Origin: Cryobacterium sp. PH31-AA6
GTDB taxonomy: Bacteria; Actinomycetota; Actinomycetes; Actinomycetales; Microbacteriaceae
Direction: 5' to 3'
Assembly: GCF_030063195.1 (NCBI RefSeq)
Contig: NZ_JASISS010000006.1
Coordinates: forward strand, 85,757 to 149,756
Length of the DNA: 64,000 nt
The translations under genes and the position numbers were made by a program. The notes under the pieces are model-generated. The model did not search any database and was not told where the DNA came from. It saw nothing but the letters and a program-made list of their open reading frames with translations. Positions 1-64,000 of the stretch are shown piece after piece. Each line of letters opens with the position of its first letter. Position 1 is the stretch's first letter.

Positions 1-1
1 C

Positions 2-97
2 CCGATCGAGCTGCCCGCCGGTGAGCTGTTGCTGGCCAGCGAACCGCTCGCCGGGCGCACCCTGCCCGGCGACACGACGGCCTGGCTCTGCGCCTAG
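2..97 (+). CDS. C-terminal end of a GH13 alpha-glucosidase-like enzyme (partial)
   Basis: Only the last 31 codons are present; the 5' part lies outside the window. The reading frame opens at base 2 and ends at TAG 95-97. The residues show a PAGELLLAS stretch followed by LPGDTTAWL. That resembles the small beta-sheet domain which closes family 13 alpha-glucosidases and oligo-1,6-glucosidases of actinobacteria. The enzyme would be cytosolic and release glucose from maltooligosaccharides. The call rests on a short tail with no catalytic residues visible, so only the family is suggested. The next gene is convergent, with a palindrome between them. Confidence 0.55.
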   Translation, partial: PIELPAGELLLASEPLAGRTLPGDTTAWLCA

Positions 98-136
98 CCT
101 GCGCCGGGCGTGCGGGTGCCCGGCGTCGGCGCCCGC

Positions 137-201
137 GAATGCAGGATGCCACGCAGGCGCAGGCCCCATAGGGCCCCGCCGCGCCGCGGCATCCTGCATT
201 C
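137..201. repeat. Palindromic repeat, TGCAGGAT family, copy 1
   Basis: Two perfectly complementary 14-base arms at 137-150 and 188-201 (GAATGCAGGATGCC and its complement) flank a 37-base loop. The right arm overlaps the stop codon of the endonuclease gene ending at 200. Related copies occur at 1281-1346 and 1422-1486, with a diverged one at 37640-37676. It could end transcription for both convergent genes or be a REP-like element. Confidence 0.8.
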
Positions 202-1093
202 ACCCCGCGGTCGGCCTGACCCGGGTCGCGCGCCAGCGGTGCTCGTCGCGGCGCACGAGCTCCAGGATGCCGCCCTGAACCCGCGGCCAGTCCCTGATGA
301 TCATGCGATAGGTGATCCGCACCACGAGGTAGCCCTGCTGCACGAGCTCGAAGTCTCGGCGACGATCCTCCTCGAAGGCCAGCCCGGTGTGGAACTCCTC
401 GCCGTCGAGCTCGAGCACGAGCCGGTCGCCGACCAGCAGATCGACCCGGCCCACCCCGGGCACCCTCACCTGGCAGCGCACCCTGATCCGCTGCCGAACC
501 AGGAACAAGCGCACCAGTGTCTCCAACCCGGACTGGCTCCGGCCGTCGCAGAGCGCCAGTGCCGCGCGGCGATGCGGAACCGTGGCGGCGACCAGGTCGC
601 CCAGCTGGTGCGGTGCCAGTTCGCCCAGGTTGAGCGCGGAGTCCACGGCAATCACGGCAGCATCGCCCCGGTCGCAGGCGAACATCTCGGCCAGGGCACG
701 CAGTAGGGGGTCCCGGGCCTCGCCGGCGCCGGGCGCCCGGCTGTAGTGCACGCAGACGCCGTGCCGCGCCGGGTCGAGCCTGGTCGCCCGGTCCTCCGGC
801 GACGCCAGCCGGCTCGCCGTGGGTGCCACACGCACGTGCAGCAAGGGGTCGGCCAGCAGCCACAGTCCGTGCAGACGGGCGACGGATGCCCCCGTGAGGC
901 TCCCGCCGACCCGCACCGCCCGTGCGACGTCACTCGGGGTTCCCGGCACCGCGAACCAGCCATTCCGCACCCGCCAGATGCTTCCGGAGCGGAGCGCGCA
1001 CAGGGTCTGGGCGCGAGTGACCCCCGCCGAGGCCAACTGCCGGTAGTTCGCGACGCCGCCGCGCCGGGTGATCGCTGCCGCAGCATCCGTCAT
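200..1093 (-). CDS. DUF559/Vsr-like endonuclease-domain protein with N-terminal AbiEi-type winged helix
   Basis: A protein of 297 residues. The N-terminal 50 residues (ITRRGGVANYRQLASAGVT, then a Trp-Arg-Val-rich strand) look like the AbiEi-type antitoxin winged helix. The C-terminal 110 residues look like the DUF559/Vsr fold of PD-(D/E)XK nucleases: a Glu in SGLETLVR, an Asp in GRVDLLV and the ELDGEEFH strand. No toxin partner is adjacent, so a toxin-antitoxin role is not supported. ATG at 1093 is chosen; GTG at 1099 is possible. The open frame continues upstream to 1609 but that part reads through palindromes and tandem repeats and looks non-coding. Function is unknown. A second protein of the same architecture lies at 48439-49356. 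Confidence 0.8.
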   Translation of the reverse strand: MTDAAAAITRRGGVANYRQLASAGVTRAQTLCALRSGSIWRVRNGWFAVPGTPSDVARAVRVGGSLTGASVARLHGLWLLADPLLHVRVAPTASRLASPEDRATRLDPARHGVCVHYSRAPGAGEARDPLLRALAEMFACDRGDAAVIAVDSALNLGELAPHQLGDLVAATVPHRRAALALCDGRSQSGLETLVRLFLVRQRIRVRCQVRVPGVGRVDLLVGDRLVLELDGEEFHTGLAFEEDRRRDFELVQQGYLVVRITYRMIIRDWPRVQGGILELVRRDEHRWRATRVRPTAG

Positions 1094-1280
1094 CGTCACA
1101 GGATGCCGCGGCGCACGGCGCCCACACCGGCCGTCAGCGAATCTGTGCACAATTCCCGACCCCGGTCGCCGTTCGGTCGGGCGCCATCCCGCCGGGAGCG
1201 TGCACGTCGGGAGCCGTCCCGCCGGGCGCCGTGCGCGTCGGGAGCCGTCCCGCCGGCGCACGGGTGCCCACCAGGGTGCC

Positions 1281-1346
1281 GTATGCAGGATTACACGCGG
1301 GAACCTGCCTCCTCCGGCCTCAGCCGCCACGCGCATCCTGCATTCG
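1281..1346. repeat. Palindromic repeat, TGCAGGAT family, copy 2
   Basis: The left arm TATGCAGGAT starts at 1282 and the right arm GCATCCTGCATTC lies at 1333-1345. Arms match the copy at 137-201 while the loop sequence differs. It lies about 190 bases upstream of the endonuclease start. Confidence 0.65.
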
Positions 1347-1421
1347 CGGCAGGAATCCTTGGCGCGACGGGCAGCGGCGACTGCCTCGCACGGGCTCCTC
1401 GTGCCGGATGTTTCGGACCCC

Positions 1422-1486
1422 GTTTGCAGGATGCCGCACGCATGGCGGGCCCAACCGGCCTCGGCGACCGACCGCATCCTGCATTC
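1422..1486. repeat. Palindromic repeat, TGCAGGAT family, copy 3
   Basis: TGCAGGATGC at 1425-1434 pairs with GCATCCTGCA at 1474-1483. The total length (about 65 bases) is close to that of the other copies, again with an unrelated loop. Confidence 0.65.
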
Positions 1487-1551
1487 GCGTCCGGATGCCG
1501 GGGCCTGAGGCGGCGAAGCTCGGACGGCGCACGACGCGGGACACGGCGCAC

Positions 1552-1633
1552 GGCGCAGCCACCCAGCCGACGCGGGACAGGGCGCAGCCACCCAGCCGAC
1601 GCGGCGCACGGCGCAGCCACCCAGCCGACGCGG
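1552..1633. repeat. Three-copy tandem repeat, 29-base period
   Basis: A 24-base core beginning GGCGCAGCCACCCAGCCG occurs identically at 1552-1575, 1581-1604 and 1610-1633, separated by 5-base linkers. A decayed fourth start may follow. The regular spacing suggests recent expansion by slippage or unequal crossing-over. Confidence 0.85.
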
Positions 1634-1756
1634 GACGCGGCGCCGTCACCCGGACGGTGGAGCGCGGGCGCGCCGCTCACTTGCCAGCCGACCCGCAACC
1701 CCGAGTGGGAGAATCGACGGGTGCGTCGGAAGTTCGAGTGCACAGGAGGAGTCAAC

Positions 1757-2551
1757 GTGGGCGTCAGTAGCATCGACAAGGGGATCGACACCGCCAGGAT
1801 CACTGCGGAGCGCCGAGAACTTAAGACCGAGCTGACCCGTTTCATGATGTCCTACAAGTTCGCGACCGACGAGATGATGACCAAGATCAACATCCTCAAG
1901 GAAGAGTTCAGTGCGATCCACGACTACAGCCCGATCGAGCACGTCAACTTTCGGCTGAAGTCACCGGAGGGCATCCTCAGGAAGGCCATCCGCAAGGGGT
2001 GCCCGCTCGTGCTCGAGGACATTCGCGATCAGATCCAGGACATCGCCGGCATCCGGATCACCTGCAGCTTCATCTCCGACACCTATCGCATCCTCGACAT
2101 GCTCACGAGCCAGCAAGACATCACCGTGCTCGAGGTCAAGGACTACATTGCCGGCCCGAAGTCCAACGGCTACAAGAGCCTGCACCTGATCGCCACGATC
2201 CCGGTGTTCATGTCCGACCGGGTCGCGCCGGTCACGGTCGAGATCCAGATCCGCACCGTTGCGATGGACTTCTGGGCCAGCCTCGAACACAAGATCTTCT
2301 ACAAGTACCAGGGTGAGGTTCCGGTCGATCTGGTGCACGACCTCAAGCAGGCAGCGGATGTCGCGAATCGCCTCGACGTGAAGATGGAACGTCTGCACGA
2401 CCAGGTGGTCGCGCTCCGGCCGGGCGAACGGGCGGAGACCGACATCTTCAGCAACGCCGGGCTGTCGCGGTTCGATCTGCCGGAGGACTTCCTCACGGCC
2501 ATCAGCCTCGGGCGCGACGCCGAGGACGAACCCGAACGCAACCGGGCCTGA
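1757..2551 (+). CDS. Small alarmone synthetase (GTP pyrophosphokinase, RelQ/YjbM type)
   Basis: The 264-residue protein carries only the (p)ppGpp synthetase domain; the HD hydrolase and the C-terminal regulatory domains of long Rel are missing, and the length fits the small alarmone synthetases. Key elements are DIAGIR (95-100), the nucleotide loop GPKSNGYKSLH (133-143) and EIQIRT (162-167) followed by W-A-S-L-E-H. It should transfer pyrophosphate from ATP to GTP or GDP in the cytosol, feeding the stringent response without ribosome control. GTG 1757 is chosen because AGGAGGAG sits 5 bases before it and homology starts there; the open frame extends far upstream through repeats. A 10-base direct repeat overlaps the stop codon. 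Confidence 0.92.
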   Translation: MGVSSIDKGIDTARITAERRELKTELTRFMMSYKFATDEMMTKINILKEEFSAIHDYSPIEHVNFRLKSPEGILRKAIRKGCPLVLEDIRDQIQDIAGIRITCSFISDTYRILDMLTSQQDITVLEVKDYIAGPKSNGYKSLHLIATIPVFMSDRVAPVTVEIQIRTVAMDFWASLEHKIFYKYQGEVPVDLVHDLKQAADVANRLDVKMERLHDQVVALRPGERAETDIFSNAGLSRFDLPEDFLTAISLGRDAEDEPERNRA

Positions 2552-2627
2552 AACCGGGCCTGCACCTGAATCGGGCGGGCGTGAGGGCGACATCCGCGAC
2601 GAGCGGCCCGCGCGCCCCGGCCGGACG

Positions 2628-4109
2628 CTAGTTCGTGTTGGCGCGCAACCAGACGAGCGGGTCGACCTTGGTGCCGTCCTTGCCGCCGAGGCGGATATCA
2701 AGGTGTAGGTGCGGCCCGGTCGACATCCCGGTGTTGCCGACCTTGCCGATGACCTGTCCGACCTTGACCACGTCGCCGGTCTTGAACAGCATGGAGCCGT
2801 GGGTCATGTGCGCGTAGAGGCTCGACACGACCTTGCCGTCGATCACGTGATCGATGATCATGTACACGCCGTAGCTGCCTTCGCCGTCTTCGGCGTAGCT
2901 CACGACACCGTCGGCGATCGCCTGGATCGGAGCGCCATCTCCCGGGTTGAAGTCCTGGCCACCATGGTTGGACGAGCAACCGGCGCAGTTGCGGTAGCCG
3001 AACCGGTCGCCGATGTGCACGCCGACGGCGAACGGCCACTGGATCGTGCCGTTCGGGTTGTTGGTGAACGTGGCTTCCAAGCGGATGCCGCTGGCCGCGG
3101 CGACCTCGGCGATGGTCTTGGATTCATAGCCGTCGCGCTGCACCGAGATGACGTCGGTTCCGCCGCTCATGGTGAGCGTCTGCGCGGGCTCGGAATTGGG
3201 TGTCTGCAGGGAGGCGCGGGCCGCGGCCTGCACGTCGGCCGAGGAGAGCAATGCTTCGGCCGGGAGAGAGGTGGACACGGCCATCAGTGCCACGAATGCC
3301 ATTGCCACGAACGAGAACCCGGTCGTCGCAAGCCGCCGCCCCAGTCCGTTGGCCGGCTTGGCGTTCTGGGCGAACTTCGGTGCGGCCGCGGGCGCTGCGG
3401 TGGCGATCGCTCGGGGCCGCGGCAGGTCGGGCAGCGACGCAGAGCGAAGCGGGGATTCCGGAAGCGACGCCGCGGGCTGCTCGGAGAGGGACGCGGCCTG
3501 CCTGGCCCGGGCCTGGGCGCGAGTCGGGAACTGAATCGGCGTCGAGGTCGTGACCGGGGAGACGTCCGTCTGGAGTTGTTCGAGGTCGGAAACCGGAGCC
3601 TCAGATGCCGCGGGCGCCGCGACGAGGCGGTCCGTGTCGGGAATCGTCTGGATCTCCGGTTCCGGCAGATCCAATTCCGGCAGATCCGATTCCGGCAGAT
3701 CCAGTTCCGCCAGGTGCAGTTCCGGCAGATCCAGTTCCGGCAGGTGCAGATCCGCGGCGGCTAGGGCCTGGGCGAGCGGCATGAACACCGACGCCGGCTC
3801 GAGCGACTCGGCCTCGGCCGGCGCGACCGGCGGAAGAGCGATCGGCGCAGCCTCGACGGTCACGGGCGCCTCAGCGACCGGGGCGATTACGCCGGAATCG
3901 TGGTGCGTCGTGTGGCGTGCGTCGGCGGCCGCGACGGGTGCGCGCGCGGCCCGCTCGCGCTCGCGCAGCTCGCGGCGCGTAAGCGGCACGCCCGTTGACG
4001 ACTGTCCTGCCGGGTCACTCGAATCGGGCGCAGAGGCAGCCGATGTGGAGGAGTGAGAGGGCAAAAGAAGAAACTTTCCGTTCGTCGGACAGGGTGCCAG
4101 GAATGTCAT
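2628..4109 (-). CDS. Membrane-anchored M23 peptidase with acidic LPEL-repeat linker
   Basis: A protein of 493 residues. Order: basic TRRELRERERAA segment (44-55), Pro/Ala/Glu-rich region with degenerate L-P-E-L-D-L repeats (123-151), one transmembrane segment (about 260-285), then an extracellular M23 (lysostaphin-type) endopeptidase domain (about 358-490). The zinc site is visible as HGGQD (H382, D386) and the HLHLD strand (H469), with H434 in HMTHG. It should cut peptidoglycan cross-bridges or cross-links during growth or division. ATG 4109 is chosen; no Shine-Dalgarno is evident, and GTG 3989 just before the conserved basic segment is an alternative start. A tight hairpin (TTGGC, ACCG, GCCAA) lies directly before the ATG and might limit translation. 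Confidence 0.85.
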   Translation of the reverse strand: MTFLAPCPTNGKFLLLPSHSSTSAASAPDSSDPAGQSSTGVPLTRRELRERERAARAPVAAADARHTTHHDSGVIAPVAEAPVTVEAAPIALPPVAPAEAESLEPASVFMPLAQALAAADLHLPELDLPELHLAELDLPESDLPELDLPEPEIQTIPDTDRLVAAPAASEAPVSDLEQLQTDVSPVTTSTPIQFPTRAQARARQAASLSEQPAASLPESPLRSASLPDLPRPRAIATAAPAAAPKFAQNAKPANGLGRRLATTGFSFVAMAFVALMAVSTSLPAEALLSSADVQAAARASLQTPNSEPAQTLTMSGGTDVISVQRDGYESKTIAEVAAASGIRLEATFTNNPNGTIQWPFAVGVHIGDRFGYRNCAGCSSNHGGQDFNPGDGAPIQAIADGVVSYAEDGEGSYGVYMIIDHVIDGKVVSSLYAHMTHGSMLFKTGDVVKVGQVIGKVGNTGMSTGPHLHLDIRLGGKDGTKVDPLVWLRANTN

Positions 4110-4290
4110 CTTGGCCGGTGCCAAAGTAACGAATCAGTACAGGCTAACCCGGAATGGCTTGATTTCCCATTCGGCGGACCGGAATGACACCCGAAAACGG
4201 GGGTACCGCGACCCCGCGACGGCGGCAACCGACGGCCTCGCCGAGGCGCCGACTCGCCCGGGATTCCGGGGATCTGACGACCCGGCGGCG
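4110..4290. other. Leader/intergenic region upstream of the M23 peptidase
   Basis: This 181-base stretch lies between the M23 gene start and the end of the inositol-phosphatase-family gene, both on the minus strand. It holds a TAGCCT hexamer (4142-4147, read on the minus strand), which could be a -10, and several GC-rich stems. I looked for the c-di-AMP riboswitch that often controls such peptidases and did not recognise it. Confidence 0.4.
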
Positions 4291-5124
4291 TTACCGCTCG
4301 CCCTCGTCCATGAATCGATCGAAAAGGTCGGCGAGGATCGGCTCGAACACCTCGTAGAGGTCGGGCGCACCCGCAATGAGCAGGTCGGTCCCCTCCCGGC
4401 CGTCGCCGAAGGCACCCACCTTCGCCCCGGCCTCCCGCGCGATCAACGATCCGGCGGCCAGGTCCCAGGGGTTCAGGCCGCGCTCGTAGTAGAGGTTCAG
4501 CCGACCGGCGGCCACCGAACACAGGTCGAGGGCCGCCGACCCGATCCGGCGGATGTCCCGCACCTGGCCCACCAGACCGCGCACGACGTCGGCCTGGCGT
4601 TCCCGGCGGGCCGCCTGGTAGGAGAACCCGGTGCCGAGCAGCGCGAGTGACAGCGGCACCTCGGTAGGGACGTGCAGCTGCCGTTTCCCGAGGAACGCAC
4701 CACGCCCGGCCGCGGCGGTGAAGAGTTCGCCGGCGACGGGGTTCCGCACTGCCCCGGCCAGGGTCCGCCAGGTCGCCGGGTCCGGGTCGCCCTCGACGAC
4801 CGCGATGCTGACGCCCCAGGCCGGGATCCCGTAGAGGTAGTTGACGGTTCCGTCGATCGGGTCGACCACCCAGGTCAGTCCGGAGGTGCCGCCTGTGGCC
4901 TCCGATTCCTCGCCGAAGAAGCCGTCATGGGGTCTGGCCTCGGCCAGGCGGCGACGGATGAGCGCCTCGGTTTCGCGGTCGGCATCCGTGACCACGTCTT
5001 CGGGCGACGACTTGGAGGCCGCGACGTGCACGCCCTCCGCCCGCCGCGTCAGCGCCAGCTCACCGGCTTCGAGGGCGATGTCCTGGGCGAGACGGAGCAA
5101 TTCGGTCGAAGCGGGAACGGTCAT
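4291..5124 (-). CDS. Inositol monophosphatase family protein (SuhB/HisN-like)
   Basis: The 277-residue protein has the complete metal-binding signature of the family: E72 in GEES, D88 and D91 in VDPIDGT, and D221 in NPWDLAAG. Members hydrolyse phosphate monoesters such as myo-inositol 1-phosphate, or histidinol phosphate in the actinobacterial HisN branch, using Mg2+ in the cytosol. The substrate cannot be fixed from sequence here because no inositol or histidine genes are adjacent. Length matches the family. The start at ATG 5124 is supported by a TAGCGT hexamer exactly six bases upstream, an arrangement shared by many genes in this window. Confidence 0.88.
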   Translation of the reverse strand: MTVPASTELLRLAQDIALEAGELALTRRAEGVHVAASKSSPEDVVTDADRETEALIRRRLAEARPHDGFFGEESEATGGTSGLTWVVDPIDGTVNYLYGIPAWGVSIAVVEGDPDPATWRTLAGAVRNPVAGELFTAAAGRGAFLGKRQLHVPTEVPLSLALLGTGFSYQAARRERQADVVRGLVGQVRDIRRIGSAALDLCSVAAGRLNLYYERGLNPWDLAAGSLIAREAGAKVGAFGDGREGTDLLIAGAPDLYEVFEPILADLFDRFMDEGER

Positions 5125-5130
5125 CCTTCA

Positions 5131-5136
5131 ACGCTA
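5131..5136 (-). promoter_or_regulatory. -10 hexamer for a leaderless inositol-phosphatase transcript
   Basis: TAGCGT on the minus strand, six bases before ATG 5124, so transcription would begin at the start codon. Confidence 0.5.
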
Positions 5137-5183
5137 CGGGACGGCTGCGGGCCACTCGTCGGCCTCACCCGAACGAAAGACCG

Positions 5184-5217
5184 AAAAAGCCCCGGAAACA
5201 GAGTGTTTCCGGGGCTT
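5184..5217 (-). terminator. Rho-independent terminator after tRNA-Tyr
   Basis: A perfect 14-base stem (5187-5200 with 5204-5217) around a three-base loop is followed on the minus strand by a run of five T. It lies four bases past the tRNA 3' end and upstream of the phosphatase promoter. Confidence 0.9.
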
Positions 5218-5221
5218 GTGC

Positions 5222-5306
5222 TGGTGGCAAGTGAGGGATTCGAACCCCCGAAGTCTAAGACGGCTGATTTACAGTCAGATCCCTTTGGCCACTTGGGTAA
5301 CTTGCC
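5222..5306 (-). tRNA. tRNA-Tyr (GTA anticodon)
   Basis: Acceptor arms GGCAAGT (from 5306) and ACTTGCC close a cloverleaf with a long variable arm, as in class II tRNA-Tyr. The anticodon loop reads CTGTAAATC, giving GTA. The GGTTCGAATCC T-arm is present and the CCA tail is encoded at 5222-5224. Total length is 85 bases with CCA. It ends just before a strong terminator. Confidence 0.95.
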
Positions 5307-5461
5307 AATACGCACCCGACCAGATGAGAACAGGTGACCGGAGACGCTCAGACAGAATACAAGGGTTTTGGGCCCAGTGAGAAATCAGGGCCTGCGATCG
5401 GCACGCTTCCGCCGGTCGATATGATCGAAGAAGGCCCAAATTCACCGCCGTTAGGAACCCC

Positions 5462-6478
5462 ATGGTCGGCATCGACGAGGTCGCCCGCCATGCGGGCGTC
5501 TCCACCGCAACGGTTTCGCGCGCCCTGAGCGGCAACGGCCACGTCTCCCCCGCCACCCGGCTGAAGGTGGAGGCATCCGCCGATGAGTTGGGCTACGTCG
5601 TGTCCTCGACGGCGTCAAGCCTGGCGTCCGGACGGATGAAGAACATCGGTGTCGTCGTTCCGTTCCTCGACCGGTGGTTCTTCTCGAGCGTGGTCGAAGG
5701 GGCGCAGAAGTCCCTGCTGAAGAACGGCTACGACCTCACCCTCTACAGCCTGACCGACGGCGGCGCCGAACGCCGGAGCGTGTTCGACCATTTCCTGCTG
5801 CGCCAGCGAGTGGATGCCGTGATCGCGATTTCGCTCGAGTTGACCGCAACCGAGGTGACCAGCCTGCACGCGCTCGGTAAGCCCCTCGTCGGTGTCGGTG
5901 GCCCGATCGAGGGAGTGCGCACCCTCATGATCGACGACGTCGCCGTGGCCAGGCTCGCCACCGAGCACCTGCTCGCGCTCGGCCACACCCGGATCGCGCA
6001 CATCGGCGGCAACAAGGACCTCGACCTGGACTTCCACCTGCCGACCAACCGTCGGGTCGGCTACGAGAACGCGCTGTCCACGGCCGGGATCGAGCCGGCA
6101 GCCGAACTGTTCATGACGGCCGACTTCACCATGCGCGGCGGCTACCAGGCCGCGAAACAGCTCCTCGGCAATCCGCACGACCGGCCGACCGCCATCTTTG
6201 CCGCCTCGGACGAGATGGCGATCGGCGCCATCCTTGCGGCCAGGGACCTCGGTCTCGTCGTGCCTCGGGATGTCTCCGTGATCGGCGTCGACGACCACGA
6301 GCTGGCCGATTTCTTCGGGCTGAGCACCATCGCCCAGTTCCCCCAGGGCCAGGGGGCCAAGGCGGTCGAAATTCTGCTCGACCAGTTGAGCCCGGGCAAG
6401 CACCTCACCCCCAACCTCAATACCCCGATGCCGTTCGAACTCATCGTGCGGTCCAGCACCGCGGCGCCCGGCGACTGA
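5462..6478 (+). CDS. LacI family transcriptional regulator
   Basis: The 338-residue protein starts with the LacI helix-turn-helix (GIDEVARHAGVSTATVSRAL, residues 3-22), a hinge around residues 45-60, and a periplasmic-binding-protein-like sensor domain (about 60-335) with the usual DEMAIGA and DVSVIGVDD motifs. It should bind an operator as a dimer and respond to a sugar or related ligand. No sugar-use genes are adjacent, so the regulon is unknown. A TATGAT hexamer (5420-5425) may be its -10. The neighbouring tRNA-Tyr is transcribed away from it. Confidence 0.93.
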   Translation: MVGIDEVARHAGVSTATVSRALSGNGHVSPATRLKVEASADELGYVVSSTASSLASGRMKNIGVVVPFLDRWFFSSVVEGAQKSLLKNGYDLTLYSLTDGGAERRSVFDHFLLRQRVDAVIAISLELTATEVTSLHALGKPLVGVGGPIEGVRTLMIDDVAVARLATEHLLALGHTRIAHIGGNKDLDLDFHLPTNRRVGYENALSTAGIEPAAELFMTADFTMRGGYQAAKQLLGNPHDRPTAIFAASDEMAIGAILAARDLGLVVPRDVSVIGVDDHELADFFGLSTIAQFPQGQGAKAVEILLDQLSPGKHLTPNLNTPMPFELIVRSSTAAPGD

Positions 6479-6545
6479 CCACCCACGCGGGCGCCCGGCG
6501 CGAGCCCGCAGACCCTGGACTGTCGTGATGACGCGTCCCACTCGA

Positions 6546-6551
6546 TAACAT
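6546..6551 (+). promoter_or_regulatory. -10 hexamer for a leaderless yajQ transcript
   Basis: TAACAT lies seven bases before ATG 6559; the predicted transcription start is at or next to the start codon. Confidence 0.5.
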
Positions 6552-6558
6552 TGCAGGC

Positions 6559-7047
6559 ATGGCAGACTCAACGTTCGACATCGTCAGCAAGGTTGACCCG
6601 ATGGAGGTCGACAACGCCCTCAACCAGGCCCACAAGGAAGTCGCCCAACGCTACGACTTCAAGAACGTCGGCGCCTCGATCGAGATGAGCGGCGAGAAGG
6701 TGCTCATGAAGGCAAACTCGGAGGAACGCGTCAAGGCGATTCTCGAGGTGTTCGAGTCGAAGCTGATCAAGCGCGGCATTTCCTTGCGCAGCCTCGACGC
6801 CGGCGACCCGTTCGCCTCCGGCAAGGAGTACCGGATCGAGGCCTCGATGAAGGCCGGCATCGACCAGGAGAACGCGAAGAAGATCAACAAGATCATCCGC
6901 GACGAGGGTCCCAAGGGCGTCAAGAGCCAGATCCAGGGTGATGAACTGCGGGTGAGCTCGAAGAGTCGTGACGATCTGCAGGCCACGATGTCCCTGCTCA
7001 AGGGCAAAGACCTCGACGTCGCGCTGCAGTTCGTGAACTTCCGCTGA
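6559..7047 (+). CDS. yajQ: YajQ family nucleotide-binding protein
   Basis: A 162-residue protein matching the YajQ family along its whole length: N-terminal [11 protein letters not shown], the central [13 protein letters not shown] segment, and the conserved ending [12 protein letters not shown]. Family members adopt two ferredoxin-like domains and bind nucleotides; in Xanthomonas and Pseudomonas members act as cyclic di-GMP effectors that bind a transcription factor. Its partner in actinobacteria is not known. It stands alone between the LacI regulator and an aminotransferase. The promoter -10 is seven bases before the ATG, so the mRNA is probably leaderless. Confidence 0.95.
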
Positions 7048-7119
7048 CCCGAAGACCCGCCAACCGTCGCCTCCGCCGCTAGGCTCACAGCACATCCGTG
7101 AGTCTTAGCGAGGAGTGCC

Positions 7120-8475
7120 ATGATCGACCGTGACCGGTTAGCCCAACTGCAACAGCGCGAGCTGGGCACCTTTGCCGAGCGCAATCCGAAGTCCGCCGCC
7201 GCGTATGAGAACGCGACGCACCTCTTCGGCAAGGTGCCGATGACGTGGATGAATAAGAAGGCCGGCGGGTTCCCGCTCTACCTTGCCACCGCCCGCGGCA
7301 ACCGCGTCACCGACCTGGACGGTCACGAATATCTTGACTTCGCCCTCGGTGACACCGGCGCGATGGCCGGGCACTCCCCCGCCGCCGTGGTCGACGCCAT
7401 CGGGCGCCGCATCTACGAGCAGGGCGGGCTGACGACGATGCTGCCCACCGAGGATGCGGAGTGGGTCGGCGGCGAACTGACCCGCCGGTTCGGGGTCGAC
7501 CGCTGGAGCTTCGCCCTCACCGCCACCGACGCGAACCGGTGGGCCATCCGCCTGGTGCGGGCGCTCACCGACCGACCGAAGATCCTCTTCCACAGCTACT
7601 GCTATCACGGCAGCGTCGACGAGTCCCTGATCGTCGTCGGCCCCGACGGGGAAGGGATGAGCAGGCCGGGGAACGTCGGCGCCCCCGTCGACGTCACCGA
7701 GACCAGCCGGGTCGCCGAGTTCAACGACCTCGAGGGTCTCGAACGCCAGCTCAGGCACGGCGACGTCGCCGCGGTATTGATCGAGCCGGCCCTGACCAAC
7801 ATCGGCATCGTCCTGCCGGAGGACGGCTACCACGAGGGCGTGCGCGCCCTCACCCGGCAGTACGGCACCCTCCTCATCATCGACGAGACGCACACCTTCT
7901 CGGCCGGGCCGGGCGGTGCGACCCAGGCCTGGGGCCTTGACCCGGACGTCGTGGTGATCGGAAAAGCCATCGGCGGAGGCATTCCCAGTGGGGCATATGG
8001 GCTGTCGGCCGAGCTCGCCGACCGGGCACTCAGCCGCACCGACCTCGATCTGGTCGACATGGGCGGGGTCGGCGGCACCCTCGCCGGGAGCCCGCTGTCC
8101 GTGGCCGCCATGCGGGCGACGCTCGAGAATGTGCTCACGGATGCCGCATTCGAGGGGATGATCGCGACCGCGACCGTGTACACGACCGGCATCCAACGCA
8201 TCATCGACGAGCACGATCTGCCCTGGTCGATCACCCAGCTCGGTGCGCGCGCGGAGTACCGCTTCGTCACACCGTCCCCGCGGAACGGCACGGAGTCCAA
8301 CGCGGCCGCCGACGGCGACCTCGAGGACTTCCTGCACCTCTACCTGGCGAACCGGGGCATCCTGCTCACACCGTTCCACAACATGGCACTGATGAGCCCC
8401 GAGACGACGAATGACGACGTCCAGGCGCACCTCGACGTGTTCGAGGCCGCCGTGACCGAGCTGATGCACGGCTGA
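7120..8475 (+). CDS. Class III PLP aminotransferase, glutamate-1-semialdehyde 2,1-aminomutase-like
   Basis: The 451-residue protein has the fold type I layout of class III aminotransferases: D255 in IIDETH contacts the PLP ring nitrogen and K282 in IGKAIGGGIPSG is the expected Schiff-base lysine. Overall it is closest to glutamate-1-semialdehyde aminomutase relatives. The chromosome context gives no haem genes, so a role in tetrapyrrole synthesis is not supported; it may transaminate another amino ketone or amino acid. GAGGAG lies five bases before ATG 7120. The gene converges on the ferredoxin reductase with a strong hairpin between. Confidence 0.85.
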   Translation: MIDRDRLAQLQQRELGTFAERNPKSAAAYENATHLFGKVPMTWMNKKAGGFPLYLATARGNRVTDLDGHEYLDFALGDTGAMAGHSPAAVVDAIGRRIYEQGGLTTMLPTEDAEWVGGELTRRFGVDRWSFALTATDANRWAIRLVRALTDRPKILFHSYCYHGSVDESLIVVGPDGEGMSRPGNVGAPVDVTETSRVAEFNDLEGLERQLRHGDVAAVLIEPALTNIGIVLPEDGYHEGVRALTRQYGTLLIIDETHTFSAGPGGATQAWGLDPDVVVIGKAIGGGIPSGAYGLSAELADRALSRTDLDLVDMGGVGGTLAGSPLSVAAMRATLENVLTDAAFEGMIATATVYTTGIQRIIDEHDLPWSITQLGARAEYRFVTPSPRNGTESNAAADGDLEDFLHLYLANRGILLTPFHNMALMSPETTNDDVQAHLDVFEAAVTELMHG

Positions 8476-8492
8476 GCAGACCGGAGCGTCGT

Positions 8493-8523
8493 GCGGGCCG
8501 GGCCGCGTCCCGGCCCGGCCCGC
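8493..8523. terminator. Bidirectional GC-rich hairpin between convergent genes
   Basis: A perfect 12-base stem (8493-8504 with 8512-8523, GCGGGCCGGGCC) surrounds a seven-base loop, in the 52-base gap between two convergent genes. There is no T-run, so termination would depend on the stem alone. Confidence 0.7.
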
Positions 8524-8527
8524 CGGG

Positions 8528-9931
8528 CTACTCCGTCGGTACGGTCGCCGGCTCCCGGCGGGATACGGCGATCATGTCCTCGCGGGGAACAACCTTGATC
8601 CGGGTTCGCCCTTCGGCAGCGCCCAGAGCGAGCTCGTGCTGGTCGAGGTGATGCCAGCCCTCGAGGTTGGTGTATTCGATGCCGCGCGCGTCGAGCATCG
8701 CCAGGACGCTCTCCTCCGAGGGCTCATCCGGGTGCCACCAGTTGCCGAGGTCGTTGATGAGGTGCCGCACGGTCTCCATCGCGTCGGACTTGGTGTGGCC
8801 GATCAGGCCGACGGGGCCGCGCTTGATCCAGCCGGTCGCATAGACGCCGTAGAGCTGCTGGTTGGCGCTGGCCGACCCGGAGTCCGGTTCGCCCTTCCAG
8901 AGCACCTGGCCCTCGCGGTTAGGGATGACGCCGCGCTTCTTGTCGAAGGGAACGCCGGGCAGCGGGGAGCCGAAGTATCCGACGGCGCGGTACACGGCCT
9001 GGATCGGAAGTTCACGGATCTCGCCCGTGCCGACGACACCGCCGTACCCGTCCGGCTTGGTGCGCTCATACCGGATGGCGCCGACCCGACCGGTGCCGTC
9101 GTCGACGATTTCCACCGGCTTGGCGAAGAAGTGCAGGTGCAGCCGGCGGCTGGCGGTGCCGGCCGGGCGATCGCGCCACTTGCCCAGCACCTTGTCGATG
9201 ACGAAGACCTGCTTGTTGCTGGCCACGGCGTCTCGTGCGGCGTCGTCGTAGTCGAAGTCCTCGTCGTAAACGACGATGTCCACGTCGGGCAGCTCGCCGA
9301 GTTCGCGCAGCTCGAGCGGCGTGAACTTGACCGAGGTCGGGCCTCTGCGCCCGAACACGTGCACGTCGGTCACGGCGGATGCCTTGAGCCCGTCGTAGAC
9401 GTTGGCCGGAATCTCGGTCGAGAGCAGGTCGTCCGCGTGTTTGGCGAGAATGCGCGAGACGTCGAGGGCGACGTTCCCGTTGCCGATGACCGCCACCTGC
9501 CTGGCGTCGAGCGGCCAGGTGCGCGGGTAGTCGGGGTGCCCGTCGAACCAGCTGACGAACCGGGCGGCTCCGTAGGAGCCCTCGAGGTCGATTCCGGGAA
9601 TCTTGAGGTCGGCGTCGCGCACCGCACCGGTGGCGAAGATGACCGCGTTGTAGTGCGTCTTCAGGTCGTCCATCGTGATGTCGACCCCGAAGCGCACGTT
9701 GCCGAAGACCCGGATATCGCCACGGTCGAGCACGTCGCGCAGCGCCGTGATGATGCCCTTGATCCGGGGGTGGTCCGGTGCGACGCCGTAGCGCACGAGT
9801 CCGTAGGGAGCAGGAAGGTGGTCGAACAGGTCGATCGACACCTCGAAATTTCGTTCGGCCTTGAGCAGGATGTCGGCGGCGTAGATGCCCGCAGGACCCG
9901 CACCGACAATGGCCAATCGCAACTTGGTCAT
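8528..9931 (-). CDS. Ferredoxin/adrenodoxin-type NADP+ reductase (FprA-like)
   Basis: The 467-residue flavoprotein has an N-terminal FAD-binding Rossmann motif (VGAGPAGIYAADIL), then APYGLVRYGVAPDH, typical of the adrenodoxin-reductase family, and a second dinucleotide motif (VIGNGNVALDVSRIL) for NADPH. It moves electrons between NADPH and ferredoxin in the cytosol and can serve cytochrome P450s or other ferredoxin-dependent enzymes. No ferredoxin gene is adjacent. The length matches mycobacterial FprA (about 456). The gene lies 10 bases downstream of the polyprenyl synthase gene on the same strand and may be cotranscribed with it. Confidence 0.93.
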   Translation of the reverse strand: MTKLRLAIVGAGPAGIYAADILLKAERNFEVSIDLFDHLPAPYGLVRYGVAPDHPRIKGIITALRDVLDRGDIRVFGNVRFGVDITMDDLKTHYNAVIFATGAVRDADLKIPGIDLEGSYGAARFVSWFDGHPDYPRTWPLDARQVAVIGNGNVALDVSRILAKHADDLLSTEIPANVYDGLKASAVTDVHVFGRRGPTSVKFTPLELRELGELPDVDIVVYDEDFDYDDAARDAVASNKQVFVIDKVLGKWRDRPAGTASRRLHLHFFAKPVEIVDDGTGRVGAIRYERTKPDGYGGVVGTGEIRELPIQAVYRAVGYFGSPLPGVPFDKKRGVIPNREGQVLWKGEPDSGSASANQQLYGVYATGWIKRGPVGLIGHTKSDAMETVRHLINDLGNWWHPDEPSEESVLAMLDARGIEYTNLEGWHHLDQHELALGAAEGRTRIKVVPREDMIAVSRREPATVPTE

Positions 9932-9941
9932 GGGAGCCTTT

Positions 9942-11012
9942 CTAACTGGATCGCTCGACGATCGTGTCGGCGAAGCGGGTGAGCGCCTTCTTCACGGATC
10001 CGTCGGGCAGGGGGGAGAGCGCGGCAACGGCGGCGTGCGCCCAGCCGTGCGCCTCGGTGAGGGTCTGGGCGGTCACGTCGTGCTCGCGGAGGGCGGCGAT
10101 CGCCGAGTCTGCGGCCTCGCCGGTGGCGCCGCCGCCGGTCATCACGTCGCGTTCGAGCCGGGCCAGCAGCGCCGCGGCGCCGATGTCGTGCGGGGCGCGC
10201 TCCCGGAGTCGAAGCACCGGCAGGGTGGCAACGCCGGCCCGAAGGTCCGTGCCGGCGATCTTTCCGGTTTCCTGCGGCTGGGGTGACAGGTCGAGTACGT
10301 CGTCGATGAGCTGGAAGGCGACGCCGATCTTCTCGCCGAACTGCACGACCGGCAGCTCATAGTCGTCGGACGCGTCGGAAAAGATGACGCCGGCCTGGGC
10401 GGCGGACGCGATGAGCGAACCGGTCTTATCGGACAGCACCTGGATGTAGTGCTCCACCGGGTCCTCGCCGTCGTGCGGGCCCACGGTCTCGTGCAGCTGG
10501 CCGAGGACGAGACGCTCGAAGGTATCGGCCTGCAGGCGGATCGCACGCTCGCCGAGTCTGGCCATCAACTGGCTGGCTCGGGCGAACAGGAGGTCCCCGG
10601 TGAGGATCGCAATCGAGTTGCCCCACACGGTCTGGGCGCTGGGCACCCCGCGGCGTTGGTGCGCGTCGTCCATCACGTCGTCGTGGTAGAGCGAAGCCAG
10701 ATGGGTGATCTCGATCGCGGTTGCCGCGGTGACCACGTCGTCGAGCACCCCGCTGCCCAGGTGGGCGGTCAGGAGGGCGAGCATGGGACGCACCCGTTTG
10801 CCGCCCGCGTTGAGCAGGTAGCGACTGGTGACGTTCGCGATCTCGTCGGCGAAGGTGACCTCGCCGAGCAGGCTGGCCTCGACCTGCTCGAGGCCGACGT
10901 CGATGCCGGAAGCCAGGCCGCGGTCGTCCTTGGACGAGAAAATGCGATCGCTGAGGCCGAGCTGGCTCGTCACGGAAGAGCCGCGGCGGAACAGGGGCAC
11001 ACTCGGTTTCAC
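9942..11012 (-). CDS. Long-chain polyprenyl diphosphate synthase (menaquinone side chain)
   Basis: The 356-residue protein has both Asp-rich motifs of trans-isoprenyl diphosphate synthases: DDVMDDAHQRRG (first) and QLIDDVLDL (second), plus GGKRVRP near the N-terminus. It condenses isopentenyl diphosphate units to a polyprenyl diphosphate. Its place beside menG and close to menA suggests it makes the menaquinone side chain. Chain length cannot be read securely. The GTG start at 11012 is supported by TAGGCT six bases upstream. Confidence 0.92.
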   Translation of the reverse strand: MKPSVPLFRRGSSVTSQLGLSDRIFSSKDDRGLASGIDVGLEQVEASLLGEVTFADEIANVTSRYLLNAGGKRVRPMLALLTAHLGSGVLDDVVTAATAIEITHLASLYHDDVMDDAHQRRGVPSAQTVWGNSIAILTGDLLFARASQLMARLGERAIRLQADTFERLVLGQLHETVGPHDGEDPVEHYIQVLSDKTGSLIASAAQAGVIFSDASDDYELPVVQFGEKIGVAFQLIDDVLDLSPQPQETGKIAGTDLRAGVATLPVLRLRERAPHDIGAAALLARLERDVMTGGGATGEAADSAIAALREHDVTAQTLTEAHGWAHAAVAALSPLPDGSVKKALTRFADTIVERSS

Positions 11013-11018
11013 TCGGTC

Positions 11019-11024
11019 AGCCTA
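11019..11024 (-). promoter_or_regulatory. -10 hexamer for a leaderless polyprenyl synthase transcript
   Basis: TAGGCT on the minus strand, six bases before GTG 11012. Confidence 0.55.
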
Positions 11025-11044
11025 TCGATCGGAACTGGGAGGGC

Positions 11045-11785
11045 TCAGGATGTGGTGTCCGCTGTGCTCGTGTCCGCTTCGTCCGCGGGTTTCACTCCGC
11101 GATGCAGGGCCACGATGCCCAGAGACAGGTTGCGGTAGGCCACGGCCTCGTAGCCGGCAGCGCGCAGCCAGGCGCTGAGGGTGGACTGGTTCGGCCAGGC
11201 CGCGATCGATTCGCCCAGGTAGTCGTAGGCCTCGGCGTTCGAGGAGGCGAGCTTCACGACCATCGGCATGACGTGGTTGAGGTAGGCGAAGTAGGCGGCC
11301 CGGATCGGCGTGAACGGCGGGGTGGAGAACTCGCAGATCACGACTCGTCCGCCGGGCCTGGTCACCCGGTAGAACTCGGCGAGGGCCTTCCTGGGCTCGA
11401 CCACGTTGCGCAGGCCGAAGGAGATGGTCACGGCGTCGAATTCGTTGTCGGCGAAGGGCAGCGCGGTGGCGTCGGCCTGCACGAACTCGATCAACGGGTT
11501 GCCGGCGTGACGTTCCCGGCCGACCTGGATCATGCCCGCGGAGAAGTCGGCGGCGACGACGTGCGCGCCGGTCCGGGTCAGCGCGGCGCTCGAGGTGCCG
11601 GTGCCGGCCGCGATGTCGAGGATGCGGTCGCCCGACTGCGGGGCGACGGCGCGTGTCGCGGCCATCCGCCAGAGCGCCGCGTTTCCGACCGACAACACCG
11701 CGTTGGTGCGGTCGTAATGGGTCGAGACCTGGTCGAACATGGCAGCAACCTGCTCGGGCTGCTTGTTCAGGTCTGCTCTGCTCAC
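11045..11785 (-). CDS. menG: Demethylmenaquinone methyltransferase (MenG/UbiE)
   Basis: The 246-residue class I methyltransferase has the SAM-binding motif DIAAGTGTSS and the UbiE/MenG signatures FDQVSTHYDRTN near the N-terminus and SFGLRNV in the middle. It carries out the last step of menaquinone synthesis, adding a methyl group to demethylmenaquinone at the membrane surface. The gene is divergent from menF, with only 63 bases between the start codons. Start GTG 11785 has TAGACT exactly six bases upstream, so the message is probably leaderless. Confidence 0.95.
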   Translation of the reverse strand: MSRADLNKQPEQVAAMFDQVSTHYDRTNAVLSVGNAALWRMAATRAVAPQSGDRILDIAAGTGTSSAALTRTGAHVVAADFSAGMIQVGRERHAGNPLIEFVQADATALPFADNEFDAVTISFGLRNVVEPRKALAEFYRVTRPGGRVVICEFSTPPFTPIRAAYFAYLNHVMPMVVKLASSNAEAYDYLGESIAAWPNQSTLSAWLRAAGYEAVAYRNLSLGIVALHRGVKPADEADTSTADTTS

Positions 11786-11791
11786 TCCCCT

Positions 11792-11797
11792 AGTCTA
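11792..11797 (-). promoter_or_regulatory. -10 hexamer for menG
   Basis: TAGACT on the minus strand, six bases before GTG 11785; it forms a divergent pair with the menF -10 at 11837. Confidence 0.6.
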
Positions 11798-11836
11798 GAT
11801 TGCCAAAGGACAAGCCTGGCATCCACCCCGCTGGCA

Positions 11837-11842
11837 TAGGCT
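11837..11842 (+). promoter_or_regulatory. -10 hexamer for menF
   Basis: TAGGCT, six bases before GTG 11849, implying a leaderless message. Confidence 0.6.
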
Positions 11843-11848
11843 GGGCGA

Positions 11849-13081
11849 GTGAATGCGCAGGCCCTGACGGTCGAAACCACTGCTATCGCCGACGTCCGCC
11901 AACTTGTCCTCCTGCTCGACAGCCGCGAACCGCTGCTGTGGATGCGCCGCAACCAGGGCCTGGCCGGCATCGGCACCGCGCTGCGGCTGGAGTTCTCCGG
12001 TCCCACCCGGCTGACGGATGCCGCGGCCGCCTGGCGCGACGTCGCCGCCGCCGCGACCGTGACCGATCCACTCGGTCGCACCGGCACCGGGCTGCTTGCC
12101 TTCGGGGCATTCGCCTTCGACGCGTCCTCGACCCAGTCCAGTGTGCTGATCGTGCCCCAGGTCATCGTCGGCCGCGAGGACGGCCAGTGCTGGGTCACCC
12201 GCATCTGGCCCACGGGGGGAACGAAGCCGGAGTTGCCGCTCGCCCTGCGCCCACTCGGCCACGAATACCGCATCTCGCTTCTGCCCGGGGCGCTCCCCGC
12301 CGACGGTTACCGCACCGCGGTGGGCGAAGCCGTCGGCCGAATCGCCGCCGCCCAACTCAACAAGGTCGTGCTGGCACGCGACCTCGTCGGGCACCTGCCC
12401 GCCGAGTCCGACCTGCGCCGGGCCGTGAGCGAACTCGCCCTCGGTTACCCGGACTGCTGGACCTACGCGGTCGACGGACTCGTCGGGTCGAGCCCGGAGA
12501 CCCTGATCCGCGCCGACCACGGTGAGGTCAACGCCCGGGTGCTGGCCGGCACGATGTCCCGCGGGGCCGACGCTGCGGCGGACCTTGAGGCCGCCCTTCA
12601 CCTCGCCACCTCGTCCAAGGACGGCGACGAGCACGCGTTCGCCGTGCAGAGCGTGCTGGCGTCGCTGCGTCCACACACCTCGCACCTGACCACCAGCGAG
12701 ATCCCCTTCACCGTGAAGCTGCCCAATCTCTGGCACCTCGCGACGGATGTCGAGGGCACCCTCAGCGACGGGTCGACCTCGCTCGACCTCATTGCGGCGA
12801 TGCATCCGACCGCCGCGGTGGCCGGCACCCCGACCGAGTCCGCGCTCGCCCTGATCCGTGAGCTGGAGCCGTTCGATCGCGGCCGGTACGCCGGCCCGGT
12901 CGGCTGGGTCGGCGCCGACGGGGACGGAGAGTGGGCGATCGCGCTGCGCTGCGCGCAGGTCACCCCGACCGGTGACGTGACGGCCTATGCCGGTTGCGGC
13001 ATCGTGCTGGACTCGGAGCCTGACCGGGAACTGGCCGAGACCCGGATGAAGTTCCGCCCGATCGTCGAGGCGTTCGGCTGA
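11849..13081 (+). CDS. menF: Isochorismate synthase (MenF-type)
   Basis: The 410-residue chorismate-binding enzyme has the C-terminal catalytic region (about 160-405) with SKDGDEHAFAV, HLATDVEGTL, HPTAAVAGTP and GRYAGPVGW, all characteristic of MenF/EntC. It converts chorismate to isochorismate, the entry step of menaquinone synthesis. It sits divergent to menG and in the same region as menD, menE, menB and menC, which argues for menaquinone rather than siderophore synthesis. The GTG start is set by the promoter spacing. Confidence 0.93.
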   Translation: MNAQALTVETTAIADVRQLVLLLDSREPLLWMRRNQGLAGIGTALRLEFSGPTRLTDAAAAWRDVAAAATVTDPLGRTGTGLLAFGAFAFDASSTQSSVLIVPQVIVGREDGQCWVTRIWPTGGTKPELPLALRPLGHEYRISLLPGALPADGYRTAVGEAVGRIAAAQLNKVVLARDLVGHLPAESDLRRAVSELALGYPDCWTYAVDGLVGSSPETLIRADHGEVNARVLAGTMSRGADAAADLEAALHLATSSKDGDEHAFAVQSVLASLRPHTSHLTTSEIPFTVKLPNLWHLATDVEGTLSDGSTSLDLIAAMHPTAAVAGTPTESALALIRELEPFDRGRYAGPVGWVGADGDGEWAIALRCAQVTPTGDVTAYAGCGIVLDSEPDRELAETRMKFRPIVEAFG

Positions 13082-13105
13082 CCCGACCAGGGTTCACCGG
13101 TCCCG

Positions 13106-13969
13106 TCAGGTGGCGGCCAGGCGGGCCTTCTCGGCGGCCACGTCGAAGTCGGCGGCCGGCCAGTCGAGCTGAAGGCGCTCGAGGGCATCGATGAGCAGGT
13201 GCTGCACGGCGAGGCGCGCGTACCATTTCTTCTCGGCCGGCACGACGAACCAGGGCGCCATCGGCGTGGACGTGCGCTCCAGGGCAAGCTGGTAGGCCTC
13301 CTGGTATTCGTCCCAGCGCAGTCGCTCGTCGACGTCGCCCGGGTTGTACTTCCAGTGCTTGTCCGGCCGGTCCAGGCGCTCCATCAGGCGTTCCTTCTGG
13401 TCGTCGGAACCGATCTGCAGCATCACCTTGACGATCGTGGTTCCCTCGTCGGCGAGGGCCTGCTCGAAGTCGCGGATCTGGCCGTAGCGGGCCTCCAACT
13501 CGTCCGGCGGGGCGAGTCGGCGCACCCGGGCGATCAACACGTCCTCGTAGTGGGAGCGATCGAACACCCCGATCAGACCGGCATCCGGTAGCCGCTTGCG
13601 CACCCGCCAGAGGAAGTCGTGCGAGCGCTCCTCCTCAGTGGGGGCCTTGAACGCGTAGAGCCGGATGCCCTGGGGGTCGACAGCGCCAACGACGTGCCGC
13701 ACGATCCCGCCCTTGCCGGCCGTGTCCATTGCCTGCAGAACGAGCAGCACCCGGCGGGTGTCGCCGAACTTGCTGCGCGCGAAAAGCTTCTCCTGAAGGG
13801 TGGACAGCACCTCGGCCCCCTCGGCGAGGGCCTCGTCCGCATTCTTCTTGTCGACGCCGTCGAAGCCGGGGGTCGAACCGGGGTCGACGTCGGCAAGCCG
13901 GAACCCCGCACCGACGCCCAGCCGCACGCTTGGGTCGTCCGTCCAGAATTTCTTGGTGAGATCGTTCAC
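13106..13969 (-). CDS. Polyphosphate kinase 2 family protein (polyphosphate:nucleotide phosphotransferase)
   Basis: The 287-residue protein is a one-domain PPK2. The Walker A-like loop is in QAMDTAGKGGIVRHV and the Walker B-like segment in DRSHYEDVLIARV; the lid region is Arg-rich. It moves phosphate between polyphosphate and nucleotides in the cytosol; whether ADP or AMP is preferred cannot be told from sequence alone. GTG 13969 is chosen because family similarity begins at NDLTKKF; the open frame extends 19 codons further to 14026. It lies between menF (convergent) and menD and has no obvious link to menaquinone synthesis. Confidence 0.92.
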   Translation of the reverse strand: MNDLTKKFWTDDPSVRLGVGAGFRLADVDPGSTPGFDGVDKKNADEALAEGAEVLSTLQEKLFARSKFGDTRRVLLVLQAMDTAGKGGIVRHVVGAVDPQGIRLYAFKAPTEEERSHDFLWRVRKRLPDAGLIGVFDRSHYEDVLIARVRRLAPPDELEARYGQIRDFEQALADEGTTIVKVMLQIGSDDQKERLMERLDRPDKHWKYNPGDVDERLRWDEYQEAYQLALERTSTPMAPWFVVPAEKKWYARLAVQHLLIDALERLQLDWPAADFDVAAEKARLAAT

Positions 13970-14084
13970 GGTGCACCCTTCGTCACGCTGCAGCCCAGCC
14001 GCCGCTGATTGGCCGGTGCACGCCATTCTGGCGCAGCGGCACCTCGCCGCGCCAGTGCGCCCGGCCGGCGGGACCGCCCGCCGG

Positions 14085-15797
14085 CTATCGGTCGAGCGGG
14101 ACCTCGAGGATGCTCGGCCCGGCCGGCGGCATGGTCAGGGCCTGTTCGAGTTCGCTCCGGGTGGCCGCGCGACGGTACTCCCAGCCGTAGGCGGCCGCGA
14201 GTTGCGCGAATTCCATCCGCTGCGGGGTGTAGAGCACCCGGCTGATCGATTCCGGCGGAGCGGATGCCGCGACCTCGAGGCCGTCGAAGATCGTGCCGCC
14301 GCCGTCATTACCGACGATGACCTGCAGCCGCGGGCGCGCTTCGCCCGGCGTGAGCAGCAGCGAGCCGGCGTCGTGCAACAGGGCCAGGTCGCCGAGCAGC
14401 AGCCGGGTGGTCCCGGCCCCGCGCGGTTCGGGCCCGGCCTGGCTGGCCAGGGCGATGCCGACCGCGGTGGCCACCGTTCCGTCGATTCCGGCGAGGCCCC
14501 GGTTGGAATGCACCGGGATCTTCTTGCCCGACACGAGCCGGTCGGCCTCCCGGATCAAGCGCGAGGCGCCGAACACGAGCCGGTCATGCGGCCAGGACGC
14601 CCGCCACACGGCGTCCACGAGCATCGGCCGGGTCACCGGGGCGCGCAGGGCGGCGAGCTCGGCCCGGCTCATGCCGCGGGCGTTGATCGGCGGCGTAGCC
14701 AGATCAGCCGAGCCGTCCAGCAGCTGGCGACTGGTCATCACCCAACGGCCGAGCCATTCCCGTGCCTCGCGGGTGCCGGCAGCGGCGACGGCCGTCTCGT
14801 CCGCGACGACGGACCGGGCGAAGACGCGCACCCGGTGTCCGGGGTTGAACCATTCGGTGCCGGTCGCGGCCACCACGATGATGTCGACCCCATCGCGCTG
14901 GAGGAGTTCCGGAACTTCCCGGCTGAGCGTGGGATGCCCGAACACGACGGCGCGCTCCACCCGGCCGCCGAACTCGTCGGCGCGCAGGAGCTCCCGGTAG
15001 GCAGCCACCAGGTTCGGGCCGAAGCGCGCACCGCTGCTCACCTCCGCGAGCAGCGGCCAGCCGCCGGCCCTGGCGAAGGCCTCCGCCTGGGGCCCGGAGC
15101 CGGTTCCGGCGATGACCACGGTGCCTGGTCCGGCCGCCACGGTCACCGGTGCTTTCGGTTCCGGCGCCGTCCGCACCGGGGCGGGATCCTCGAATGCCGG
15201 GAGAGCCAGGTTCGACAGGTCTACCGCCGCGGAGAGTGGCTCCCTGAAGGCGAGGTTGAGCTGCACGGGGCCCGGTGCTGCCGAGTCCCGGCCGGTGGCG
15301 GCATCCCTCGCCTGCCGGGCCAGTTCCGTGGCGGCTTCGGTCTCCTCCGGCCGCCCGGCAGGAGCGGGAACGTCGACACAGAGCCGCGTGGCCGGGCCGA
15401 ACAACCCGGGTTGCACCGTCGTCTGGTTCGAGCGGATGCCGCGCATCTCGTCGGGTCGGTCGGCCGTGAGCAGGATCAGTGGCACCCCCGAGTGGTGTGC
15501 CTCGAGCACGGCCGGGTGCAGATTGGCCACGGCGGTTCCGGAGGTGCAGACCGTCAGGACCGGGCGCCCGGACTCCACGGCCAGGCCGATGGCCAGGAAT
15601 CCGGCGCTGCGCTCGTCGATGCGCACGTGCAGCCGGATCCGGCCGAGCCGCTCGAGTTCCGCGGCGACGAGGGCGAGGGCCTGGGACCGGGCGCCGGGGC
15701 TGAGCACCACGTCGCGCACGCCGAGGCGAACGAACTCACCGAGCAGCGCGACGCTGAAATCGGTGGCCGGGCTGCCGCTGCCTGACGCCTCAGGCAT
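14085..15797 (-). CDS. menD: 2-succinyl-5-enolpyruvyl-6-hydroxy-3-cyclohexene-1-carboxylate synthase
   Basis: The 570-residue thiamine-diphosphate enzyme joins isochorismate and 2-oxoglutarate. Visible MenD features are [12 protein letters not shown] near the N-terminus (the third motif position is Ala where SPGSRS is usual), [15 protein letters not shown] with the catalytic Glu, [10 protein letters not shown], and the diphosphate/Mg motif [11 protein letters not shown] near the C-terminus. ATG 15797 is chosen from the family N-terminus; it overlaps the stop codon region of the upstream PLDc_N gene by eight bases, so translation is probably coupled. Confidence 0.93.
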
Positions 15798-16278
15798 CCC
15801 GTCGGCCGGGCAGTTCGCCGTCGCCCGGATCTGCCTGGTCGGGGTCGAAACCGGCCTTGCCGGTCGACCCGGATTTGCCCGTCGTTCCCGACTTGTCGGT
15901 CGTTGGGGACTTGTCGGTCGTCCCGGTCGTCCCGGTCGAGCCTGCGGAGCCGGTGCGCGGATCGGGCTTGTCGAGGTCGGCCAGTTCCTGTTCAAGGGCG
16001 CGGATGCGCTCCTCGTCGGTTTTCTGCCGGTCGAGGCCCTTGAGGAAATCGAGGTCGTCGTCGGGGGCCATCGAACGGGCGACGCCCGCGCCGCGGCGGC
16101 CGCGGCCCACGATCAGCCAGAGCAGGGGGCCGACGACCGGAACCAGGAAAATGACGAAGAGCCAGACCCAGCGCGGAAGTCCCCGCACCCGGTTATGGGC
16201 GGTGGTCGCGCAGTCGACCAGGGAGTAGACGGTCAGAATGATGACCGCTAGCCCGACGACAATCCACACCTTCACCAT
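15790..16278 (-). CDS. PLDc_N domain membrane protein with Thr/Gly/Lys-rich tail
   Basis: The 162-residue protein has two transmembrane helices (about 5-22 and 40-58) enclosing the short cardiolipase/PLD N-terminal domain (YSLVDCA, then [22 protein letters not shown]). It lacks any phospholipase catalytic domain; such stand-alone PLDc_N proteins are common in actinobacteria and have no known function. The C-terminal 60 residues are a low-complexity T-G-T-T-D-K-S-type repeat encoded by a degenerate 12- to 15-base repeat. It heads a probable operon with menD. The start has TAGAAT six bases upstream. Confidence 0.85.
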
Positions 16279-16284
16279 CTGGTC

Positions 16285-16290
16285 ATTCTA
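16285..16290 (-). promoter_or_regulatory. -10 hexamer for the PLDc_N-menD transcript
   Basis: TAGAAT on the minus strand, six bases before ATG 16278. Confidence 0.6.
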
Positions 16291-16335
16291 GGGTGCCCAG
16301 CCGGGAGATCGGTGTGTGGTGCGGGGAGGGCGACC

Positions 16336-16341
16336 TAAGCT
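16336..16341 (+). promoter_or_regulatory. -10 hexamer for the DUF4229 gene
   Basis: TAAGCT, six bases before ATG 16348, implying a leaderless message. Confidence 0.6.
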
Positions 16342-16347
16342 GGAAAC

Positions 16348-16647
16348 ATGAAAGCTGTTCCCGCCTGGTTGTCCTACTCGATCTACCGCGTGCTCATGTT
16401 CGCGGTGCCGCTCACGCTTCTGCTCGCCATGCAGATCACCTGGTGGATCGCCGCCCTCGTCGCCGCCCTGATCGGCGTGTGCCTGTCGTACCTCTTCCTG
16501 CGGAAGCCGCGCGAGAAGGTCGCTCTCGGTCTCTACCAGGCCCGCCACCCCAGCCAGGCGACGGTTCACCCGGATGCCGACGCCGAGGACGCCTCGATCG
16601 ACCGGGCCGCCGACGAGTCGCTACAGCGCGAACGCCAGAGCGAGTAA
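16348..16647 (+). CDS. DUF4229 family small membrane protein
   Basis: The 99-residue protein has two hydrophobic helices (about 10-28 and 32-50), then a basic FLRKPREKVA turn and an acidic, polar tail. This matches DUF4229, a small actinobacterial membrane family with no known function that is often encoded beside menaquinone genes. Its last 27 bases overlap the 3' end of menA on the other strand. It is divergent from the PLDc_N gene. Confidence 0.85.
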   Translation: MKAVPAWLSYSIYRVLMFAVPLTLLLAMQITWWIAALVAALIGVCLSYLFLRKPREKVALGLYQARHPSQATVHPDADAEDASIDRAADESLQRERQSE

Positions 16648-17661
16648 CACGCCGTAGGCCAGTGCGGCAAGGCTGGTCAGCTTGAGCGCCAGCACGAGTT
16701 CCTTCGACGTCTTCGCGGTGACCGTGATCAGGGCCGCCGGAGCGGCGAGGAACAACACGAAGAACGTGAGCCACGCCAGCGGGTAGAAGAGCCCGAAGAA
16801 GCCCGCGATCAGGAACGGCGCGAGCAGGAAGACGCAGAACACGACCCGCGACGCCGTACCGCCGATGAGCACGGCGAGGGTTCGCTTGCCTGAGGCCCGG
16901 TCGGGCTCGATGTCGCGCAGGTTGTTCACCATCAACACCGCGCAGGCGATCAGGCCGATCCCGATGCCGCTCAACCAGCTCTCGGTGTTGACGGTGCCGA
17001 CCTGCACATAGGTGGTCCCCCCGGTGGCGACGAGCCCGAAGAACACGAACACGAACACCTCGCCGAGGCCGAAGTAGCCGTACGGGCGTCGACCGCCGGT
17101 GTAGAACCAGGCGGCGACGATGGCCGCGGCCCCGACGAGCAGCAACCACCACTGGCCGGTCAGCACCACGAGGGTGAGGCCGGCGAGCGCGGCGAGCGCG
17201 AAGAAGGCCAGGGCGACGGAGAGGACAGCCTTCGGCCGGGCCGCGCCGCCCCCGGTCAGCCTGGCCGGGCCGATCCGGTTGGCATCGGTGCCGCGGATGC
17301 CGTCGGAGTAGTCGTTCGCGTAGTTCACACCGATCTGCAGGCAGAGCGCCACCATCAACGCGAGCAGTGCGCGCACCCAGTGATAGCTGCCCGGTTCGGT
17401 GGCGACGATGGCTGCCCCGGTTCCGAGCGCCACGGGTGCGATCGCGAGCGGCAGGGTGCGCAGGCGCGCCCCGGATACCCAGTCGGCCGCCGTCGCGGGC
17501 CGCCCCGACACCAACCCGGGCCTCCGCGGGGCGTTCCGCTTGGCGGGGTTGCCCGATTTACCCGGTCCCGCCGTCCGGCCTGACCCGGACTTCGAGCCGG
17601 TGGATGTCGAGGGGGTCAAACGCTGCATTTTGGGCCTCGTCGGCCGCGCTGGTTGTGCCAC
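16621..17661 (-). CDS. menA: 1,4-dihydroxy-2-naphthoate polyprenyltransferase
   Basis: The 346-residue UbiA-family membrane enzyme joins the polyprenyl chain to dihydroxynaphthoate. The first Asp-rich motif is NYANDYSDGIRGTD and the second lies in NNLRDIEPDRASGKRT; about eight or nine transmembrane helices follow a basic, Gly/Ser/Pro-rich N-terminal extension of roughly 55 residues. GTG 17661 is supported by TAGCAT six bases upstream; ATG 17628 is an alternative that would shorten the extension. Its neighbour upstream on the same strand is menE. Confidence 0.93.
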   Translation of the reverse strand: MAQPARPTRPKMQRLTPSTSTGSKSGSGRTAGPGKSGNPAKRNAPRRPGLVSGRPATAADWVSGARLRTLPLAIAPVALGTGAAIVATEPGSYHWVRALLALMVALCLQIGVNYANDYSDGIRGTDANRIGPARLTGGGAARPKAVLSVALAFFALAALAGLTLVVLTGQWWLLLVGAAAIVAAWFYTGGRRPYGYFGLGEVFVFVFFGLVATGGTTYVQVGTVNTESWLSGIGIGLIACAVLMVNNLRDIEPDRASGKRTLAVLIGGTASRVVFCVFLLAPFLIAGFFGLFYPLAWLTFFVLFLAAPAALITVTAKTSKELVLALKLTSLAALAYGVLLALAFAL

Positions 17662-17667
17662 GCCTTC

Positions 17668-17673
17668 ATGCTA
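17668..17673 (-). promoter_or_regulatory. -10 hexamer for menA
   Basis: TAGCAT on the minus strand, six bases before GTG 17661. It overlaps the last codon and stop of menE, so menA would have its own promoter inside the cluster. Confidence 0.45.
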
Positions 17674-18852
17674 CTTCTTGGCGGCCGCTGCCAGTCGCGC
17701 GAGCCGCTTTCGATCCGGTTTGCCGGAGGCGAGCAGCGGGATCGCTGCCACGTAGACGAGGCGGGCCGGCCTGGCCGCCGGTCCGAGCGCGGCGGCCGTG
17801 GCCATCCTCGCCGCGTCGAGCGGATCCGGCGCCGTGGCCGAGAGGGGACGCCACGTCGAGCCGGGCTCGGTGGGGACCACGATCACGGGCACCTGGCCCC
17901 AGCGGTCATCGTCTGCCGCGACCGCGACGGCCTCGGCCAGCCCGGGCAGTGCACGCACGACCCGTTCGACGGCGTCGAGCGACACCTTCTCCCCGCCGGA
18001 GATGATCACGTTGTCCTGGCGTCCGAGAACCCTGACCAGGCCGTTGCCGGGGGTGACCTCGCCCAGGTCGCCGGTGCGATACCAGCGCACTCCGTGCTCC
18101 CGCCCGAAGCGTTCCGCGGTTCGGTCGGCGTCGCCGAGATACCCCACGGCGAGTACCGACCCCGAGATCTCGAGCAGCCCGTCCACGGCGCGCACCACGG
18201 TGTCACCGATCGCATGCCCGTTGTAGACGCAACCGCCGGACGTTTCGGACGAACCGTAGGTGCGCAGCACGCGCAGATCGAGTTCCTCAGCCCTGGCCAG
18301 AAGCCCGGCGGAGGTCGATTGTCCGCCGACGAGGATGCCGGTGAACCGCCTCATGACCGCGAGCAGACGCCGGTCGTCGGCTGCCGCGGCCACGAGCCTC
18401 TCCAGCTGGGCCGGCACGAGGGAGGTGAATCGCAGCGGTTCGCTCAGCCGCTCCGCCTCGGCCCGGAAGGCGGCGGGCTCGAAATGGCCGCCGGCCAGCA
18501 CGAGCGGGGTGGTTTCGGCCGCGATCGACCGAACGAGCACCTGCACGCCCGCGATGTAGTGCGCGGGAAGTGCGAGCAGCCACTGGCCGGCCCCACCGAG
18601 GGCGACCGTCGTGGCGGCGGCACTGCTGAGCAGGGCATCGGTGCCGAGCATGACTCGCTTGGGAGCGTCGGTCGACCCGGAGGTCTCGATCACCACGGCG
18701 ACCCGGCGTGGCACTGTGGCCGTCGGGAGCCGCTGCGCGGTTCCGCCGGGCACGGGCAGCAGGGCCGGACCGGCGCCGGCGAGCGCCTCCCGGAGGAGGA
18801 GCAGGAGCTCGAGCGGCGCGTCGGACGCAACCGTGCGAAGCTCGCGGGGCAC
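17671..18852 (-). CDS. menE: o-Succinylbenzoate-CoA ligase (MenE-like)
   Basis: The 393-residue AMP-forming ligase is short compared with most acyl-CoA synthetases (about 450-500). It has the P-loop TSGSTDAPKRV, the motif TYGSSETSGGCVYNG, YRTGDLGEV and the closing SGKPDRKRL lysine. It activates o-succinylbenzoate with ATP and CoA. The GTG start at 18852 lies three bases after the menB stop codon, so menB and menE are one transcription unit. The shortened N-terminal lobe is usual for actinobacterial MenE. Confidence 0.9.
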   Translation of the reverse strand: MPRELRTVASDAPLELLLLLREALAGAGPALLPVPGGTAQRLPTATVPRRVAVVIETSGSTDAPKRVMLGTDALLSSAAATTVALGGAGQWLLALPAHYIAGVQVLVRSIAAETTPLVLAGGHFEPAAFRAEAERLSEPLRFTSLVPAQLERLVAAAADDRRLLAVMRRFTGILVGGQSTSAGLLARAEELDLRVLRTYGSSETSGGCVYNGHAIGDTVVRAVDGLLEISGSVLAVGYLGDADRTAERFGREHGVRWYRTGDLGEVTPGNGLVRVLGRQDNVIISGGEKVSLDAVERVVRALPGLAEAVAVAADDDRWGQVPVIVVPTEPGSTWRPLSATAPDPLDAARMATAAALGPAARPARLVYVAAIPLLASGKPDRKRLARLAAAAKK

Positions 18853-18854
18853 GG

Positions 18855-19766
18855 CTAGAACTGCCAGTCGTATGGGCCCCAGTCGGGGTCACGCTTCTCG
18901 AGGAACGCGTCGCGCCCCTCGACGGCCTCGTCGGTGCCGTAGGCGAGGCGGGTGGCCTCCCCCGCGAAGACCTGCTGACCGACGAGGCCGTCGTCGACCG
19001 CGTTGAAGGCGAATTTGAGCATCCGGATGGCGGTGGGCGACTTGGTCAGAATGGTGCGCGCCCAGTCCAGTGCCTCCACCTCGAGCCGGGCGTGCGGCAC
19101 GACCGCGTTCACGGCGCCCATCTCGAGGGCGCGCTGGGCCGAGTACTCGCGGGCGAGGAAGAACACCTCGCGGGCTGCCTTCTGGCCGACCTGGCGGGCG
19201 AAGTAGGCGCTGCCGTAGCCGGCGTCGAAGGAGCCGACATCGGCATCCGTCTGCTTGAACCTGCCGTGCTCCGCGCTGGCGATGCTGAGGTCGCAGACCA
19301 CGTGCAGGGAGTGGCCGCCGCCCGCCGCCCAGCCGGGGATGACCGCGATGACGACCTTGGGCATGAAGCGGATCAGGCGTTGCACCTCGAGGATGTGCAA
19401 CCGGCCGCCACGGGCCTTGTCGATGCCGGTAGCGGTCTCGCCGTCGGCGTACTTGTAGCCGTCGCGGCCACGAATGCGCTGGTCACCGCCCGAGCAGAAC
19501 GCCCAGCCGCCGTCCTTCCGGCTCGGCCCGTTGCCGGTGAGCAGCACCACGCCGATCCGGGGGTTGATCCTCGCGTCTTCCAACGCCGCGTGCAGCTCGT
19601 CTACGGTGTGCGGGCGGAACGCGTTCCGCACCTCCGGCCGATTGAAGGCGACCCGCGCGATCCGGCCGGTCAGGTCGTGGTGGTAGGTCACGTCGGTGAG
19701 GCCGTCGAACCCGTCGACCTCCCGCCACTGGCTCGGATCGAAGATTTCGGACACCTGTTCGGTCAT
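18855..19766 (-). CDS. menB: 1,4-dihydroxy-2-naphthoyl-CoA synthase
   Basis: The 303-residue crotonase-family enzyme cyclises o-succinylbenzoyl-CoA. It has the MenB signature FCSGGDQRIRGRDGY with the flexible loop following, and WAAGGGHSLHVVCDL for the oxyanion hole; Asp in DADVGSFDAGYGS is a conserved catalytic-region residue. It works in the cytosol after MenE. The start ATG 19766 has TAGGCT six bases upstream. It heads the menB-menE pair. Confidence 0.95.
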   Translation of the reverse strand: MTEQVSEIFDPSQWREVDGFDGLTDVTYHHDLTGRIARVAFNRPEVRNAFRPHTVDELHAALEDARINPRIGVVLLTGNGPSRKDGGWAFCSGGDQRIRGRDGYKYADGETATGIDKARGGRLHILEVQRLIRFMPKVVIAVIPGWAAGGGHSLHVVCDLSIASAEHGRFKQTDADVGSFDAGYGSAYFARQVGQKAAREVFFLAREYSAQRALEMGAVNAVVPHARLEVEALDWARTILTKSPTAIRMLKFAFNAVDDGLVGQQVFAGEATRLAYGTDEAVEGRDAFLEKRDPDWGPYDWQF

Positions 19767-19772
19767 CCCGCC

Positions 19773-19778
19773 AGCCTA
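19773..19778 (-). promoter_or_regulatory. -10 hexamer for menB-menE
   Basis: TAGGCT on the minus strand, six bases before ATG 19766. Confidence 0.6.
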
Positions 19779-19840
19779 CGCGGGACGGAGAAAGTGCGGT
19801 GCCGGGCCGACACGCCGTGTGCGTAGTTTAGTACTCCTTT

Positions 19841-19862
19841 GGGGGATGACAAGTCAACCCCC
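19841..19862. promoter_or_regulatory. G5/C5 hairpin in the leader of the sigma-factor operon
   Basis: Five G (19841-19845) can pair with five C (19858-19862) around a 12-base loop, 70 bases before the operon's first start codon. It may be a leader structure or a divergent regulatory site; its role is unknown. Confidence 0.3.
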
Positions 19863-19930
19863 TTGAGGGGCACGTTTTCACCATGTGTACTGGGGTTCTG
19901 AGGTCACCCGAGATCGACCGAGAGGTAGTC

Positions 19931-20233
19931 ATGACTGGAAATGACGCAGCGGCAGCACTCCACCAGGAGGTGTCCGCGACCAGCGTGGACCGCACTGAGG
20001 ATGGCGGCCAGGGCGTAGACATCGTTGAGATTTCACCGGAGGAATGGTGCGTGAGGGACAAAGCGGTTCCCGCGGACGATCCACGGGCGGTGCTCGGTTT
20101 CATCCAACGCCTCGACGGCGCGTTCGAGGTGACGAACCTGCGGCGGTTGCGTGAGCGTTCCTACTTCTCCAGGTTCGCCCCGGCCGCAGCGAGTCTCGCC
20201 TTGCGGTCGTCTCTGGTCGGGGCGGTTCGCTGA
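19931..20233 (+). CDS. Hypothetical 100-residue protein coupled to a sigma factor
   Basis: I do not recognise this family. The protein is soluble-looking, with an acidic N-terminal half and a basic C-terminal half (RRLRERSYFSRF). A single Cys follows EEW. AGAGGTAG lies just before ATG 19931; a start at 19883 is possible but lacks a ribosome site. The stop codon overlaps the sigma-factor ATG in TGATG, so the two are translated together. The pairing suggests a protein that modulates or shares conditions with the sigma factor, but this is inference from position only. It lacks the Zn-binding HxxxCxxC pattern of anti-sigma factors of the ZAS group. Confidence 0.65.
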   Translation: MTGNDAAAALHQEVSATSVDRTEDGGQGVDIVEISPEEWCVRDKAVPADDPRAVLGFIQRLDGAFEVTNLRRLRERSYFSRFAPAAASLALRSSLVGAVR

Positions 20234-21240
20234 TGAGCGCCCTGGTGCAGACCCCGCTGTCGGCCCCCCCGATGCAGCACGCGCCGGCGCCGGCATCCTC
20301 TCCCAACAGGAGCACCGGCGGCTCGTCGGTCTCCCGGTACAGCCGGGCATCCACGGATGCCTTCGGCGACTACCTGCGCCGGATCGGAAAGGGCCCGCTC
20401 CTCACCGCCCTCGACGAGGTCGAGCTGGCCCGACGGATCGAGGTGGGCCTGTTCGCCGGCGAGCGTCTGGCCAAAGGAGTCTCCGACCCGGCCACCGCCC
20501 GCGAGCTCGCCTGGCTTGCCCACGATGGCAGCCGGGCGAAGAACCACTTCATCGAGGCGAACCTCCGCCTCGTGGTGAGCATCGCCAAACACTATTCCGG
20601 CCGCGGCGTCCCGATCATGGATCTCGTGCAGGACGGCAACATCGGGCTGGTTCGCGCGGTCGAAAAGTACGACTTCATGACCGGCTACAAGTTCTCCACC
20701 TATGCAACCTGGTGGATCCGTCAGGCCATCCACCGCGGCATGGCCGACAAGTCCCGGATGATCCGCATTCCCGTGCACACCGCGGAGAAGCTGAACAAGA
20801 TCAAGCGCATCCGCCGTGACCTCACCAGCACCCTGGACCGCGACCCGACCCCGCGCGAGCTCTCCGACGCGGCGCAGATCCCGATCAGGGACGTCGCCCG
20901 GCTGCTGCAGTACGACAACGAGCCGATTTCCCTGCACTCTCCGGTCGGTGACGGCATCGGGGACATCTCCGAGTTGATCATCGACGACGACCTGCCGCAG
21001 CCCGACGAGTACGCCACCATCACGCTTCGGGCGGCCGACATCGGATTCTATCTGGACGCGCTGCCACCCAGGGAACGGGCCATCCTGGTGGCCCGATTCG
21101 GACTGGACGGCGACGAGCCGCACACGCTCGACCAGATCGCGGTGATCCAGGGCGTCACCCGGGAACGGGTGCGCCAGATCGAGAAGCGCGCACTCGCCCT
21201 CCTGCACGTGCCGCGGCTCGAACGGTACCTGCGCGATTAA
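20233..21240 (+). CDS. Group 2 sigma-70 family RNA polymerase sigma factor (SigB/HrdB-like)
   Basis: The 335-residue protein has region 1.2 (DAFGDYLRRIGKGPLL), region 2 (NLRLVVSIAKHYSGRG, LVQDGNIGLVRAVEKYDF, YKFSTYATWWIRQAI), region 3 and region 4 (LDQIAVIQGVTRERVRQIEKRA). It lacks the long acidic region 1.1 and the non-conserved insert of a primary sigma, so it is a group 2 (stationary-phase or stress) sigma factor. It directs RNA polymerase to a set of promoters with -10 elements close to the housekeeping ones. It is translationally coupled to the 100-residue protein upstream. Confidence 0.93.
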   Translation: MSALVQTPLSAPPMQHAPAPASSPNRSTGGSSVSRYSRASTDAFGDYLRRIGKGPLLTALDEVELARRIEVGLFAGERLAKGVSDPATARELAWLAHDGSRAKNHFIEANLRLVVSIAKHYSGRGVPIMDLVQDGNIGLVRAVEKYDFMTGYKFSTYATWWIRQAIHRGMADKSRMIRIPVHTAEKLNKIKRIRRDLTSTLDRDPTPRELSDAAQIPIRDVARLLQYDNEPISLHSPVGDGIGDISELIIDDDLPQPDEYATITLRAADIGFYLDALPPRERAILVARFGLDGDEPHTLDQIAVIQGVTRERVRQIEKRALALLHVPRLERYLRD

Positions 21241-21321
21241 TACCGAGCGCCCCCGAACTGGCAGTAGCCCGCTGCACGGGTTCCCGCGTAGTGTCGTCAG
21301 TAACTCAACGGGGGTGTTGTG

Positions 21322-21654
21322 ATGGGCAAGCTGACCTACAACTCGACCTTGTCGGCTGACTTCGATGATCGGGTCCTCGCGCATATCCAGGTGGTGATCG
21401 GAGCGAAGCTGCGTCGCGGCGAGTGCTTCTACTTCACCTGGCGCGACGATCCACAGGGCGGGGACGGCCGGAGCACAATCTGGCTGCACCCGGCCATCCC
21501 CCTGACCTACAAGTACTTCGGCGGTCGCTCGCCGAGCCTCAACCGCGAGTGGATTGAGGCTCTGATGCTCACCGCGAACTCGTCCGGGGGCCTGCAGCTG
21601 GTCCCGGAACCACACCGAACCGCAACCATCGTGAATGCGAAGGATGAACCATGA
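21322..21654 (+). CDS. DUF7882-like small actinobacterial protein
   Basis: The 110-residue protein has a conserved core with KLTYNSTL at the start, KLRRGECFYFTW in the middle and IWLHPAIPLTYKYFGG before the end. I recognise it as a Microbacteriaceae small-protein family that databases have often mislabelled ATP-dependent DNA ligase; nothing of a ligase is present. Function is unknown. ATG 21322 is preferred over GTG 21319 because a GGGGG ribosome site lies eight bases before it. Its stop overlaps the next ATG by four bases. Confidence 0.75.
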   Translation: MGKLTYNSTLSADFDDRVLAHIQVVIGAKLRRGECFYFTWRDDPQGGDGRSTIWLHPAIPLTYKYFGGRSPSLNREWIEALMLTANSSGGLQLVPEPHRTATIVNAKDEP

Positions 21655-21920
21655 GGCGCGTCGACATCGTCTATGGGGGCCAGCAATACTCACTCGCCGG
21701 GCGCACGATCGAGTCGATCCAGGCCGAGGTCCTCAAGGCGTTCACGGACGGAACACCCTATTGGCTGCGGGTGAACAGTGGCGGCGGCCGGTTCGAAGAC
21801 GCCTACCTGCTCATCGCCCCCGGCATCCCCTTCGCGGTCCTCAATGTGAAGCCGGAGATCGGTGACGACATCGATCTCGATCTCGACGTGGACGTGGTGT
21901 TAGGCCAGGGCGAACTCTGA
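21651..21920 (+). CDS. Small hypothetical protein, apparent paralogue of the upstream gene
   Basis: The 89-residue protein starts inside the previous gene's end (ATGA overlap), so the two are coupled. Its pattern (IVYGG, then SIQAEVLKAF, PYWLRV, LLIAPGIPFAVLNV) lines up with the upstream protein's ITY-like strand, HIQVVIGAKL, FYFTW and IWLHPAIPLTYKYF in the same order and spacing. That suggests an old tandem duplication. It ends in an acidic D-I-D-L-D-L-D tail. No enzymatic motif is seen. A role cannot be assigned; interaction with its partner is plausible. Confidence 0.65.
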   Translation: MRRVDIVYGGQQYSLAGRTIESIQAEVLKAFTDGTPYWLRVNSGGGRFEDAYLLIAPGIPFAVLNVKPEIGDDIDLDLDVDVVLGQGEL

Positions 21921-22009
21921 CCAAGCCGGACTCCCGGCTACGGGCGCCGCGCCCGATCTCGTCAGCCAGGGCGTCAGCGGTGCTCGCCGCCTGCTGGCAC
22001 ACTGGGAAC

Positions 22010-22987
22010 ATGCTGCCTTCACTGGACGAACTGCTCGGAACGGCCCGCGTCGTCGCGTTGCCGTTGGTCACACGATTTCGCGGCATCGACAGCCGTGAGG
22101 CTCTGCTGCTGCACGGACCGGAGGGGTGGGCCGAGTTCTCCCCATTCGCCGAATACGACGATGAGGAGGCCGCGGCCTGGCTCCGCGCCGCCATCGATTT
22201 CGGCTGGGAAAAGACCCCCGCCCCGCTCCGCGACCGCATCCCGGTCAACGCGACGGTTCCGGCCGTCGATGCCGCCGAGGTGGCCGCTGTGCTCGCCCGC
22301 TTCCCCGGCTGTCGCACCGCGAAGGTGAAGGTCGCGGCCCCCGGCCAGACCCTCGCGGATGACGTCGCCCGGGTGCGGGCCGTGCGCGACGCGCTCGGGC
22401 CGGAGGGACGCATCCGGGTCGACGCGAACGGTCTCTGGAACGTGGACGAGGCCGAGCACGCGATCCACGCGCTGAACGAGTTCGACCTCGAGTATGTCGA
22501 GCAGCCGTGCGCGAGCATCGAGGAACTCGCCGAGATCCGGCGCCGCACCGCATACCTGGATGTCGGTGTCGCCGCCGACGAGAGCGTGCGCCGCGCGGAC
22601 GACCCGCTGCTCGTGGCCCGCACCGACTCGGCGGACATCCTCGTGATCAAGGCCGGGCCGCTCGGCGGTATCCACGCCGCGCTGGCCCTGATCGCGCAGG
22701 CCGGCCTGCCGGTCGTCGTCTCCAGCGCCCTCGACACCTCGATCGGCATCGCGATGGGGGCGCACCTGGCCGCCGCGATCCCGGGCCTCGATTTCGATTG
22801 CGGGCTCGGCACCGCGTCCCTGCTCGCGGGCGACGTCACCGGCGACCCGATCCTGCCGGTCGACGGGAGCATCCCGGTGCGCCGGGTCACGCCCGACCCC
22901 GACCTGCTCGACCGCTACCAGGCATCCGCCGAGCGCACCGCCTGGTGGCTGGCCCGCCTGTCCCGCTGCCACGCCCTCCTCCCCTGA
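22010..22987 (+). CDS. menC: o-Succinylbenzoate synthase
   Basis: The 325-residue enolase-superfamily enzyme dehydrates SHCHC to o-succinylbenzoate. It has the KVKV catalytic lysine region (TAKVKVA), the metal ligands in RVDANGLW, EYVEQP and ADES, and the second lysine in LVIKAGPLGG. ATG 22010 is chosen because family similarity starts at PSLDELL; an in-frame start at 21980 is unlikely. It is the only men gene on the plus strand besides menF. A palindromic repeat starts three bases after its stop codon. Confidence 0.93.
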   Translation: MLPSLDELLGTARVVALPLVTRFRGIDSREALLLHGPEGWAEFSPFAEYDDEEAAAWLRAAIDFGWEKTPAPLRDRIPVNATVPAVDAAEVAAVLARFPGCRTAKVKVAAPGQTLADDVARVRAVRDALGPEGRIRVDANGLWNVDEAEHAIHALNEFDLEYVEQPCASIEELAEIRRRTAYLDVGVAADESVRRADDPLLVARTDSADILVIKAGPLGGIHAALALIAQAGLPVVVSSALDTSIGIAMGAHLAAAIPGLDFDCGLGTASLLAGDVTGDPILPVDGSIPVRRVTPDPDLLDRYQASAERTAWWLARLSRCHALLP

Positions 22988-22989
22988 CC

Positions 22990-23050
22990 CGCGAAAGTGC
23001 ACTTTCCGCCCTTCTCGCGGTGCCGAAGGGGCGAAAAGTGCACTTTCGCG
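22990..23050. repeat. Palindromic repeat, CGCGAAAGTGCAC family, copy 1
   Basis: Near-perfect inverted arms (CGCGAAAGTGCACTTTC at 22990-23006; complement ending 23050) with a short loop. It starts directly after the menC stop and lies before the end of the convergent ccsB gene, so it could terminate both. Confidence 0.85.
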
Positions 23051-23076
23051 GAAGGGAGTGCCGGAGTTTGCTCGGC

Positions 23077-24114
23077 TTAGAGGCCGGAGTAGGAGTGCAG
23101 GCCCTTGAAGAACACGTTGACGATGCCGAAGTTGAACATGACCGCGCTGAAACCAACGATCGCCAGCCACGCCGACCGGGAGCCGCGCCAGCCGCGGGTG
23201 GCCCTGGCGTGGATGTATCCGGCGTAGATGGTCCAGATGATGAACGTCCAGACCTCCTTGGTGTCCCAGCCCCAGTAACGGCCCCAGGCCTTCTCTGCCC
23301 AGATCGACCCGGCCATCAGGGTGAAGGTCCAGAGGATGAAGCCGATGATGTTGACCCGGTAGGCAAGGTTTTCCAGGGTTGCCGCCGAGGGCAGGGTAGC
23401 GAGGAAGCGGAGCGGATTCTTCCACGCCGACGCCGTGTCGGCCGGCACGGGACCCGGAGCACCGACCGCTGAAACCGCCGCTTCGCGCTTGAACTGGAGC
23501 AGTTGCACGCCGGAGAGCGCGAAGCCGAGGGCGAAGAAGCCCGTCCCCAGGGACGCGACGAACACGTGAATGACGAGCCAGGCCGACTGCAGTGCGGGCG
23601 GGAGCGGTGCGACCTCGACGTAGAAGCGCAGGGCGGCGATGCCGAGCAGCACGAGCACCATGCCGGTGATGAAGGTGCCGAGGAAGCGCAGGTCGGCCCG
23701 GGTCAGCACGATCAGGAACACCGTCACGATCAGGAGGGTTCCGGTCATCGCGAACTCGTACATGTTCGCCCACGGCACCCGGCCGGCGGCGAGGCCCCTG
23801 AGCACGTCGGCGGCGAGGTGGATCAGCCAGGCGAGCACGGTGAGGGAGACGCCCACGCGCAGGCTCGGAGAACGGCCGTACGGCGTGGCCGCGTCGTTGA
23901 CGATCCGCGCGCTGATCCGGGTGAGCGTGGCGGTGCCGCCGGATGCGCCCGCGGACCTCACGGCCTCGGCCGCAGTCGAGCGGAGCTCCTCACCCTGGGC
24001 CTGATTCACCGCGGCCGAACGCTTGGCCAGGTCGAAGGAGAAGGCAATGAAGGCCAGGGCGTAGACGGCCATGGCCGAGTACAGGCTCAGGATCGAGAGC
24101 TCGTTGAGATTCAC
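23077..24114 (-). CDS. ccsB: System II cytochrome c synthase subunit CcsB/ResC
   Basis: The 345-residue membrane protein has about eight transmembrane helices and the haem-handling tryptophan motif WGRYWGWDTKEVW (about 282-294) that defines the CcsA/ResC/CcmC haem-handling family. With ResB it forms the synthase that carries haem across the membrane and attaches it to apocytochromes c. It is the last gene of the cytochrome c maturation operon. GTG 24114 follows the resB stop closely; a TAGGCT hexamer overlapping that stop may give it an extra internal promoter. Confidence 0.93.
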   Translation of the reverse strand: MNLNELSILSLYSAMAVYALAFIAFSFDLAKRSAAVNQAQGEELRSTAAEAVRSAGASGGTATLTRISARIVNDAATPYGRSPSLRVGVSLTVLAWLIHLAADVLRGLAAGRVPWANMYEFAMTGTLLIVTVFLIVLTRADLRFLGTFITGMVLVLLGIAALRFYVEVAPLPPALQSAWLVIHVFVASLGTGFFALGFALSGVQLLQFKREAAVSAVGAPGPVPADTASAWKNPLRFLATLPSAATLENLAYRVNIIGFILWTFTLMAGSIWAEKAWGRYWGWDTKEVWTFIIWTIYAGYIHARATRGWRGSRSAWLAIVGFSAVMFNFGIVNVFFKGLHSYSGL

Positions 24115-24120
24115 TGTGTC

Positions 24121-24126
24121 AGCCTA
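24121..24126 (-). promoter_or_regulatory. Possible internal -10 hexamer for ccsB
   Basis: TAGGCT on the minus strand, six bases before GTG 24114 and overlapping the TAG stop of resB. Confidence 0.35.
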
Positions 24127-25797
24127 AGTGTGTTCGGGCGCCGGAGCGGCCAATTGGGAGGATATGAGCAGGTCCGAATGCTTGTCGGCCAGGGCGGACA
24201 CGACCGACTCGAGCGCGGGGTCTTCTCCGCGCGCCAGCCCGGCGTACTCCAGTCGGAGCGAACCGTCCGCCTCCTCGGTGGCCTTCACCCAGACCCGGCG
24301 CCGCGGCACGAACAGGCTGGTCAGCAGGCCGAGCAGGGCGAGCACGGCGAACGAGAGCACCCAGACCTGGGTGGGATCGTGGTGGATGTCGAACGAGGCG
24401 AACCGGAGCACCGAACCGGAGAAATCACCGGTCTTCGCCCCGGGGTGCGCGTCATCGAAGGTGACCGAGCCGAGACCGTTCGGCAGCTGCTGCGTCTCTC
24501 CGGGTTTCAGCTCGATCGATTTCGCGCCGGTCTTGCCTCCGGTGAGCTGGGTCATCTTGTCGGTGTCGAGGGAGTAGACCGAGGTCGGCACGCCCGCATC
24601 GAGACCGAGGTCGCCGGCATAGACATTGAGCGTGAGCAGCGGGTACTGCAGGTCGGGGAACGTGGAATAGAACGCGCCCGTGGTGGCCTCCGCCTGGGTC
24701 GGGTAGAAGAAGCCGATCATTCCGAGTTGTTTCGCCAAACCGTCGGGGACCTTGATCACCCCGAGGGAGGTGAGGTTGGCGTCCTGGGGCAGGAAGGGCA
24801 CGGCGTCAGTGAAGACGACCACTCCGGCCGGGTTCTTCACCGTGACCGTCGGGGCGTAGCCGTTTCCGAGCAGGTACACATCGGTGCCGCCCGTGCGTAT
24901 CGGCCCGTTGACCTTGACCTCGGCCGGCTCGGCGGCCTGCCCCCGGCGGGTGACGCTCACCCCGGCCGTGAAGTCGATCGGCTGGCCGTAGGCCTTGAGG
25001 TTCTGGGTCTCATAGGTGACGGAGAAGTCGTTGAGGGTGAGCTTGTACGGGTCGAGGCTCTCGTCGTTGAAGAAGCGGCCGGGATTGAACGAGTCGTAGG
25101 CGAGGAGGGTGTTCACGAAGGTCTGGCCCTCGACGAGTACCCGCTGCCCGCTGAACCCGAATCCGCTGCCGAATCCGACCGTGATCAGGATGCCGACGAG
25201 GGCGAAGTGGAAGAGCAGGTTGCCGGTCTCGCGCAGGTAGCCGCGTTCGGCCGAGACCGAAAACTCCCGGCCGGTGTCGTAGAGGGCAACCCGGTAACCG
25301 CCGGCCTTGAGTAGCCCGCGGGCGGAGTCCACCGCGGCGGCGGCATCCGTGCCGGCCGGGACGGTGCGCGTCGTGAAGCCGGCCAGGCGGGCCAGGCGGG
25401 CCGGGGTGCGCGGAGGCCGGGCCCGCAGCGCCAGGTAGTGGTGCTTCGTGCGCGGGATGACGCAGCCGATCAGGGAGATGAACAGCAGGAGGTAGATCGC
25501 CGAGAACCAGGCGGAGGAGTACACGTCGAAGGCCTGGATCTTGTCGAGCGCCGGGGCCAGGTCGGGGTTGTCCGTGAAGTACTGGGTGACCCCGTTCGGG
25601 TCGGAGCTGCGCTGCGGCACCAGGGAACCCGGTACGGCGGCTACGGCGAGCAGCAGCAGGAGGAAGAGCGCCGTACGCATATTCGTCAGCTGACGCCAGA
25701 CCCAGCGCAGCCAGCCGACCAGGCCGAGGGTCGGCTGGGTGATGGCGCCATCGCTGTGCGGTGCCGGGGAATCGTAATGGTCAGATGGGCGTGACAA
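24124..25797 (-). CDS. resB: Cytochrome c biogenesis protein ResB
   Basis: The 557-residue protein has the ResB layout: N-terminal transmembrane helices (RTALFLLLLLAVAAVPGSLVPQ and YLLLFISLIGC), a third helix around NLLFHFALVGILITVGFG, a large extracytoplasmic domain, and a last helix near the C-terminus (VWVLSFAVLALLGLL). With CcsB it delivers and ligates haem to cytochrome c. TTG 25797 is the assigned start; AAGGAG lies 12 bases upstream and the start overlaps the ccdA end by 17 bases. No nearer upstream in-frame start fits better, so the N-terminus is uncertain by some residues. Confidence 0.9.
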   Translation of the reverse strand: MSRPSDHYDSPAPHSDGAITQPTLGLVGWLRWVWRQLTNMRTALFLLLLLAVAAVPGSLVPQRSSDPNGVTQYFTDNPDLAPALDKIQAFDVYSSAWFSAIYLLLFISLIGCVIPRTKHHYLALRARPPRTPARLARLAGFTTRTVPAGTDAAAAVDSARGLLKAGGYRVALYDTGREFSVSAERGYLRETGNLLFHFALVGILITVGFGSGFGFSGQRVLVEGQTFVNTLLAYDSFNPGRFFNDESLDPYKLTLNDFSVTYETQNLKAYGQPIDFTAGVSVTRRGQAAEPAEVKVNGPIRTGGTDVYLLGNGYAPTVTVKNPAGVVVFTDAVPFLPQDANLTSLGVIKVPDGLAKQLGMIGFFYPTQAEATTGAFYSTFPDLQYPLLTLNVYAGDLGLDAGVPTSVYSLDTDKMTQLTGGKTGAKSIELKPGETQQLPNGLGSVTFDDAHPGAKTGDFSGSVLRFASFDIHHDPTQVWVLSFAVLALLGLLTSLFVPRRRVWVKATEEADGSLRLEYAGLARGEDPALESVVSALADKHSDLLISSQLAAPAPEHT

Positions 25798-26542
25798 AGC
25801 TGCCGATCACTCCTTGCAGGTCGAGGAGCCAGACATTCCAGACCCCGGTCACCATGAGCGTACCGATGAGAATGAGGAGCACGCCTCCCAACAGGTTGAT
25901 CACGCGGACGTGCCGTTTCAGGAACGAGACGGCACCGGTCATCCAGTTGAGGCCGAGCGCGATCAGCAGGAACGGGATGCCGAGCCCGAGCGCGTAGAAC
26001 AACGCGAGCAGGCCGCCCAGCCAGGGTGACCCCGTGGTCAGGCTGAGCGAATTGATCGCGGTCAGCGTGGGCCCGGTGCACGGCGTCCAGCCGACGGCGA
26101 AGACGGCTCCCAGCAGGGGCGCCCCGGCGAGGCCCATCCGGGGACGCCACGATGACTTGACACTGCGCTGCGCGAACCTGAACTGGCCGACGAACACCAG
26201 ACCCAAGAGGATGACGACGACCCCGGCAATCCGGGTGACCAGGTCGCGGTACTGGTTGAGCCAGAAACCGGCGAAGCCGAAGACGACACCGGTGAGCACG
26301 AAGACGACCGTGAAACCCAGCACAAACAGGCCCACGCCCACCAGCAGCCGACTCTGTCCACGCCGGTCGCCGCGGCGGGCGGTCGAGCGACCGTCGGTGA
26401 AGCCGCCGATGTAGGCCAGGTAACCGGGCACGAGCGGCAGTATGCACGGCGAGGCGAATGAGACGAGGCCGGCGAGCACGGCAATCGGGATGGCAAACAG
26501 AAGCTGGCCGCTGAAGACGATCTCACCGAACGGATTGCCCAC
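25781..26542 (-). CDS. ccdA: Cytochrome c biogenesis protein CcdA (thiol transporter)
   Basis: The 253-residue membrane protein has six transmembrane helices and the two redox cysteines of the family, in FASPCILPLVPG and GWTPCTGPTL. It carries reducing power from cytosolic thioredoxin to the outer face, where the TlpA protein encoded upstream keeps apocytochrome CxxCH cysteines reduced. GTG 26542 lies three bases from the tlpA stop, so the genes are one operon; the frame stays open far upstream but that part overlaps other genes. Confidence 0.93.
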   Translation of the reverse strand: MGNPFGEIVFSGQLLFAIPIAVLAGLVSFASPCILPLVPGYLAYIGGFTDGRSTARRGDRRGQSRLLVGVGLFVLGFTVVFVLTGVVFGFAGFWLNQYRDLVTRIAGVVVILLGLVFVGQFRFAQRSVKSSWRPRMGLAGAPLLGAVFAVGWTPCTGPTLTAINSLSLTTGSPWLGGLLALFYALGLGIPFLLIALGLNWMTGAVSFLKRHVRVINLLGGVLLILIGTLMVTGVWNVWLLDLQGVIGSFVTPI

Positions 26543-26544
26543 GC

Positions 26545-27141
26545 CTAAGGCCGCTCGGCGATCGTATCGGAGACGATGGTGCGCAGGATCGACTGCGACG
26601 TCAGCGCGCCCAGGATCCGTGCGGCGACCCGCCCGGACTTGTCGAGCACCAGTGTCGTGGGCACGGCGTTGGGCGGGATGCTGCCGCTGAAGGCGAGCTG
26701 CATGGCCCCGGTGTCGACATCCATCACCGACGGATAGGTGATGCCGTAACTGTTTTCGAACGCGTTGGCGTTCGCCGCCTGGTCGCGCACATTGACCCCC
26801 AGCCAGACGGCGCCCTTGCCGGTGAAGTCCTCGCTCAGCTGGCGTAGCGCGGGTGCCTCCGCCCGGCATGGCGCGCAGCTGGCGTACCAGAAGTTCACCA
26901 CGACGACCTGACCCGTGTAGTCGGCACTGGAAAGAACCTTCCCACTCCCCGTGGTACCTGACCAGACAACCGGGACGCCGCGTTCCTCGGCCGCGATTTC
27001 GGTCACGCTTCCGTCGCCGGCGATGTAACCCTTGTTGCTGCCCTCGCGGTACTGGGCGGCGAGCTGGTCGGTGCTGCAGCCGGCGAGCAGTGTGGCGACC
27101 AGCACGGTCCCGGCGAGGACCGCGAGCCGTCGGCGCCTCAT
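26545..27141 (-). CDS. TlpA/ResA-family thiol-disulfide oxidoreductase, lipoprotein
   Basis: The 198-residue protein has a lipoprotein signal peptide (MRRRRLAVL, hydrophobic core, lipobox LLAGC at about residues 17-21) and a thioredoxin fold with the active site FWYASCAPCRAE (CAPC). It should act outside the membrane, reducing the haem-binding cysteines of apocytochromes c with electrons from CcdA. ATG 27141 overlaps the histidine phosphatase stop in ATGA and starts the signal peptide correctly, which rules out the longer upstream frame. Confidence 0.93.
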   Translation of the reverse strand: MRRRRLAVLAGTVLVATLLAGCSTDQLAAQYREGSNKGYIAGDGSVTEIAAEERGVPVVWSGTTGSGKVLSSADYTGQVVVVNFWYASCAPCRAEAPALRQLSEDFTGKGAVWLGVNVRDQAANANAFENSYGITYPSVMDVDTGAMQLAFSGSIPPNAVPTTLVLDKSGRVAARILGALTSQSILRTIVSDTIAERP

Positions 27142-27782
27142 ACCGCCCCCACGTCGGTGGCGCCGGCCTGCAGATGAGCGGCCGGGTTCGCGTAGCCGAC
27201 CTCGACGGGGGCGTCTCCGCGCCAGGCCAAGGTCGTGATGCTCGAGAGGTCGCACCGGCGTTTGCGCGGGTCGTGGGCGAGGCGTTCGCCGCCGACCGCG
27301 CGGTGCACCATCCAGATCGGCAGCTGGTGGCTGACCAGGATGACGTCGCCGCCGTCGACGGAGTGGTACGCGTCGTCGATCGCGGCGAGCATCCGTTCCG
27401 CGATGGAGCGGAACGGCTCGCCCCAGCTGGGCCGGAAGGGATTGGCCAGGGCCATCCAGTTGCGGGGGTCGCGGAGGGCGCCATCCGGGCCGCGCAGTCG
27501 TTTGCCCTCGAAGAAGTTGGCCGGTTCGATCAGGCGCGGTTCGATGTCGACGGGCAGGCCGAGGGCCGCGGCGATCGGTGCGGCGGATTCGCGGGTGCGC
27601 TGAAGTGGCGAGGCGATGATGCGCGAGACGGGGCGGGCCCGGGCGACCAGGTCGGCTGCCGCCGCCTCCGCCATCGACAGACCGAGGTCGGAGAGCCCGA
27701 AACCGGGAAGCCGTCCATAAAGAACGCGTTCTGGGTTGAACACCTCACCGTGACGGACAAGATGTACCTGAGTGGCTGCCAC
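27138..27782 (-). CDS. Histidine phosphatase family protein (phosphoglycerate-mutase-like)
   Basis: The 214-residue protein has the catalytic LVRHGEV motif at the N-terminus, the second Arg in SPLQRTRES, and the closing His in ILVSHQLPIW. Family members act as phosphatases or mutases on small phosphorylated metabolites; the substrate is unknown. It is the first gene of the cytochrome c maturation operon (ATGA overlap with the TlpA gene), a linkage common in actinobacteria but not explained. GTG 27782 has TAGACT six bases upstream. Confidence 0.9.
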   Translation of the reverse strand: MAATQVHLVRHGEVFNPERVLYGRLPGFGLSDLGLSMAEAAAADLVARARPVSRIIASPLQRTRESAAPIAAALGLPVDIEPRLIEPANFFEGKRLRGPDGALRDPRNWMALANPFRPSWGEPFRSIAERMLAAIDDAYHSVDGGDVILVSHQLPIWMVHRAVGGERLAHDPRKRRCDLSSITTLAWRGDAPVEVGYANPAAHLQAGATDVGAV

Positions 27783-27788
27783 AAGAAC

Positions 27789-27794
27789 AGTCTA
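27789..27794 (-). promoter_or_regulatory. -10 hexamer for the cytochrome c maturation operon
   Basis: TAGACT on the minus strand, six bases before GTG 27782. It is divergent with the aspS -10 at 27833. Confidence 0.6.
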
Positions 27795-27832
27795 CGGAGG
27801 GCCTGCCCGCGAATTCGCCGAGAGCGAGCCGC

Positions 27833-27838
27833 TAAACT
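27833..27838 (+). promoter_or_regulatory. -10 hexamer for aspS
   Basis: TAAACT, six bases before GTG 27845. Confidence 0.6.
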
Positions 27839-27844
27839 CGCAAA

Positions 27845-29173
27845 GTGACTGCGCGCATACTGATCAAGAACCTGGCCGCCCTCGAGAACGGCACCGTTAC
27901 GGTGTCCGGATGGGTTGATACCGTCCGCGACCAGAAAAAGGTGCAGTTCGTCGTGCTCCGGGATGAGTCCGGTGCGGTGCAGCTGGTGAATCCCCGCAAC
28001 ACGGATGCCGACGGCGTCGTCGTCGCCGACGAGCCGGCCACCACCATCTCGGCTCTCTCCCAGGGCAGCTTCGTCACCGTGACCGGCGAGCTCAAGCACG
28101 ATGAGCGGGTGAAGCTGGGCGGCATCGAGATCAAGCTGGCCACGATGGAGCTCGTCACCGTCGCGATTCCGGAGACCCCGATCGCGGCCGACTCCAGCCT
28201 GGACAAACGGATGGACTGGCGTTTCCTCGACCTGCGTCAGCCGAAGCAGAACCTCATCTTCCGCATCCAGACGACGTTCGAGCACGCGCTCCGCACCTAC
28301 TGGGTCGAGCACGACTTCGTCGAGCTGCACACCCCGAAGCTCATGGCCAGCGCGAGCGAATCCCGCGCCGAGCTGTTCGAGGTGGACTACTTCGAAACCA
28401 AGGCGTACCTGGCGCAGAGCCCCCAGTTCTTCAAGCAGATGGCGCAGTCCGCGGGCTTCGGCAAGGTCTTCGAGGTCGGACCCGCGTTCCGGGCCGACCC
28501 GTCGTTCACCAGCCGCCACGCCACCGAGTTCACCAGTGTCGACGCCGAAATCAGCTGGATCGACAGTCACGAGGACGTCATGCAGCTGCACGAGGAGCTG
28601 CTCGTCGCCGGGTTCGCGGCGGTCAAGGCCAAGCACGGCGACGAGGTGCTCGCCCTGTTCGGTGTCGAGGTGACCGTGCCGAGCCAGCCGTTCCCGCGCA
28701 TCCCCCTGGCCGAGGCCAAGGAGATCGTCAAGAGCCGCGGCTACGAGGTGCCGCGCGATGACGACGACATGGACCCCGAGGGTGAGCGCCAGATCGCCGC
28801 CTACGTGGCCGAGACCTACGGGCACGAATTCGTCTTCCTCACCGACTACGCCGCCAGCATCCGCCCGTTCTACCACATGCGTCCCGAGGGCGACGCGAGC
28901 GTCACCAACAGCTACGACCTCATCTTCAACGGCACGGAGATCTCCACGGGCGCGCAGCGCGAGCACCGCATCGACGTTCTCGTCGAGCAGGCCAAGGAGA
29001 AGGGCCTCGACCCGGAGGAGCTCGGCGGCTACCTCGACTTCTTCCGTTACGGCGTGCCGGCCCACGGCGGGTTCGGAATGGGCCTGGCCCGGGTGCTCAT
29101 GTTGATGCTGCACCAGACCAGCATTCGCGAGGTCACGTTCCTGTTCCGCGGCCCGTCGCGGCTCGAGCCGTAA
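27845..29173 (+). CDS. aspS: Archaeal-type aspartyl-tRNA synthetase (Asp-tRNA(Asn) type)
   Basis: The 442-residue class II synthetase has an N-terminal OB-fold anticodon-binding domain (about 1-110) and a catalytic domain with motif 2 (FRADPSFTSRHATEFTSVD) and motif 3 (GFGMGLARVLM). The roughly 130-residue GAD insertion of ordinary bacterial AspRS (about 590 residues) is missing, so this is the short, archaeal-type enzyme. Such enzymes may be non-discriminating, charging both tRNA-Asp and tRNA-Asn, with correction by GatCAB; this cannot be decided from this sequence. GTG 27845 is set by promoter spacing. A palindromic repeat follows the stop. Confidence 0.92.
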   Translation: MTARILIKNLAALENGTVTVSGWVDTVRDQKKVQFVVLRDESGAVQLVNPRNTDADGVVVADEPATTISALSQGSFVTVTGELKHDERVKLGGIEIKLATMELVTVAIPETPIAADSSLDKRMDWRFLDLRQPKQNLIFRIQTTFEHALRTYWVEHDFVELHTPKLMASASESRAELFEVDYFETKAYLAQSPQFFKQMAQSAGFGKVFEVGPAFRADPSFTSRHATEFTSVDAEISWIDSHEDVMQLHEELLVAGFAAVKAKHGDEVLALFGVEVTVPSQPFPRIPLAEAKEIVKSRGYEVPRDDDDMDPEGERQIAAYVAETYGHEFVFLTDYAASIRPFYHMRPEGDASVTNSYDLIFNGTEISTGAQREHRIDVLVEQAKEKGLDPEELGGYLDFFRYGVPAHGGFGMGLARVLMLMLHQTSIREVTFLFRGPSRLEP

Positions 29174-29183
29174 GCGGCGGGTC

Positions 29184-29275
29184 GGGTCTCGACAGGCTCG
29201 GGTCTCGACAGGGTCGACCACCGCGGGTCCCGGCCACCGGTGGTCGAGCTCGTCGAGACCGAGCCCGAGTCGCGG
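29184..29275. repeat. Palindromic repeat, GGTCTCGAC family
   Basis: GGTCTCGACAGGGTCGACCACCG (29201-29223; shown here by its first and last bases only as a motif) pairs with an arm at 29237-29260. An extra GGGTCTCGACAGGCTC copy sits before the left arm. Elements of this GTCTCGACNNGCTCGACCAC type are dispersed in Microbacteriaceae genomes. It lies between convergent aspS and the Dabb gene. Confidence 0.75.
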
Positions 29276-29578
29276 TTACGGGACGAGGATGTCCACGGCC
29301 ATCCGGTCGGAGACGACCGACCGGATGAAGGTGCCCGCCGCCTGGTGCGACGGGTGCACCTGGTAGCGGGAGACCGCGGCCAGGTCGTCGAAGTCGGCGA
29401 TCAAAACGACGTCCCAATTGTCCCCGCCCAGCACATCCGCGCCCACGCGCAGCGCACGGATCTCCGCCACGACCCCGACGAGGGCTTCGAGCCGCGACGC
29501 GATCCCGGCCGCGGCCGCGGCCTTCTCGGCCGGGTCGGTCGCGCTGAGCCGCCATGACACGACGTGCCGGATACTCAT
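29276..29578 (-). CDS. Dabb (stress-responsive A/B barrel) family protein
   Basis: The 100-residue protein has the Dabb pattern: HVVSWRL first strand, a helix with repeated Ala, then WDVVLIADFDDLAAVSRYQVHPSHQA, which is the most conserved part of the family. Such proteins form dimeric ferredoxin-like barrels; some are polyketide cyclases or stress proteins, others have no known activity. Its start overlaps the end of the glutaredoxin-like gene by four bases, so both are one operon. No catalytic residues can be assigned. Confidence 0.88.
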   Translation of the reverse strand: MSIRHVVSWRLSATDPAEKAAAAAGIASRLEALVGVVAEIRALRVGADVLGGDNWDVVLIADFDDLAAVSRYQVHPSHQAAGTFIRSVVSDRMAVDILVP

Positions 29579-29844
29579 CGCACGGCCAGGAGCGCCGTGC
29601 GCAGCCGCAGCGGGTCAATCCGCCAGTAGTTGTGCACCTTGCCGTTGATCAGCAGCACGGGGATGTCCTCGACGTACAGGGCGTTCAACTCGGCGTCTTC
29701 GAGGATCGATCGTTCCTCGAGCACGATCGCCGGTGCCGCGGGGTTGTCGGCGAGCTTCGTGATGACGCTGTCGACCAGCTCCCGCGCGTCGTCGCAGAGG
29801 TGACATCCGGGCTTGCCGATCAGGGTGAGGAGTGCGGTGGCCAT
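29575..29844 (-). CDS. Glutaredoxin-like protein (DUF836 type)
   Basis: The 89-residue protein has a thioredoxin fold with the redox pair C14 and C17 in KPGCHLCDDAR and the cis-Pro loop VEDIPVLLINGK. It is a member of the short glutaredoxin-like DUF836 group, which probably reduces disulfides in the cytosol with mycothiol or another thiol. ATG 29844 has TAGGCT six bases upstream. It is followed, with a four-base overlap, by the Dabb gene. Confidence 0.9.
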   Translation of the reverse strand: MATALLTLIGKPGCHLCDDARELVDSVITKLADNPAAPAIVLEERSILEDAELNALYVEDIPVLLINGKVHNYWRIDPLRLRTALLAVR

Positions 29845-29850
29845 TACTCC

Positions 29851-29856
29851 AGCCTA
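29851..29856 (-). promoter_or_regulatory. -10 hexamer for the glutaredoxin-Dabb transcript
   Basis: TAGGCT on the minus strand, six bases before ATG 29844. Confidence 0.55.
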
Positions 29857-29883
29857 TGCTGGCTCGGCCGGTGCCCGCGCAAC

Positions 29884-29889
29884 TAGACT
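29884..29889 (+). promoter_or_regulatory. -10 hexamer for the HAD-IB gene
   Basis: TAGACT, nine bases before ATG 29899; the transcript would have a leader of only a few bases. Confidence 0.45.
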
Positions 29890-29898
29890 CAGGCGCAG

Positions 29899-30621
29899 AT
29901 GTCTGAAGCCAACGCCGCCCGCTCGATCGCATTCTTCGATGTGGACAATACCCTCATCCGCGGCGCGAGCCTGTACCACCTCGGCGTCGGCGCCTGGCGC
30001 CGCCGCATGGTCACCGGGCGCGACATCGGCTCGTTCGCGTGGAAGCAGGCGCGGTTCATCGCGGTGGGCGAGAACAAGGTGCACCTGGCGAGCGTGCGGG
30101 AGCGGGCACTCGAGGTCGTCGTCGGCCACAACCGAGCCGACCTCGTCGACCTCAGTCGGGAGGTCTTCGACGCGCGGCTCATCCGCCTGCTCTGGCCGGA
30201 GACCGTCGCGGTCGCCCGGACCCACCTCGAGGCAGGGCGCGAGGTCTGGCTGGTCACAGCCACGGCCCAGGAGGTCGCCGACGTCATCGCCGAGCGGCTC
30301 GGGTTCACCGGCGCCCTCGGAACGGTGTTGGAGACCGTCGAGGGAGTCTTCACGGGTCGACTGATCGACGGCGTCTGCCATGGCGACCAGAAGGCGGCGG
30401 CCGCCAGAAGGCAGGCCACCCGGAGCGAAGCCGACCTGGCGGACTGCTGGGCCTACTCCGATTCACACAACGACATTCCGCTGCTCGACCTCGTGGGTAA
30501 CCCCGTGGTCGTGAATCCGGATGCGACGCTCCGCCGCTACGCGACGGCGCGGCACTGGCCGATCATGCTCCTCAAGCGGGGCAGCATCACGGCGGCAGCG
30601 CGGGCAAGCAAAAAGCGCTAG
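29899..30621 (+). CDS. HAD-IB family hydrolase (SerB-like phosphatase)
   Basis: The 240-residue protein has HAD motif I FFDVDNTLIRG (nucleophile Asp and general acid two residues on), motif II in VTATAQEV, the motif III Lys around GDQKAAA, and motif IV YSDSHNDIPLL. The insertion pattern fits subfamily IB, whose members include phosphoserine phosphatase and lipid-linked phosphatases. The substrate is unknown. Its TAG stop is part of the terminator hairpin of the convergent ribosomal protein gene. Confidence 0.88.
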   Translation: MSEANAARSIAFFDVDNTLIRGASLYHLGVGAWRRRMVTGRDIGSFAWKQARFIAVGENKVHLASVRERALEVVVGHNRADLVDLSREVFDARLIRLLWPETVAVARTHLEAGREVWLVTATAQEVADVIAERLGFTGALGTVLETVEGVFTGRLIDGVCHGDQKAAAARRQATRSEADLADCWAYSDSHNDIPLLDLVGNPVVVNPDATLRRYATARHWPIMLLKRGSITAAARASKKR

Positions 30622-30641
30622 ATCCGGAAGACCTAGCGCTT
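30608..30641 (-). terminator. Rho-independent terminator for the bS22 gene
   Basis: AAGCGCTAG (30613-30621) pairs with CTAGCGCTT (30633-30641); on the minus strand the stem is followed by TTTTT. It overlaps the last codons of the HAD gene on the other strand. Confidence 0.8.
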
Positions 30642-30679
30642 GCGCCCATGGAACGTTCCGAACCTGACGGTTCAGAACA

Positions 30680-30696
30680 GACGGTTCAGAACCGTC
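30680..30696 (-). terminator. Small hairpin directly after the bS22 stop
   Basis: GACGGTT and AACCGTC (seven base pairs, three-base loop) abut the stop codon. A direct repeat of ACGGTTCAGAAC covers the same area. It is probably an mRNA-end structure ahead of the main terminator. Confidence 0.4.
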
Positions 30697-30795
30697 TTAC
30701 TTCTTATTGCGACGCTGGTGACGAGTCTTCCGAAGCAGCTTGCGGTGCTTCTTCTTCGCCATACGCTTGCGTCGCTTCTTAATTACAGAACCCAC
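30697..30795 (-). CDS. Ribosomal protein bS22 (AURKAIP1/COX24-type, 32 residues)
   Basis: This tiny gene encodes 32 residues, 19 of them Lys or Arg, starting MGSVIKKRRKRMAKKKHRK and ending in RRNKK. It matches the actinobacterial small-subunit protein known as bS22, which is related to mitochondrial AURKAIP1 and was found in mycobacterial ribosome structures. It binds 16S rRNA near the decoding and bridge region. GTG 30795 is preceded by GAGG at six bases' distance. It is transcribed alone and followed by a terminator. It is easily missed by automatic gene calling. Confidence 0.93.
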   Translation of the reverse strand: MGSVIKKRRKRMAKKKHRKLLRKTRHQRRNKK

Positions 30796-30819
30796 ACGGA
30801 CCTCACAAGATTTGGTTTC

Positions 30820-30836
30820 GCCGCGAGACTCGCGGC
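30820..30836 (-). promoter_or_regulatory. Leader hairpin upstream of bS22
   Basis: GCCGCG (30820-30825) pairs with CGCGGC (30831-30836), extended by TTTCG and CGAAA with a bulge. It lies between a likely TAGAAT -10 (minus strand, 30855-30860) and the start codon. Confidence 0.4.
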
Positions 30837-30876
30837 CGACACGAAAACACCATTCTACCGGAAAAAGTATGGACTC

Positions 30877-31071
30877 TTACGCGGTGTCCGCGATCGGACG
30901 CTGAATCACCGCGGAAACGGCCGCCTCCGGCACCCGGAACGACCGGCCGAACCGGATCGCCGGCAGTTCCCCGGAGTGCACGAGTCGGTAGACGGTCATC
31001 TTGGAGACGCGCATCATCTCCGCCACTTCGGCGACCGTTAAAAAGCGAACATCAGACAGATCCTGTGGCAT
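30877..31071 (-). CDS. BldC-like excisionase-family DNA-binding protein
   Basis: The 64-residue protein is a single MerR-like winged helix: FLTVAEVAEMMRVSKMTVYRLVHSGELPAIRFGRSFRVPE. It matches the BldC family, a small developmental regulator conserved in actinobacteria including non-sporulating ones, where it binds cooperatively to direct repeats. Despite the excisionase label, there is no phage context. ATG 31071 is clear because AAGGAGG lies seven bases upstream, so the ten extra upstream codons are not used. It lies downstream of the ArsR regulator on the same strand. Confidence 0.92.
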   Translation of the reverse strand: MPQDLSDVRFLTVAEVAEMMRVSKMTVYRLVHSGELPAIRFGRSFRVPEAAVSAVIQRPIADTA

Positions 31072-31161
31072 TCGGGTGCCTCCTTGCGATCTATGAAACA
31101 CCTGAGACGGATGTGACTCAAGTGCTAAATGAAAACATTAGAGGCAAGGTCGAACGAGCGT

Positions 31162-31608
31162 CTAGTCGTTTTTGCGCCAGATCCGCGGCTTGGCATCCTT
31201 CACGGCATGCGCCATCTGAAATGACGTGTCGGCGAAGGCCTTTCCGATGGCCGCGGCGAACGCCCGCTGCTCTTGCTTGAGGCCCTCGGTCTCCGCGGCG
31301 ATCTCGTCGGCTGAGGCATCGAAATCGACGCTGAGGAACGGGATCAGCCAGTCCTCGATCTCCTCCAGGGGCGCATAGTCCAGGTGGTAGTAACGGTGCT
31401 GTCCAGCCTCGCGCACGCCGACCAGACCGGCCTCGCGCAGCACCTTGAGGTGCTTGGAGACGGTTGGCTGGCTCAGCCCCAGTTTGTCGACGATGTCAGA
31501 CACGCTGAGCTCGCCGCCAGCCGTGTTCGACTGGTTGTATCGCTCAAGGAGAATGCGTAAGATTTCGCGTCGGGTCGAGTCCGCCACCACGCCGAAGATG
31601 TCTGCCAT
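31162..31608 (-). CDS. ArsR family winged-helix transcriptional regulator
   Basis: The 148-residue protein starts with a typical ArsR domain (ADSTRREILRILLER, then VSDIVDKLGLSQPTVSKHLKVLREAGLV, residues about 10-75) and has a C-terminal helical extension. No Cys clusters are present, so the common metal-sensing sites are missing and the signal is unknown. ATG 31608 has TAGCCT six bases upstream. It is divergent from the potassium transporter genes, which could be its targets, but nothing in the sequence proves this. Confidence 0.9.
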   Translation of the reverse strand: MADIFGVVADSTRREILRILLERYNQSNTAGGELSVSDIVDKLGLSQPTVSKHLKVLREAGLVGVREAGQHRYYHLDYAPLEEIEDWLIPFLSVDFDASADEIAAETEGLKQEQRAFAAAIGKAFADTSFQMAHAVKDAKPRIWRKND

Positions 31609-31614
31609 GCCCCA

Positions 31615-31620
31615 AGGCTA
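31615..31620 (-). promoter_or_regulatory. -10 hexamer for the ArsR gene
   Basis: TAGCCT on the minus strand, six bases before ATG 31608. Confidence 0.55.
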
Positions 31621-31682
31621 GTCATTCCCGGTGGGGGATACCATGGCGACGGGGCGTCGGCCCCGATCAGCCCGGAGGATTC

Positions 31683-33125
31683 ATGCGAACAAACCAGCCC
31701 CGGGGGTCATTCGGCAGACGAAATGTCCCCTGGTACGTGGGCGTGCGCGATTCGGTCGATGGTCTTGTCCGCCGGTCGCCGTCCCGCTTCGCGATCCTCG
31801 TCTTCACCGGCCTGATCCTCGTCTTCACGCTGTTGTTCTCCCTGCCGATCGCATCCGCGGCGCGCACGCTGACGCCCCTGCATGACGCCCTGTTCACCGC
31901 GGTGTCGGTGATCTGCGTGACGGGTCTGACCACGGTGGACATGGCCACGCACTGGTCGGCATTCGGCAACACCCTCGTCGTGATCGGCGTGAACATCGGC
32001 GGTGTCGGCGTGTTGACCCTGGCCTCACTGATGGGAATGGTCATCTCCCGGCGGTTGGGCCTGCGCGCCAAGCTGATGGCGGCGAGTGACACCAATCCCT
32101 CGCGAATTCACGCCGGGCCGGTGAACGAGGGTCAGACCGTTCGCCTGGGCGAAGTGGGAAACCTGCTCTTGACGGTCGCCATCAGCTCGCTGGTGATCGA
32201 GCTGGTCGTGGGCGCGCTCCTCTTCCCGAGGATCCTGGCGACGGGCGCCGCCGTGGGCGAGGCCCTGTGGCACAGCGTGTACTACGCGGCCATGGCCTTC
32301 ACCAACACCGGCTTCAACCCCAATGTCGGCGGTCTCGACGCATTCGCGACGGACGGCTGGTTCCTCGGCGCCCTGATGCTCGGCGTCTTCCTCGGCAGTC
32401 TGGGGTTCCCGGTCATCTACGCCCTGTCCCGCGGCTGGCGCACGCCACGGCGCTGGTCCGTGCACGTCAAGCTCACGCTGTTCACCACCATCGCCCTGCT
32501 CATCGCCGGCGCGATCGTCTACATGCTGCTCGAGTTCGACAACCCGAAGACCTTCGGCTCGCTCGGCGCCGGCGACACGATCTTCCAGTCGATGTTCCTG
32601 TCGGTGATGGCCAGATCCGGCGGTTTCGCCACGATCGACATCAGCGAGCTGCACGGGTCGAGCCTGCTCGTCACCGACATGCTCATGTTCATCGGCGGTG
32701 GCTCCGCGTCGACGGCCGGCGGCATCAAGGTGACCACCCTGGCCATCCTGTTCCTCGCCGCCTTCGCTGAGGCGAGCGGCCGCACCGAGATGGAGGTGTT
32801 CGGGCGCCGCATTCCCAGCGATATCCTGCGTCTGGCCGTGAGCGTGGTGCTCTGGGGCGCGACGACCGTCGCGGTGGCGAGCATCCTCATCCTGCAAATC
32901 TCCAAGGAACCGTTCGCCCTGGTTCTCTTCGATGTGATCTCGGCGTTCGCCACCTGCGGACTCTCGACCGGACTCACCGCCGACCTGCCGCCCGCGGGAG
33001 TGTACGTGTTGGCGGCGACGATGTTCATGGGCCGCGTTGGTACAGTGACTCTCGCGGCGGCACTCGCCGCGAGCCAGAGCAGGCAACTGTTCAAGCGGCC
33101 GGAAGAGAGACCCATCGTTGGCTGA
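31683..33125 (+). CDS. ktrB: Potassium uptake protein, TrkH/KtrB family
   Basis: The 480-residue channel subunit has the four pore-loop repeats of the Trk/Ktr family: VICVTGLTTVD, AFTNTGFNPNVGG, SVMARSGGFATID and SAFATCGLSTGL; each has the conserved filter glycine. It moves potassium across the cytoplasmic membrane under control of the KtrA ring encoded next. GGAGG lies five bases before ATG 31683; TACCAT (31639-31644) may be the -10. The last bases overlap the ktrA start. Confidence 0.93.
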   Translation: MRTNQPRGSFGRRNVPWYVGVRDSVDGLVRRSPSRFAILVFTGLILVFTLLFSLPIASAARTLTPLHDALFTAVSVICVTGLTTVDMATHWSAFGNTLVVIGVNIGGVGVLTLASLMGMVISRRLGLRAKLMAASDTNPSRIHAGPVNEGQTVRLGEVGNLLLTVAISSLVIELVVGALLFPRILATGAAVGEALWHSVYYAAMAFTNTGFNPNVGGLDAFATDGWFLGALMLGVFLGSLGFPVIYALSRGWRTPRRWSVHVKLTLFTTIALLIAGAIVYMLLEFDNPKTFGSLGAGDTIFQSMFLSVMARSGGFATIDISELHGSSLLVTDMLMFIGGGSASTAGGIKVTTLAILFLAAFAEASGRTEMEVFGRRIPSDILRLAVSVVLWGATTVAVASILILQISKEPFALVLFDVISAFATCGLSTGLTADLPPAGVYVLAATMFMGRVGTVTLAAALAASQSRQLFKRPEERPIVG

Positions 33126-33789
33126 GCGATTCAAACACGACTCCCCCGTGCTCGTGATCGGCCTGGGCCGATTCGGCGCCGCAACGGCCGGCCAGCTGGA
33201 CCGGTTGGGACGCGACGTGCTCGCTGTCGAGGACAGCGAGGCGCTGGTGCAGAAATGGTCCGAGCGTGTCACCCACGCGGTCCAGGCGGATGCCCGCTCG
33301 ATCGACGCCCTGCGCCAGATCGGGGCCCAGGATTTCTCCATCGCGGTCTGCGCCGTCGGTTCCTCCATCGAGGCGAGCGTGCTGATCGTGGCCAACCTGG
33401 TCGACCTCGGGATTCCACAGATTTGGGCGAAGGCGATCTCCAAGTCCCACGGCACGATCCTCGAGCGGATCGGCGCCAACCACGTCGTCTATCCGGAGGC
33501 TCAGGCCGGTGAGCGCCTCGCCCACCTCGTGTCCGGGAGCATGCTCGACTTCATCGAGTTCGACGATGACTTCGCCCTGGTCAAGATGATCCCGCCGAAG
33601 CCGATCCGCGGGCTCAACCTGACCGAGTCGGGTCTGCGCCGCAAGTACAACGTCACGGTCGTCGGAGTGAAGAGCCCCGGTCGTCCGTTCACCTACGCGA
33701 CCGAGAAGACCGTGGTCACCGACCAGGACCTGATCATCGTGTCCGGCACCGAGATCGACATCGAACGGTTCGCCGCACTCGATTCCTGA
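33118..33789 (+). CDS. ktrA: Potassium uptake regulatory protein, KtrA/TrkA family
   Basis: The 223-residue protein has an RCK-N Rossmann domain (VIGLGRFGAATAGQLDRLG, Asp/Glu at the end of the second strand) and a C-terminal RCK-C domain. Such proteins form an octameric ring that gates the KtrB channel in response to ATP, ADP or cyclic di-AMP. The TTG start at 33118 overlaps the ktrB stop by eight bases, so the two are translationally coupled. A long hairpin follows in the gap before proC. Confidence 0.93.
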   Translation: MAERFKHDSPVLVIGLGRFGAATAGQLDRLGRDVLAVEDSEALVQKWSERVTHAVQADARSIDALRQIGAQDFSIAVCAVGSSIEASVLIVANLVDLGIPQIWAKAISKSHGTILERIGANHVVYPEAQAGERLAHLVSGSMLDFIEFDDDFALVKMIPPKPIRGLNLTESGLRRKYNVTVVGVKSPGRPFTYATEKTVVTDQDLIIVSGTEIDIERFAALDS

Positions 33790-33838
33790 GCCCGCCCCGC
33801 CGCCTCGCCACAATGGCGGCTCCCGCCAGCGTTGAGTG

Positions 33839-33883
33839 GCGGACAAAACACCTTCCGGGGCTTGGCGGAGGTGCTTTGTCCGC
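33839..33883. terminator. Long bidirectional hairpin between ktrA and proC
   Basis: GCGGACAAAACACCT (33839-33853) pairs with AGGTGCTTTGTCCGC (33869-33883), with one G-U type mismatch, around a 15-base loop. It lies between convergent genes. The arm sequence looks like a dispersed repeat rather than a unique terminator. Confidence 0.75.
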
Positions 33884-33912
33884 GACTCACCGGACCGACG
33901 GCGCGGGAGGTG

Positions 33913-34761
33913 CTAGTTGCCGGCGAGTTCGCGGGCGCGGGCGAGTGCAGCATCCGTCGCCCGGTCGAAGAGTTCCTTGAGACCGCCCTTTTCGAGTTCC
34001 CAGACCGCGCGCTCGGTCGTGCCGCTCGGGCTGGTGACCTGGCGGCGGAGTTCGGTCGGGGACTTGTCGGAACCCGCGAGCAGCGTGCAGGCGCCAAGGA
34101 AGGTGCCGTTGACCATCACGGCAGCCTCCTCCGGGGTGAATCCCTTGGCTACCGCGGTGGCGGTGAGCTGCTCGATCAGGTAGAAGACATAGGCCGGGCC
34201 GGAGCCGGAGATGGTGCTGAGGGCGTCGAGTTTGCTCTCCGGCACGACGAGCACGTCGCCCACGGTGCCGAACAGGCTGGTCGCGAGGTCGAGGTCGGTG
34301 GCGCTGGAGCGGGTACCCGCGCTCAGCCCGGTGACTGCCTTGCCGACGAGCGCCGGCGTGTTCGGCATCGACCGGATGACGGACACCGACTCGGGCAGCA
34401 GCGCTTCGAAGGTCGCGATCGTGACGCCGGCCGCGACGCTCACGACGAGCGTGCCGGGTTCGAGGCTGGAAGCGATCTCGGCAAGCAGATCGGGAACCAT
34501 GGCCGGCTTGACGGCCACGATCACGATCCTCGCTCCGGTCACGGCCTTGAGGTTCGCGTCGGCGTCGTCTGCCGTCGCGAACGCGGTCACCCCGTCGATA
34601 CCGCCCAGTTCGGCGGCCTTCACCGCGGTTCGGTTGGTCGCCCGGATGCCGCCCTCGACGGTCACGTTCGGGTTCAGCAGACCGGTCAGGACGGCCCTGG
34701 CCATCGATCCGGCGCCCAGGAAGGCGATGGCGGGAAGGGTGGTGGAAGCAGTCGTAGTCAT
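33913..34761 (-). CDS. proC: Pyrroline-5-carboxylate reductase
   Basis: The 282-residue enzyme has the N-terminal dinucleotide-binding loop (AFLGAGSMARAVLTGLL), the VAVKP motif and the C-terminal signature (SGSGPAYVFYLIEQL, then GTFLGACTLL and LRRQVTSPSGTT) of ProC. It reduces pyrroline-5-carboxylate to proline with NADPH in the cytosol. Length is normal. ATG 34761 has TAGACT six bases upstream. The gene is divergent from the cation diffusion facilitator and converges on ktrA. Confidence 0.95.
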   Translation of the reverse strand: MTTTASTTLPAIAFLGAGSMARAVLTGLLNPNVTVEGGIRATNRTAVKAAELGGIDGVTAFATADDADANLKAVTGARIVIVAVKPAMVPDLLAEIASSLEPGTLVVSVAAGVTIATFEALLPESVSVIRSMPNTPALVGKAVTGLSAGTRSSATDLDLATSLFGTVGDVLVVPESKLDALSTISGSGPAYVFYLIEQLTATAVAKGFTPEEAAVMVNGTFLGACTLLAGSDKSPTELRRQVTSPSGTTERAVWELEKGGLKELFDRATDAALARARELAGN

Positions 34762-34767
34762 GGAGGG

Positions 34768-34773
34768 AGTCTA
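34768..34773 (-). promoter_or_regulatory. -10 hexamer for proC
   Basis: TAGACT on the minus strand, six bases before ATG 34761. Confidence 0.6.
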
Positions 34774-34833
34774 GTTTCGCCCGTCTGCCCGCACACCGTG
34801 TGACGATCTGCGCATCCGGTTCCCGCGGCGTTC

Positions 34834-34839
34834 TAAGAT
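34834..34839 (+). promoter_or_regulatory. -10 hexamer for the CDF transporter
   Basis: TAAGAT, six bases before ATG 34846. Confidence 0.6.
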
Positions 34840-34845
34840 TGCTGC

Positions 34846-35808
34846 ATGAGTGCATCCGGCGGGAATAAAGCAATTGTGGCCGCCCTGGCGGCCAACCTCG
34901 GCATCGCCGTCACGAAGCTCATCGCCTGGGCGTTCTCCGGCTCCTCCTCGATGCTCGCCGAGGGCGTGCACTCGCTGGCCGACTCGGGCAACCAGTTGCT
35001 GCTGCTACTCGGCGGGCGCAAGGCGCGCAGGGACGCCGACAAGGAGCATCCGTTCGGCTACGGCCGGGAGCGGTACGTCTACGCGTTCGTCGTGTCGATC
35101 ATCCTCTTCTCCATCGGCGGAGTGTTCTCGCTCTACGAGGGCATCAACAAGCTGCAGAACCCTCACCCGCTCGAAACGGCGTGGCTGCCGATCCTGGTGC
35201 TCCTGGTGGCCATGGGACTCGAATCGTTCTCCCTGCGCACGGCGATGAGGGAATCGAACCTCGTGCGCGGTGAGGAGACCTGGGTGCAGTTCGTGCGGCA
35301 CTCCAAGTCGCCTGAGCTGCCCGTCGTGCTGCTCGAAGACGTCGCCGCCCTCGCCGGCCTGGTCTTCGCGTTCCTCGGCGTCGGGCTCACCATCATCACG
35401 GGCGACCCGGTCTGGGATGCGATCGGCACCCTCTTCATCGGCGTTCTGCTCGTGCTCGTCGCGATCGTGCTCGGCATCGAAACCAAGAGCCTCCTGGTCG
35501 GCGAGGGCGCCGGGCGAAAGGATGCCTCGAAGATCGAACGTGCCATCCTCACCGGCCCCGAGACCCGCCGCATCATCCACCTGAAGACCCTGTACCTCGG
35601 CCCCGACGAGCTGCTCGTCGCCGCCAAGATCGGCTTCGACGCCGAGACCCGGTTCTCGGACGTCGCCGCGGCGATCAACGCCGTCGAGGCCCGGATCAGG
35701 GAGGCCGTGCCGATCGCCCGCACGATCTACATCGAACCGGATGTCTACCGCGACCCGAGTCATCGGCCGCTGCCCACCGACGCGATCGTCATCAAGGGCA
35801 GCGAGTGA
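34846..35808 (+). CDS. Cation diffusion facilitator family transporter
   Basis: The 320-residue protein has the CDF transmembrane domain (about 1-215) with the helix II motif SMLAEGVHSLADSGNQ, where His and Asp normally bind zinc, and LLEDVAALAGLVFA in helix V, plus a cytosolic C-terminal domain. It should export zinc, manganese, iron or cobalt in exchange for protons. The metal cannot be fixed from the motif alone. It is followed, with a four-base overlap, by a glutamine amidotransferase gene. The mRNA is probably leaderless. Confidence 0.9.
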   Translation: MSASGGNKAIVAALAANLGIAVTKLIAWAFSGSSSMLAEGVHSLADSGNQLLLLLGGRKARRDADKEHPFGYGRERYVYAFVVSIILFSIGGVFSLYEGINKLQNPHPLETAWLPILVLLVAMGLESFSLRTAMRESNLVRGEETWVQFVRHSKSPELPVVLLEDVAALAGLVFAFLGVGLTIITGDPVWDAIGTLFIGVLLVLVAIVLGIETKSLLVGEGAGRKDASKIERAILTGPETRRIIHLKTLYLGPDELLVAAKIGFDAETRFSDVAAAINAVEARIREAVPIARTIYIEPDVYRDPSHRPLPTDAIVIKGSE

Positions 35809-36506
35809 GCCGGGTCGCCCTGGTTCTGCGCCACGACGACACGATCCACCTCGGCAATCTCGAGCCCGTGCTCCTCGAGCACGGCTACCTGGTGCGGTAT
35901 GTCGACACCATGCGGGAGGACCTGGGCGCCCTCGACCCGAATGCCGCCGACCTTCTGGTCGTGCTCGGCGGAGACATGGGCGTCTACGAGGCCGACCGGT
36001 TCCCGGCCCTGCGCGACGAGATCACCCTGCTCGAATCACGGCTCGCCGCCCGGCAGCCGGTCTTCGGGGTCTGCCTGGGTGCCCAGCTGATGGCGAACGC
36101 CCTCGGCTCGCGGGTGTACCGAGGCCCGACGAACGAGATCGGTTACCGCACCGTCGAGCCGACCGAGGCCGGAGCCCAGTCCCCGGTGCGGCACATTGCC
36201 GGGGTGCCGGTGTTCCAATGGCACAGCGACACCTTCGACCTCCCCGACGGCGTCACCCGCCTCGCCGGGTCGCCGCAGTACGGCAACGAGGCGTTCTCGA
36301 TCGAGAACTGGGCCCTGGCCGTTCAGTTTCATCCCGAGGTCACCGACGCGATGCACGAGGTCTGGTTGACCGCCTCCGAGGCCGAGGTCGCAGACGAAGG
36401 CTACGTCCCGGCGGACCTCCGCCTCGAGCGGGAACGCTACTCGGAGGGCATGCAGGAGGCCTCCCGGGCCATGTTCAGCGAATGGCTCGACGGCCTGGAT
36501 CGCTGA
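35805..36506 (+). CDS. Class I glutamine amidotransferase-like protein
   Basis: The 233-residue protein has a GATase1 fold with the nucleophile in FGVCLGAQLMANALG and the His-x-Glu pair in AVQFHPEV. It is a free-standing member related to the amidase domain of GMP synthase and to YfeJ-type proteins; the acceptor is not known, and some members act as gamma-glutamyl hydrolases. GTG 35805 overlaps the transporter stop (GTGA), so the genes are coupled. Its 3' end overlaps tadA by 32 bases on the opposite strand. Confidence 0.87.
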   Translation: MSRVALVLRHDDTIHLGNLEPVLLEHGYLVRYVDTMREDLGALDPNAADLLVVLGGDMGVYEADRFPALRDEITLLESRLAARQPVFGVCLGAQLMANALGSRVYRGPTNEIGYRTVEPTEAGAQSPVRHIAGVPVFQWHSDTFDLPDGVTRLAGSPQYGNEAFSIENWALAVQFHPEVTDAMHEVWLTASEAEVADEGYVPADLRLERERYSEGMQEASRAMFSEWLDGLDR

Positions 36507-36954
36507 AGAAGTCCGTGAGCAGGGTGCCGCACTCCGCGGCATCCACCTCGGCGAAGACCTCGACGCGATGGTTGAGCCTGCGGTCCCGCAAAACGTCGTA
36601 GACCGACCCGGACGCTCCGGCCTTCTCATCCCAGGCCCCGAAGACGACCACGGGGACGCGCGCGGCCACGATCGCGCCGGCGCACATCACGCACGGCTCG
36701 AGGGTCACCACGAGGGTGCAGCCGGTCAGGTGCCAGTCGCCGAGGAACGCGGCGGCCTCGCGGATGGCGACGATCTCCGCGTGGCCGGTCGGGTCCTGGT
36801 GGAGTTCGCGCTCGTTGCGGCCGCGGCCGATCACCGTGCCGCTCTCGTCGAGCACCACCGCGCCGACCGGGACATCACCGGTCGTCAGCGCCGCGCGGGC
36901 CTCCGCGAGGGCAAGCAGCATCCACTCATGGTGCCGACGATCCCGCTCGCCCAT
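36475..36954 (-). CDS. tadA: tRNA-specific adenosine deaminase
   Basis: The 159-residue cytidine-deaminase-fold enzyme has the zinc site: HAE in TGHAEIVAIREA (His ligand and proton-shuttle Glu) and PCVMC (two Cys ligands). It converts A34 to inosine in tRNA-Arg(ACG); the matching tRNA-Arg(ACG) is also in this window at 40357. GGGGAGG lies before ATG 36954. The open frame continues upstream through the uracil phosphoribosyltransferase gene and is not used. Confidence 0.93.
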   Translation of the reverse strand: MGERDRRHHEWMLLALAEARAALTTGDVPVGAVVLDESGTVIGRGRNERELHQDPTGHAEIVAIREAAAFLGDWHLTGCTLVVTLEPCVMCAGAIVAARVPVVVFGAWDEKAGASGSVYDVLRDRRLNHRVEVFAEVDAAECGTLLTDFFSDPGRRAIR

Positions 36955-36975
36955 CCGGATGCCTCCCCCGACTAG

Positions 36976-36981
36976 TAGATT
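36976..36981 (+). promoter_or_regulatory. -10 hexamer for upp
   Basis: TAGATT, six bases before ATG 36988. Confidence 0.6.
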
Positions 36982-36987
36982 GAGCCT

Positions 36988-37620
36988 ATGCGAGTCCACG
37001 TAGCCGACCACCCCCTGATCACCCACAAACTCACGGTTCTCCGGGACAAGCGCACTCCGTCGCCGCTCTTCCGTTCCCTGGTCGAGGAGCTGATGACGCT
37101 CCTGGCCTACGAGGGAACCCGCGGAGTACGCGTCGAGGCCGTCACCGTGCAGACCCCGGTGGCCCAGGCCACCGGCGTGCAGATCAGCGACCCCAAGCCG
37201 CTCGTCGTGCCCATCCTGCGCGCCGGTCTCGGCATGCTCGAGGGCATGGTCAAGCTCCTGCCGACCGCCGAGGTCGGCTTCCTGGGCATGGCACGCAACG
37301 AGGAAACCCTCGAGCCGACGACCTATGCCGAGCGTCTGCCCGACGACCTGTCCGACCGCCAGTGCTTCGTGCTGGACCCGATGCTCGCCACCGGCGGGTC
37401 CCTGATCGCCGCAATTCAGTTCCTCTTCGACCGCGGCGCCGTCGACGTCACGGCAATCTGTATCCTCGCCGCCCCTGAGGGGCTCGCCGCCGTGGAGAAG
37501 GCCATGGCCGGCCGCGAGGTCACCATCGTGCTCGGCGCGGTCGACGAGCGGCTGGACGAGCACGGCTACATCGTGCCCGGCCTCGGCGACGCCGGCGACC
37601 GCCTCTATGGGCTGGTCTAA
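36988..37620 (+). CDS. upp: Uracil phosphoribosyltransferase
   Basis: The 210-residue salvage enzyme makes UMP from uracil and PRPP. It has [14 protein letters not shown], the PRPP loop in [16 protein letters not shown] and the uracil-binding end [15 protein letters not shown]. Its length is standard. It is divergent from tadA and probably has a leaderless message. A palindrome related to the TGCAGGAT family lies shortly after the stop. Confidence 0.95.
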
Positions 37621-37639
37621 CCCCCAACCCCCTCGGGCC

Positions 37640-37676
37640 GCAGGACCTGCGACGAAGAACACGCCGCGGGTCCTGC
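37640..37676. repeat. Diverged palindrome after upp (TGCAGGAT family variant)
   Basis: GCAGGACC (37640-37647) pairs with GGTCCTGC (37669-37676). The arms resemble the GCAGGATGC palindromes near 137 and 1422. It may terminate upp transcription. Confidence 0.5.
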
Positions 37677-37812
37677 ACTTCACGAATCTTTGATGAAGGC
37701 CACCTTCATCGAGGAATCCTTGATGGATTCTTGATCGATCACGGATCCTCCGATCCACCCCGATCTCGGCGAACGTGGTGCGCGTCACGCCGCGTCACCC
37801 GGGGTCACAGAA

Positions 37813-37842
37813 TTGACACGCACCGTAACACTGGGCTTTACT
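37813..37842 (+). promoter_or_regulatory. Promoter of the uORF/winged-helix transcript
   Basis: TTGACA (37813-37818) and TTTACT (37837-37842) are separated by 18 bases. The expected start of transcription is about 37849-37850, which is the A of the uORF's ATG, so the transcript should be leaderless. Confidence 0.6.
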
Positions 37843-37849
37843 CGCAACT

Positions 37850-37951
37850 ATGACAACGAGCGCACGCCCCCTGACCTCCATCGAGGCTCCCGGGACTGCC
37901 GGCATGATGATGCCCGGCAGCTGCTCCTCGTGTTGCCGAATGTCCCGCTGA
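37850..37951 (+). CDS. Leaderless Cys-rich upstream ORF (33 residues)
   Basis: A short open frame of 33 codons lies between a good promoter and the winged-helix gene. Its ATG falls at the predicted transcription start. The peptide ends GSCSSCCRMSR: three Cys and three Ser in seven codons. Just before these codons an imperfect palindrome (CTGCCGGCAT with ATGCCCGGCAG, 37896-37921) can form. Leaderless Cys-rich small ORFs that act as translation-dependent attenuators are known in mycobacteria (established for sulfur genes there). Here the target would be the regulator gene, 157 bases further on. That it is translated and regulates is inference. Confidence 0.5.
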   Translation: MTTSARPLTSIEAPGTAGMMMPGSCSSCCRMSR

Positions 37952-38108
37952 CCGCGACCCCTCGCCGAGTTCCCGCCGCTGCACCAGCGCCCGGTTGAAC
38001 TCCCGCTCTTCCCTGACTTCGCTCCGGGCCACGCCGGCCACGCCTCATCGAACCGTGAATCGCGTTTCGCGATGGTTCCCCCGCATCATCACCCCAAGGA
38101 TTCCTGCC
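37952..38108 (+). promoter_or_regulatory. Structured leader between the uORF and the winged-helix gene
   Basis: A strong bulged hairpin (GAACC 38050-38054 and ATCGCG 38059-38064 with CGCGAT 38068-38073 and GGTTC 38074-38078) sits 20 bases before the Shine-Dalgarno AAGGA (38096-38100). No T-run follows, so it is not a standard terminator. It could control access to the ribosome site. Confidence 0.5.
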
Positions 38109-38810
38109 ATGTCGCTTGCACACATTGACACCGCCCGCTCGGCCCAGGCCGCCCGCCTCGAGCACGCCGTCCAGGCACCCGCCGCTCCCCGCATCCGTGC
38201 CGTGCCGGACGGCACCCAGGCCCGCGGCTTCGTTCTCTACGTCGGCATCGACGAGGCGAAGGCGGCTGCGGCCGGCACCAGCCTCGGCCGGATCGTTGAA
38301 GCGCTCAAGGCCCTGACCAACGAGCTGGCCCCGGATGCCGAGACTCACGCCGCCGTCGCCCTCGCCCCTGCCGGCGCCGGCGGACGCGACGTCGACGTCG
38401 TGCGTCTGGCCCTGCAGGACCCGGCCGCGCTGGCCAGGCACCGCACCGAGACCGAAGACCTCGACCGGGCGCCGGGCGGCGTCATCGTTGACATCTCCCG
38501 CAAGCGCGTCATCCTCGACAGCGAGTCCGCGGCGCTCACCTACAAGGAATTCGAGCTGCTGCAGTACCTCGTACTGCGCGAGGGGCGCACCATAGAGCGA
38601 GCCGAACTGATCTCCTCGCTCTGGAACGCCGCCGACGAGGACGACGCGCCGAACGAGCGCACGATCGACGTGCACGTGCGTCGCCTGCGCGCCAAGCTGG
38701 GCCGCTACGAGGACATCGTGCGCACGGTTCGCGGCGTCGGCTACCGGTTCGACCGGCACGCCGACGTGTCGATCCACCAGTCGAGCACCCCGAGCCCCGA
38801 CCTCTTCTAG
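38109..38810 (+). CDS. OmpR/PhoB-type winged-helix protein lacking a receiver domain
   Basis: The 233-residue protein has a C-terminal OmpR/PhoB DNA-binding domain (about 123-216: LTYKEFELLQYLVLREG, ERTIDVHVRRLRAKLG, VRGVGYRFD). The N-terminal 110 residues are not a receiver: there is no phospho-acceptor Asp pattern; the region is Ala-rich with a predicted alpha/beta core (FVLYVGIDEAKA). It is therefore not a classic two-component regulator and no kinase gene is nearby. ATG 38109 has AAGGA eight bases upstream. The 259-base leader with a Cys-rich uORF suggests control at transcription elongation or translation. Confidence 0.85.
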   Translation: MSLAHIDTARSAQAARLEHAVQAPAAPRIRAVPDGTQARGFVLYVGIDEAKAAAAGTSLGRIVEALKALTNELAPDAETHAAVALAPAGAGGRDVDVVRLALQDPAALARHRTETEDLDRAPGGVIVDISRKRVILDSESAALTYKEFELLQYLVLREGRTIERAELISSLWNAADEDDAPNERTIDVHVRRLRAKLGRYEDIVRTVRGVGYRFDRHADVSIHQSSTPSPDLF

Positions 38811-38834
38811 CCCGCCAGGCGCTTGAACGTGATT

Positions 38835-38868
38835 GAGGGCCGGTCGTAGAGGCTAACGACCGACCCTC
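38835..38868 (+). terminator. Terminator after the winged-helix gene
   Basis: GAGGG-C-CGGTCGT pairs with ACGACCG-A-CCCTC (12 base pairs with one mismatch, eight-base loop), followed by TTCCC. Confidence 0.75.
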
Positions 38869-39068
38869 TTCCCTTGCACCAAGAGTGTCCTGCAATCACA
38901 TTTCGCGTCTTCCGCCACAGCAAACGGTTGACGCACAACGAATATATAACGAACCGGTAACGGAGCGCTAGTTATTCGTCTGCTATTTTCCTGCGAGTTC
39001 CCTATGAGGGAATTCGGCGCTCCGATGATCGAGTCCCTATTCTGGGGGAACACGACTTTGGAGGCACG
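38869..39068. other. AT-richer regulatory gap upstream of the MarR gene
   Basis: About 200 bases with locally lower GC, including AATATATAAC (38941-38950) after a TTGACG (38929-38934). These may belong to one or more promoters of the MarR gene. TATTCT (39040-39045) is another possible -10. No gene is seen. Confidence 0.4.
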
Positions 39069-39533
39069 GTGAGCGATCGAGCAGCGGCCGTGGGCGCCTG
39101 GGAATCCCTCTTCCGCGCCCAGGTGGCCATCATGCGCAGCCTGGCCGCGGACTTCCCGGCCCAGGGCATCTCCTTCAACGAGTACGACGTCATGTTCACC
39201 CTGTCGCGGGAACCGGACCGGAGCATCCGCCTGCGCGAACTCAACGAGCAGGTGCTGCTCACCCAGCCGAGCGTGAGTCGACTGGTCGACCGGCTGGCCG
39301 CGCGGGGGTATCTGCACAAGCACACCGACCCGACCGACGGGCGCGGCGCCATCGTCGAACTCACGAACGAGGGCTACGAGGTGTTCCGCCGGGTTGCGAT
39401 CCAGCACATGGACACGATCACGGGACGGATGGGTGACGCCCTGTCCAATCCGGAACTGGCCGAGCTGACGGCGCTCTGCGACCGCCTGCGTGCAGGGTCC
39501 CCCTGCGCCGACCAAAAGCCAGAGCGCGCCTGA
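39069..39533 (+). CDS. MarR family transcriptional regulator
   Basis: The 154-residue protein has a MarR winged helix: FNEYDVMFTLSREP, then RLRELNEQVLLTQPSVSRLVDRLAARGYLHKHTDPTDGRGA, the last part being the wing with its conserved Asp and Arg. Flanking helices form the dimer interface. The ligand and targets are unknown; neighbours give no clear hint. GGAGG lies five bases before GTG 39069. Confidence 0.92.
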   Translation: MSDRAAAVGAWESLFRAQVAIMRSLAADFPAQGISFNEYDVMFTLSREPDRSIRLRELNEQVLLTQPSVSRLVDRLAARGYLHKHTDPTDGRGAIVELTNEGYEVFRRVAIQHMDTITGRMGDALSNPELAELTALCDRLRAGSPCADQKPERA

Positions 39534-39602
39534 AAGCGCCACGAACCGGCCCTGTGCAGGCGGTGCCGGTCGGCGTAACGTAACCCTCAGGAGGTGAGTC
39601 TC

Positions 39603-39794
39603 ATGCGCGCACGCCCAGGAGACCGAATCGTCATTCGAGGCCGCACGGTGGAGACACCGGATCGGCACGGCGAGATCATCGAGGTGCGGGGAGAGAACGG
39701 TGAACCGCCGTACCGGGTTCGGTTCGGCGAGGGCCACGAGAGCGTCGTCTACCCCGGGTCGGACTTCGTGATCGAGCACGCCGAAACGGTCTGA
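39603..39794 (+). CDS. DUF1918 family protein
   Basis: The 63-residue protein has the DUF1918 pattern: an SH3-like start RARPGDRIVIRGRTV, then RHGEIIEVRGENGEPPYRVRF and the ending PGSDFVIEH. The family is common in actinobacteria and has no known function. ATG 39603 has AGGAGG at eight bases; the GTG at 39594 overlaps that site and is not used. A 15-base tandem duplication (39788-39817) covers its stop codon. Confidence 0.88.
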   Translation: MRARPGDRIVIRGRTVETPDRHGEIIEVRGENGEPPYRVRFGEGHESVVYPGSDFVIEHAETV

Positions 39795-39817
39795 TCCGGT
39801 CCGGTCTGATCCGGTCC
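39788..39817. repeat. 15-base tandem duplication across the DUF1918 stop codon
   Basis: GGTCTGATCCGGTCC occurs twice, head to tail, at 39788-39802 and 39803-39817. The TGA at 39792-39794 lies in the first copy. Confidence 0.9.
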
Positions 39818-39998
39818 GTGAACGAGCGCCCCACGCTGCCGGGGAGGGTCGGGCGCGGCCGGGCGCGGCCTCTCGGCGACGGAATGCACAGATCCGCGCG
39901 CCGGTCTAGGGGGTACTGCGCTCCAGCGGCGAGAGTTACCGTCGGGAGTACACGCCGCTTGTGAACGCCGCGTGCCGACCGAGGAGGTCCGCACCACG

Positions 39999-40169
39999 AT
40001 GAGAATTACCTGCCCGTTCTGCCATTCGCCGGCCCGGCTGACGCCGAACCCGGCCCACACCGACCGCCTGAGCGTTCCGCTCTACGTCTTGAAATGCTCC
40101 GGCTGCGACCATACGAGCGTGCGGCGCGACTCGGCCAGGTCGACCCGAATCGCCGTGCCGGCGCACTGA
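39999..40169 (+). CDS. Small zinc-ribbon-like protein (56 residues)
   Basis: The 56-residue protein has two CxxC pairs, CPFC (5-8) and CSGC (33-36), the pattern of a zinc ribbon, with a short basic tail. I do not recognise a family with known function. GAGGAGG lies 11 bases before ATG 39999; an upstream start at 39972 is possible but would overlap this ribosome site. It is isolated between DUF1918 and the tRNA-Arg terminator. Coding is likely but not certain. Confidence 0.55.
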   Translation: MRITCPFCHSPARLTPNPAHTDRLSVPLYVLKCSGCDHTSVRRDSARSTRIAVPAH

Positions 40170-40308
40170 TCGTCTCCCGAGGGCAGGCGCCCGGCACGAC
40201 CCCGGTTGCCGAGGCCCGCTCCGCGTCGATGCAGCCTGGGACACGGGGAGATGGTCCAGCTCGATGGTCGCCAGCGAAAGAGGGCCGCTCGGTGTGCCGC
40301 GGAGACAT

Positions 40309-40341
40309 AAAAAAGCGGCCCACCTGAGTGAGCCGCTTTTT
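40309..40341. terminator. Bidirectional rho-independent terminator
   Basis: A GCGGC stem (40315-40319) with GCCGC (40332-40336), flanked by a run of A on the left and T on the right, serves both strands: the small zinc-ribbon gene on plus and tRNA-Arg on minus. Confidence 0.88.
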
Positions 40342-40356
40342 AGGTTTTTTGTACTG

Positions 40357-40429
40357 TGCGCCCGAAGGGATTCGAACCCCCAACCTTCTGATCCGTAGTC
40401 AGATGCTCTATCCGTTGAGCTACGAGCGC
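40357..40429 (-). tRNA. tRNA-Arg (ACG anticodon)
   Basis: A 73-base tRNA with acceptor arms GCGCTCG and CGGGCGC, D-arm AGCTCAACGGATAGAGC, anticodon loop ACTACGGAT giving ACG, and T-arm GGTTCGAATCC. CCA is not encoded. A34 is the substrate of TadA, whose gene is at 36475. Confidence 0.95.
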
Positions 40430-40470
40430 CAGATGCCGTTCGAACTTGACGCTCGAAGACAACTTAGAAA

Positions 40471-41877
40471 CTATAACAGTTTTTCCGGGAGGTCTCGTCC
40501 GGCGGAGGCTGCGACCGGCGTGCGGATGCCCAGCCAGGACACGATCCCGCCCGCGAACATCAGCGCCGCGACGACGACCATCACCCGTTGGAAGCCGGCG
40601 ACGTCGAGCTGATCGCCGATGATCGTGCCGGCCAGGGCCACCGCGATGAGACCGGCAACCCGGGCCACGGCGTTGTTGATCGCCGATCCGATGCCGGCCT
40701 GATCCGCATGGATCGACCCGAGCACTGCGGCGGTCAACGGCGCCACGGTGATCGCCAGGCCCAGGCCGATCACGACGATGGCCGGCACGACCTGCGACCA
40801 CACGTTGATCGGCGGCACGGCGGCCAGGAGCAGCAGGAAACCCGCCCCGGCAACGAGCGGGCCGATGGTCATGAACAAGCGCGGGCCGTAGCGTCCGGCG
40901 AGGGTGCCGAACAGGGTGGCGAAGAAGAGCAGCATGAGAGTGGCCGGAATGCCCGCAAGACCCGTCGCCGTGGCGGAAAGGCCGCCCACCTGCTGCAGGT
41001 AGACGGCGAAGATGAAGAAGCCCAGGCTGAGGGCCGCGTAGATGCCGACCGTGGCGATGTTGCCGACCCAGAAATTGCGCACCCGGAACAGACCGAGCGG
41101 CATCATCGGTTGCGGCGCTCGCGCCTCCCACCAGAGGAACGCGGCGAGCGCGCACACGCCGACCACGAGGGGCAGGTAGACCACCGGGCTTCCCCAGCCC
41201 AGCCGCCCCTGCTCGATCAGCGCGAAGACGGGAGCACCCAGGCCGACCACGGCCAGACAGGCACCGATCACGTCGATCCGGGCGGCCGGACCCACGCGCG
41301 CCGGCTCGTCGATCCGGGCCAGCACCACCAGGGTGACCAGGATGGGCAGCACATTGATCCCGAAAACGAAGCGCCAGCCGATCGTGTCGACGAGCACGCC
41401 GCCCAGCACCGGCCCCATGATGCCGGCAATGCCGGTCCAGCCGGTCCACGCACCGATGGCCCTGCCTTGCGCCGGGCCGGAGAATGTGGAGGTGATCAGG
41501 GCAAGGGAGCTCGGCACGAGCAGCGCGGCCGCAACGCCCTGGAGAATGCGGGCGACGACCAGCAGGGAACCCAATGGCGCAACGGCGCAGGCCAGCGATG
41601 TGATCCCGAACCAGATCAGGCCCGCCCGGAGCACTCGCACCCTGCCGTAGGTGTCGGAGAGGGAGCCGGCCACAAGGATCAGCGCGCCGAGGGAGAGCAG
41701 GTAGCCGTCAACCACCCACTGCTGCAACGCCAGGTCGCCGGCGAATTCCCGGGCGATGGCCGGCAACGCCACGTTGATGATCGAGCCGTCGAGGAAGGCA
41801 ACGAAGGACGCCAGGATGGCGACGATCAGAACACGGCGCTGGCGAGGAGTCACATCAGAGTTTAGCTCCGGCGACAC
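40471..41877 (-). CDS. MFS transporter, DHA2 drug-exporter type
   Basis: The 468-residue protein has about 14 hydrophobic segments and DHA2/EmrB-QacA features: FVAFLDGSIINVALPAI in helix 1 (motif D1), GSLSDTYGRVRVLRAG (motif A) and RILQGVAAALLVPSSLAL (motif B). It should export drugs or toxic organics with the proton gradient. GTG 41877 is assigned; GTG 41853 is an alternative with a shorter N-terminus. It is divergent from the flavodoxin-like gene. Substrate is unknown. Confidence 0.9.
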   Translation of the reverse strand: MSPELNSDVTPRQRRVLIVAILASFVAFLDGSIINVALPAIAREFAGDLALQQWVVDGYLLSLGALILVAGSLSDTYGRVRVLRAGLIWFGITSLACAVAPLGSLLVVARILQGVAAALLVPSSLALITSTFSGPAQGRAIGAWTGWTGIAGIMGPVLGGVLVDTIGWRFVFGINVLPILVTLVVLARIDEPARVGPAARIDVIGACLAVVGLGAPVFALIEQGRLGWGSPVVYLPLVVGVCALAAFLWWEARAPQPMMPLGLFRVRNFWVGNIATVGIYAALSLGFFIFAVYLQQVGGLSATATGLAGIPATLMLLFFATLFGTLAGRYGPRLFMTIGPLVAGAGFLLLLAAVPPINVWSQVVPAIVVIGLGLAITVAPLTAAVLGSIHADQAGIGSAINNAVARVAGLIAVALAGTIIGDQLDVAGFQRVMVVVAALMFAGGIVSWLGIRTPVAASAGRDLPEKLL

Positions 41878-41947
41878 CGACCGGGCAAAGGTTTGCGACG
41901 GTCAACAGCCCCTAGCTGTAGCCGTTCGCCGGTGCAAAACTGGCGCC

Positions 41948-42682
41948 ATGACTCCGACCCGCAACACCCAGGCATCCTTCGAGTATTCGGGCCTGCGCGC
42001 CTTGTTCATCAACTGCACCCTCAAGCGCAGTCCGGAGGTCAGCAACACCCAGGGCCTGATGAACCTGAGCGCGGCGATCATGCACGAGCAGGGCGTCTAC
42101 GTGGAGACGATCAGGGCGATCGACCACGAGATCGCCACGGGCGTCTACCCCGATATGACGAAGCACGGCTGGAAGACGGATGCCTGGCCCGCCCTTTTCG
42201 ACAAGGTGCGCAGCTCGGACATCCTGGTGATCGGCGGGCCGATCTGGCTCGGCGACAACGGCTCCGTCACCAAGCGGGTCATCGAACGGCTCTATGCGAT
42301 GAGCGGAGAGTTCAACGACAAGGGGCAGTACGTCTACTACGGCAAGGTCGGCGGCGCGATCATCACCGGCAACGAGGACGGCGTGAAACACTGCTCCTCG
42401 AATATCCTCTACAGCCTGCAGCACATCGGCTACACGATCCCGCCCGCGGCCGACTCCGGCTGGATCGGCGCGATCGGGCCGGGGCCGAGCTACCTCGATC
42501 CGGGCTCTGGCGGACCGGAGAACGACTTCACCAATCGCAATACGACCTTCATGACCTGGAACCTCATGCACCTGGCCGCGATCCTCAAGGCCAACGGCGG
42601 GATCCCCGCCTACGGCAACCTGCGCCAGGACTGGGACAAGGGTGAACGATTCGGCTTCCGGCCCAACCCGGAATATCGGTAG
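41948..42682 (+). CDS. Flavodoxin-like NAD(P)H-dependent oxidoreductase
   Basis: The 244-residue protein has a flavodoxin fold of the FMN reductase/NADPH quinone reductase type: phosphate loop NCTLKRSPEVSNT, then the FMN-contacting GGPIWLGDNGSVTKRVIERL and the GKVGGAIITGNEDG strand. It probably reduces quinones or other electrophiles. ATG 41948 is chosen from the fold start; the frame is open upstream through the MFS promoter region. A carboxylesterase gene follows on the same strand after 46 bases. Confidence 0.88.
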   Translation: MTPTRNTQASFEYSGLRALFINCTLKRSPEVSNTQGLMNLSAAIMHEQGVYVETIRAIDHEIATGVYPDMTKHGWKTDAWPALFDKVRSSDILVIGGPIWLGDNGSVTKRVIERLYAMSGEFNDKGQYVYYGKVGGAIITGNEDGVKHCSSNILYSLQHIGYTIPPAADSGWIGAIGPGPSYLDPGSGGPENDFTNRNTTFMTWNLMHLAAILKANGGIPAYGNLRQDWDKGERFGFRPNPEYR

Positions 42683-42728
42683 CGAATGACCCGGTCACCC
42701 GGGAAGGATCACAGAAGGGGAGCACGGC

Positions 42729-44297
42729 GTGAGCGCGATCCTGACCCACGACGCACCGGTCACGGTGCCGAGTCGCCTGACCGTGCGGGTCACCGGCGGC
42801 ATCGTGCGCGGCGTGCAGGAGGACGGCATGCTCGCCTGGCGTGGGATCCCCTATGCGGCGCCGCCGGTCGGTGACTACCGGTTTCGTGCGCCCCAGCCCG
42901 TCGTGGCGTGGGACGGCATCCGGGACGCGTCGACCTTCGGCCGGATCGCGCCGCAACCGTACAAGGGCCAGTTCAAGGGTGCCGGGCCGAAGGTGCCCTC
43001 CGGCGAGGACTGCCTGACCATCAACGTGCTGCGGCCGGCCGCACCCTCCCGCACGAGCCTGGGCAGGCCGGTGATGGTGTTCATCCACGGCGGCGGCTAC
43101 AGCGTGGGCTCATCCCGGGAGTTCGCCGGGCGCGGCGAGCGCTTCGTGCGCAGCGGCCGGGTGGTCTACGTGAGCTTCAACTACCGGCTCGGCGCGCTCG
43201 GATACCTGGACTTCAGCCGGTACTCCACGCCGGAGCGCCCCCTCGAGAGCAATCTCGGGCTGCGCGACCAGGTTGCCGCCCTGCGGTGGGTGCGGGAGAA
43301 CATCCGTGCCTTCGGCGGGAATCCGCGCAACGTGACCGTGTTCGGCGAGTCCGCCGGGGGAAACGCGGTGATCACGCTGATGGCGACGCCGAGCGCCGCC
43401 GGGCTCTTTGCCCGGGCGATCGCTCAGAGCGCCCCGACGAACGCGGCGTTCTCCACCGCGCTCACCGACGTCTGGGCCACGGAATTCGTGCACGAATTGC
43501 GCAAGATCACCTCGGCGCCGGACGCCCAACAGGCCGACCCCAACGCGCTGCTCTGCTCCGCCTCCGTGTCCGACCTGGCCCACGCGGCCGTGGTCCTGCA
43601 GTCCCGCACCCCGGACGCGAACCCGGGCACGTTCTGCCTGGTGCCCGTGGTCGACGGCGATTTCCTGCCCGAACGACCGCTCGACGCGTTCCGGCACGGA
43701 CGGGCGCACCGGGTGCCGCTGATCATCGGCACGAACGAGAGGAAGGGCTCGATGTTCCGGGGCCGGGTGGACATCCTCCCCCGATCGCCGTGGCGGATCG
43801 TCTCGGTGTACGACAAGGCCCCCCTGTCCTCGCACGACGCCATGCGGGCGGTCTACTCCCGGTTGCCGGCAAACCGGTCGGCCGTCGACTTCGGCGGGGA
43901 CTTCGTGTTCTGGTACCCGAGCGTGCAGATCGGCGAGTTGCACTCCCGGGTGACGCCGGTCTACGTCTACCGGTTCGACATGGCACCCCGGCTGATGCAC
44001 CTGCTCGGCATCGGCGCCACCCACGGACTGGAGCTGTTCGCCCTGTTCGAGCAGGTCGACGTTCCCGTCGCGCGCGCGATGAGCATGCTCGGCGGCCGCG
44101 CCGCATTCATCGGGGCGGGAAATCGGATGCGGCGGCACTGGCTGCGCTTCGCCTGCACCGGTCGTCCGGATGACGTCTGGCCGACCTACACGGAGACCGA
44201 ACGCCTCACCCTGATCATCGATGCGAAGGACCGGATCGAATCGGACCCGCGCGGGGAACGGCGTTCGGTCTGGCAGAGTTTCATGCCCGAGTTCTGA
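42729..44297 (+). CDS. Type B carboxylesterase
   Basis: The 522-residue alpha/beta hydrolase has the carboxylesterase B motifs: IPYAAPPVGDYRF near the start, EDCLTINV, oxyanion HGGGYSVGS, nucleophile FGESAGG, and the catalytic His region GATHGLELFALF. It lacks a signal peptide, so it should hydrolyse esters in the cytosol. It may work with the flavodoxin-like reductase and the exporter as a detoxification group, but this is only a positional guess. The gene converges on an aldo/keto reductase. Confidence 0.92.
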   Translation: MSAILTHDAPVTVPSRLTVRVTGGIVRGVQEDGMLAWRGIPYAAPPVGDYRFRAPQPVVAWDGIRDASTFGRIAPQPYKGQFKGAGPKVPSGEDCLTINVLRPAAPSRTSLGRPVMVFIHGGGYSVGSSREFAGRGERFVRSGRVVYVSFNYRLGALGYLDFSRYSTPERPLESNLGLRDQVAALRWVRENIRAFGGNPRNVTVFGESAGGNAVITLMATPSAAGLFARAIAQSAPTNAAFSTALTDVWATEFVHELRKITSAPDAQQADPNALLCSASVSDLAHAAVVLQSRTPDANPGTFCLVPVVDGDFLPERPLDAFRHGRAHRVPLIIGTNERKGSMFRGRVDILPRSPWRIVSVYDKAPLSSHDAMRAVYSRLPANRSAVDFGGDFVFWYPSVQIGELHSRVTPVYVYRFDMAPRLMHLLGIGATHGLELFALFEQVDVPVARAMSMLGGRAAFIGAGNRMRRHWLRFACTGRPDDVWPTYTETERLTLIIDAKDRIESDPRGERRSVWQSFMPEF

Positions 44298-44321
44298 CAT
44301 CGTCCCCCGCCCCGTGCGGTG

Positions 44322-44333
44322 CCCGCCGGCGGG
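44322..44333. terminator. Short GC palindrome between convergent genes
   Basis: CCCGCCGGCGGG is a perfect 12-base palindrome in the 36-base gap and abuts the aldo/keto reductase stop codon. Confidence 0.35.
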
Positions 44334-45359
44334 TCAGACGGCGGAGGACCGCGCCCAGAGGTTGATGCCCAGGTCGACCGCGTGCCGGTCGATGCGGGCG
44401 AGTTCCTCGTCGTCGAAGGTCAGGTTGTCGAGGGCGGCGAGGTTCGTCTCCAGCTGGGCGACGGAGGACGCCCCGACCAGGGCCGAGGTGACCTCGCTGC
44501 GCCGCAGCACCCAGGCCAGCGCGAGCTGCGCAAGCGACTGCCCGCGTTCGGCCGCGATGAGCGTGAGCGCCCGGATGTGCCCGAGCGTCTCCTCGTTGAT
44601 CATGTTCGTGCTCATCGAGCCGGGGCGGGCGGCGCGCGATCCCTCCGGGACCCCGTGCAGGTAGCGGTCGGTGAGCAGGCCCTGGGCCAGCGGGGAGAAC
44701 GCGATGCAGCCGACGCCGAGCTCGTCGAGGGTGCCGAGAAGCTCGGTCTCCACCCAGCGGTTGGCCATGGAGTAGGACGGCTGGTGGATGAGCAGCGGTG
44801 TGCCCAGGCCGGCGAGGATCTCGGCCGCCCTCCGGGTGCGCTCGGGGGAATACGAGGACACCCCGGCGTAGAGGGCCTTCCCGCTCGTGACCGCGGTGTG
44901 CAGGGCGCCCATCGTTTCCTCGAGTGGGGTGTCGGGGTCGGCGCGGTGCGAGTAGAACACATCGACGTAGTCGACGCCCATCCGGCCGAGGGACTGGTCC
45001 AGGCTCGCCAGCACCGACTTGCGGGAGCCCCACTCGCCGTACGGTCCCGGCCACATGTCGTAGCCGGCCTTGGTCGAGAGCACGAGCTCGTCACGGTGCG
45101 CGGAGAAATCCTGTCGCAGGTGGGCGCCGAAGTTGGTTTCGGCGCTGCCGTACGGAGGGCCGTAGTTGTTGGCGAGGTCGAAGTGCGTCACCCCGAGGTC
45201 GAAGGCGCGGCGCAGGATCTCCCGCTGCGTCTGGCGCGCGGTGGTGTCGCCGAAGTTCTGCCAGAGGCCGAGCGAGATGGCGGGAAGTGTGAGACCGCTC
45301 CGGCCGGTGCGGCGGTAGGGCATGGAGTCGTATCTGGTTTCAGCCGGAAGGTAGGTCAT
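44334..45359 (-). CDS. Aldo/keto reductase (YghZ/L-glyceraldehyde-3-phosphate reductase-like)
   Basis: The 341-residue protein has the AKR barrel with its tetrad: Asp and Tyr in HFDLANNYGPPYG, Lys in LSTKAGYDMWPGPYG and His in FYSHRAD. The N-terminus (YRRTGRSGLTLPAISLGLW) fits the AKR14 group, whose E. coli member reduces L-glyceraldehyde 3-phosphate and methylglyoxal. ATG 45359 is chosen by that N-terminus; the frame stays open upstream but runs antisense through the DUF3817 gene. Confidence 0.93.
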   Translation of the reverse strand: MTYLPAETRYDSMPYRRTGRSGLTLPAISLGLWQNFGDTTARQTQREILRRAFDLGVTHFDLANNYGPPYGSAETNFGAHLRQDFSAHRDELVLSTKAGYDMWPGPYGEWGSRKSVLASLDQSLGRMGVDYVDVFYSHRADPDTPLEETMGALHTAVTSGKALYAGVSSYSPERTRRAAEILAGLGTPLLIHQPSYSMANRWVETELLGTLDELGVGCIAFSPLAQGLLTDRYLHGVPEGSRAARPGSMSTNMINEETLGHIRALTLIAAERGQSLAQLALAWVLRRSEVTSALVGASSVAQLETNLAALDNLTFDDEELARIDRHAVDLGINLWARSSAV

Positions 45360-45458
45360 CTCCTCATCGTGGCACGTCGCATCCGTCTGCGGTCTGCGGC
45401 CGCGGTCTGCGAAGATCGACGCAGCACTTTTTCTCTCACCCGACTGGACCGATGCATC

Positions 45459-45920
45459 GTGACTCCTCGCCTCTTCTACCGCACGATCGCCATCGCCGAG
45501 GCGGTGACCTGGACGCTCCTGATCGCCGGCATGCTGCTCAAGTACGTGGCGCAGGCCGGTGACACCTGGGTGCGGATCGGGGGCTTCGCCCACGGCCTCG
45601 TCTTCATCGCCTACGGGATGACCGCCGTGCTCGTGGGCGTCAACCAGCGCTGGAGCCTGCGGCTGATCGTCGCCGCGGTCGCGACCGCGATCGTCCCGTA
45701 CGCCACCATCCCCTTCGACCGCGTGTTGGAACGCCGCGGCAGGCTCGACGGGGCGTGGCGCCACACCGCGACCGACGATCCGAGAGACCGCACCTGGGTC
45801 AGCGTGCTCCTGCGCTGGATGCTCAACCGTCCGGTGCTGCTCGGAATCCTCTTCGTCGTCGGCCTGGTGTCGATCCTGACGACACTGTTGATCATCGGCC
45901 CTCCCGGCGGCCGTAGCTAG
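45459..45920 (+). CDS. DUF3817 family membrane protein
   Basis: The 153-residue protein has four likely transmembrane helices (about 9-30, 40-62, 66-86 and 125-147) and the DUF3817 N-terminal pattern LFYRTIAIAEAVTWTLLIAGM followed by a conserved His in GGFAHGLVFIAY. The family is widespread in actinobacteria and uncharacterised. GTG 45459 gives the normal family start. It lies just upstream of purL, which has its own promoter signal. Confidence 0.88.
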   Translation: MTPRLFYRTIAIAEAVTWTLLIAGMLLKYVAQAGDTWVRIGGFAHGLVFIAYGMTAVLVGVNQRWSLRLIVAAVATAIVPYATIPFDRVLERRGRLDGAWRHTATDDPRDRTWVSVLLRWMLNRPVLLGILFVVGLVSILTTLLIIGPPGGRS

Positions 45921-45944
45921 CGGGTCGCAGCCTGGCCGGGCGGG

Positions 45945-45950
45945 TAGACT
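45945..45950 (+). promoter_or_regulatory. -10 hexamer for purL
   Basis: TAGACT; the transcript would start near 45957 and carry a leader of about 33 bases with a GGGAGA ribosome site. Confidence 0.5.
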
Positions 45951-45989
45951 TGCCGGGTCAAGCATCCGCTATCCCTGGGAGAACGCCTC

Positions 45990-48299
45990 GTGACCGCTGT
46001 TTCCACTTCATCCTCCCGCGGCGTCGCCGACACCGTGACCAACGCGATCGCGACCCCCGACAAAGAGCAGCCGTTCGACGCGCTCGGCCTGACTCCGGGC
46101 GAGTACGCGGAGATCCGCACCATCCTGGGCCGCCGCCCCACCTCGGGCGAGCTGGCGATGTACTCGGTGATGTGGAGCGAGCACTGCTCCTACAAGAGCT
46201 CGAAGAAGTACCTGCGCCAGTTCGGCGACAAGGTCTCCCCCGCCATGAAGAAGAACCTGATGGTGGGCATGGGCGAGAACGCCGGCGTGCTCGACGTCGG
46301 CGAGGGCTGGGCGGTCACGTTCAAGATCGAGTCGCACAACCACCCCTCCTACATCGAGCCGTTCCAGGGCGCCGCGACCGGCGTCGGCGGCATCGTGCGC
46401 GACATCATCTCGATGGGAGCCCGCCCGGTCGCCGTGATGGACGCCCTCCGCTTCGGTGACATCGACGATCCGGACACCGCCCGCGTCGTGCACGGCGTCG
46501 TCTCCGGCATCTCCTTCTACGGCAACTGCCTCGGCCTGCCCAACATCGGCGGCGAAACCTGGTTCGACAAGGTCTACCAGGGCAACCCGCTCGTCAACGC
46601 CCTCTCGGTGGGCGTGCTGCGGCACGAGGACCTGCACCTGGCCAACGCCACCGGCGCGGGCAACAAGGTCGTGCTCTTCGGGGCGCGCACCGGCGGCGAC
46701 GGCATCGGCGGGGCATCCATTCTCGCGTCGGACACCTTCAGCGAGGGCGGCCCGACCAAGCGCCCCGCCGTGCAGGTGGGCGACCCGTTCGCCGAAAAGG
46801 TGCTGATCGAGTGCTGCCTCGAGCTGTACCGCGACAAGCTCGTCGAAGGCATCCAGGACCTCGGCGCGGCCGGCATCTCCTGCGCGACCAGCGAGCTGGC
46901 CTCCAACGGCGACGGCGGCATGTTCATCGAGCTCGACAAGGTGCTGCTGCGGGACCCCTCCCTCACGGCCGAGGAGATCCTCATGTCGGAGAGCCAGGAG
47001 CGGATGATGGCCGTCGTCACTCCCGAGAAGCTCGCCGGGTTCCTCGCCGTGACCAAGAAGTGGGACGTGGAGACCAGCGTGCTCGGCGAGGTCACCGACT
47101 CCGGCCGGCTGATCATCGACTGGCACGGCGAAGAGATCGTCAACGTGGACCCGCGCACCGTCGCGGTCGACGGCCCGGTCTACGACCGCCCCGTGGCCTA
47201 CCCGGCCTGGCTCGACGCGCTGCAGGCTGACACGGCATCCGCCCTGCCCCGCCCGACCTCGCCCGAGGTGCTGCGCGAGCAGTTCCTGGCCTTGCTCGGC
47301 TCGCCGAACCTCGCCGACCCGAGCTGGATCACCGACCAGTACGACCGCTACGTGATGGGCAACACCGCCCTCTCGTTCCCCGACGACGCCGGGATGATCC
47401 GGATCGACGAGGAATCAGGGCTCGGCTTCGTGATCGCGACCGACGCGAACGGGCGCTACTGCCAGCTCGACCCCTACCGCGGCGCGCAGCTCGCCCTCGC
47501 CGAGGCGTACCGCAACGTGGCCGCCACCGGCGCGGTGCCGGTGGGCATCAGCGACTGCCTCAACTTCGGTTCGCCGGAGAATCCCGAGGTGATGTGGCAG
47601 TTCGAACGCGCCGTGACAGCGCTGGCCGATGGTTGCCTCGAGCTGGAGATCCCGGTCACCGGCGGCAACGTCTCGTTCTATAACCAGACCGGCGACCAGC
47701 CGATCCACCCGACCCCGGTCGTGGCCGTGCTCGGCGTGATCGATGACGTCGCCCGCCGCGTGCCCAGCGGCTGGCAGGACGACGGCCACAACATCTACCT
47801 GCTCGGCATCACCCGCGAGGAGCTCGACGGCTCCGCCTGGGCCGGAGTCATCCACGACCACCTCGGCGGCGTGCCGCCGCTGGTCGACCTGGCCGGGGAG
47901 GCCACCCTCGCCGGGCTGCTGCACGCGGCATCGGTGGAGGCGCTGATCGACAGCGCCCACGACCTCAGCACTGGCGGGCTGGCGCAGACGCTCGCCGAGG
48001 CCGTGCTCCGGTTCGGGGTCGGTGCCCGGGTGTGGCTCGGCGACATCTGCGAGCGCGACGGGGTGGACGCATCCGTCGCCCTGTTCTCGGAGTCGGCCGG
48101 CCGCGTGGTCGTCTCGGTGCCGCGCGAGGACGACGTGAAGTTCCTCGGCCTGTGCGAGGGGCGGGGCTACCCCGTGCTGCGCATCGGCGTGACGGATGCC
48201 ACCGCGCCCGTGCTCGAGATTCAGGACTACTTCACGGTGTCTCTGGAAGACCTGCAGTCCCGCCACCGCAGCACCCTCCCCTCCCGCTTCGCCCACTAG
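45990..48299 (+). CDS. purL: Phosphoribosylformylglycinamidine synthase subunit PurL
   Basis: The 769-residue protein is the small (bacillus-type) PurL that works with PurS and PurQ. It converts FGAR to FGAM with ATP and glutamine-derived ammonia in purine synthesis. Visible signatures are [13 protein letters not shown] (His ligand region), [20 protein letters not shown], and [17 protein letters not shown]; the second half repeats the AIRS fold ([17 protein letters not shown]). purQ and purS are outside the window. A palindromic repeat begins 14 bases after the stop. Confidence 0.96.
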
Positions 48300-48312
48300 C
48301 CCGGGCAGGTAG

Positions 48313-48373
48313 CGCGAGAGTGCACTTTTCGCCCCCTCCGCTCGGCTGTGGGGGCGAAAAGTGCACTCTCGCG
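48313..48373. repeat. Palindromic repeat, CGCGAAAGTGCAC family, copy 2 (compensatory variant)
   Basis: The left arm starts CGCGAGAGTGCAC and the right arm ends GTGCACTCTCGCG. Other copies have GAAAGTGCAC and GTGCACTTTC. Both arms changed at the matching position, so pairing is kept. It lies between purL and the endonuclease gene. Confidence 0.9.
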
Positions 48374-48438
48374 GCCGGGGTGTGGCGAGGGTGTGGAGAA
48401 GATCAGCGCGGATCGGGCAGGTCCGGCATTATTCGGGG

Positions 48439-49356
48439 ATGAAACGGGCCCGGAAACTCCCGATCGCGCTGCGCGGGCGTGCGTTCAGCACGCGAGAAGG
48501 ATCCGCCGGGGGCGTGACGGCGAAGCGGATGCGTGGCGCCGACCTCGAACGGCCGTTCGTGGGCATCCGGGTGCCGCGCGGCAGTGACCTGCCGGACCCA
48601 TGGGTCGTCGACGTCTACAGCCGGCGGATGTCTGCCGACGACTTCTTCAGCCACGCGTCGGCCGCGCAGATCCACGGTCTGCCATTGCCGAGTTGGCTCG
48701 AGCGCGCACGAACGGTGCACGTCAGCACGGAAAGCCAGGAGCACCGGGACCGGGTGCGCGGCGTGGTCGGTCATCACGTGCGGAGGGACAGCATCCGTAC
48801 CGTCGTCGTGCGCGGCCTGAGGGTCACGACGCCGGTGGACACCTGGTGTCAGTTGTCGACCATGTTGGCGGTCGACGACCTCATCAAGATCGGGGACGCG
48901 CTGGTACGGCGGAAGAAGCCGTTTGCGACCATGCTCGAGTTACGGGTGGGAGTCGCGCGCTACGCGGGACGGCGCGGCGCGCGAAAGCTGCGTGAGGCCC
49001 TCGCCGCGGTGCGGCCCGGCGTCGATTCGCCGAAGGAGACCGAGCTGCGGCTGCTCCTGGTGCGGGCCCGCCTGCCCGAGCCGGAGGTGAACGGGGAAAT
49101 CGTCGATCGAGCCGGCGTGAAGATCGCGACGGGCGACCTCGTCTATCGGGAGTATCGCGTTCTGGTCGAGTACGACGGGGAGCAGCACCGGAGCGACGAG
49201 GATCAGTACCACCTGGATGTCGACCGGCTCGACGCCGTCATGGAGTCGGGTTGGCGAGTGATTCGCATCAACAAGTCGCATCTCCGGTCCCGGCCCGCGT
49301 CGGTCATCCGCAGGGTCGAGACGGCCCTGCGCGCCCGCGGCTGGCGCTCCACCTGA
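48439..49356 (+). CDS. DUF559/Vsr-like endonuclease-domain protein, second copy
   Basis: The 305-residue protein has the same architecture as the one at 200-1093: a middle region (FSHASAAQIHGLPLP, then a conserved RGLRVTTPVDTWCQL) and a C-terminal nuclease-like domain with Glu in SPKETELRLLL, Asp in ATGDLVY and VEYDGEQHRSDE, then SGWRVIRIN. The E-D-ExD pattern is what a PD-(D/E)XK nuclease needs, so the protein may be active. The AbiEi-type winged helix at the N-terminus is less clear than in the first copy. It stands alone, with a palindrome on each side (48313-48373 and 49400-49460). No methylase or partner is adjacent. Function unknown. Confidence 0.8.
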   Translation: MKRARKLPIALRGRAFSTREGSAGGVTAKRMRGADLERPFVGIRVPRGSDLPDPWVVDVYSRRMSADDFFSHASAAQIHGLPLPSWLERARTVHVSTESQEHRDRVRGVVGHHVRRDSIRTVVVRGLRVTTPVDTWCQLSTMLAVDDLIKIGDALVRRKKPFATMLELRVGVARYAGRRGARKLREALAAVRPGVDSPKETELRLLLVRARLPEPEVNGEIVDRAGVKIATGDLVYREYRVLVEYDGEQHRSDEDQYHLDVDRLDAVMESGWRVIRINKSHLRSRPASVIRRVETALRARGWRST

Positions 49357-49399
49357 GCCCGCAGCATCCGCTCGCCCCGTCCAGAGCAACGTCACGTCA

Positions 49400-49460
49400 C
49401 GCGAAAGTGCAGTTTTGGCCCCTTCAGGGCCCGTGAGGGGGCGAAAAGTGCACTTTCGCG
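49400..49460. repeat. Palindromic repeat, CGCGAAAGTGCAC family, copy 3
   Basis: The right arm (49437-49460) is a perfect family member; the left arm carries two substitutions. The stop codon of the SDR gene (49424-49426) lies inside the loop, so half of the repeat is coding on the minus strand. Confidence 0.88.
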
Positions 49461-50392
49461 GGGAGGGAGAAGGGGGTCTTGGTGAGGGATTCGGAGCGGG
49501 ACCAGAGCGCGGCGGCCACCGCCTCGTCGAGCGAGGTGCGGGTGGGGGTTTGGAGGGTCGGGGCTCCCCGGGTGAGGAAGCGCGGGCCGTAGTACTGGCC
49601 GCCCGCGGCATCCGGGTCGGCGGCGGCGCGCACGATCGGCCACGCGCCGCGGTCCTTGCCCTGCGCCATCATGCCCTGCAGGTTGTCGACGAAGCGCGCG
49701 CCGCGGCCTGGTTCACTGACCCCGCGGATGCCGGGCGTCAGCCCCGAAATCGAGTAGCCCGGGTGCGCGACCAGCGAGGTGATCCCGTCAGGGCCGTCGG
49801 CGCCCGCGGCCCGCAGCCTGCGGTCGAGCTCGAACCCGAACACCTGCAGTGCGATCTTCGACTGCGCGTACGCGGTCCACTTCTTGTAGTTCTTCTCGAG
49901 CTGAAGGTCGTCCAGGGTCGAGTCGATGATGCGCGAGATCATGGAGCCGAGGGAGACAACCCGGCTGCCCGGGGTGCGCTGCAGAGCCGGCAGCAGCAGG
50001 GCGGTCAGGGCGAAGTGGCCGAGGTAGTTGGTGGCGAGCACGAGCTCGTCGCCGTCGACGCTGAGTTCCCGGGTGCGCGGCGGGTGCACGATCCCGGCGT
50101 TGAGAATCAGCCCATGAACGGCGGGGAGCTCGAGCAGGATCTCCGCGGCCCGGCGCACGGATGCGAGGTCGGCCACGTCCAGCGGCACGGTCGACACGGC
50201 GGCCCCCGGCACTCGTCCGCGGATCGCGCCGGCGGCCGTCTCGGCCCTGGCCGGGTTGCGGCAGGCGAGCACGACGTGGGCGCCGGCATCCGCCAGTTGC
50301 TCGGCGGTGAAATAGCCCAGCCCCGTGTTGGCGCCCGTGATCACGAAGGTCTTGCCGGCCTGGCCGGGGAGGATCCGCGGGTTCCAGGTCAT
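49424..50392 (-). CDS. Short-chain dehydrogenase/reductase
   Basis: The 322-residue SDR has the NAD(P) motif TGANTGLGYFTA, NAG in LILNAGIV, the catalytic Ser after SLGSMIS and Y-A-Q-S-K in TAYAQSKIALQ. Its likely substrates are small alcohols or ketones; it is closest to the oxidoreductase/retinol-dehydrogenase-like group. ATG 50392 overlaps the chorismate mutase stop (ATGA). The last dozen codons (SLPAKVHFSPPHGP) are encoded by a palindromic repeat, so the C-terminal tail is probably a recent addition. Confidence 0.9.
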   Translation of the reverse strand: MTWNPRILPGQAGKTFVITGANTGLGYFTAEQLADAGAHVVLACRNPARAETAAGAIRGRVPGAAVSTVPLDVADLASVRRAAEILLELPAVHGLILNAGIVHPPRTRELSVDGDELVLATNYLGHFALTALLLPALQRTPGSRVVSLGSMISRIIDSTLDDLQLEKNYKKWTAYAQSKIALQVFGFELDRRLRAAGADGPDGITSLVAHPGYSISGLTPGIRGVSEPGRGARFVDNLQGMMAQGKDRGAWPIVRAAADPDAAGGQYYGPRFLTRGAPTLQTPTRTSLDEAVAAALWSRSESLTKTPFSLPAKVHFSPPHGP

Positions 50393-50772
50393 GAGGCGGG
50401 GTTCGTCTCGGTGGCGGCCGAGCCGGCGGCGCGCGGGGAACCGTTGGACCCCGGGGTTCCGGCGATCTGCTCGTGGTGGTGGATCACCTCGGCGATGATG
50501 AAGTTGAGGAACTTCTCGGCGAAACCGGGGTCGAGACGCGCCTCCTCGGCAAGGCCGCGCAGGCGCTGGATCTGCAGCAACTCGCGGGTCGGGTCGGCCG
50601 GCGGCAGCCCGTGCGCGGCCTTGAGCCGGCCGACCTGCTGGGTGAACTTGAACCGCTCGGCGAGCAGGTGGATCAGGGCGGCATCGATATTGTCGATGCT
50701 CTGCCGGATGCTGCCCAGTTCGTCGATCGCATCCCGACCCGCGCCCGCGGGCAATTCCTCTGCTGCTGCCAT
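50389..50772 (-). CDS. Chorismate mutase (AroQ type)
   Basis: The 127-residue helical protein has the AroQ pattern: IDNIDAALIHLLAERFKFTQQVGRLKAAHGLP, then RELLQIQRLRGLAEEARLDPGFAEKFLNFIIAEVIHHH. It rearranges chorismate to prephenate for phenylalanine and tyrosine synthesis in the cytosol. It has a 20-residue N-terminal extension and a Pro/Ala/Gly tail. It is coupled by ATGA to the SDR gene, although no common pathway is known. ATG 50772 is the first good start. Confidence 0.9.
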   Translation of the reverse strand: MAAAEELPAGAGRDAIDELGSIRQSIDNIDAALIHLLAERFKFTQQVGRLKAAHGLPPADPTRELLQIQRLRGLAEEARLDPGFAEKFLNFIIAEVIHHHEQIAGTPGSNGSPRAAGSAATETNPAS

Positions 50773-50798
50773 GGTTCGACGATACCGTGCGGTCGAAA

Positions 50799-51941
50799 TC
50801 ACCGCCGACTTCGCGCGGCACGGGACGCGCCGACGGTGGCTCGGCTCGGGTCCGGCCGGACCGGCGGAGAGGCAGCGGTCCCCGCACCGGAACCGGAACC
50901 GGACGCGGCCGCACCGGAACCGGACGCGGCCGCGCCGGCGGCGCCGACCGCGCCGGCCGCGACAGTCTCGGCTGCGACGGCGGCGTCCGCGACGGGATCC
51001 ACGGGCTTCGTGCCGCGGCGAGAGGGCAGCCGGAACCGCTTCTGCGCCAACAGGATGCCCAGGAGCACCAGAACCCCGCCGAGGGGTTCGTGCCAGGACA
51101 GGGTCTCGCCGAGCAGGAGCCCGCCCAGCAGCACCCCGACCACCGGCGTGACATAGGTCACGGTGGACGTGTTCGTCGGCCCCCAGGCCCGGAGCACGTT
51201 GATGTAGAAGATGTAGGCGAGGCCGGTGCCCAGTGCCCCGAGCGCGACCAGGCTCAGCACGATCGAGACGGTGAGGTCCACCGGCTGCCAGGCCAGCACC
51301 GGGGTGAGCAGCAACATGATCGCCCCGCCGATGCCGATGTTGAGGAAGGCGAAGGTCGCTCCCGCGATCGGCCGGCCGCTGAGGAACCGACGCGTGTAGC
51401 CGAAGGTGAAGCCGTAGCAGACCGCGGCGCCGAGGCAGGCGAGCTGGCCCCACAGGTCCCCGGTCAGGGCGGCGTACTGCCACGGCCCGATGATCACGAC
51501 CACGCCGAGGATGCCGACGACCACGCCGACCACCTGGCTGCGCCCCAGTCGCTCCACCCGGAAGGCGAGGGTCACCATGAGCGCCGTCATGATCGGGGTT
51601 GCGGCGTTGTAGATGCTGGCGAGGCTCGATGACACGTACTGCTCGGCCCAGGCGAACAGGAGGTGCGGCACGACGCATCCGGTGATGGCGATCACGAGGA
51701 AGTGCAGCCAGACGATGCCCTCGCGTGGGAGCACCGGGCCGTTACGCACGCGGGGCCGGGTGACCAGCACGATCAGTCCGAGGGTGAGCCCGCCGAGCAC
51801 GAGCCGGGACCAGGCCACCTGGCCAAAACTGACCCCGGTCAGGGCGATCTTCATGAAGAGAAAACTGGACCCCCAGACCACGCCCATGCCCAGGAATTGG
51901 AGGGTGACGAGGGTCTTGCCTGCCGTCGGAGAGTCGCTCAC
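50799..51941 (-). CDS. DMT superfamily (EamA) transporter with Ala/Gly/Ser-rich tail
   Basis: The 380-residue protein has ten transmembrane helices in two EamA repeats (GVVWGSSFLFMKIAL at the start; FTFGYTRRFL opening the second half). EamA proteins export amino acids or other metabolites. After the last helix (LGGVLVLLGILLAQKRFRL) a soluble tail of about 80 residues follows, rich in A-A-S-G-S-G repeats and encoded by repeated GGAACCGGACGCGGCC-type sequence, so it may vary in length between strains. It lies 26 bases upstream of the chorismate mutase gene on the same strand. Confidence 0.9.
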   Translation of the reverse strand: MSDSPTAGKTLVTLQFLGMGVVWGSSFLFMKIALTGVSFGQVAWSRLVLGGLTLGLIVLVTRPRVRNGPVLPREGIVWLHFLVIAITGCVVPHLLFAWAEQYVSSSLASIYNAATPIMTALMVTLAFRVERLGRSQVVGVVVGILGVVVIIGPWQYAALTGDLWGQLACLGAAVCYGFTFGYTRRFLSGRPIAGATFAFLNIGIGGAIMLLLTPVLAWQPVDLTVSIVLSLVALGALGTGLAYIFYINVLRAWGPTNTSTVTYVTPVVGVLLGGLLLGETLSWHEPLGGVLVLLGILLAQKRFRLPSRRGTKPVDPVADAAVAAETVAAGAVGAAGAAASGSGAAASGSGSGAGTAASPPVRPDPSRATVGASRAARSRR

Positions 51942-52015
51942 CTGCCGACCCTATCGCGGCCGAGCGTGCCGGGTGCGGGTTCCCACGTCGACGACCGAAA
52001 TCCGCGGACCCGACC

Positions 52016-52060
52016 CTCGGCTCAGCTCAGCTCGGCTCAGCTCGGCTCGGCTCGGCTCAG
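52016..52060. repeat. Pentanucleotide tandem repeat CTCGG/CTCAG, nine units
   Basis: Nine units of CTCRG run from 52016 to 52060. They encode the last codons and stop (52037-52039) of the GNAT gene on the minus strand. A change of one unit would shift the frame and alter the C-terminus. Confidence 0.9.
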
Positions 52061-52696
52061 CTGGCCGATGCGGTAGTGCACGGCATCGGTGCCGTAGCCG
52101 TTGAGCCTGGCCCGGAGGCCCGCCCGAACCCGCGGCCATTCCTCCTCGAGCACCGAGTACACCACGGTGTCGCGCCAGCTGCCGTCGGCGCGGCGGCGCT
52201 CCCGCCGAATGGTGCCCTCATAGGTGGCCCCGATGCCGGCGATCGCCGCGCAGGAGCGCAGGTTCAGGGCGTCGGCCTGGATCTTGACCCGGCCGAAACC
52301 GTGCTCGAAGGCCAGGCCGAGCAGCAGGATCTTCGTCTCGGCGTTGACCGCCGTGCCCCAGACCCGGGGGTCGTAGGCGGTCCAGCCCAGGTGCACGGCA
52401 CCGTTGGCCAGGTCGAGGTCGCCGAGCGTCGAGGTGCCGACGAGGTCACCGTCATGCGGGCCGCCGATCAGGCGCACCGCGTAGGGCAGCCCTGACCACT
52501 GGTAATAGGCCAGAGCCCAGTCGATGAAGTCGCCGAGGGCGGGGTGCAGCCCGGCCGGACCGCCGCCGTAGCCACCGGCGAAGACGGCCGGCTGGGCGAT
52601 CGCCCGGTGCAGCTCGGGCAACAACACGCGCGTCAGCGGCTCGAGCTGGAGATATTGGCCCGCGATCGTCGCGGGCGCCGGGCGAAGGGCGCTCAT
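52037..52696 (-). CDS. GNAT family N-acetyltransferase
   Basis: The 219-residue protein has a RimJ/RimL-like GNAT layout: LEPLTRVLLPELHRAI, VGTSTLGDLDLANGAVHLGWTAYDPRVWGTAVNAETKILLLGLAFEHG (acetyl-CoA-binding region) and RVKIQADALNLRSCAAIAGIGATYEGTIRRE. Members acetylate N-termini of proteins or small amines. The target is unknown. The C-terminal residues come from a pentanucleotide repeat that crosses the stop codon. It is the next gene downstream of purA on the minus strand but about 220 bases separate them. Confidence 0.9.
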   Translation of the reverse strand: MSALRPAPATIAGQYLQLEPLTRVLLPELHRAIAQPAVFAGGYGGGPAGLHPALGDFIDWALAYYQWSGLPYAVRLIGGPHDGDLVGTSTLGDLDLANGAVHLGWTAYDPRVWGTAVNAETKILLLGLAFEHGFGRVKIQADALNLRSCAAIAGIGATYEGTIRRERRRADGSWRDTVVYSVLEEEWPRVRAGLRARLNGYGTDAVHYRIGQLSRAEPS

Positions 52697-52806
52697 GCCG
52701 ACATTTTGTCAGGGAAACGTGACCGCGCGGTGAACGGATGCCGACGATTCCGTTCCGCGGCAATCCCACCCGGGCGAGGCGGCCCGCACGGGCCTGCCGT
52801 CATGCC

Positions 52807-52836
52807 GAATGGCCGCGTCACCTGACGCGGCCATTC
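52807..52836. terminator. Perfect 14-base palindrome downstream of purA
   Basis: GAATGGCCGCGTCA (52807-52820) and its exact complement (52823-52836) are separated by two bases. It is probably the purA terminator, although no T-run follows. Confidence 0.65.
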
Positions 52837-52878
52837 ACCGAAATGCGCACACAGCCCGACCGGTCGAACGATCCGAAC

Positions 52879-52910
52879 GGTCGGTCGGTCGGTCGGTCGG
52901 TCGGTCGATC
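52879..52910. repeat. Tetranucleotide repeat GGTC, seven units plus GATC
   Basis: Seven perfect GGTC units (52879-52906) and one GATC variant end 10 bases short of the purA stop codon. The unit count is probably variable. Confidence 0.95.
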
Positions 52911-52920
52911 AATCCGGCGA

Positions 52921-54207
52921 TCAGTCGATCAGGTCGTGCCGCGAGATGATCGCTTCGCGGCCGGGGCCGACGCCGATCGCCGAGATGCGGGCGCCGCTCA
53001 TCTTCTCGATCGCGAGCACGTAGTCCTGGGCCGCGCGGGGCAGATCCTCGAAGGTGCGCGCCCCCGTGATGTCCTCTGACCAGCCGGGAAAGTCCTCAAA
53101 GATGGGCTTGGCGTGGTGGAAGTCCGACTGCGACACGGGCACCTCGTCGTAGCGCACCCCGTCGACGCTGTACGCGACGCAGACCGGGATGACGTCGAGT
53201 CCGGTGAGCACGTCGAGCTTGGTGAGCACGAAGTCGGTCACACCGTTGATCCGGGCGGTGTAGCGCGCAACGGGGGCGTCGTACCAGCCACAGCGGCGGG
53301 GGCGCCCGGTGGTGGTGCCGAACTCAAAGCCGTTCGCGCGCAGGAACTCACCAGACTCATCGAAGAGTTCGGTCGGGAACGGACCGGCGCCGACGCGGGT
53401 GGTGTAGGCCTTGACGACGGCGATGATGCGGTCGATCCGGTTCGGGCCGATGCCGGAACCGGTCACCGCACCGCCGGAGGTGGCGTTCGAGGAGGTGACG
53501 AACGGGTAGGTGCCGTGGTCGACATCCAGCATCGTGGCCTGGCCGCCCTCGAACAGTACGGTCTTGCCCTCGGTGAGGGCTTCGTGCAGCAGCAGCGCCG
53601 TGTCGGCGACCATCGGCCGCAGGCGCTCGGCGTAGCTGAGCAGGTCGTCGACGATCTCATCGACGGAAATCGCGCGACGGTTGTACACCTTGACCAGCAG
53701 GTGGTTCTTCTGGTCGAGCGCGCCCTCGACCTTCTGGCGCAGGATGTTCTCGTCGAACAGGTCCTGCACGCGGATGCCGACGCGGTTGATCTTGTCGGCG
53801 TAGGTCGGCCCGATGCCACGGCCGGTGGTGCCGATCTGGCGCTTGCCGAGGAACCGTTCGGTGACCTTGTCGACCGTGCGGTGATACTGGGTGATCACGT
53901 GCGCGTTGGCGCTCACCCGGAGCTTGGAGACATCAACACCGCGGGAGATGAGCGCGTCGAGTTCCTCGAACAGCACCTCGATGTCGACGACGACACCGTT
54001 GGCGATGATCGGGGTGACCCCGGGGGTGAGGATGCCGGAGGGCAGCAGGTGCAGCGCGTACTTCTCGGTGCCGATGACGACCGTGTGGCCGGCATTGTTG
54101 CCGCCGTTGAACTTGACGACGTAGTCGACGCGGCTGCCGAGAAGGTCGGTTGCCTTGCCCTTGCCCTCGTCGCCCCACTGGGCTCCGATCAAAACAATCG
54201 CTGGCAT
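52921..54207 (-). CDS. purA: Adenylosuccinate synthase
   Basis: The 428-residue enzyme joins IMP and aspartate with GTP to give adenylosuccinate in AMP synthesis. It has the GTP loop [41 protein letters not shown] and the C-terminal [14 protein letters not shown]. Its length is normal. ATG 54207 has GAGGAGAG upstream and lies right after the DUF3151 gene, with which it is probably cotranscribed. It is followed by a tetranucleotide repeat and a palindrome. Confidence 0.96.
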
Positions 54208-54208
54208 A

Positions 54209-54703
54209 TCAGTTCTCTCCTCGGATGAAGAACGCCTCGGTGGGCGGGGCCGGGTCGTTGGCACGGTAGCCGTCCGGCGTAATGGTTTCCTGCTCGATCC
54301 GGGTGATCACGGTGCGATCGGCGTCATCCAGGAAGGTGGTGAGACGCTCGAACTCGTCGTTCTCGCCGATCTCCCGAGCGGCCCGGCGCAGCGCATACAG
54401 CGCGCGCAGCACACCGCGGTTGGGTTCGTGGGTCCACGGCACGGGCCCGTGGCCGTGCCAGCCGGCCTTGCGCAGCGCGTCGAGGCCGCGGTGGTAGCCG
54501 ACCCGCGCAAAGGCATACGACTCGATCGTGCGGCCCTCGATGTTGGCGACATCGGCGAGCACGGCCCAGGCCAGGGACGAGGTCGGATGCGCCGCCACCA
54601 CGGAGGCGAGATCGGAGCTTGCGGTTCGTCGGAGCGCCTCGATCACCTCCGGTTCTGCGGGAAGGAGGGTCTCGGGCTGCTGAATCAAATTTTCGCCGGT
54701 CAC
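54209..54703 (-). CDS. DUF3151 family protein
   Basis: The 164-residue protein has the DUF3151 features: a start like [31 protein letters not shown] and [29 protein letters not shown]. The region resembles a degenerate tetratricopeptide fold, suggesting a protein-binding role. The family is restricted to actinobacteria and is usually encoded next to purA, as here; the reason is unknown. GTG 54703 has TAGAAT five bases upstream. Confidence 0.9.
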
Positions 54704-54708
54704 ACTCG

Positions 54709-54714
54709 ATTCTA
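54709..54714 (-). promoter_or_regulatory. -10 hexamer for DUF3151-purA
   Basis: TAGAAT on the minus strand, five bases before GTG 54703; it overlaps the stop codon of the TetR gene. Confidence 0.5.
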
Positions 54715-55305
54715 ACGCGGTGCGGGCGGGTCCCCGCCGAGGAGGCCGCCGGAGAGCGAGTCGAGGATCGCGGCGGCCACTTCGGCAGAGGGCCGCGCGG
54801 GCTCGAAAACGAGCCATTCGAGGCCGGCCATCAGCACGGCGCCGAACACGCTCGACGCCATCAGGCCGCAGCTCCCACGGTCCACCGACTCCGGTTTCGC
54901 CTCGGCGATGGCCTCGGCGAAGACCGCGAGCGCCTCGTGCCGCAGCGCGAACAACGTCTTCTGCCAGGACCGGTCGGTGCGGAAGATCTCCGCGGCCATC
55001 AGCTTGGCCAGTGACGGGTGCGCGGCGATCCGATCGAGCAACGCACCGATCAGCGCCTCGATTGCCGCGCGCCCCTGCAGATCCCCGCGGGCCGCCCGGA
55101 GGGTGTCGGCAAGTGCGCCGACCCCCTCCTGCAGCAGTTCCTCGAACAACCGGTCCTTCGAGCTGAAGTTGTAGTACAGGCTGCCCTTGGCCACCCCGGC
55201 ACGCTCGGCCACCTCGTCCATCGTGGTGCCGGTGATGCCCTTGGTCGCGGCCAGTTCCAGCGTGGCGTCCAGAATGGCGCGTTTCGTTCCGGTCGCGCGT
55301 GCCAT
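54712..55305 (-). CDS. TetR family repressor of the YhgE operon
   Basis: The 197-residue protein has a TetR helix-turn-helix (RAILDATLELAATKG, then TTMDEVAERAGVAKGSLYYNFSSKDRLFEELL) and a helical ligand domain. ATG 55305 has AAGGAA upstream. It is the last gene of the degenerate-ABC/YhgE operon. A perfect 16-base palindrome over the operon's promoter (58160-58175) is the likely binding site, so the operon would be autoregulated. The inducing ligand is unknown. Operator assignment is inference. Confidence 0.92.
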   Translation of the reverse strand: MARATGTKRAILDATLELAATKGITGTTMDEVAERAGVAKGSLYYNFSSKDRLFEELLQEGVGALADTLRAARGDLQGRAAIEALIGALLDRIAAHPSLAKLMAAEIFRTDRSWQKTLFALRHEALAVFAEAIAEAKPESVDRGSCGLMASSVFGAVLMAGLEWLVFEPARPSAEVAAAILDSLSGGLLGGDPPAPR

Positions 55306-55371
55306 GAGAATTCCTTTTCCGATTCGCAGTTGGTGTGCCGATGGATGCCGCATCCCACGGTCAGAGCCCGA

Positions 55372-57462
55372 TTAGATGGTCAGCTCCGGGTGCAGCCGTC
55401 CGACGGTCCAGATTCGTTGGCGTCCGGCGCTCCAGGCGCTGATCACGATCGATCCGACCAGAATCACGGCGAGAACAATGACCGAAACCCACAGTCTAGA
55501 GTCGATGCCGCCGGTGATGAGCTCGCGCAGCCCGGTGACGACATAGGAGGCCGGCATGAACGGATGCAACGCCTGGAAGAACACGGGCGTCGTCTCCACC
55601 GGGTAGGTGCCGCCCGATGAACTCAGCTGGAGCATGAGCAGCACCAGGCTGACCACCCGGCCGGCCGCGGTACCGAGAAGAATGATGAACATCTGCTGAA
55701 GGGCCAGGAAGGCGAGCGTCGTCAGATAGAGGAAGGCGCTCATCCCGAGCCAGTACTCCGGCCGAAGCCCGATTCCATAAACCAGCACGAGCACCATGAT
55801 CACGACCTGGGCGAGCCCGATGGCCATCGCCGGCAGAAAGCCGGTCATTGTCGCCCGGAGGCCAGAAGCGGCGCTGGCGAGCGCCCGAGTCGGCAGCGCA
55901 CGCAGGATCAGCCAGGTGATCAGTCCACCGACGAAGGTGGCGAGGGCAAGGAAGAAGGGCGCGAAGCCTTCGCCGAAGCTGTCGGAGGCGTTCTCCCACT
56001 TCTGCACGAGGGTGACGGGGCTGGCGATCACGGCGGTCTTCTGCTTGATCTGGGCGGCTGACAGGTTCGGGGCCGCCTGTCCTCCCGCGGTGAGCGCGTC
56101 GGCCAGGGTGCCGCTGCCCGTCGTGAGTTCGGCGGCGCCGGAGTCCAGGCTCGCCCCGCCGTCGACCAGTTTCTCGGTGCCGTCGACCAACGAACTCGTG
56201 CCCGCGCTCAACTCCTCGCTGCCGGTGCGCAAGGCCTCGGCCCCGGAGGCCGCGGCACCTGCTCCCTCGGCCAGCGACGCGGCGCCGGCGGAGAGCTGCC
56301 CTGCCCCGGTGGCCACCTGGGCAGCGCCGGCCGAGCCGGCGGTCAGCTTGGTCGAGAGTTCCCCGACCCCGGCCGAAAACTGGTTGGACAGTCCGGCGTA
56401 GGTCTGGGTCTGGGTGAGCGCACCCTGGGCCCCGGTATTGACCGTTTCGGCGCCCGCGCCCAGCTCTTCAACGGCCGGGATGAACGCCGACGCCGGGGTT
56501 CCCTCCGGTGCCGACTGCATCTTCTGAAGCAGGTCGTGCAGTCCGGTCGAGACCGACGCCGTGCCGCCGGCGAGCGTGCCGGTTCCGGATGCGATCGCGT
56601 CCGCACCGTCGGCCAGCTGCACCGACTTCTCCGAGAGGGTCGTGGCCCCCGCGGCGGCGGCCTGCATTCCCGCGGACACCTGGCCGGTGCCGTCCGCGAG
56701 CGTCACCGACGATCCGGCGAGTGTCGCGGATCCGGTGGACAGGGTGTCCAGCCCAGTGGCCAGGGTTGTGGCACCATCGCTCAGGCGTGCGGCCCCGCCG
56801 TCGAGGGTGACCGCGCCGTCGGCGAGAGCGTCGAGGCCGACCAGCAAGGTGCCGGCTCCTGCCGACGCGGTGGTGAGTCCGTCGAACAGGCGACCGGCAC
56901 CATCCGCTGCCGAACGGATGCCATCGCCGGCATCATCCACGCCCACGAGCAGCGCGTTCACGGTCTGGTCGCCGATCTCGGTGGCGACCGCGTCACGCAG
57001 CTGCACCATGGCCTGCTTGCCCATGGTGGTGGCGAGGAAACTATTGCTGTCGTTGTAGTCCACCTGCACGGTGGCCGACAGCGGGGAGTCGGTCCCGGCC
57101 GACACTGCACTGGCCGAGAAGTCCTTCGGGATGGTGACCGAGAAGTAGTAGTCGCCGTCCTTGACACCCGTTGCGGCATCCGCGGCGTTCGTCACGGTCC
57201 AGTCCAGCTCGTGGCCGTCGACCAGGGTCTTCACCAGGTCCCGCCCGGCGGTGACCGGTTCGCCGTCGCGGCTGGCACCGGCGTCGACGTTCACGAGCGC
57301 CACGGGCAGGTGGTCGAGTTCGTGGTCCGGAGCCCAGAAGGCCCAGAGATAGAGCGCCCCGTAGATGAGCGGAATGAACATGAGCACGACGAGGGCGATC
57401 TTGGGCATCTTGCCCTTGCCGAAGCGGTGCAGCTCGGTGCCGGAAGAGAGAAAGGCAAACAT
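55372..57462 (-). CDS. YhgE/Pip family membrane protein
   Basis: The 696-residue protein has one N-terminal transmembrane helix (about 22-44), a very long extracytoplasmic domain of helical heptad-like repeats (many G-A-x-x-L-x-x-G-A units, about 170-470) and five to six C-terminal helices with the ABC-2-type permease pattern. This matches YhgE/Pip, the family of phage infection protein and ESX/type VII-linked proteins. The long repeat probably forms an extended coiled coil outside the cell. It follows, without a gap, the gene for a degenerate ABC ATPase, its probable partner. Substrate is unknown. Confidence 0.92.
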   Translation of the reverse strand: MFAFLSSGTELHRFGKGKMPKIALVVLMFIPLIYGALYLWAFWAPDHELDHLPVALVNVDAGASRDGEPVTAGRDLVKTLVDGHELDWTVTNAADAATGVKDGDYYFSVTIPKDFSASAVSAGTDSPLSATVQVDYNDSNSFLATTMGKQAMVQLRDAVATEIGDQTVNALLVGVDDAGDGIRSAADGAGRLFDGLTTASAGAGTLLVGLDALADGAVTLDGGAARLSDGATTLATGLDTLSTGSATLAGSSVTLADGTGQVSAGMQAAAAGATTLSEKSVQLADGADAIASGTGTLAGGTASVSTGLHDLLQKMQSAPEGTPASAFIPAVEELGAGAETVNTGAQGALTQTQTYAGLSNQFSAGVGELSTKLTAGSAGAAQVATGAGQLSAGAASLAEGAGAAASGAEALRTGSEELSAGTSSLVDGTEKLVDGGASLDSGAAELTTGSGTLADALTAGGQAAPNLSAAQIKQKTAVIASPVTLVQKWENASDSFGEGFAPFFLALATFVGGLITWLILRALPTRALASAASGLRATMTGFLPAMAIGLAQVVIMVLVLVYGIGLRPEYWLGMSAFLYLTTLAFLALQQMFIILLGTAAGRVVSLVLLMLQLSSSGGTYPVETTPVFFQALHPFMPASYVVTGLRELITGGIDSRLWVSVIVLAVILVGSIVISAWSAGRQRIWTVGRLHPELTI

Positions 57463-58140
57463 TTAGCGGGACTCCTGGTTCATCACAACGACGGTCGGTT
57501 CGATGCCGAGTTCCGCCCACATTTCGGTTTCGGGCGCCGTCGCGGAGGCGATGACGCAGATTCCCCCCGCGGCGAGCGCCGAGAGGCGTTCCCAGAGGAT
57601 GCGCCGCGACTCGGGCTCGTGCACCTGCTCGACCTGGTCGAAGAAGAGGATGCTCGGCTCGTTCATGACCGCGAGCGCGGCCCGCAACAGCACGGTCTGC
57701 ACTTCGTCGAGGTCCCAGATCACGGTGTCGGCGGAGGGGATCGGCACGTCACCGAAGACGGCGGCGCAGACGCGGCGCACCTCGGTGTCGTCGATCGGGC
57801 GAATGAATGCCCACCAGGGCGAGATCCATGCCGTGCGCTCGCGGATGGCGGCACCGACGGTGACCGATTCCTCGAGGGCGTCGATGTCGTGGAAACCGGA
57901 GATGCCGGTGCGCTTCTGCACGCGCCGGGCCCGCCGGGGCAGGTCGTGGCCGAGCACCGTCAGGATGCCCGAGCTGGGCTTCATCCGCCCGGCGAGAGTG
58001 AGCATCAGGCTGGTGCGACCACTGCCGGTGGGACCGCAGAGCACGGTGAGGCCGGGACCGGCCTCGAAGCTGAGGGGGCCGTAAACCGAGCCCCGTTTGA
58101 ATTCCAGGGCCAGGCCCTGCGCCCTCACTGTCGACTGCAC
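57463..58140 (-). CDS. Degenerate ABC ATPase-like protein of the YhgE operon
   Basis: The 225-residue protein has the ABC ATPase fold, but its catalytic motifs are altered. Walker A reads GPTGSGRT (36-43), with Arg in place of the essential Lys. The signature LSGGQ is replaced by LDEVQ (144-148). Walker B reads ILFFDQ (164-169), with Gln in place of the catalytic Glu. The switch His is missing near VIASATAPE. It may bind ATP without hydrolysing it normally, or use the Arg. GTG 58140 has GAGGAGG six bases upstream; the longer frame to 58218 would cover the promoter. It heads the operon with the YhgE and TetR genes. Confidence 0.85.
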   Translation of the reverse strand: MQSTVRAQGLALEFKRGSVYGPLSFEAGPGLTVLCGPTGSGRTSLMLTLAGRMKPSSGILTVLGHDLPRRARRVQKRTGISGFHDIDALEESVTVGAAIRERTAWISPWWAFIRPIDDTEVRRVCAAVFGDVPIPSADTVIWDLDEVQTVLLRAALAVMNEPSILFFDQVEQVHEPESRRILWERLSALAAGGICVIASATAPETEMWAELGIEPTVVVMNQESR

Positions 58141-58159
58141 GTCGATCCTCCTCGTTTTG

Positions 58160-58175
58160 TACTGACTAGTCAGTA
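58160..58175. promoter_or_regulatory. Perfect 16-base palindromic operator
   Basis: TACTGACTAGTCAGTA equals its own reverse complement. It overlaps the last bases of a TATACT -10 (minus strand, 58172-58177) and the transcription start of the ABC-YhgE-TetR operon. A TetR dimer bound here would block RNA polymerase. Confidence 0.75.
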
Positions 58176-58200
58176 TAGACACGTCAGACCGAACGTTCGA
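58172..58200 (-). promoter_or_regulatory. Promoter of the ABC-YhgE-TetR operon
   Basis: On the minus strand, TCGAAC (58195-58200) and TATACT (58172-58177) are 17 bases apart. The -10 is the best match to consensus in the window. Confidence 0.6.
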
Positions 58201-58243
58201 CCGAATTTCCGCAATCAACCCGAGAAGGCAGCCCTCGCACCCG

Positions 58244-58304
58244 CGCGAAAGTGCACTTTTCGCCCCCTCACGCTTCGTGTAGGGGCGAAAAGTGCACTTT
58301 CGCG
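58244..58304. repeat. Palindromic repeat, CGCGAAAGTGCAC family, copy 4
   Basis: Perfect family arms start at 58244 and end at 58304. The element lies seven bases after the stop of the baeRF2-like gene and before the promoter of the YhgE operon. Confidence 0.9.
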
Positions 58305-58311
58305 GGACTGG

Positions 58312-59433
58312 TCAGGCGGGGATGGTTGACCAGCGCAGGAGGGCAGCGGCGGTTGCTTCGTCGGGGAGCTCTCCGTGGGAGACGACCACGATGCGGGCGT
58401 CCGTGAGGACGGCGGCCCTGGCCAGGGCGTCGACGGTGGCGACCTCCCCGAGCTCACCGGCACCGAGCGCATCCGCCGATGTTGCCGCGACCCACGGCTC
58501 CCGGTCGAGCGCGATCATCGTGCTCCCGGCGAGACCGGCAGGGTCAAGGACGAGCACCTCGACCTGGCCCTGCTGGAGCGACCGCACCACGGCGGCGAAG
58601 TCGATCTCGGCGAGCCCCTCGCCTCGCCCGGACTCCAACCGTTCGAGGGCGTCGTACTCGTCCTGGGCGAGGATCGACGCAATGTGCCGGTCGAGGTCTT
58701 CCTCCAGGTCGCGGGTGCTCGCCCCACCAGGCCGGGTGTTCGTCGGGACGACGGTGAGGATGTCCCTGGTCGCGGGGGCAAGTTGGGCCACCAGAAGCTG
58801 ACGCGCCCGCACGTCCCCGGTCACGACCAGAAGCTCGGCGCCGCTGTCCCGCACGATCTCGTCGATGGCATCCGCGACCTGGCCCTCGTTGCGCTTCCAG
58901 ATCTCCTCCGTGTCGCGCTGGTAACGCGAGTTGGACAGGAAGCCGACCTGCACCTTGGTGATGTAGTCGGTGTCACCCTGGATGTCTTCCTCCGCCACCG
59001 GCTCGGCCTGACTCAGCCGGAACAACCGGATTTCGCCGCCGTCACGGCCGACCTCGGCCACCACGTAGCTGAGGTCTCTGGGGCGCTGGGTGAGCAGCGG
59101 AATCAGGCACGGCACGGGGCCGTAGGATGCGATCATCTCGCCCAGCGGCTCCCCCGGGAGCACCTCGTTGAACTCGACCACGCCGTCGCGCACGACCATC
59201 AGCCGACTGACCTTTCCGGGCACGCCCGGCGGTTCCTCGATCAGCTCGACGATCGTGTCCGCATCACCCGCCGGGGCTCCGGCCGCTTCGAGCGACTCCC
59301 GCACGGTGCGGTGCCGGAGTGTGGACGTGCGGCGGGGGTCCTCACCGGCCTGGGTGACATCCGCGTAGACCGTCGATACCGAACCGGCCCGGCGATACAG
59401 CTCCGCGAGCCCCTCATTTCCGAAGTCAGCCAT
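58312..59433 (-). CDS. Rv2629-like protein with baeRF2 (eRF1-like) domain
   Basis: The 373-residue protein resembles mycobacterial Rv2629 and the bacterial-archaeal eRF1-like family baeRF2: an N-terminal alpha/beta part, a middle domain around RHIASILAQDE, and a C-terminal part with VLVLDPAGLAG and VVVSHGELPDEATAA. Rv2629 is expressed during mycobacterial dormancy and hypoxia. By analogy with eRF1 and Vms1 relatives a ribosome-linked function is suspected but unproven. No clear GGQ-like motif is visible. It is transcribed alone. Confidence 0.85.
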   Translation of the reverse strand: MADFGNEGLAELYRRAGSVSTVYADVTQAGEDPRRTSTLRHRTVRESLEAAGAPAGDADTIVELIEEPPGVPGKVSRLMVVRDGVVEFNEVLPGEPLGEMIASYGPVPCLIPLLTQRPRDLSYVVAEVGRDGGEIRLFRLSQAEPVAEEDIQGDTDYITKVQVGFLSNSRYQRDTEEIWKRNEGQVADAIDEIVRDSGAELLVVTGDVRARQLLVAQLAPATRDILTVVPTNTRPGGASTRDLEEDLDRHIASILAQDEYDALERLESGRGEGLAEIDFAAVVRSLQQGQVEVLVLDPAGLAGSTMIALDREPWVAATSADALGAGELGEVATVDALARAAVLTDARIVVVSHGELPDEATAAALLRWSTIPA

Positions 59434-59534
59434 GGTCGGTTTCCCTTCTACGCGGTGTGCCTAGTGGTCACGCTAGCCCGCGGTGAAAGGGTCCACAACC
59501 CTGCCGAAAGACCCTGGTCGAGCCCCGACAGGAG

Positions 59535-59903
59535 TTAGATCGCGGTTTGCTGGTGGGCGGCGACGCACCAGCCGCCGTCGGCGAACACGTAGGTCGTCGC
59601 CGCGTTCACCTCGGTCGTGACCTCGCCCCGCGTCGCCTCCAGACGGTAGACGAGGATGCCGGCGTGGTCGTTCAGTCGAATCACGGCCGGCTGACGCAGC
59701 TGATAGCTGTCAATCGGAGCAGCGGCAGCGAAGGCGGCAATCACCTCGTCCCGGGTGATGACCCGGCCCGGCAGGATCAGGAGCGCATCCCGGGTCATCG
59801 TGCGGCGGTAGTAGTCTCCGCCGCGGCCGGCGCGTATGGCCTGCCAGCCCTCCTGCTCTTCGTGGAGCAGTCGCGCGGGCAGATCGTCAGTGATCGCAGT
59901 CAT
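59535..59903 (-). CDS. NTF2-like/DUF4440 family protein
   Basis: The 122-residue protein has the cone-shaped NTF2-like fold pattern: an N-terminal helix with LLHEEQEGWQAI, Y-Y-R-R-x-M-x-x-D-A-L, a central RVITRDEVIAAF helix and alternating strands ending in WCVAAHQQTAI. Proteins of this group can be isomerases, dehydratases or ligand carriers; nothing fixes the role here. ATG 59903 has TAGCGT six bases upstream. Confidence 0.85.
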   Translation of the reverse strand: MTAITDDLPARLLHEEQEGWQAIRAGRGGDYYRRTMTRDALLILPGRVITRDEVIAAFAAAAPIDSYQLRQPAVIRLNDHAGILVYRLEATRGEVTTEVNAATTYVFADGGWCVAAHQQTAI

Positions 59904-59909
59904 GACACC

Positions 59910-59915
59910 ACGCTA
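59910..59915 (-). promoter_or_regulatory. -10 hexamer for the NTF2-like gene
   Basis: TAGCGT on the minus strand, six bases before ATG 59903. Confidence 0.5.
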
Positions 59916-59978
59916 GCGCCTATCCGCGGCGGATGCCGCGCCGCCTTCGTGCGATCAGGAAAAGTGCAATCTCGAAGT

Positions 59979-60611
59979 TCAGAATCGGTGTTGCAGCACC
60001 CAGTCGTGCATGGTCACGGCGGCGGCGGCCGATGCGTTGATCGACCGGGTCGAGCCGAACTGGCTGATCTCCACCACGGCGTCGGCGGCGCCGATCGCCT
60101 CCTCGGAGAGGCCCGGGCCCTCCTGCCCGAACAGGAGCACGCACCGCTCCGGGAAACGGAACGTTTCGATGATGACGCTGCCCGGCACGTTGTCGATGGC
60201 GATGATCGGAAGTTGCTCGCCGGCGGCCCACGCGACGAAGGCCGCGACATCCGGATGGTGCAGCACGTGCTGGTAGCGGTCGGTGACCATGGCGCCGCGC
60301 TTGTTCCAGCGCTTGCGGCCGATGATGTGCACCGTGTCGGCGGCGAACGCATTGGCGCTGCGCACGATCGACCCGATATTCATGTCGTGCTGCCAGTTCT
60401 CGATGGCGACGTGGAACGGATGCCGCTTCTCGTCCAGGTCGGCCACGATCGCCGCCATCGACCAGTAGCGGTAGCGGTCGATCACATTGCGGGTGTCGCC
60501 CCGTTCGAGCAGCTCCGGGTCGTAGAAGGGCTCCTCCGGGAGATCGCCCTGCCAGGGGCCGACGCCGTGGGTCGAGAGCTCGGGCGTCGGGTTCAGCGGT
60601 TCGTCAATCAC
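59979..60611 (-). CDS. SPOUT (TrmH/SpoU) family RNA methyltransferase
   Basis: The 210-residue protein has the three SpoU motifs: NIGSIVRSANAFAADTV (motif 1), LLFGQEGPGLSEEAI (motif 2) and ISQFGSTRSINASAAAAVTMHDW (motif 3), which form the knotted SAM site. It methylates a ribose 2'-OH in tRNA or rRNA. The N-terminal 70 residues are longer than in minimal TrmL and may bind RNA. The GTG start at 60611 has TACGGT six bases upstream, a weaker -10. Confidence 0.92.
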   Translation of the reverse strand: MIDEPLNPTPELSTHGVGPWQGDLPEEPFYDPELLERGDTRNVIDRYRYWSMAAIVADLDEKRHPFHVAIENWQHDMNIGSIVRSANAFAADTVHIIGRKRWNKRGAMVTDRYQHVLHHPDVAAFVAWAAGEQLPIIAIDNVPGSVIIETFRFPERCVLLFGQEGPGLSEEAIGAADAVVEISQFGSTRSINASAAAAVTMHDWVLQHRF

Positions 60612-60641
60612 CGTTCAACCGTAACCCGCGCCCCTGCACGG

Positions 60642-60693
60642 CCGGCGCGACGGCGGGACCCGTGACCCGGGACCCGTGACCGGCGCGACGGCG
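60642..60693. repeat. Nested direct repeats in the mntH promoter region
   Basis: CCGGCGCGACGGCG occurs at 60642-60655 and 60680-60693. Between them GGACCCGTGAC is repeated twice. The block ends at the mntH -10. It could hold regulator sites or be a chance duplication. Confidence 0.7.
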
Positions 60694-60694
60694 C

Positions 60695-60700
60695 TAGGAT
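60695..60700 (+). promoter_or_regulatory. -10 hexamer for mntH
   Basis: TAGGAT, six bases before ATG 60707; the transcript is probably leaderless. Confidence 0.6.
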
Positions 60701-60706
60701 TTCGGT

Positions 60707-61972
60707 ATGCCTAAATCGAGGACCGCGCCGACGACGGCCGGGGCGCAACCGGACGGCGTCGCATCCACTCGCCTGTTGTGGCTGCTCGGACCGGCCCTCG
60801 TCGCCGGCGTGGCCTATCTCGACCCCGGCAACGTGGCGAGCAACATGACCGCCGGGGCACGCTTCGGCTACCTGCTGGTCTGGGTGGTCATCGCCGGCAA
60901 TCTGATGGCCTGGCTGATCCAGTACCTCTCGGCCAAGCTCGGGATCGTCACCGGGAGCAGCCTGCCGGAGATCCTCGGGGCGCGGCTGCGGAACCCGCTC
61001 GGCCGACGCCTCTACTGGCTGCAGGCCGAACTGGTGGCGATGGCCACCGACCTCGCCGAGATCATCGGCGGCGCCGTCGCTCTCTACCTTCTGTTCGGTC
61101 TTCCCCTGCTGGCCGGCGGCATCATCACCGGCGTCATCTCAATGATTGTGCTCACCGTGCAGACCCGACGCGGGCCGCGCAGCTTCGAACGGGTGATCGT
61201 GGCCCTGCTGCTGATCATCACGGTCGGCTTCACCGCCGGGGTCTTCTTCGCCCCGCCGGATGCCGCCGGGGTTGCCGGCGGGCTGGTGCCCCGGTTCGAG
61301 GGCGCCAACTCCGTGCTCCTCGCCGCGTCGATCCTGGGGGCCACGATCATGCCGCACGCGATCTACGCCCACTCGGCCCTGGCCAGGGACCGCTTCCCCG
61401 ACGTCGTCGGGCCGACGGCGACCCGCCGGCTGCTCTGGGCGACCCGATGGGATGTCTCGATCGCCATGGTGATCGCCGGCACCGTGAACCTGGCCCTGCT
61501 CCTGCTCGCGGCCTCCGCTCTGCAGGGCGAGCCGGGAACCGACACCCTGCCCGGCGCCTACGCCGCACTGCAGACCAACCTCGGGCCCATCGTCGCGACC
61601 CTGTTCGCCGTTGGACTGCTCGCGTCGGGGCTCGCATCGACCTCGGTCGGCGCGTATGCCGGCGCGGAGATTATGCACGGGTTGCTGCACCTGCGCGTTC
61701 CCCTGCTCCTCCGCCGCCTGGTCACGCTGATCCCGGCGCTGCTCATCCTCGGGCTGGGCTTCGACCCGACCCTCTCCCTGGTGCTCAGCCAGGTCGTGCT
61801 GTCCTTCGGCATCCCGTTCGCGCTGGTGCCGCTGATCTGGCTGACCTCGCGTCGGGACGTGCTGGGAAGCTACACGAACCGGTGGTTCACCACGGCCGCC
61901 GGCATCCTCGCCGCCGTCCTGCTGGTGGCCCTGAACGTGGTGCTCCTCGTGCTGATCTTCACGGGCGCCTGA
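60707..61972 (+). CDS. mntH: Nramp family divalent metal transporter (MntH)
   Basis: The 421-residue protein has 11 transmembrane helices with the metal-binding motifs of true Nramp metal carriers: DPGN in helix 1 (YLDPGNVASNM) and MPH in helix 6 (IMPHAIYAHSAL). The Met supports manganese or iron rather than magnesium as substrate. It imports Mn2+ with protons. The next gene encodes a DtxR/MntR-type regulator 16 bases later, so uptake and control are linked. Confidence 0.94.
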   Translation: MPKSRTAPTTAGAQPDGVASTRLLWLLGPALVAGVAYLDPGNVASNMTAGARFGYLLVWVVIAGNLMAWLIQYLSAKLGIVTGSSLPEILGARLRNPLGRRLYWLQAELVAMATDLAEIIGGAVALYLLFGLPLLAGGIITGVISMIVLTVQTRRGPRSFERVIVALLLIITVGFTAGVFFAPPDAAGVAGGLVPRFEGANSVLLAASILGATIMPHAIYAHSALARDRFPDVVGPTATRRLLWATRWDVSIAMVIAGTVNLALLLLAASALQGEPGTDTLPGAYAALQTNLGPIVATLFAVGLLASGLASTSVGAYAGAEIMHGLLHLRVPLLLRRLVTLIPALLILGLGFDPTLSLVLSQVVLSFGIPFALVPLIWLTSRRDVLGSYTNRWFTTAAGILAAVLLVALNVVLLVLIFTGA

Positions 61973-61988
61973 GACGGGACGGAACCGG

Positions 61989-62645
61989 ATGACGAAGCCG
62001 ACGCCACCGACCACCCCCGCGGTGGAGGATTACCTCAAGACCATCTACGGCCACACCGAGTGGCAGCCCGAGCCGATCACCCCGTCGGTGCTCGCCGCGC
62101 GGCTCGGCGTGGCGCCGTCATCCGTCACGGAGATGGTGAAGAAGCTCGCCGCGGCCGGCCTGATCACGCACGTTCCATACGGGCCGCTCCGACTCACCCC
62201 GGCCGGGTTCCGCGGCGCGACCGCGGTGGTGCGCCGGCACCGCCTGGTGGAGACCTGGCTCGTGCGTGAGATGGGCTACGACTGGGACGAGGTGCACGAT
62301 GAGGCCGAGGTGCTCGAACACGCCCTCTCCGACCGGCTCCTCGAGGCGATCGACGTGAGGCTGGGCCGTCCGGACACGGACCCGCACGGCGACCTGATCC
62401 CGGCCGCCGACGGCAGCCTGGTGCGAGTGCCGGCGGTGCTGGTGGCGGATGCCGCGCCGGGCCACACGGGAACCGTCCTGCGGATCAGCGACCGCGACCC
62501 GGCCGTGCTGCGCGCTCTCGCCGTGGATTCGATCGGGCCGGGCATCGCCCTGACCGTGCTCGAATCATACGCGGTGCGGTTGCCGGGCGGACTCATCCGG
62601 CCGCTCTCCCCCGCCGCAGCAGCGTCAATCTGGGTCACGGCGTAA
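61989..62645 (+). CDS. mntR: DtxR/MntR family metal-dependent regulator
   Basis: The 218-residue protein has an iron-dependent-repressor winged helix (AVEDYLKTIYGHTEW, VLAARLGVAPSSVTEMVKKLAAAGLITH), the metal/dimer domain (RRHRLVETWLVREMGYDWDEVHDEAEVLEHALS) and an SH3-like C-terminal domain. The Glu, His and Asp residues in VHDEAEVLEH are typical ligands. Its coupling to mntH indicates a manganese regulator. Its own target site is expected before mntH; the direct repeats there are candidates. The symbol is by context. Confidence 0.9.
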   Translation: MTKPTPPTTPAVEDYLKTIYGHTEWQPEPITPSVLAARLGVAPSSVTEMVKKLAAAGLITHVPYGPLRLTPAGFRGATAVVRRHRLVETWLVREMGYDWDEVHDEAEVLEHALSDRLLEAIDVRLGRPDTDPHGDLIPAADGSLVRVPAVLVADAAPGHTGTVLRISDRDPAVLRALAVDSIGPGIALTVLESYAVRLPGGLIRPLSPAAAASIWVTA

Positions 62646-62667
62646 CCATGGCGAAACGTGCCCCGGC

Positions 62668-62673
62668 TAGGCT
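62668..62673 (+). promoter_or_regulatory. -10 hexamer for the NagD-like gene
   Basis: TAGGCT with a short leader and a GAGGA ribosome site (62686-62690) before ATG 62698. Confidence 0.5.
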
Positions 62674-62697
62674 TGGGTCGACCCCGAGGAGCGCCCA

Positions 62698-63498
62698 ATG
62701 ACACCCCGTGACGAGATCGAATGCTGGCTCACCGACATGGACGGTGTGCTCGTACACGAGAACAGTCCGCTGCCCGGTGCGGCCGAACTGATCCAGAGTT
62801 GGACCGATGCCGGAACGCCGTTCCTCGTGCTCACCAATAACTCCATCTTCACCCCGCGCGATCTCAGCGCCCGGCTCCGCGCATCCGGCCTGATCGTGCC
62901 GGAGGACCGGATCTGGACCTCCGCCCTGGCCACCGCCGACTTCCTCAAGTCGCAGGCGCCGGGCGGCACCGCTTTCGTCATCGGCGAGGTCGGCCTGACG
63001 ACCGCGCTGCACGAGGCCGGCTTCATCATGACCGAGACGAACCCCGACTATGTCGTCGTCGGAGAAACCCGCAACTACTCATTCGAGGCGATCACCAAGG
63101 CCATCCGCCTTCTCCTGGCCGGCGCCCGGTTCATTGCGACGAACCCGGATGCGACCGGCCCCAGCGCCGACGGACCGATGCCGGCGACGGGCGCGATTGC
63201 CGCCCTGATCTCCAAGGCAACCGGGATGGACCCGTATGTCGTCGGCAAGCCCAACCCGATGATGTTCCGTTCGGCGATGAACCGGATCGGCGCTCACTCG
63301 GAGAACACCGCCATGATCGGCGACCGGATGGACACCGACATCGTCGCCGGAATCGAGGCCGGGCTGCACACGATCCTGGTGATGACGGGTATCAGTGACG
63401 AGGCGGAAGTGCGCCGGTATCCGTTCCGCCCCGACGAGATCATCTCGGGCGTGCACGAGCTGGTCCCGCGCGAGCCGGTCGAGTCTGACGCGATCTGA
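62698..63498 (+). CDS. HAD-IIA family phosphatase (NagD-like)
   Basis: The 266-residue protein has HAD motif I in WLTDMDGVLVHE, motif II in LVLTNNSIF, a C2-type cap (about 90-175), the motif III Lys in VVGKPNPMMFR and motif IV GDRMDTDIVAGIEAG. HAD-IIA members dephosphorylate nucleotides or sugar phosphates; E. coli NagD prefers UMP. The true substrate is unknown. It has its own promoter and converges on the gene at the window end. Confidence 0.92.
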   Translation: MTPRDEIECWLTDMDGVLVHENSPLPGAAELIQSWTDAGTPFLVLTNNSIFTPRDLSARLRASGLIVPEDRIWTSALATADFLKSQAPGGTAFVIGEVGLTTALHEAGFIMTETNPDYVVVGETRNYSFEAITKAIRLLLAGARFIATNPDATGPSADGPMPATGAIAALISKATGMDPYVVGKPNPMMFRSAMNRIGAHSENTAMIGDRMDTDIVAGIEAGLHTILVMTGISDEAEVRRYPFRPDEIISGVHELVPREPVESDAI

Positions 63499-63566
63499 GC
63501 GAGGGCCGGGCGTTAGCCGGCCGGGCGGTGCGCCTGGACCCAGTCGGGCCTGGCCAAGTCGGACCG

Positions 63567-64000
63567 TCAGCCGGCGGGTGCCGGTCCGGGGCCGGCGACG
63601 CTCGCCGTGAGCGGTTCGCCGGTTGACCGGTTGACGAAGCAGTAGTAGTAGTGCGGGCTTGCCGCCCACTGCTCGCCGGTGATGGGATAGCTTCCCTGCA
63701 CCTGCACGTCGGGGTACTCGCCGGCCGCGGTGAGGTCGATCACGCCGGTCGCGCTGCAGAGCAGGTTGATCTGGGAAGCCAGTGCTTCCTCGCCGGGGAA
63801 CTCCGCGGCGGCGTCACCGGGGAAGGTCCCCCGGTAGACAAGCTGAGCGGCGTGCGGCGCGGCGCAGTCCGCGACCGTGAATTCTTGCTCCCAGGGCGAC
63901 GCGTAGGGCTGCAGGCACTCGCCGCCGAAGAGGGTGTCCCACTGGTGCACGCCGACCGGCTGCGGAGCTGTGGGCTCCGGGGCGGCTGTCGGTGTGGGGG
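63567..64000 (-). CDS. Septum-formation-domain protein, 5' end cut by the window
   Basis: The visible 144 residues start in a Pro/Thr/Ala-rich linker (read through to base 64000) and continue in a secreted-looking domain with paired Cys: FGGECLQPYAS, VADCAAPHAAQLVY, NLLCSATG and YYYCFVNRSTGEPL. The C-x-x-P-H-x-x-Q-x-V pattern matches the actinobacterial septum-formation (Septum_form) domain found in small membrane-anchored proteins, often with DUF4190-type helices upstream. The membrane part would lie outside the window. Function is poorly known; a link to septum formation comes from family naming only. Confidence 0.75.
   Translation of the reverse strand, partial: PTPTAAPEPTAPQPVGVHQWDTLFGGECLQPYASPWEQEFTVADCAAPHAAQLVYRGTFPGDAAAEFPGEEALASQINLLCSATGVIDLTAAGEYPDVQVQGSYPITGEQWAASPHYYYCFVNRSTGEPLTASVAGPGPAPAG

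Follow-up and report, generated by a model that had tools for sequence, protein, structure and literature searches.

A DUF559 nuclease gene of Cryobacterium lies between copies of a dispersed 61-bp palindrome: a candidate REP-like pair with a different enzyme

To our knowledge, the Y1 transposase RAYT is the sole dedicated enzyme known for the dispersed palindromes of bacteria, and the literature searched agrees with this. REP families usually comprise more than 100 copies. Among enzymes related by fold to the one considered here is I-Bth0305I, which we take to be an EDxHD-type homing endonuclease. The REP/RAYT pair, as outlined in the available part of Nunvar 2010 (PMC2817692), consists of a REP-associated tyrosine transposase, a nuclease-type gene, flanked by a dispersed intergenic palindrome, and the REP unit is given in the available text of PMC3733652 as short (20-40 bp), with GTAG or CGTC at one end. 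For DUF559 nucleases, the excerpted account of Caulobacter VsrA (PMC12907096) states that an SOS response depends on this protein, which is proposed to act via breaks.

The window, i.e. the whole stretch of 64,000 nucleotides that was analysed, corresponds to C60:85757-149756 of the Cryobacterium sp. PH31-AA6 genome (G000; 3.68 Mb, 63 contigs). A sequence-only reading had placed a DUF559 gene between two copies of a palindrome, with two further copies lying alone at 22990 and 58244. All four are present, and each is exactly 61 bp long. The features are as follows:

22990..23050, no strand: dispersed 61-bp palindrome, between convergent genes
33833..33889, no strand: 57-bp palindrome of a second type (TGAGTGGCGGACAAAACACCTTC...), likely the type of the C11 paralogue
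48313..48373, no strand: 61-bp palindrome upstream of the DUF559 gene, ending 65 bp before its start codon
48439..49356, plus strand: predicted DUF559 nuclease gene, ATG at 48439, stop at 49356, 305 aa, Pfam DUF559
48445..49014, plus strand: AbiEi-like half, predicted DNA-binding part, residues 3-192
49021..49344, plus strand: predicted nuclease half, residues 195-302
49400..49460, no strand: 61-bp palindrome downstream of the DUF559 gene, starting 43 bp past its stop codon
58244..58304, no strand: dispersed 61-bp palindrome, between two minus-strand genes

The 305-aa protein matches Pfam DUF559 (PF04480) with 26.0 bits, above the cut-off of 20.6 that defines the family, while two more distant relatives (L123 and L107) fall below it. 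A confident structure model divides the protein into an AbiEi-like half and a Vsr/homing-endonuclease-like half, the fold assignment of both halves being based on VIA-align 2. The modelled catalytic domain agrees in fold with homing endonucleases (EDxHD), so that the nuclease half is predicted to have the Vsr/I-Bth0305I fold, and the nuclease residues are conserved. A Foldseek search with the model gave no match at E <=0.001, with mitochondrial-ribosome proteins at the top by E-value; NCBIfam had no family for four of five proteins, the remaining match being due to chance; and a sequence search of solved structures with the protein alignment as query found none.

The neighbours of the gene, as identified with Pfam, are purL on one side and a short-chain dehydrogenase gene on the other. 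Unlike I-Bth0305I and the Vsr mismatch endonuclease, it has no methyltransferase directly beside it, and its nuclease half is fused to an AbiEi-like half and paired with palindromes. It also differs from the AbiE type IV toxin-antitoxin system, as no gene for an AbiEii toxin (nucleotidyltransferase) is directly adjacent. Caulobacter VsrA shares the DUF559 nuclease domain but is tied to a solitary cytosine methyltransferase, and palindromes are not mentioned in the part of PMC12907096 available. The locus resembles REP/RAYT in that the gene sits between two copies of a dispersed intergenic palindrome. However, the enzyme has the predicted DUF559 Vsr/homing-endonuclease fold and no Y1 HUH catalytic domain, and we therefore do not file this system as a RAYT.

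The gene had been called solitary, which needs qualifying at the level of the genome: there are two paralogues with 39-40% identity (contigs C9 and C11) and two more DUF559 matches, on C12 and at C60:86013, the latter at window positions 257-430 on the minus strand within a 481-codon open frame. Among these five DUF559-type genes, only 48439-49356 has flanking palindromes that pass our thresholds. The C11 paralogue has weak palindromes (score 8) on both sides that by eye are like the 33833-33889 type, and copies belonging to two nuclease-palindrome pairs may therefore occur in the window. No palindrome that looks dedicated was found at C9 (22 bp from a contig end), C12 or C60:86013. In a protein search, 27 of 30 genomes, the source genome included, had a match to the DUF559 protein. 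Among the loci fetched, the closest named relative of the protein, with 85% identity, comes from Cryobacterium algoritolerans.

The 13-mer originally quoted for the palindrome needs small corrections: upstream of the gene the copy is CGCGAGAGTGCAC, and downstream of it the left arm is CGCGAAAGTGCAG, each with one mismatch to the quoted letters. With two mismatches allowed, the 13-mer has 8 matches in the window against 2.71 expected, a number reached by 2 of 100 shuffles, so that the short motif by itself is modest evidence; all 8 matches, however, pair into full palindromes. In the 61-bp family the arms are conserved, the mid-loop is variable and both ends are CGCGA. Folded as single DNA strands, the four window copies give -26.0 to -34.8 kcal/mol (z -7.1 to -12.9). 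A search for known RNA families returned just four microRNA models, far under their curated cut-offs. A different hairpin type, with GGTCTCGACAGG...CGAGACC inverted repeats, occupies window positions 29178-29267 and is also seen by eye in L411 (G004) and L417 (G017), of the same genus.

The source genome contains 23 two-armed copies of the 61-bp palindrome, one of them lacking four bases at a contig start, plus three unpaired arms where contigs end, of which two may belong to one and the same copy (arms were paired by hand). All 22 untruncated copies measure 61 bp, though 60-62 was permitted. The strict two-armed pattern occurs at 17 places in this genome, against none for a reversed control pattern; the 29 other genomes, which include 18 of the same genus, lack it. 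Four of 24 copies lie on the contig of the DUF559 gene (0.98 expected, P 0.015). The family is shared with C. algoritolerans (G030, reached through L193), with at least 29 copies counted in the stretches fetched; by manual comparison, 20 of the 23 two-armed sites have a counterpart there, one is decayed, one is absent and one is ambiguous. The nuclease gene of this species (L193 4001-4909) has an in-frame stop at codon 197, while the palindromes are still there. Their stems average 2.0 mismatches, against 1.2 in the source genome (P 0.19), a trend in the direction of decay after gene breakage.

These palindromes are not typical REPs. Most are 55-75 bp long, and the genomes in which they were counted have 12-30 of them; the source genome, with 23 two-armed copies, and G005, with 30, stay below the more than 100 usual for REPs. 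The 61-bp family with CGCGA at both ends departs from the size and the GTAG or CGTC end given for REPs in the text available. Since each is a single near-symmetric hairpin, the inverted orientation of flanking REPs has no counterpart here.

The pairing is not confined to this locus: many DUF559-type genes in other genomes have flanking palindromes of different sequence. Of 274 relatives, the best 80 were taken as named loci (Cryobacterium, Agromyces, Herbiconiux, Agreia, Microbacterium and others); 50 of these have a strong palindrome within 250 bp, where palindromes are 21 times as dense as in the remaining flanks. For a comparison with other genes, the frame-broken genes L106, L132 and L149 were removed ahead of the protein work, and proteins were left out if they were shorter than 250 aa, contained a stop or duplicated the core of another, which gave 124 distinct DUF559-type genes; the 515 control genes exclude those below 600 bp, near contig ends or less than 2.5 kb from a known DUF559-type gene. 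The hairpin thresholds (score 11 or 14) were our own choice. A palindrome within about 350 bp accompanies 94 of the 124 genes at score >=11, against 88 controls; 79 have a strong one (score >=14), against 69 controls; and 50 have one on each side, against 4 controls. The Fisher P values of 2e-35 (any), 2e-28 (strong) and 3e-35 (both sides) are not to be over-read, as controls came from six contigs and cases from many genomes, many of them related. At the threshold used, 30 of the 124 genes lack a flanking palindrome. The enrichment near DUF559 genes that the sequence-only reading had proposed to look for is thus present (94/124 vs 88/515; on both sides 50/124 vs 4/515).

The related question of whether each DUF559 clade goes with its own palindrome likewise came out in favour of that reading, since types differ between genes and match across the flanks of one gene: median identity is 0.80 between the two flanks of one gene and 0.415 between different genes, and for 40 of 50 genes no palindrome at all matches the upstream one better than the gene's own downstream copy. 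The more alike two proteins are, the more alike their palindromes tend to be (Spearman 0.27 between the two identities, P 0.003, N 85), as REPs co-vary with RAYTs; shared ancestry by itself yields part of this co-variation and is not separated in the coefficient. The correlation shows no clear difference between parts of the protein (0.27 for the N-terminal 192 residues, 0.21 for the first 48, 0.24 for the nuclease). In genome G006, all four genes from the protein search (L120, L121, L122 and L123) have palindromes on both sides, of four different types, so one genome can hold several nuclease-palindrome pairs.

Beyond the family, one locus was taken from each of nine other families of the order (L087-L095), and seven of the nine show a strong palindrome no more than about 350 bp away from the match (hand count). 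Class-wide, DUF559, which there includes other architectures, was found in 81 of 118 genomes drawn; among the 30 best-scoring loci, some of which are truncated where a contig ends, palindromes of at least 44 bp occur at 9, in some cases far from the gene, and two (L367 and L379) were judged to have matching palindromes on both sides.

In G005, a complete genome (main contig 4.2 Mb), 30 palindrome pairs all have the same arm spacing. Apart from the two that flank the gene there are 28 copies, and ten of these are found no more than 100 kb away from it, against 1.3 expected (P 3e-7); the clustering holds at six radii (P <=0.008 in each) and in an overall distance test (P 4e-4), whereas it is not evident around the DUF559-type gene of G007. 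In the latter genome, palindrome arms repeat at about 73-bp spacing near positions 3053200, 3132700, 3383900 and 3673150 of contig C1, like tandem REP arrays. Elsewhere, what by eye look like a nitrate-transporter gene and an alcohol-dehydrogenase/nitroreductase pair each lie inside a pair of palindromes, but a reading as integron-like cassettes was rejected because the enclosed genes show no common cargo.

The dominant palindrome families differ among the species compared, and at least four of six contigs (G003, G005, G015 and G018) by eye also carry copies of another species' type; those of the G005 type in G003 are worn. When corresponding gaps between species were compared, with DUF559-gene gaps left out, a palindrome in one gap predicted a palindrome in the other (8/25 vs 6/166, pooled P 5e-5), a signal driven by tandem gaps (3/13 vs 3/136, P 0.009; convergent 5/11 vs 2/9, P 0.27; nothing in divergent gaps) and drawn from species pairs that are not independent. 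Corresponding gaps can carry different palindromes in different species, and identity between palindromes shared in this way (0.64, n=8) is below that of the best copies inside a single genome (0.80, n=16). At some sites a relative clearly has no palindrome, the gap measuring 21-28, 3 or -4 bp. Empty sites together with differing palindromes in shared gaps show both gain or loss and, likely, replacement in place. Target-site duplications were sought between the source genome and C. algoritolerans, among five species and among three close species (one by partial excerpt), and the junctions were too diverged to show any. The gene itself lies behind the purL counterpart in five of six compared species, with different palindromes at that place; in all 10 pairs of the five species that have the locus in common, its conservation is below that of the median shared gene. 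Both the stable position amid changing palindromes and the lower conservation resemble what is given for RAYTs in the parts of the literature available.

Of 19 same-genus genomes, G016 alone has no match to the DUF559 protein. A total of 400 kb sampled evenly from it holds one palindrome of the right size and strength, against six in 160 kb taken at arbitrary places from four genomes with the gene (P 0.003), a comparison that is only suggestive because several of the six belong to a different repeat type. With score 11 as the threshold, there are 15 hairpins in the 400 kb and 16 in the 160 kb, and the flanks more than 1.5 kb away from DUF559-type genes in 18 genomes, a sample biased towards the gene, hold 18 palindromes in 403 kb. 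Strains with many palindromes and no nuclease had been named as contrary to the sequence-only reading; in this one genome of the genus such a case was not encountered, on a small comparison sample of mixed types.

On balance, the DUF559 protein is rather likely to recognise and cut the 61-bp palindrome that flanks its gene and is dispersed in the genome, and repair of the break would copy and homogenise the family. The AbiEi-like half would read the cognate palindrome, and the Vsr/homing-like half would cut it, most likely as an extruded hairpin or cruciform, because near-perfect symmetry over 61 bp lets each strand form a hairpin. Repair templated by another copy would overwrite the cut or old palindrome and might now and then seed a new site, sometimes near the gene. 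As the specificity of the protein drifts, the palindrome family would turn over alongside. Insertions just past genes would be tolerated, and transcript ends may even benefit from a hairpin at such a place; this would explain why sites persist while their sequence turns over. By analogy, we infer that the system works like a REP/RAYT pair run by an unrelated nuclease, a role already proposed by the sequence-only reading and supported by the flank enrichment and the co-variation of gene and palindrome.

Several observations would also fit other explanations. On six contigs, hairpins of this size lie in 26 of the 125 convergent gaps, 28 of the 455 tandem gaps and 2 of the 121 divergent gaps, with the nearest stop codon about 15 bp away (median). 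Together with the tendency of corresponding gaps to be filled in both species (pooled P 5e-5), this agrees with a host role for the palindromes where transcripts end, as terminators or by stabilising RNA 3' ends, with DUF559 genes merely settling in such gaps. The sequence-only reading had itself offered the alternative of mere terminators flanking the gene by chance. Chance does not account for palindromes on both sides of 50/124 DUF559-type genes against 4/515 others; as to terminators, copies do lie just past stop codons, but a search for intrinsic terminators over 48200-49600 gave none. Moreover, the palindrome sequence varies among species of one genus and goes with the gene, and G016, without the gene, has one palindrome in the 400 kb sampled. 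Host elements of this kind appear unlikely to be the explanation, though they keep appreciable weight. The gene might instead be a selfish homing gene that landed in existing palindromes and moves itself, the palindromes spreading otherwise. Its predicted nuclease half resembles a homing endonuclease, and it lies inside a palindrome pair like an inserted cassette. Its position behind the purL counterpart in five of six species, with differing palindromes, indicates, however, that it moves rarely, and the mobiliser search, which covered Y1 alone, found no Y1 transposase; we consider this explanation improbable.

AbiEi autoregulates, and the modelled AbiEi-like half could likewise belong to a DNA-binding regulator, with the upstream palindrome as its operator and the dispersed copies as its regulon or decoys. 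The placement of strong upstream palindromes, 53 of 60 of which end 48-125 bp before the start codon (some loci being duplicated), would suit an operator. Against this, downstream palindromes are about as common as upstream ones (76 vs 82 of 138 loci), dispersed copies are rare in divergent gaps (2/121) and the nuclease residues are conserved, all of which makes a regulator quite improbable. Finally, a general likeness to REPs might suggest ordinary REPs moved by a RAYT encoded elsewhere in the genome. This candidate was sought and rejected: Y1_Tnp (PF01797) was found in 0 of 19 same-genus genomes, while the same search was positive in 5 of 14 control genomes, including E. coli, so that only a highly diverged Y1 could escape it, and we give this explanation almost no credence.

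Recognition and cutting of the palindrome by the DUF559 protein therefore remains our preferred reading. A wider claim, which we put forward tentatively and at somewhat less than even weight, is that of a second, independently arisen REP-type system, in which a homing-endonuclease-like enzyme with an AbiEi-like reader drives its own palindromes by intragenomic cut-and-copy conversion, overwriting older ones in place and switching sequence as the reader changes over time; a single actinobacterial genome would harbour several such pairs.

The literature searched, by title and start of abstract and with subscription papers and most preprints outside it, yielded no report of a pairing of DUF559 with palindromes, and the papers containing both "DUF559" and "palindromic" were of unrelated content. 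The available text of a Cryobacterium genome paper (PMC7381226) names palindromes just within the full name of CRISPR. The pairing of a palindrome with a dedicated gene is thus already known, and what is new for the role, as far as the literature searched shows, is the class of enzyme. If our reading is true, such pairing of a palindrome and a nuclease arose more than once, and part of the large "unknown function" family DUF559, present in 81 of the 118 genomes drawn from the class, would acquire a function. Dozens of naturally diverged enzyme-palindrome pairs would then be at hand for learning how a reader domain picks its DNA, and the presence of quite different hairpins at the same gene ends in otherwise close species would be explained.
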